From assembly GCA_022564935.1 (NCBI GenBank), contig JADFKM010000045.1, positions 1 to 17,110 of the forward strand: a stretch of DNA of 17,110 bases. The letters are read 5' to 3'. Below the pieces are notes generated by a model. The model searched no databases. It was not told where the DNA came from and saw only the letters and a list, made by a program, of their open reading frames with translations. Source of the DNA: Candidatus Dadabacteria bacterium (lineage in GTDB: Bacteria; Desulfobacterota_D; UBA1144; Nemesobacterales; JADFKM01). Positions 1 through 17,110 of the stretch are shown here, one piece after another. Every line of letters starts with the position of its first letter. Positions within the stretch are counted from its first letter, which is position 1. The position numbers and the translations under genes are program-made.

Positions 1-1
1 A

Positions 2-136
2 GATGCGGCCCAGGTAAGGGCTTATGTCACTAATTCTACAATCACGGCAGCAGGCGATGTATTGCTTACGGCTACCGCTACTGAGACTATTACCTCCAGG
101 ATCCTTTCCGGTTCTGTGGCCATTGCCGCCGGCGGC
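2..136 (+). pseudogene. Fragment of a large repeat-rich adhesin (FHA-like beta-strand repeats)
   Basis: Reading from position 2, the + frame gives about 45 residues with the alternating pattern of giant secreted adhesins: a stretch like AYVTNSTITAAGDVLLTA, then ATATETI, then a GSVAIAAGG segment. Such 'N-S-x-I-x-A-x-G-D-V' beta-helix repeats are known from filamentous-haemagglutinin-like and related giant surface proteins. The frame stays open to a TAG at 200-202, but the repeat character is lost after about 136, where the opposite strand starts to look like a helicase. It is therefore a fragment: its 5' part lies outside the window and its 3' part is replaced by unrelated DNA. The family assignment rests on pattern recognition of one repeat only. 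The fragment may be a true remnant or one side of an assembly chimera. Confidence 0.45.
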
Positions 137-666
137 CTCCAGCCACTTCCGGATCGCAGAGAGCTTAGATCGCGCAAGGCTTCGCTTCGGACAATCGCAT
201 AGAGAGCAGTTTGGCCCTTACCCATTTCGACTGGCAGGAAATGTCTTTTGACCGGTGGCAAGCCGAGGTCGGCCTTGGTTGTCCGAACATAAAGGTTTCC
301 AATCACACTACGAGGAGTGCTTCCGGCCGCAATTCGGAGTCCCAGACCTGATCCGGGCCACAGAAAATCAAGCTGCGATTGCATATCGCTTGGAGCTTGC
401 GGCATTGGTGTACCGCTCAATATATCCCGTCTTGCTGGAAGCGTGGCTGCGTTCAAAAGAACAACGCCCCGCTTCACATTCAAACCACCCTTCATACGAT
501 GGGATTCATCAAGGACCAGATGGACCGGGTGCTGAAGCAAATAGGTCGAGAAAACGTCCGGTATCGTGATGAGCTGGTCGTAATTGATAACAAACCTGGT
601 TTCCCCTGAATACAGAGCTTTTCGAACAGCTTCTGCACCGCCGGAGAGGATCGTGAACGGCTCTTT
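22..666 (-). pseudogene. Truncated SNF2-family (DESH-box) helicase fragment
   Basis: The - strand is open from just inside a TAA (667-669) down to a TAA at 22-24. No ATG, GTG or TTG near the upstream end gives a sensible start. The peptide carries SNF2/SF2 helicase features in order: a segment ending FVINYDQLI, the Walker B-like LVLDESHRMKGG (codons near 500-535), a motif III-like LSGTPMPQ, an FLWPG segment, and YVRTTKADLGLPPVKR followed by a Q-x3-LY stretch. The Walker A part and the whole C-terminal RecA lobe are absent, so it cannot be an active helicase as it stands. Helicase similarity appears to stop at about 130-150, and the last 25-40 codons are probably read through the antisense of the adhesin fragment. 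SNF2 proteins of this kind often sit in accessory or defence regions, but nothing here ties the fragment to a named system. Confidence 0.7.
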
Positions 667-683
667 TTAGAGATTGAAAAAAA

Positions 684-1940
684 ATGAATATGCCCGAAGT
701 CCGGCTGAGCAAGAAAAAACTTGACCCCAACGAAGTGAGGAATGATTTCCCCATTTGCAGCCGTCTTGTAAATGGAGCGCCGCTCGTGTATTTCGATAAC
801 GCCGCTACGTCTCAAAAGCCACAGTCCGTTATCGACTCTATAAAGGATTTTTACGAAGAGCACAACGCAAATATTCATAGGGCAGTCCACACCCTGAGTT
901 ATGAGGCCACCGTTATGTATGAGCAGGCGCACAAGAAAGTGGCTGATTTTATCGGCGCTCGCAACTGGAGGGAGGTCGTTTTTACAAGGAACGCCACCGA
1001 GTCAATCAACCTAGTTGCCTACGCTTGGGCGTTTCACAACCTAAGCGCTGGAGATGAAATTCTTATAACGATTATGGAGCATCACTCCGACATTGTCCCA
1101 TGGCAGATGCTGAGGGATGAAAAGGGTATCGTGCTTAAATTTCTCGACGTGGATGACGAGGGCGCTCTAAGGCTTGATGAGCTTCCGGAAATGCTTACCG
1201 AGAGGACAAAACTGGTCGGGGTAGTTCACGCCTCGAACGTCCTTGGGGTTGTGAATCCGGTAGGAGAGATTGTAAAAGAGGCGAAGAAGGTGGGCGCCAA
1301 GGTGCTGGTGGATGCGGCTCAATCCGTGCCGCATTTCCCCGTGGATGTGGTGGAGCTTGGCTGCGATTTTCTCGTCGCTTCCGGACATAAAATGCTTGGG
1401 CCTACCGGGATTGGGTTTCTTTACGCCAGGGAGGAGCTTCTCCGTGAGATGAGGCCTTTTCTCTACGGCGGGGATATGATAGAGACCGTGACCACGGAAG
1501 GGGCTACCTGGAATGAGCTCCCGTGGAAGTTTGAAGCCGGAACTCCCAATGTGGCCGGAGGGATAGGGCTTGGAGCGGCCATCGACTACCTGTCGGGTCT
1601 GGACATGAACCAGGTTGCTGCACACGAGACCGAACTTCTCGACTACGCCCTGGGTAGGCTGTCCGAGCTCCCCTGGGTGAAGCTTTACGGCCCCGGCAAA
1701 GGGCGGCGCGTCGGGGTTATTTCGTTTAACGTCGAGGACGTACATCCCCATGACGTCGCCGGTTATCTGGATGAGCGCGGTATAGCCGTGCGCTCGGGGC
1801 ACCACTGCACGCAGCCGCTTATGACCCGTATGGGTATTGAGAATGCCGTGAGGGCGAGCTTTTATATTTACAATACTAAAGAGGAAGTAGATAAGCTCAT
1901 CGAAGGTCTCAGGAGGGTTATGGAGCTGTTTTCAAGGTAG
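684..1940 (+). CDS. sufS: Cysteine desulfurase SufS (class V aminotransferase fold, group II)
   Basis: This PLP enzyme removes sulfur from L-cysteine, leaving alanine and an enzyme persulfide that feeds SUF-type Fe-S cluster assembly in the cytoplasm. The 418-residue product has the usual length. Visible motifs are the N-terminal VYFDNAATSQKP, the PLP-stacking His of MEHHSD (H133/H134), VDAAQS with D210 and Q213, the Schiff-base lysine in SGHKMLGPTG (K236), and the active-site cysteine in RSGHHCTQPLM (C375). The short Cys-loop context RSGHHC is typical of SufS/CsdA rather than NifS/IscS. The ATG start has only a weak purine-rich leader (AGAGA about 10 nt upstream). No other suf gene is visible: the DNA directly upstream is a foreign-looking helicase fragment, so the native upstream partner, if any, is missing. 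It converges with rho. Confidence 0.95.
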   Translation: MNMPEVRLSKKKLDPNEVRNDFPICSRLVNGAPLVYFDNAATSQKPQSVIDSIKDFYEEHNANIHRAVHTLSYEATVMYEQAHKKVADFIGARNWREVVFTRNATESINLVAYAWAFHNLSAGDEILITIMEHHSDIVPWQMLRDEKGIVLKFLDVDDEGALRLDELPEMLTERTKLVGVVHASNVLGVVNPVGEIVKEAKKVGAKVLVDAAQSVPHFPVDVVELGCDFLVASGHKMLGPTGIGFLYAREELLREMRPFLYGGDMIETVTTEGATWNELPWKFEAGTPNVAGGIGLGAAIDYLSGLDMNQVAAHETELLDYALGRLSELPWVKLYGPGKGRRVGVISFNVEDVHPHDVAGYLDERGIAVRSGHHCTQPLMTRMGIENAVRASFYIYNTKEEVDKLIEGLRRVMELFSR

Positions 1941-2153
1941 GCGGACTGTACTTCTTCCCTGTTATTCCACCATATAGATAGAGCATTCGTAAGGGTTTAA
2001 AGGCATTTCTCCCGCGCGTTTCAGCAGGGGGAGGCATCTGTAACAGCCGCAGATTTGCCGGCTGGACGGATTTCTATTGGAATGCTCGATTTGTCCTGTG
2101 CCTGGTGTGTAAAAAAATATTTGAGGGGAGGACTCGGGTAAGGCAATCAGGCC
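1941..2153. other. Intergenic region between convergent sufS and rho, with two small hairpins
   Basis: No gene is seen here. One inverted repeat pairs GGCATCTG (2033-2040) with CAGAT-TT-GCC (2050-2059), a bulged 8-bp stem, about 95 nt after the sufS stop. A second repeat, GTAAGGC (2138-2144) with GCCTTAC (2151-2157), straddles the rho stop codon. On the - strand it is followed after about 25 nt by a run of seven T (A7 at 2111-2117). Neither is a textbook intrinsic terminator because hairpin and T-run are not adjacent. They may still help end the converging transcripts, or protect 3' ends after Rho-dependent termination. Confidence 0.35.
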
Positions 2154-3464
2154 TTACTGGTTCATCATGCTTATGAACTCTTGGTTTGACTTGGTGCCCT
2201 CCATCTTATCGAGCAGGAACTCCATCGCCTCTACGGTATTCATCGGGCTGAGCACCTTTCTGAGCAGCCACACTCTGTTGAGCGTTTCTTTAGGGAGCAG
2301 AAGCTCTTCTTTCCTCGTGCCTGAGCGCTGGAGGTCGATTGCGGGAAACACTCTCTTATCCGCAAGCCTCCTGTCAAGGTAGACTTCCATATTCCCCGTG
2401 CCCTTGAACTCCTCGAATATAACCTCGTCCATTCTGCTTCCGGTATCGATAAGAGCGGTGGCTATGATGGTCAGGCTGCCGCCTTCTTCGGTGTTCCTGG
2501 CGGCGCCGAAGAACCTCTTGGGCCTCTGGAGAGCGGTTGCCTCCATTCCGCCCGATAGCACCCTGCCGCTTGAGGGGGTTACGGTGTTGCTCGCCCTGGC
2601 AAGCCTGGTTAAGCTGTCGAGCAGGATAACCACGTCCTTTCCGTGCTCGGTGAGCCTTTTTGCTCGTTCAAGCACCATTTCAGTCACCTGAATATGTCTC
2701 TGAGGTGGCTCGTCGAATGTAGAACTCACCACTTCGCCCTTTACCGACCTCTGCATATCGGTCACTTCTTCCGGTCTTTCGTCGATCAGGAGCACGATAA
2801 GCTCCACATCGGGGTGGTTTTTCGTTATCGCGTTTGCAATCCTTTGGAGCAGGATTGTTTTTCCCGTCCTCGGCTGCGCCACTATGAGCGCCCTCTGTCC
2901 CTTGCCCAAGGGTGTGAACATATCCATAACCCGCGTGCAAAATTCGTCTAGTTGGTACTCAAGATCGAATTTTTCTTCCGGGTGAAGTGGTGTCAGGCTT
3001 TCGAACAGTACCCTGTCCCTGCAGCTTTCGGGGGGATCGGAGTTCACTTCCTCTATTTTTAGGAGTGCGAGGTTCTTTTCGCCTTCTCGCGGTAGGCGCA
3101 CCTGCCCGCCTATGGTGTCCCCGGTTTTTAGATTGAAGGAGCGGATCTGCGATTTAGAGACGTAAATGTCATCGGGGCCGGGAAGATAGCTGTATTTTGG
3201 AGACCTCAGAAAACCGTACCCTTCAGCCAGGATTTCGAGCACGCCGGAGGCGAAGATGACACCCTCCTTTTCGCTCTGGGACTTGAGGATCGAATAGATC
3301 AAATCCTGCTTGGTCATTCGGCTGGTGTCTTCGAGTTTAAGCTCATGCGCTATATTGATAAGTTCTTGAGGGCGCCTATCGCGTAACTCGTTAAGGTCAA
3401 GCAATACATTCTCTCCGCTAACCACTTCTTCAGCATTGGTTATTGCTTTAGATGCTTTTGCCAT
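2154..3464 (-). CDS. rho: Transcription termination factor Rho
   Basis: This is the hexameric RNA-dependent ATPase that loads on nascent C-rich RNA and ends transcription. The 436-residue product is full length. The N-terminal helical domain occupies about residues 20-65 ([19 protein letters not shown]). The cold-shock-like primary RNA-binding fold spans about 70-141, including [16 protein letters not shown]. The ATPase core has Walker A QPRTGKT (197-203; the E. coli counterpart is PKAGKT), Walker [14 protein letters not shown] around D283, a Q-loop near [23 protein letters not shown] (302-324), and the R-loop region [17 protein letters not shown]. The long acidic or RNA-binding insertions seen in Actinobacteria are absent. 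It is transcribed on its own from a strong promoter in the divergent region with the secreted protein gene. Rho genes are commonly autoregulated by attenuation; the roughly 100-nt leader here would allow that, but I see no specific signal. Confidence 0.98.
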
Positions 3465-3561
3465 GAATACCCGGTTCTTAGTTTACGTATGTACTGTCAG
3501 CTATGATTTGGGGAAGATTCTTGAGTTCTACAGGTCAGAACCAAAAATGTTAAGTAGATAT

Positions 3562-3591
3562 ATTATGCCACTTAATTAAACAATTTGTCAA
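3562..3591 (-). promoter_or_regulatory. Near-consensus sigma70 promoter for rho
   Basis: Read on the - strand, a perfect TTGACA (3586-3591) is followed 18 nt later by CATAAT (3562-3567), five of six matches to TATAAT, inside AT-rich DNA. It points toward rho and would give a 5' leader of about 90 nt. This is the best promoter in the window. Confidence 0.75.
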
Positions 3592-3615
3592 GAGTAGTTT
3601 TACTTGAAAGGAAAA

Positions 3616-3645
3616 TTGATTTAATATCAAATCCCGGTAGATAAT
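3616..3645 (+). promoter_or_regulatory. Possible promoter for the secreted-protein gene
   Basis: On the + strand, TTGATT (3616-3621), an 18-nt spacer and GATAAT (3640-3645) lie about 90 nt before the ATG at 3735. The -35 hexamer sits inside a small palindrome, TTGAT-TTAAT-ATCAA (3616-3630), that could be an operator. The element overlaps the rho promoter region, so the two divergent genes may interfere or be co-regulated. This is sequence similarity only. Confidence 0.35.
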
Positions 3646-3673
3646 AAATACATTACCCCCGGAGCGAAGTCAA
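3645..3673 (-). promoter_or_regulatory. Possible second, upstream promoter toward rho
   Basis: On the - strand, TTGACT (3668-3673), a 17-nt spacer and TATTTA (3645-3650) make a weaker promoter-like element upstream of the stronger one. It could give rho tandem promoters, or it may be chance similarity in AT-rich DNA. Confidence 0.3.
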
Positions 3674-3734
3674 GAGACAATGTTTATAAATGTTCGGAGT
3701 GTTAGCGCATTTATCTAATTAACGTGAGGCCAAG

Positions 3735-4697
3735 ATGAGAACAGCGTTGATTGCGTCCGTTTTTTCGAAAGGTGTATTCCGTCTCTGTTTGACCGGCTTG
3801 GTCTTAACTGCGGGCCTGCTGTTCATTCCCTGGGCTAAGGGTGACGACGGTGTAGGCAAAAGCCGGCACGGCGCCCCCGCTCAGACTGTGCCGAGGTACT
3901 ATGAGGTGATGTTTAGCTCCCTCGAAGGCGAAATTTTGGTTAACCTTGACCTGACGGGGCCGTCCGTGGTCGCAAGGCCCATATCGGCCCGTGATGCCAA
4001 AGCCCTTAAGGTAGAGAAAAAGGTGGATAGCACCGGAGGGGACTGGGCAAAGATTACGGTTCCAAAGACAGGAGCCCCGCCGGAGGGATTGGTTGTTACC
4101 GGGCGATGGGGCACTATAAAGGTGACTTTTCAAGCACAGGGTTCGGCCGGCGCCGAGCGAAGCGGTGCGTTAAGGGCTCTCGGCGATTTAGTGATCAAGT
4201 TCGGCGGCTTGGCCTCCACGCTGGTGATATCTTCGGGGCCCATAGCACACCCTGCCGGAATGGAGATAGCAGTGCTGGAGCGCAAGCGCAGCCGACTCAT
4301 ATCCGGCGAGATAATTGCCGTTAGCGGGGACGAGATTGCGTTTGAGTTTTCCGAGCTGCCTACCCCGGATGTATTGGGCAAGCAGGGGACGGCCAGGATC
4401 AGCATAAAAAAGCCCGACGGCAGCATCCAAAGCGGTACCATCAGCGCCTGGGGATACGACGTTTTCGTAGATGACGTTAATGTGGGAAAGCCTTCTAAAA
4501 TAAAGGCAAAAGTATACGGTCTGAGCGATGGGGAGTCGGTTAGGTTTTCATTTAACGCAGTACGCGGCCAGGTAGTAATACCACCCTCCGGCGTCCATAC
4601 GGTAAAGAGCATAAACTCGGGCGCGCCCATTGCGGAAATATCTACCGCGATACCGGGTTTTCAGCCCCTCAGCGTCGAGGCTGTGAGAGTTGAATGA
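3735..4697 (+). CDS. Unrecognised secreted, beta-rich protein
   Basis: I do not recognise this 320-residue protein. It starts with basic residues and a hydrophobic stretch at about 15-34 (VFRLCLTGLVLTAGLLFIPWA), followed by AKGDDG, which fits a Sec signal peptide with cleavage near residues 34-36. No lipobox is evident. The rest has many short alternating hydrophobic/polar stretches with G, T, S and V, suggesting beta-sandwich (Ig-like or periplasmic binding) folds. In the C-terminal half, EIIAVSGDEIAFEFSELPTP and later PSKIKAKVYGLSDGESVRF look like beta strands of one or two domains. No cysteines are evident in the predicted mature part, and no catalytic motif is seen. The ATG is preceded by GAGG at 5-nt spacing. 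The gene is monocistronic, divergent from rho and about 117 nt before yebC. A role in the periplasm or on the surface is all that can be inferred. Confidence 0.85.
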   Translation: MRTALIASVFSKGVFRLCLTGLVLTAGLLFIPWAKGDDGVGKSRHGAPAQTVPRYYEVMFSSLEGEILVNLDLTGPSVVARPISARDAKALKVEKKVDSTGGDWAKITVPKTGAPPEGLVVTGRWGTIKVTFQAQGSAGAERSGALRALGDLVIKFGGLASTLVISSGPIAHPAGMEIAVLERKRSRLISGEIIAVSGDEIAFEFSELPTPDVLGKQGTARISIKKPDGSIQSGTISAWGYDVFVDDVNVGKPSKIKAKVYGLSDGESVRFSFNAVRGQVVIPPSGVHTVKSINSGAPIAEISTAIPGFQPLSVEAVRVE

Positions 4698-4748
4698 TCC
4701 TATATTCGCCAAACAAGAGGGTATGAATATAAGCATGGAATAAGTATC

Positions 4749-4777
4749 TTTACATTACTTTATCCAACTGCTATTCT
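4749..4777 (+). promoter_or_regulatory. Probable sigma70 promoter for the yebC-ruvCA transcript
   Basis: TTTACA (4749-4754), a 17-nt spacer and TATTCT (4772-4777) lie 37 nt before the yebC ATG. A good ribosome binding site, GAGGTG (4801-4806), follows at 8-nt spacing. The position between an unrelated upstream gene and a tight downstream cluster supports its use. Confidence 0.5.
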
Positions 4778-4814
4778 TAGAAAAGGTCAATAACTGTTAA
4801 GAGGTGAATTTAAT

Positions 4815-5570
4815 ATGTCTGGTCATTCTAAATGGTCTAATATAAAGCACCGCAAGGCGGCCGTTGACGCTAAGAGGGGGAAAATTTTTACGAAGATAAT
4901 CCGCGAGCTCAACGTCGCCGCCAGGAAGGACGGGGGAGACCCGGAAACGAACCCCGCTTTGAGGGCTGCTATAACCAACGCCAAGAACAATAACATGCCT
5001 AACGATACGATCGAGCGTGCGATTAAGCGCGGAACGGGCGAGATAGGAGCCGATGATTTCCAGGAAATTACCTACGAGGGATACGGCCCCGGCGGAAGCG
5101 CGGTGCTCGTGAGGATACTTACCGATAATAGGAACCGCACCGTCTCAGAGGTGAGGCGCATATTTACGAAATTCGGCGGGAACCTCGGAGAGAGCGGCTG
5201 TGTCGCATGGATGTTTGAGATGAAGGGGAAGATTGCATTCGATAAAGAGAGCACCGATGAGGACCAGCTCTTCGAGGCGGCCCTCGAAGCCGGGGCAGAT
5301 GACGTCAAGACCGAAGGGGATGAGATTGAGGTCATAACCGACCCCGGCAATTTCGACGCTGTTAAGAACTCAATCGAAGAAGCCGGCTTTAAGCCCTCCT
5401 TTTCGGAAGTGACCATGATACCCAAGAACACCACGAAGGTAGAGGGCAAGGAAGCCGAGCAGATGCTCAAGCTCATGGAAGCCCTTGACGACAGCGACGA
5501 CGTTCAGAACGTTTATTCCAATTTCGACATTCCCGACGAGATTTTTGAAATGCTGGAGGCCCAAGGATAG
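4815..5570 (+). CDS. yebC: YebC/PmpR/TACO1-family protein
   Basis: The 251-residue product begins with the family signature [20 protein letters not shown], and then shows [26 protein letters not shown] and the TDNRNRT segment. The length is normal for the family. Members have been described as DNA-binding regulators and, more recently, as ribosome-associated factors that relieve translational stalling at proline-rich stretches. The sequence cannot decide between these roles. It heads a cluster with ruvC-ruvA-ruvB, a common arrangement in bacteria. Its TAG stop (5568-5570) overlaps the probable AUA start of ruvC, which implies translational coupling. The start is well supported by GAGGTG eight bases upstream. 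Confidence 0.96.
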
Positions 5571-6121
5571 CAGGAATTAGGGTACTCGGAGTCGACCCGG
5601 GCTCTGTGGTGTGCGGTTACGGCATTATAGAAGATACGGGGGACGGCCTCGTACATATTGAAAGCGGTACCATAGACGTTCCCCGCGCCCTTTTGCTCCC
5701 GCCAAAACTTAAGACCATATTCGATGGCCTGAGAGTCGTGATAGAGCGCTCCCGGCCTACCTGTATGTCCATAGAGAATGTGTTTTTTGCCCGCAACGCC
5801 CGAAGCTCCCTTAAGCTTGGAGAGGCAAGAGGGGTGGCCATACTGGCGGCTGCTATGTTCGAGCTTCCCGTTTACGAATACGCTCCCACCCAGGTCAAGC
5901 TCGCCGTAACCGGAAAGGGCAGGGCCAATAAGACCGAGGTCGGGAAGATCCTCACTATCTTGTTCAACCGGGAGGGTTGGGAAAAGACAGACGCCTCGGA
6001 TGCAGTAGCGATAGCGGTTTGCCACATCCACATGCAGGAGACAAAAAACCTCCTCGGCGGACACACGATACGCTCTCGTGGAAGGAGGCGCCGGTTCAGG
6101 GCAAATGATTTCCCTTCTTAA
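5567..6121 (+). CDS. ruvC: Crossover junction endodeoxyribonuclease RuvC (non-AUG start)
   Basis: RuvC cuts Holliday junctions symmetrically as a dimer, on junctions held by RuvAB. The RNase H-like fold is complete only if translation begins upstream of the first GTG (5606). The frame reads [12 protein letters not shown] before that GTG and contains the first catalytic Asp. Between the in-frame TGA at 5546 and this segment there is no ATG, GTG or TTG. The candidate starts are ATA (5567), with GGAGG (5555-5559) seven bases upstream and an ATAG overlap with the yebC stop, or ATT (5576), which would give [10 protein letters not shown], with AAGGA eight bases upstream. Numbered from 5567 (184 residues), the acidic tetrad is D10, E70 ([10 protein letters not shown]), D142 and D145 ([13 protein letters not shown]), with spacing matching E. 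coli D7/E66/D138/D141. The gene is the second of the cluster and overlaps ruvA by 17 nt. Confidence 0.93.
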
Positions 6122-6692
6122 AGGAACCATAGCGGATAAATCCCTCGGCGTCGTGGTGATAGATGTGAGTGGCGTCGGGTACGGGGTCACTGTGCCGCTT
6201 TCTACCTACTACCGCTTGGGCGGCAAGGGAACGTTGACGGAGCTAAAAATCCATACGCACATGAAAGACGGCTCCATCGAGCTTTTCGGTTTCCTCACCG
6301 ACGAAGAGAGGGAGCTTTTCAACCTCTTGATTGGCGTCTCGGGCATCGGGCCGAAGGCTGCGACCAACATCCTCTCGAACATCTCTCCCCGCGACCTGGT
6401 CTCAGCCATAACGTCAGGCGAGCTGAGGAAGAAAAAAGTCCCGGGTATAGGCCCGAAGACCGCCGCGCGGCTGATTACGGAGCTTAAGGACAAGGTGCCC
6501 TTGCTTGAGCATGCCGGGGAAGCCGGTGGCCGGAGGGGAATCGTCGAAGACGTCGTGTCCGCCCTCCTTAACCTGGGCTACAAGAGGGCCGAGGTAGACA
6601 GGCGCATCGACGAGATAGAGCGTGTAAGCTCAAGCGGCGCTGATTTGGAAACGGCGCTCAGGGAGTCGCTCAAGATAATGAGGAACGTATGA
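6105..6692 (+). CDS. ruvA: Holliday junction branch-migration protein RuvA
   Basis: RuvA tetramers clamp the four-way junction and recruit the RuvB motor. The ATG at 6105 is preferred because the family begins M-I-x-x-L-x-G; a GTG at 6078 would add nine unusual residues. From this start the protein has 195 residues. Domain I (about 1-63) is the OB fold, ending LFGFLTDEERELF. Two helix-hairpin-helix motifs follow: LIGVSGIGPKAA (75-86) and KKVPGIGPKTAARL (110-123). A variable linker (about 131-144) precedes domain III (about 145-195), which contacts RuvB: EDVVSALLNLGYK. The gene overlaps the end of ruvC by 17 nt, so the two are probably translationally coupled. Confidence 0.95.
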   Translation: MISLLKGTIADKSLGVVVIDVSGVGYGVTVPLSTYYRLGGKGTLTELKIHTHMKDGSIELFGFLTDEERELFNLLIGVSGIGPKAATNILSNISPRDLVSAITSGELRKKKVPGIGPKTAARLITELKDKVPLLEHAGEAGGRRGIVEDVVSALLNLGYKRAEVDRRIDEIERVSSSGADLETALRESLKIMRNV

Positions 6693-6723
6693 CCTGAGAC
6701 GCAAAGCGCTTATTTACATGTTG

Positions 6724-6741
6724 TGGCCGGGCACCCGGCCA
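6724..6741. promoter_or_regulatory. GC-rich perfect stem-loop between ruvA and ruvB
   Basis: TGGCCGG-GCAC-CCGGCCA forms a 7-bp, GC-rich stem with a 4-nt loop in the 87-nt gap. No T-run follows, so it is not a normal intrinsic terminator. It could be an mRNA-stabilising or processing hairpin that sets the ruvA:ruvB ratio, or a protein-binding palindrome. Confidence 0.45.
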
Positions 6742-6779
6742 GGTCGAACTAACCCACACGATATGTTATAAATATTGTC

Positions 6780-7805
6780 GTGACTGAAGATAGAGTCGTT
6801 AACCCAATCCCTAGTGAAGAGGACTCATTACTCGACGCCAATCTCAGGCCAAGGCGCCTGGACGAGTACCTCGGCCAGAGCAAGGTCAAGGAAAAGATAG
6901 GGATATTCATGGAGGCCGCAAAGAAGAGGTCGGAGGCGCTCGACCACGTGCTCCTCTACGGCCCCCCCGGACTCGGCAAGACCACCCTTTCGCACATCGT
7001 GGCGAACGAGCTCGAAGTAAAGATACACGCCACCTCCGGCCCCATTCTCGAGCGGGTCGCGGACCTCGCCTCGATCCTCACCCACCTCGATGAGAGGGAC
7101 GTGCTGTTCATAGACGAGATTCACCGCCTCAACCGCACGATGGAGGAGTACCTCTACTCCGCCATGGAGGAGTATAAGATAGACATCATGATAGGTGAGG
7201 GCCCCACCGCCCGCTCGATGAAGGTCAAGCTGAACAGGTTCACACTCATCGGAGCCACCACGCGCACCGGCCTGCTCACCTCGCCCCTTCGCTCCCGCTT
7301 CGGCGTAGACCTGAGGCTCGACTACTACAGCCCCGATGAGCTCAAGGCCATCATACTGCGCTCGGCGGGCATTCTGGGGATTGAGGTGACCGATGACGGC
7401 GCAGTCGCCCTCGCGCGCTGCTCGCGGGGCACGGCGAGGGTCGCCAACAGGCTGCTCAAGCGTACGAGGGACTATGCGGAGGTGAAGGCCGACGGGGTCA
7501 TCAGCACCGAGGTGGCGAACGACGCCCTCGAGCTGCTCGAAGTGGACGCAAGCGGCCTCGACAACCTGGACAGGGCGATTCTGGCCAACATCATCGAGAA
7601 GTACAACGGCGGCCCCGTGGGCATTGAGACTATTGCGGCCACCGTGAGCGAAGAAAAGGACACCATTGAGGACGTCTACGAGCCGTTTTTGATACGCGAG
7701 GGGTTCCTCATCAAAACCCCGCGCGGCAGAACCGTTACCCCCCTAGCATACTCCCACCTCGGCTACCCTCCTCCCATCCGGCAGCCGGAGCTTTTTAAGG
7801 AGTGA
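6780..7805 (+). CDS. ruvB: Holliday junction DNA helicase RuvB
   Basis: This AAA+ motor drives branch migration with RuvA. The 341-residue product is full length. It contains [12 protein letters not shown] (22-32), Walker [10 protein letters not shown] (61-69, K67), Walker B VLFIDEIH (D112, E113), sensor 1 [20 protein letters not shown] (157-174) including the arginine-finger region, a sensor 2 region near [12 protein letters not shown], and the C-terminal winged helix ([24 protein letters not shown], then TPRGR). Translation is assigned to a GTG at 6780, which lacks an obvious Shine-Dalgarno sequence; no better in-frame start precedes LLDANLRP. It is separated from ruvA by 87 nt holding a strong hairpin. 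By eye its third-codon positions are richer in G/C than those of tolQRA or argS. Confidence 0.96.
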
Positions 7806-7885
7806 TGTCTTAAACTTAAGTTAAAGCGAATATGGCTAACGAAGAGCATGTGAAGATACTATCTTAACAATTGCTTGTCTTTAAA

Positions 7886-7909
7886 GGGGAGCAGTATACT
7901 CACCTCCCC
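7886..7909 (-). terminator. Possible terminator hairpin at the end of the SDR/barrel transcript
   Basis: GGGGAG (7886-7891) and CTCCCC (7904-7909) form a 6-bp stem, with AGTATACT inside the loop able to extend pairing. On the - strand the stem is followed only by TTTAAAG, a short T tract. The stop codon of the - strand gene lies within the loop. It also sits about 80 nt after ruvB and could act on both converging transcripts. Confidence 0.35.
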
Positions 7910-8352
7910 ATATCCACTTCCCTCATAAATTCATCCCAGTGGCTTTCGGTGATGAGGTCAATCTGTTTCCGGGGGCCTTTGTATCCACCCTCGCCGGGAA
8001 ACATCTTGTTGTAAACCTCGTCCTTTATCTCAAGCCACTTTTCTACTGCCTGGTAGTTCTTGAACCTGACCCGCGTCTTGTATGTCCAGTGGGGCTTGAG
8101 GGTGTGCAGGCGCTGTGAGAACAGCTTGTATTCCCCCACGATAATCCCCATCTTCTGCATCTCGTTCCAGAATGGGATGAGCCTGGTTTTGAAAATCTCT
8201 ACGAACTTCTCCTTGTTCTCAGGCTTCACAACGTAGTAGCTCTCCTCGTACACAATCTTTTTACGGTCTATATCGGCGGCTGATTGGGTATCCTGCGCAA
8301 AGAAAGCGCAGAGTACCGATATTGCAAGCGCAGAGAGGATATATCTGCTCAC
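7900..8352 (-). CDS. Small exported protein, possible dimeric alpha/beta-barrel (NIPSNAP-like) fold
   Basis: The 150-residue protein has a signal peptide (about residues 1-25, LSALAISVLCAFFAQ, then QSAAD), so the mature form is probably periplasmic. The mature part, YYVVKPENKEKFVEIFKTRL ending near WLEIKDEVYNKMF, has the beta-alpha-beta rhythm and the 'x-V-K-P-x-N-x-x-x-F' start common in dimeric alpha/beta-barrel proteins such as NIPSNAP/ABM-like families. I cannot name a substrate. Several Trp and Tyr residues could line a pocket. The GTG start overlaps the TGA stop of the upstream SDR gene (GTGA), so the pair is translationally coupled and probably works on a related process. The fold assignment is inference. 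Confidence 0.8.
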   Translation of the reverse strand: MSRYILSALAISVLCAFFAQDTQSAADIDRKKIVYEESYYVVKPENKEKFVEIFKTRLIPFWNEMQKMGIIVGEYKLFSQRLHTLKPHWTYKTRVRFKNYQAVEKWLEIKDEVYNKMFPGEGGYKGPRKQIDLITESHWDEFMREVDMGR

Positions 8353-9182
8353 TTTTCATCTCCGGGCTGGGTGGTCTCTTTGTCTTTGGTAAATGACTTA
8401 TAGTTTTTTCGGAGCAAAAAATCAATAAAGCCCGGCCAGATGGCGTTGAGGGCGATAAAGATGCGCGCCATGGGGTAGGGGAGCACCTCGGGCTTTGGGT
8501 TCTCGGCGCATTTTACTATTGAGCGGGCCACCTTGTTAGAGGATTGCGTAAGCCACTTGGGGGCGTCCATTTGCCTGTTTGTCTTGTTAATTACGGATTT
8601 GAAAAATTCGGATTCGATAAACACCGGACATACTACGCTTACGTCTATTCCCGTGCCGGCGAGCTCGACTCTGAGGGCTTCGGTGAGGGCCTTCTGCCCG
8701 AACTTCGTGACGGAGTATGCCCCGAGAAGCGGCATCCCCCGCGCCCCGGCCACGGAGGAGATGTTGATAATGTGGCCGCTCCCCTGTTTTTTCATGTGCG
8801 GGAGTACGGCGTTTGTGGCGTAAAACGTCCCCATGAAGTTGACGTCGAAGATGTCCTTCATCTCCTGATACGTCGTGTCCTCGATTGTGGCGAGCAGTCC
8901 GTACCCGGCGTTGTTTACCATTATATCAACACGGCCGAAGCGCTCGATGCTCTGCTTTACCATGCGCTGTACCTGAGACCAGCGGGAGACGTCGGTTTTA
9001 ACCACCAGCGCTTCGGAGCCGAGCGTCTTGACCCGTTCAGCCGCCTCGTTCAGCCTGTCCTCGCGCCTTGCCGCAAGCACCGTCTTGACGCCCTTCTTGG
9101 CGAATTCAAGCGCGGTTTCTAAGCCTATGCCGCTGGAGGCGCCTGTGATAATTGCCACTTTGTCTTTGAGGTCTCTGCCCAA
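8349..9182 (-). CDS. Short-chain dehydrogenase/reductase (classical SDR)
   Basis: This is a 277-residue NAD(P)-dependent oxidoreductase of the classical SDR type. It has the glycine-rich motif TGASSGIG (13-20), a basic pair after strand 2 (AARRED, 38-42) suggesting NADPH preference, D64 in KTDVS, NNAG (90-93), N115 in DVNFMGTF, catalytic serine in ISSVAG (S142/S143), and YSVTK (Y156, K160). The C-terminal LNAIWPGFIDFLL may be a membrane-associating segment. The substrate cannot be deduced; lipid or steroid-like substrates are common for relatives with such tails. The TTG start is supported by GGGAG six bases upstream and by the normal N-terminal length before TGASSGIG. The coupled downstream gene encodes a small exported protein. 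Confidence 0.93.
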   Translation of the reverse strand: MGRDLKDKVAIITGASSGIGLETALEFAKKGVKTVLAARREDRLNEAAERVKTLGSEALVVKTDVSRWSQVQRMVKQSIERFGRVDIMVNNAGYGLLATIEDTTYQEMKDIFDVNFMGTFYATNAVLPHMKKQGSGHIINISSVAGARGMPLLGAYSVTKFGQKALTEALRVELAGTGIDVSVVCPVFIESEFFKSVINKTNRQMDAPKWLTQSSNKVARSIVKCAENPKPEVLPYPMARIFIALNAIWPGFIDFLLRKNYKSFTKDKETTQPGDEK

Positions 9183-9245
9183 AACTTTCTCCCGTTGGTT
9201 ATTTACAGACTAAAATAAATAGCCGTCCTAAATTCCGTCACACAT

Positions 9246-9251
9246 AGTATA
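9246..9251 (-). promoter_or_regulatory. Possible -10 box for the SDR gene
   Basis: On the - strand TATACT (five of six matches to TATAAT) lies about 64 nt before the TTG start of the SDR gene. No good -35 hexamer is present; CTGCAA at a 16-nt spacing is the closest. It is a weak candidate. Confidence 0.25.
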
Positions 9252-9297
9252 TCAAATTGTGGGTAATTTGCAGGTATTATTTAATTTTTGAACTGCC

Positions 9298-9329
9298 TCA
9301 CGTTATGTGAAGTTTTAGACGGGTCTAAA
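9298..9329. promoter_or_regulatory. Two adjacent palindromes at the start of the glycosyltransferase gene
   Basis: TCAC-GTTAT-GTGA (9298-9310) is followed three bases later by TTTAGAC-GG-GTCTAAA (9314-9329), whose last base is the A of the ATG start. The second is a 16-bp palindrome with perfect 7-bp arms. In DNA these could be operators for dimeric regulators acting on the divergent SDR and glycosyltransferase genes. In RNA the second would fold the start codon region into a stem with a CGGG loop. No clear Shine-Dalgarno sequence lies upstream. Confidence 0.4.
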
Positions 9330-10486
9330 TGGTTATTCTTTTCATCCTTACTATATTTACAGTATTCCTTACTCTTTTCCTCTTGAAGGGACAGAGGAGG
9401 TTTAAGGCTTTCCCAGAGGTCGGGATCGAGACCTCCGGGCTTGATTTTAAGGAGGTAATCTCGATCATCGTACCCATGCGCAATGAAGAGAAGAACGCGG
9501 CGCGCTGTTTGGAGGGGCTCCTGGCACAGGACTACCCTGAGTTCGAGGTAATAGTCGTTGACGACATGTCCACAGACGGCACTACGAGTATATTGAAGGG
9601 GTTTGAGAGCGGGCACCGCAACCTTCGCATAGTAAAAGGTACCGAAAGGCCGGAGGGGTGGATTGGGAAAAGCTGGGCGCTCACTCAGGGTGTAGAAGTC
9701 TCAGGAGGCGGCCTCCTTCTGTTTATCGACGCAGACACACACTCCCGGCCGGAAATGCTTAAGTCCGCCGTTGTCTATATGAAGAACAACGGCCTGGACA
9801 TGCTCTCGCTGTTCCCCTACCAGGAGGTCATCAGCTTCTGGGAGCGTGTGATACAGCCCCTTGTGTTCGGGGTCATTTTCAACGCCTACCCTCACGAAAA
9901 AGTGAACGACCCGGCGTGCGATGTGTATTTGGCTTGCGGTCAGTTCATCCTCATTCCCAGGGAAGTGTACGAGGCGGTAGGAGGCCATGAGGCGGTAAAG
10001 GGCAAAATCGTGGAGGATTTCGAGCTTGCCGCTCTGGTTAAGCGCAGTGGTTACAGGCTTGGAATTGCAGGTGGCGGGAACCTGATCAGCACCCGGATGT
10101 ACACATGTTTCTCAGAGATTTGGGAGGGGTGGACAAAAAATGTCTTCCCCGGGATCAACGGGGACTGGCTGCTGTTTATCATGGGGCTGGTAATGGTTTC
10201 GGCCTGGGGAATTTTACCCCCGGTTATTTTGGCGAAGTCCTCTGTGATGCTGTACCGGGGCGGGGGTGTCGTCGAGTGGCTTCAGTTAACCGAAGCCTTG
10301 TGGCTCGTTGCGCTTAATGTTTTTATCTCGTGGCGGGGCGCAAGGAGGCTCGATATACCATGGCCGTATGCGTTTTCTTTCCCCTTGGGAACCGCTGTGT
10401 TTGTGGCGATTCTTTTAACCTCTGCTTACCGGGTAGTTACGGGCGGCGGAGTGGTGTGGAAGGGGAGGAGATACAGGGAGATTTAG
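9329..10486 (+). CDS. Membrane-anchored family 2 glycosyltransferase (HpnB/CrtQ-like)
   Basis: The 385-residue protein has an N-terminal membrane helix (1-19), a cytoplasmic GT-A domain, and hydrophobic helices in the C-terminal third (about 280-303, 318-335 and 350-370). Catalytic-domain signatures are SIIVPMRNEE (45-54), DDMSTDG (78-84), EGWIGKSWALTQG (109-121), the DxD metal site DAD (134-136), and GGHEAVKGKIVED with acidic E229/D230. A distal STRMYTCFSEIWEGWTKN (254-271) stands where related enzymes carry the acceptor-side arginine motif. This pattern resembles glycosyltransferases of hopanoid (HpnB) or carotenoid (CrtQ) loci, but no such pathway genes are nearby, so the acceptor is unknown. 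A lipid-linked acceptor is inferred from the membrane topology. The gene is divergent from the SDR pair, with palindromes at its start. Confidence 0.92.
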   Translation: MVILFILTIFTVFLTLFLLKGQRRFKAFPEVGIETSGLDFKEVISIIVPMRNEEKNAARCLEGLLAQDYPEFEVIVVDDMSTDGTTSILKGFESGHRNLRIVKGTERPEGWIGKSWALTQGVEVSGGGLLLFIDADTHSRPEMLKSAVVYMKNNGLDMLSLFPYQEVISFWERVIQPLVFGVIFNAYPHEKVNDPACDVYLACGQFILIPREVYEAVGGHEAVKGKIVEDFELAALVKRSGYRLGIAGGGNLISTRMYTCFSEIWEGWTKNVFPGINGDWLLFIMGLVMVSAWGILPPVILAKSSVMLYRGGGVVEWLQLTEALWLVALNVFISWRGARRLDIPWPYAFSFPLGTAVFVAILLTSAYRVVTGGGVVWKGRRYREI

Positions 10487-10524
10487 GTGGTTCCTCTCCC
10501 GCAGTGACATCTGGCTGCGGTGTG

Positions 10525-10548
10525 TTTCCCCTTTTGAAAAAAAGGAAA
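10525..10548 (+). terminator. Weak hairpin after the glycosyltransferase gene
   Basis: CCTTTT-GAAA-AAAAGG (10530-10545), extended by TTT/AAA across a CC bulge, lies about 40 nt after the stop. It is AT-rich and no T-run follows, so termination activity is doubtful. The rest of the 212-nt gap holds only a candidate tolQ promoter and the tolQ ribosome binding site. Confidence 0.25.
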
Positions 10549-10579
10549 TTAGATACGGTGCTCCACGAGAAAGAACCAT

Positions 10580-10607
10580 TTGATTTTAAGGGTATTTCGT
10601 GCATATT
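10580..10607 (+). promoter_or_regulatory. Possible promoter for the tolQ-tolR-tolA cluster
   Basis: TTGATT (10580-10585), a 16-nt spacer and CATATT (10602-10607) lie about 90 nt before tolQ; each hexamer matches consensus at four of six positions. A good ribosome binding site (AAAGGA, 8-nt spacing) precedes the tolQ ATG. Confidence 0.3.
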
Positions 10608-10698
10608 AATACCGTTTGGTTTTTGCCCTCGCTTTCTTCGATAACCTTTTCTCTCAAGCCGGGGTTCTAATAGATAATACTCTCAAAGGAACTCTAAC

Positions 10699-11475
10699 AT
10701 GTCTCAAGGGATTATACTTGGCTTAATACTCGCCCAGAATAGCGTAGGAGCGGCAGGGCTGGAACAGATAAATGTCGTTGTCCTGATCACTAACGCAGGC
10801 CCGGTGGTAAAGTTTGTGCTGGTACTGCTTGGGTTCATGTCCGTGATGTCGTGGATTATTATATTCAGCAAGCTGTTAATACTAAGGAGCGCCGCCGGCG
10901 AGTCGGAGAAGTTCCTCAACCTTTACCAGAGCAGCGCAAACTTCGGAAACCTCTACGTCGCTACACGCAACATAAAAGGGCCGTCGGCAGAGCTTTTCCG
11001 CGCCGGTTACACCGAGCTTTTGAGGATAAGGAAGTCCAGCCCCCAATCCGGGCTTCAGGCTATGGAATTAAAGGAAGACCCCGAAGCCGTCTCCACCGAG
11101 CTTGGCGTTGTAGAGCTTGTTGAGAGGGTGCTGAAAAAAACCATGTCCACGGAGGTCTCGAGGCTTGAAGGGTACCTTATATTTCTTGCTACCACGGGGA
11201 GCACCGCCCCCTTTATCGGGCTTTTCGGCACCGTATGGGGAATTATGACGTCTTTCATAGGGCTTGCGACCAAAACGGGAGTGTCTACCCTTCAGGCCGT
11301 CGCACCGGGCATAGCCGAGGCCCTGGTGGCTACCGCAGTTGGACTGGCTGCTGCTATTCCGGCCGTTGTCGCGTACAATTATTTGATAAATAGAGTGAGA
11401 AGGATTGAGATTAATATGGAGAGCTTCTCGGCAGAATTTCTAAACATTGTAGAGAGGTATTTTAAAACCATATAG
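10699..11475 (+). CDS. tolQ: TolQ/ExbB-family proton-channel subunit
   Basis: TolQ forms an inner-membrane pentamer around TolR; the complex uses proton flow to drive TolA during outer-membrane constriction. The 258-residue product has three membrane segments in the family positions: about 36-60 (KFVLVLLGFMSVMSWIIIFSKLL), about 158-188 (YLIFLATTGSTAPFIGLFGT, then WGIMTSF) and about 203-231 (PGIAEALVATAVGLAAAIPA). The cytoplasmic loop spans about 61-155. The conserved signatures TTGSTAPFIGLFGTVWGIM and APGIAEAL identify the family. TolQ rather than ExbB is favoured by the order Q-R-A, although tolB and pal are not present to confirm it. tolR follows after 11 nt. Confidence 0.92.
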   Translation: MSQGIILGLILAQNSVGAAGLEQINVVVLITNAGPVVKFVLVLLGFMSVMSWIIIFSKLLILRSAAGESEKFLNLYQSSANFGNLYVATRNIKGPSAELFRAGYTELLRIRKSSPQSGLQAMELKEDPEAVSTELGVVELVERVLKKTMSTEVSRLEGYLIFLATTGSTAPFIGLFGTVWGIMTSFIGLATKTGVSTLQAVAPGIAEALVATAVGLAAAIPAVVAYNYLINRVRRIEINMESFSAEFLNIVERYFKTI

Positions 11476-11486
11476 GGGCTCGGATT

Positions 11487-11948
11487 ATGGGATTTGGTGA
11501 CTCCAGCAAAACACGCTCGTTGATGTCGGAGATAAACGTTACCCCGTTTGTCGATGTGATGCTCGTGCTCCTTGTAATATTCATGGTGACGGCGCCTATC
11601 CTTTACCACGGCGTCAATGTAGACCTTCCAAAAACCGAGTCCAGGCCGATGCCGGCTGCGGAGAGGGGGAAAAAGCTTGTGATTACCGTTGACAGCAACG
11701 GCGATATCTTTATTGAAAAGGAAAAGCTGTCCCTCAAAGACTTGAGACTGAGGATACGGAGCGAGATATCGATTCGAGGCAAAAGTCTCAAAGACAACTA
11801 CGTTTATATCAGGGCCGACTCCGGCGTTCCTTACGGCCGTGTGATAGAGGTAATGGCCGTGGCTCAGAAGGCGGGGGCAAACAGGCTGGGTCTTGTCACC
11901 GAGCCTGCAAGAACGACGGCCGGCAAAAAGTCCGGCGCCCGAAAATGA
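11487..11948 (+). CDS. tolR: TolR/ExbD-family protein
   Basis: TolR supplies the proton-binding aspartate and a periplasmic dimer that contacts peptidoglycan. The 153-residue product has a short cytoplasmic start, then MSEINVTPFVDVMLVLLVIFMV, with conserved D23 at the head of the single membrane helix (about 21-39). The periplasmic domain includes VDLPKTES and VYIRADSGVPYGRVIEVM, as in the TolR/ExbD fold. A lysine-rich tail ends the protein. The ATG is preceded by AGGGG about 9 nt upstream. It lies between tolQ and the TolA-like gene, all on one strand with gaps of 11 and 34 nt, so they form an operon. Confidence 0.94.
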   Translation: MGFGDSSKTRSLMSEINVTPFVDVMLVLLVIFMVTAPILYHGVNVDLPKTESRPMPAAERGKKLVITVDSNGDIFIEKEKLSLKDLRLRIRSEISIRGKSLKDNYVYIRADSGVPYGRVIEVMAVAQKAGANRLGLVTEPARTTAGKKSGARK

Positions 11949-11982
11949 ATTAGTGTGAATGAGATAGTGCGGTGGAAACCTG

Positions 11983-13086
11983 ATGGGGACTAAGAACTGG
12001 TTTTTCGGAACATTATTTTCTCTTTACGTGCATGGGATGGTGGTTCTGCTTGTGCTCCTATGGGGGGCAGGCGATGAAGTAAAACTCCGGGAGCCCGTTA
12101 TAATCAGTGGTGAGCTCGTATCGTTGTCCTCACTCTCCGACCCCGGTCCGGGGGGCGTAAAGACCCAGGCGCCGCCGAAAATCAAACCTGCCCCAGAAAA
12201 AAGGGACGACAAGCCGGAGCCGGAGACGCCCGAGCCTGTCTCCAAAGCGAAGCCTCAGCCCGAGGAAGTCAAGCCCGAGCAACAGGATCGGGCGGTGAAG
12301 CTCCCTGAGCCGTCCCCTGAAAAGGAAATAAAAAAGGATAAGGAGAAGCCCCAGAAAAAGCCCAAGCCGGAACCGGTAAAGACCGAAGCCGTAAAAAGAG
12401 ACGTCGTGCCGCTTAACAAGGTAAAAACCGAAAAGGCGATCAAGAAAGTCGATAAGAAAAAACAGGAAACGACGGGAAAAAAGCCGGTTAAAAAACCCCG
12501 GAAGAAGCCGGATAAGAAGGTAGCCCAAAAAATAACGGCCAAAACAACGCCCAAGCCGACACCCAAAACCCTGAAGGCCAAGGCCTCCCCTGCGCCTAGG
12601 AAGAGTAATGAGTTCGAAAAGACCAAAAAAAGAATTCTTGAGGATATGAAGACCCAGAGGCGAACAAAGAGGCAAAAGGCCGTTATCAAGGACATCCAAA
12701 AAAACGTTCGTGACAGGAGGGTCGTATCGACGCGCTACAGAGCTCGGAACGGTTCGGGATATGGAAGCCCCGGCGGATATTCTGCTTATGTTCAAATCGT
12801 TAGGGAGTACAGCGGTACATTGTACAAAGAGATAAGCCGGAGGTGGGAGATACCCAAATCTATCCCGAACGACGGCACTCTCAGGGCGGAAGTTATTTTT
12901 AGGATCGATGAGAGGGGGAGAGTAAACGGGGCTGCGGTCAAGAGCTCGTCCGGGAATCACACGTTCGATCAGTTCTGCATCCAGGCGATTTACAAGGCCG
13001 TTCCTTTGACCACGCCGCCCCCGGAGCTTCTGGAAGAGGCGAGGGTAAGTGGCATTGTGGTGAAATTTACGAACAAGAGCCTGTGA
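11983..13086 (+). CDS. tolA: TolA/TonB-like energy-transducing periplasmic protein
   Basis: The 367-residue protein has three parts. The N-terminal membrane anchor (about 7-28) carries an S-x3-H motif (S13-L-Y-V-H17), the TonB/TolA motif needed for coupling to the TolQR or ExbBD motor. A long, very Lys/Pro/Glu-rich spacer (about 45-245) is built from short PEPV/KPKPEP-like units, more TonB-like than the Ala/Lys helix of E. coli TolA. The C-terminal globular domain (about 262-367) has the TonB_C shape: IVREYSGTLYKEISRRWEIP, TLRAEVIFRIDERGRV and the final VSGIVVKFTNKSL. The position after tolQ-tolR favours TolA, but a TonB role cannot be excluded because tolB and pal are not in the window. The ATG follows GGTGGA at 7-nt spacing. 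Confidence 0.85.
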   Translation: MGTKNWFFGTLFSLYVHGMVVLLVLLWGAGDEVKLREPVIISGELVSLSSLSDPGPGGVKTQAPPKIKPAPEKRDDKPEPETPEPVSKAKPQPEEVKPEQQDRAVKLPEPSPEKEIKKDKEKPQKKPKPEPVKTEAVKRDVVPLNKVKTEKAIKKVDKKKQETTGKKPVKKPRKKPDKKVAQKITAKTTPKPTPKTLKAKASPAPRKSNEFEKTKKRILEDMKTQRRTKRQKAVIKDIQKNVRDRRVVSTRYRARNGSGYGSPGGYSAYVQIVREYSGTLYKEISRRWEIPKSIPNDGTLRAEVIFRIDERGRVNGAAVKSSSGNHTFDQFCIQAIYKAVPLTTPPPELLEEARVSGIVVKFTNKSL

Positions 13087-13138
13087 AATCAAATTGCCAG
13101 CCGCTTATTTGCCATTTAAGGGACACAACGCTCGTACT

Positions 13139-13762
13139 ATGGATTTATTCCTTATAAGACACGGAGAGACGGAATGGAACAGGGTCGGCAGGTGCCAGGG
13201 CATCTCCGATATCGAGCTTAACGGGGCGGGTATGAGCCAGGCGACTCTGCTCGCCGAGTCCCTGCGGAACCTGCCTGTATCGGCGGTATATTCAAGCGAC
13301 TTGAAGCGTGCGGTAACGACTGCGGCTGCCATTGCGGGGCTTCATGGTCTCGATGTTGTTGTCGAGCCGGCACTCAGGGAAATGGATCAGGGCCGCTTTG
13401 AAGGCCTGTCGTTCGTTAAGATAAAGCAGGAGCACCGGGAGCTGCTCGATCGGTGGAGGGAAAGCCCCGAGCTCGTAACAGTGCCGGGCGGGGAGACCCT
13501 GGGCGAAGTACAGAACAGGGCGTACCGGGTGATTCAAAGGATAAGCGATCAACACCATGGAGAGACGGTCGTAGTCGTGTCCCATCACTTTGTTATTGCC
13601 ACATTGCTTTGCAAGATACTGGGGCTTCCCCTGCGGGAGTTCGGCAGTTTCAGTCTGAAAGCGGCGTGTAAGAACCACCTCAGCTATTCGGATGGCAGGT
13701 TTTCCGTGGAGCTGATAAACGACGTCACCCACCTTAACGGTATGGATTTTACCGGTGAATAA
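13139..13762 (+). CDS. Histidine phosphatase superfamily protein (phosphoglycerate mutase/CobC-like)
   Basis: The ATG at 13139 is chosen because the family begins M-x-L-x-L-x-R-H-G; a TTG at 13094 would add 15 unrelated residues without a ribosome binding site. The 207-residue product has the catalytic LIRHGETEWN (R7, H8; H8 takes the phosphate), YSSDLKRA with R57, the acid/base region REMDQGRFEG (E81), and the second histidine in VVVSHH (H149). All catalytic residues are present. Such proteins include cofactor-dependent phosphoglycerate mutases, alpha-ribazole phosphatase (CobC) and general phosphatases; the short insertion loops favour a phosphatase. No cobalamin gene is nearby, so the substrate is open. 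It follows the TolA-like gene after 52 nt and may be in the same transcript. Confidence 0.9.
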   Translation: MDLFLIRHGETEWNRVGRCQGISDIELNGAGMSQATLLAESLRNLPVSAVYSSDLKRAVTTAAAIAGLHGLDVVVEPALREMDQGRFEGLSFVKIKQEHRELLDRWRESPELVTVPGGETLGEVQNRAYRVIQRISDQHHGETVVVVSHHFVIATLLCKILGLPLREFGSFSLKAACKNHLSYSDGRFSVELINDVTHLNGMDFTGE

Positions 13763-13833
13763 GCGTGGGGAAAGTAGCGCGGGATTAACGCCATAAGTAT
13801 TGAAATTACCCGTGTCTTATGTAACTTTTTAGC

Positions 13834-15525
13834 ATGATAGCGGAAATAAAAAACGCTGTGGCCCAGGCGGTAGAGTGCGTCAGAAGAAAATCAAATATAT
13901 CTTCAGTTCCCGAAAACTTATTCGTTGAGGTCCAGATCCCAAAGAATAGAGAGTTCGGGGACTATTCCACCAATGTGGCCATGATCTTGGCCCGACCTTT
14001 GCAAAAGAGCCCGCGGGAAGTGGCCGCTATCATCATCGACAACCTCTCGCAAAACCATAGGGCTCTATTCAAGAGCATAGAGATCAAGGGGCCAGGGTTT
14101 ATCAATTTCTTTGTGCATGAAGCGGTTATCACATCGAAGCTGGCAGACATCTACAATTCAGCTGAAAGCTTCGGCCGCTCGACCGCAGGTCGGGGGGAAA
14201 AGGTGCTGCTTGAGTTCGTGAGCGCAAATCCCACAGGAGCACTCCACATGGGTCATGCAAGAAACGCCGCCGTGGGGGACGCGCTTGCCCGAATACTCCG
14301 GGCGGTGGGTTACGACGTGACCACGGAATACTACATCAACGACGCCGGGAGACAGGTGGATATGCTCGGGCGCTCGGTTTTTGAGCGCTATAAGGAGTCC
14401 TTCGGATTGGATGCCCGTATGCCACAGGACGGTTACTACGGCGAGTATATAAAGTCCATTGCCGGAGAGATAAGATCTATAAAAGGCGACGAGCTCCTCT
14501 CGGAGGGGAGCGATGAAAAAGATTCGATTCGGTATTGCGCGGGGTTTGCGAAACAAGCGCTGCTTGAGCAGATAAAGGGGGAGCTTGAAGAGTTAGGAGT
14601 AGGGTTTGACAACTGGTACAGCGAAGAGGCCGAGCTTCACTCAGGAGACGGAGCGGATGGTATTTCACTAAAGGTAAAGTCGGTAATCGGGGAGCTTGAA
14701 GACCGCGGAGCGTTATACAAAAAAGACGGCGCCCTGTGGTTCAGAGCCACAGAGTATGGTGACTCCCAGGACTGGGTTCTCGTTAAGAGCGACGGCACAG
14801 GAACCTATTTCCTCAACGATATAGCCTATCACGGGGACAAGCTCGGCAGGGGTGCGCTCAGGCTTATAAACATATGGGGAGCAGACCATCACGGCCACGT
14901 TAAGAGGCTTAAATCCGCCCTCAAGGCGCTTGGTTTTGAGGATTCGATGCTTGAGGTTGTTTTGATCCAGTTCGTACGACTTATGAGGGACGGCGTGGAA
15001 GTAAAGATGTCTAAGAGGGCGGGAAACTATGTTACTATGAGCGAGGTCGTTGAAGAAGTCGGCAGTGATGTGGCGCGTTTTTTTCTCCTTATGCGGGGCA
15101 CCGACAGCCACTTGGACTTTGACCTGGAGCTGGCCAAAAGGGAGTCCGCCGAAAACCCCGTGTTCTATATTCAGTACGCCAACGCACGGATCAGGAGCGT
15201 GTTCAAGAAGGCTGAAGCCGCAGGGATTTCCCCTTCCCCGGATCATTTGGAGCTGCTCACTCTACCGCTTGAGATAGAGATAACTAAGAAGCTGCTTATG
15301 TTCCCCGATGCATTGCGTGAGAGCGCCGAGTTGCTTTCTCCCCATAAAATTGTATTTTATTTACAAGATATTGCATCGGATTTCCATGTTTATTACAATA
15401 AAAATAGAATAATCGGTGATGACCACACGCTTAGTCAAACAAGGCTTTTCTTTGCTGAGTGCATCAGGGCGGTTGTCCGGAACGGTCTGGGTTTGCTGGG
15501 TGTATCGATACCGGAAAGGATGTGA
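13834..15525 (+). CDS. argS: Arginyl-tRNA synthetase
   Basis: This class I aminoacyl-tRNA synthetase charges tRNA-Arg. The 563-residue product is full length. It has the N-terminal Arg-tRNA recognition domain (about 1-100, ending KGPGFINFFV), the catalytic signature SANPTGALHMGHARN with HMGH at 138-141 (the family form of HIGH), INDAGRQ, the WGADHHGH segment, and KMSKR at 391-395. Many bacterial ArgS proteins lack a canonical KMSKS, so this one is relatively conventional. The alpha-helical DALR anticodon-binding domain fills about 445-563. The ATG at 13834 gives the expected N-terminus but has no Shine-Dalgarno sequence in the upstream T-rich leader. The downstream SPOR gene starts three bases after the stop. 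Confidence 0.97.
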   Translation: MIAEIKNAVAQAVECVRRKSNISSVPENLFVEVQIPKNREFGDYSTNVAMILARPLQKSPREVAAIIIDNLSQNHRALFKSIEIKGPGFINFFVHEAVITSKLADIYNSAESFGRSTAGRGEKVLLEFVSANPTGALHMGHARNAAVGDALARILRAVGYDVTTEYYINDAGRQVDMLGRSVFERYKESFGLDARMPQDGYYGEYIKSIAGEIRSIKGDELLSEGSDEKDSIRYCAGFAKQALLEQIKGELEELGVGFDNWYSEEAELHSGDGADGISLKVKSVIGELEDRGALYKKDGALWFRATEYGDSQDWVLVKSDGTGTYFLNDIAYHGDKLGRGALRLINIWGADHHGHVKRLKSALKALGFEDSMLEVVLIQFVRLMRDGVEVKMSKRAGNYVTMSEVVEEVGSDVARFFLLMRGTDSHLDFDLELAKRESAENPVFYIQYANARIRSVFKKAEAAGISPSPDHLELLTLPLEIEITKKLLMFPDALRESAELLSPHKIVFYLQDIASDFHVYYNKNRIIGDDHTLSQTRLFFAECIRAVVRNGLGLLGVSIPERM

Positions 15526-15528
15526 GCT

Positions 15529-16257
15529 ATGAGCAGCAACAGCGGCAGAAGCGTTATGTCGGTGTTTATTGGGTTCGTTATTGTGTTTGTATTTGCATTC
15601 GCCGGGGGCGTGTATTTTAGCAAGTACCTTGGAGGGGAGGACGAAAACGGCGGAGCCGGAAAGCGGTCTTTTGCTCAAGGCACCTCAGTTAAAAAGCAGC
15701 CGCGGGATCAAGAGAGAAGAGCCTCGGATAGAACTCCCACAGAGGAACAAAAACCAGAAGCGGGCGATGAAACACACATAGTGGGCATTCCTGAAGAAAA
15801 ACCCGAGCCCAAGATTGAGATCGGCTCCGGGGAGGAGGAGGTTAAGAGTGAAGTGCTCTTGAGCCCTGAGGTTGAAGAAGTGACTGAACCCGTAAGCCCC
15901 CCCACAAGATCTCCAGAACCGAAGGTTACCAAATCTCAGCAGCCGAAGGTCGCTCTATTGAAAAAGCCTGAGGAAGTTAAAGTGGCTTCCCTTCCCCCGA
16001 GGCTTAGAGACAGGGGGAAATACACGGTGCAGGTAGGCTCTTTTGTCAACGAAAAAGAGGCGAAGAGAGTAGAGCGGTTGCTGAAATCCAAGGGGTATCC
16101 TGCATTCACCAAGAAGGCCATCGTAGCGGACAAGGGCACCTGGTTCAGGGTCAGGGTAGGAACGTTTGTAAGCCGGGGTGAAGCGAAGCGCTACGGCGAG
16201 GTTTTAAAATCTAGCGAAGACAGCGTGAAAGATATATTCATTACAATTAATAATTAG
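15529..16257 (+). CDS. SPOR-domain membrane protein (FtsN/DedD-like)
   Basis: The 242-residue protein has a short cytoplasmic start, one membrane helix (about 10-30, VFIGFVIVFVFAFAGGVYF), a long Pro/Glu/Lys-rich low-complexity linker (about 35-160), and a C-terminal SPOR domain (about 163-240). The SPOR domain shows YTVQVGSFVNEKEAKRVERL and the repeat-like FRVRVGTFVSRGEAKRY, the two halves of the fold. SPOR domains bind denuded septal peptidoglycan glycans, so the protein probably acts at the division site like FtsN or DedD. The gene is separated from argS by three bases and shares its transcript; its ribosome binding site AGGA lies inside the end of argS. An argS/SPOR pairing also occurs in some Desulfobacterota as far as I recall, which I cannot check here. 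Confidence 0.93.
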   Translation: MSSNSGRSVMSVFIGFVIVFVFAFAGGVYFSKYLGGEDENGGAGKRSFAQGTSVKKQPRDQERRASDRTPTEEQKPEAGDETHIVGIPEEKPEPKIEIGSGEEEVKSEVLLSPEVEEVTEPVSPPTRSPEPKVTKSQQPKVALLKKPEEVKVASLPPRLRDRGKYTVQVGSFVNEKEAKRVERLLKSKGYPAFTKKAIVADKGTWFRVRVGTFVSRGEAKRYGEVLKSSEDSVKDIFITINN

Positions 16258-16345
16258 AATTGATTTTATCCCCCCAGGTTGTGCAATCCTCGTAGGGCTT
16301 CCTGAGTTTGGAAAAACGCTTGATCGGGCGCTGAGCTTGTACGGG

Positions 16346-16364
16346 GTGCTGAGTCGAGCACTTT
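16346..16364 (+). terminator. Weak terminator-like hairpin after the SPOR gene
   Basis: GTGCT-GAGTCG-AGCAC (16346-16361), extendable by two G-T pairs, is followed by TTTAGTTTAG. The stem is short and the T tract interrupted. The rest of the 216-nt gap before the next gene shows no recognisable feature. Confidence 0.35.
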
Positions 16365-16473
16365 AGTTTAGCTAAGAGAGGCCGTCAAATACCCCGTTTT
16401 CCTTCATATTCCGAGTTCTCATTATTATTTGTATCGGTTAAAGTATCTGTTCATTACACTGGAATTGATTAGC

Positions 16474-17110
16474 ATGTCAGAGCCGAAAGAGGTAGTGGAT
16501 AGGGCCAAAGGGGGAAAAGCCGCTCCGTCATCCAAACTGCTTGGAACTGACGTTATGTCGAGCTGGATACTGCTCATGCGCCCGGTGGAGGATTATTTGA
16601 TAGAGCACAACGTCCACCCCAATGTGCTCACCGTTTCCTCCCTCATAGTATCGGCTCTTGCGGGGTTGTTGTTTCACGTAGGCTGGATTTTCTGGGCGGG
16701 CGTAGTGTTGGTGGCGGGCTCTAATTTCGATATGCTGGACGGCCGGGTTGCAAGGGCGCAGGGAATAACCACAAAGCACGGGGCTTTTTTTGATTCATGT
16801 ATAGACAGAGCGGCCGAGGTGCTGGTGCTCCTTGGTGTAATGAGCTACTTCAGGGACGGCGTTTTCGCCTACCTTGTTTTTTTATTGATGGGCTCTGCGT
16901 TGATGGTCAGCTACACGAAGGCAAGGGCAGAGGGAATAGGGGTGAGCTGCGATATGGGGATAATGCAGAGGCCCGAGAGGATTGTGTATTTAGGAGTGGC
17001 TTCGATCTTTAATTTCTTCGGCAATCTCATCTCCGGCTCCCTTGGCTATGGCGGGGGGGACATCCTTCTTCAGCTCTCGGTTGTTGTCGTCCTTGTTTTA
17101 TCTGTCTGGA
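16474..17110 (+). CDS. CDP-alcohol phosphatidyltransferase, 3' end outside the window
   Basis: The gene runs off the right edge; 212 residues are visible. Members transfer a phosphatidyl group from CDP-diacylglycerol to an alcohol in the membrane. The full signature D-x2-D-G-x2-A-R-x8-G-x3-D-x3-D is present at D86, D89, G90, A93, R94, G103, D107 and D111. Membrane helices flank it (about 51-82, 114-125, 130-148, and 172 onward). IMQRPERI (163-170) is the downstream Arg-containing segment common near the phospholipid or inositol site. The alcohol (glycerol-phosphate, inositol-phosphate or other) cannot be decided from this part. The ATG start has GGA at about 10-nt spacing and gives a polar N-terminal tail of about 28 residues before the first amphipathic segment. 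Confidence 0.92.
   Translation, partial: MSEPKEVVDRAKGGKAAPSSKLLGTDVMSSWILLMRPVEDYLIEHNVHPNVLTVSSLIVSALAGLLFHVGWIFWAGVVLVAGSNFDMLDGRVARAQGITTKHGAFFDSCIDRAAEVLVLLGVMSYFRDGVFAYLVFLLMGSALMVSYTKARAEGIGVSCDMGIMQRPERIVYLGVASIFNFFGNLISGSLGYGGGDILLQLSVVVVLVLSVW

Follow-up and report, generated by a model that had tools for sequence, protein, structure and literature searches.

The yebC–ruvC–ruvA–ruvB locus and the ruvC reading frame

The window (the whole stretch of DNA analysed, 17,110 nucleotides) came from a 2.0-Mb draft genome (104 contigs, 88.6% complete) of a Candidatus Dadabacteria order of 43 genomes. The genes around the junction under study all lay on the forward strand: yebC (4815–5570; YebC/PmpR family; NCBIfam NF001030, E = 2.1e-110; Pfam PF01709 and PF20772) with the 3′ end CAA GGA TAG, ruvC taken from ATT to TAA (5576–6121; Pfam PF02075, E = 2.6e-44; acidic residues invariant), ruvA overlapping the 3′ end of ruvC (6105–6692; assigned from the ORF list and the family profile), and ruvB (6780–7805; named from its ORF sequence and its place in the operon).

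The ruvC frame was bounded upstream by an in-frame TGA (5546–5548) and was open from 5549: codons AAT GCT GGA GGC CCA AGG led to ATA (5567–5569), GCA GGA to ATT (5576–5578), and AGG GTA CTC GGA GTC to GAC (5594–5596), which encoded the first catalytic Asp of RuvC and was followed by CCG GGC TCT and then GTG GTG, beginning with the GTG at 5606–5608. Direct reading of the frame found no ATG, GTG, or TTG between TGA 5546–5548 and GTG 5606. The sequence from 5546 to 5608 thus bore out the claim of an earlier sequence-only reading that no standard start keeps the catalytic Asp, and ruvC was confirmed as a gene without any ATG, GTG, or TTG giving a functional protein; the positions that this reading had assigned to GGAGG, ATA, and ATT were likewise all correct, including the overlap of ATA with the yebC TAG at 5568–5570. 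Because GAC 5594–5596 precedes GTG 5606, a gene caller restricted to standard starts would yield a product without the catalytic Asp, as had been predicted, and the ORF list indeed gave a 171-aa product from GTG 5606 that lacked it.

With the upstream residues included, the translated frame matched all 148 of the 148 positions of the Pfam RuvC model PF02075 (model 1–148; 151.2 bits versus a curated cut-off of 22.2), and NCBIfam ruvC TIGR00228 agreed with the RuvC assignment. Residues D10, E70, D142, and D145 (numbered from ATA), which we take to be catalytic from knowledge of E. coli RuvC, were invariant in RuvC protein alignment A1, and this set of four acidic residues was complete if translation began upstream of 5594. 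The upstream residues RVLGVDPGS were conserved in the protein alignment, and the intact window RuvC shared 56–59% identity over its full length with RuvC of family f4 and 59% identity with that of Candidatus Dadabacteria relative L071. The frame encodes a complete and probably active RuvC Holliday-junction resolvase.

GTG 5606, the earliest standard start in the frame, would leave a shortened RuvC without catalytic activity, or else a decaying gene, which is very improbable: translation from there covered only model positions 10–148, so that nine model positions and the first catalytic Asp were lost, the residues thereby removed included the conserved RVLGVDPGS, and GTG 5606 had a weak local Shine-Dalgarno match when normal spacing was required (−2.5 kcal/mol).

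The ruvC frame also lay at −1 relative to yebC, and since it was open from 5549, a −1 frameshift near the yebC end would join the two as a YebC–RuvC fusion. Such a fusion is barely credible, yebC and ruvC being separate genes in the relatives; it was rejected on finding neither an XXXYYYZ slippery heptamer in 5549–5570 nor any unusual RNA structure predicted at the junction (z −0.05).

Comparison of the yebC–ruvC junction with relatives

The window genome was the sole member of its family (f1) among the 43 genomes of the order compared. The yebC–ruvC junction was read in 39 order-mate loci, which resembled the window in yebC–ruvC gene order, in a ruvC start adjoining the yebC stop, and in the same protein, but differed in the start itself: the codon homologous to ATT 5576 was ATG in 25 of the 39, GTG in one (L040), and ACC in the remaining 13, all of genus g6. 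A five-base gap separated the yebC TAG (5568–5570) from ATT 5576 in the window; exactly five bases likewise separated the yebC stop from the ruvC ATG in L003, L004, L005, and L008 of family f4, while L006 and L007 of the same family had stop and start overlapping as ATGA instead. The shared five-base spacing, together with the protein alignment, identified ATT as the positional descendant of ATG. Within the order, a near-cognate start was not a conserved feature of the junction, one of the outcomes that the sequence-only reading had proposed to distinguish by alignment with relatives; nor did the relatives display a conserved standard start elsewhere in the frame, the ATG of most of them occupying the very position of ATT.

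In the 13 loci of genus g6 (L026–L036, L038, and L039), a TTG overlapping the yebC end was found six codons upstream of ACC (TTGGATAA), and an ATG was also present three codons downstream. With ACC at the homologous codon and standard codons on both sides, the ruvC start of this genus has probably moved, either to the upstream TTG or to the downstream ATG, with TTG favoured.

The comparison was also extended to 129 ruvC loci from many phyla, a set biased by its collection, in that one of two peptide patterns required M or I at the start position: 103 had ATG at the homologous codon, and the window alone of the 129 lacked a standard start both at the catalytic motif and upstream of it. The 128 others each had at least one in frame, so the lack of one in the window is not a chance feature of such loci. 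Two loci from Betaproteobacteria MAGs (L087 and L096) carried ATT at the homologous codon and had their only standard start 17–35 codons upstream; these may be additional near-cognate starts or proteins extended at the N-terminus. As a separate observation, 13 of the 14 genomes (G043–G056, about 1 Mb) of same-class family f8 gave no RuvC match by protein or by Pfam profile, G051 alone having one.

The occurrence of ATG in all nearest relatives (family f4) is also what would be expected if the true codon were ATG and the T at 5578 came from a mistake in the consensus or assembly, or from a rare variant. The window is known from a single draft assembly, and the searches run gave no independent sequence of the species: genome contigs searched with the window RuvC protein yielded no match, a protein alignment search returned other species only, the exact window DNA pattern had 0 matches in viral contigs, and the order's genomes contained no second member of family f1. 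Against an error, the sequence and genes elsewhere in the 17-kb window look normal, consensus errors at start codons should be very rare by our own estimate, S. aureus has several genes per genome with natural AUU/AUA starts (PMC13009471), and the Shine-Dalgarno match was unusually strong for ruvC in the order, though this could be chance. An erroneous or variant base is on balance unlikely.

Near-cognate candidates ATT and ATA and the infC start

Two Shine-Dalgarno-like motifs preceded the candidate codons: (i) GGAGG (5555–5559; −9.3 kcal/mol), spaced 7 nt from ATA 5567 and 16 nt from ATT 5576, and (ii) the weaker AAGGA (5563–5567; −5.2 kcal/mol), located 8 nt before ATT 5576, these duplex energies assuming a canonical anti-Shine-Dalgarno from which the host's own 16S end may differ. 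A match of GGAGG strength was found in 2.7% of random coding 14-mers and, at the same offset, in 12 of 284 gene 3′ ends (4%). A match as strong as AAGGA or better was found in 22% of random coding 14-mers, which makes AAGGA weak evidence. The sites before the homologous ruvC codon in the 39 order-mates ranged from −0.1 to −5.1 kcal/mol, all weaker than the window GGAGG.

If ribosomes initiated at AUA 5567, which shares bases with the yebC stop (AUAG) and is served by GGAGG 7 nt upstream, the ruvC start would have shifted upstream once its ATG was lost. Such a start is a serious rival because ATA has the better ribosome-binding site, at normal spacing and stronger than any at the homologous starts of the order-mates; in addition, the ruvC start of genus g6 appears likewise to have shifted upstream into the yebC end (as TTG), and infC of the same genome reads GGAGGG...ATA GCT. 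ATA 5567 is, however, a by-product of the yebC Gly-stop (GGATAG) and does not occupy the ancestral start position; the same Gly-stop ATA occurred in most of family f4 alongside a proper ATG, and in L002 an in-frame TAG intervened between this ATA and the ruvC ATG, so the presence of ATA is by itself no evidence of a start. The relatives favour ATT 5576, because it occupies the homologous ATG position, and initiation at AUA may be held as a possible but clearly less probable account.

The homologous infC start was ATA in 20 of 20 loci (window genome plus 19 order-mates; L051–L070), mostly preceded by GGAGG or a similar motif, and 13 of the 20 had no standard start upstream of ATA. In the window genome (L069, G000:C3), a GTG lay five codons upstream, so AUA is assigned there by homology. 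A conserved AUA start for infC, encoding IF3, is likely in this Candidatus Dadabacteria order, and gene callers would miss it.

The start usage of the genome was surveyed by comparing about 574 kb of the window genome (29%) with 800 kb of an order-mate, antisense shadow frames being removed and two adjacent L200 frames resembling a broken regulator gene being set aside. Among about 184 sense pairs reaching the N-terminus, ruvC was the only one without a usable standard start on inspection; near-cognate starts are therefore exceptional rather than general in the window genome. The L200 frames (14008–15200, forward strand) corresponded to a sigma-54-type response regulator seemingly split over two frames, as by frameshift or decay.

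Proposed AUU start of ruvC and its significance

The preferred reading, given a probability of about 0.55, is that ruvC really starts at AUU 5576, a codon descended from ATG, with its translation coupled to that of yebC. An ancestral ruvC ATG would have changed to ATT (5576–5578) in the window lineage; ribosomes terminating yebC at TAG 5568–5570 would start again with fMet-tRNA at the AUU five bases further on, aided by the adjacent upstream AAGGA and/or GGAGG; and full-length RuvC would be made at a reduced level. AUU as the actual initiation codon, its coupling to yebC, the reduced yield, and sensitivity to IF3 are inferences; ATT was present in one genome only, a fragmented draft of 104 contigs, and ATA had the clearly better Shine-Dalgarno match. 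The proposal of a near-cognate start that keeps the Asp thus stands as the best reading, now with ATT placed before ATA by homologous position and with a base error retained as an unlikely alternative.

Near-cognate starts are documented in S. aureus, with AUA at infC, ccpN, and citZ, AUU at cvfC1, and extended Shine-Dalgarno pairing at infC, ccpN, and cvfC1, so naming infC and its AUU as the known case was too narrow (PMC13009471). In reporters, ccpN, citZ, and cvfC1 reached about 10% of the AUG level, and ccpN as much as 30% in rich medium (PMC13009471). At the first two codon bases, IF3 accepts Watson-Crick pairs only; at base three it is more permissive, yet it excludes the weaker pairs there (PMC10158994). 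A ruvC start at AUU or AUA would belong to the same kind as the S. aureus cases: ccpN (AUA), citZ (AUA), and cvfC1 (AUU) are non-infC genes with AUA/AUU starts and reduced yield, and the near-cognate start of citZ is limited to one lineage, as is the ruvC ATT. The S. aureus starts, however, were demonstrated by ribosome profiling and reporters, whereas the window ruvC is known from its sequence. The literature search found no relevant report of a ruvC AUU start.

Compared to infC of the E. coli and S. aureus type, the window ruvC shared a near-cognate start differing from AUG at the third base only and a strong Shine-Dalgarno-like site nearby, but the infC start was conserved across the order while the ruvC ATT was confined to one genome. 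The E. coli infC start is autoregulatory; RuvC is not known to exert feedback on initiation. That an infC-like near-cognate start (AUU/AUA with a strong Shine-Dalgarno) governs the resolvase level, placing Holliday-junction resolution under IF3-dependent translational control, is doubtful. The near-cognate ruvC start was not conserved within the order, where the window genome was the only representative of its family, and because it was confined to one assembly, the suggestion that such starts are usually regulatory found no support for ruvC.

If the start is real, a housekeeping DNA-repair gene would be added to the few bacterial genes that begin with AUU or AUA, in a case where gene callers limited to ATG, GTG, and TTG would truncate an active site. 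Together with the apparently conserved AUA of infC in Candidatus Dadabacteria, ruvC would then provide two test cases of near-cognate initiation outside model organisms.
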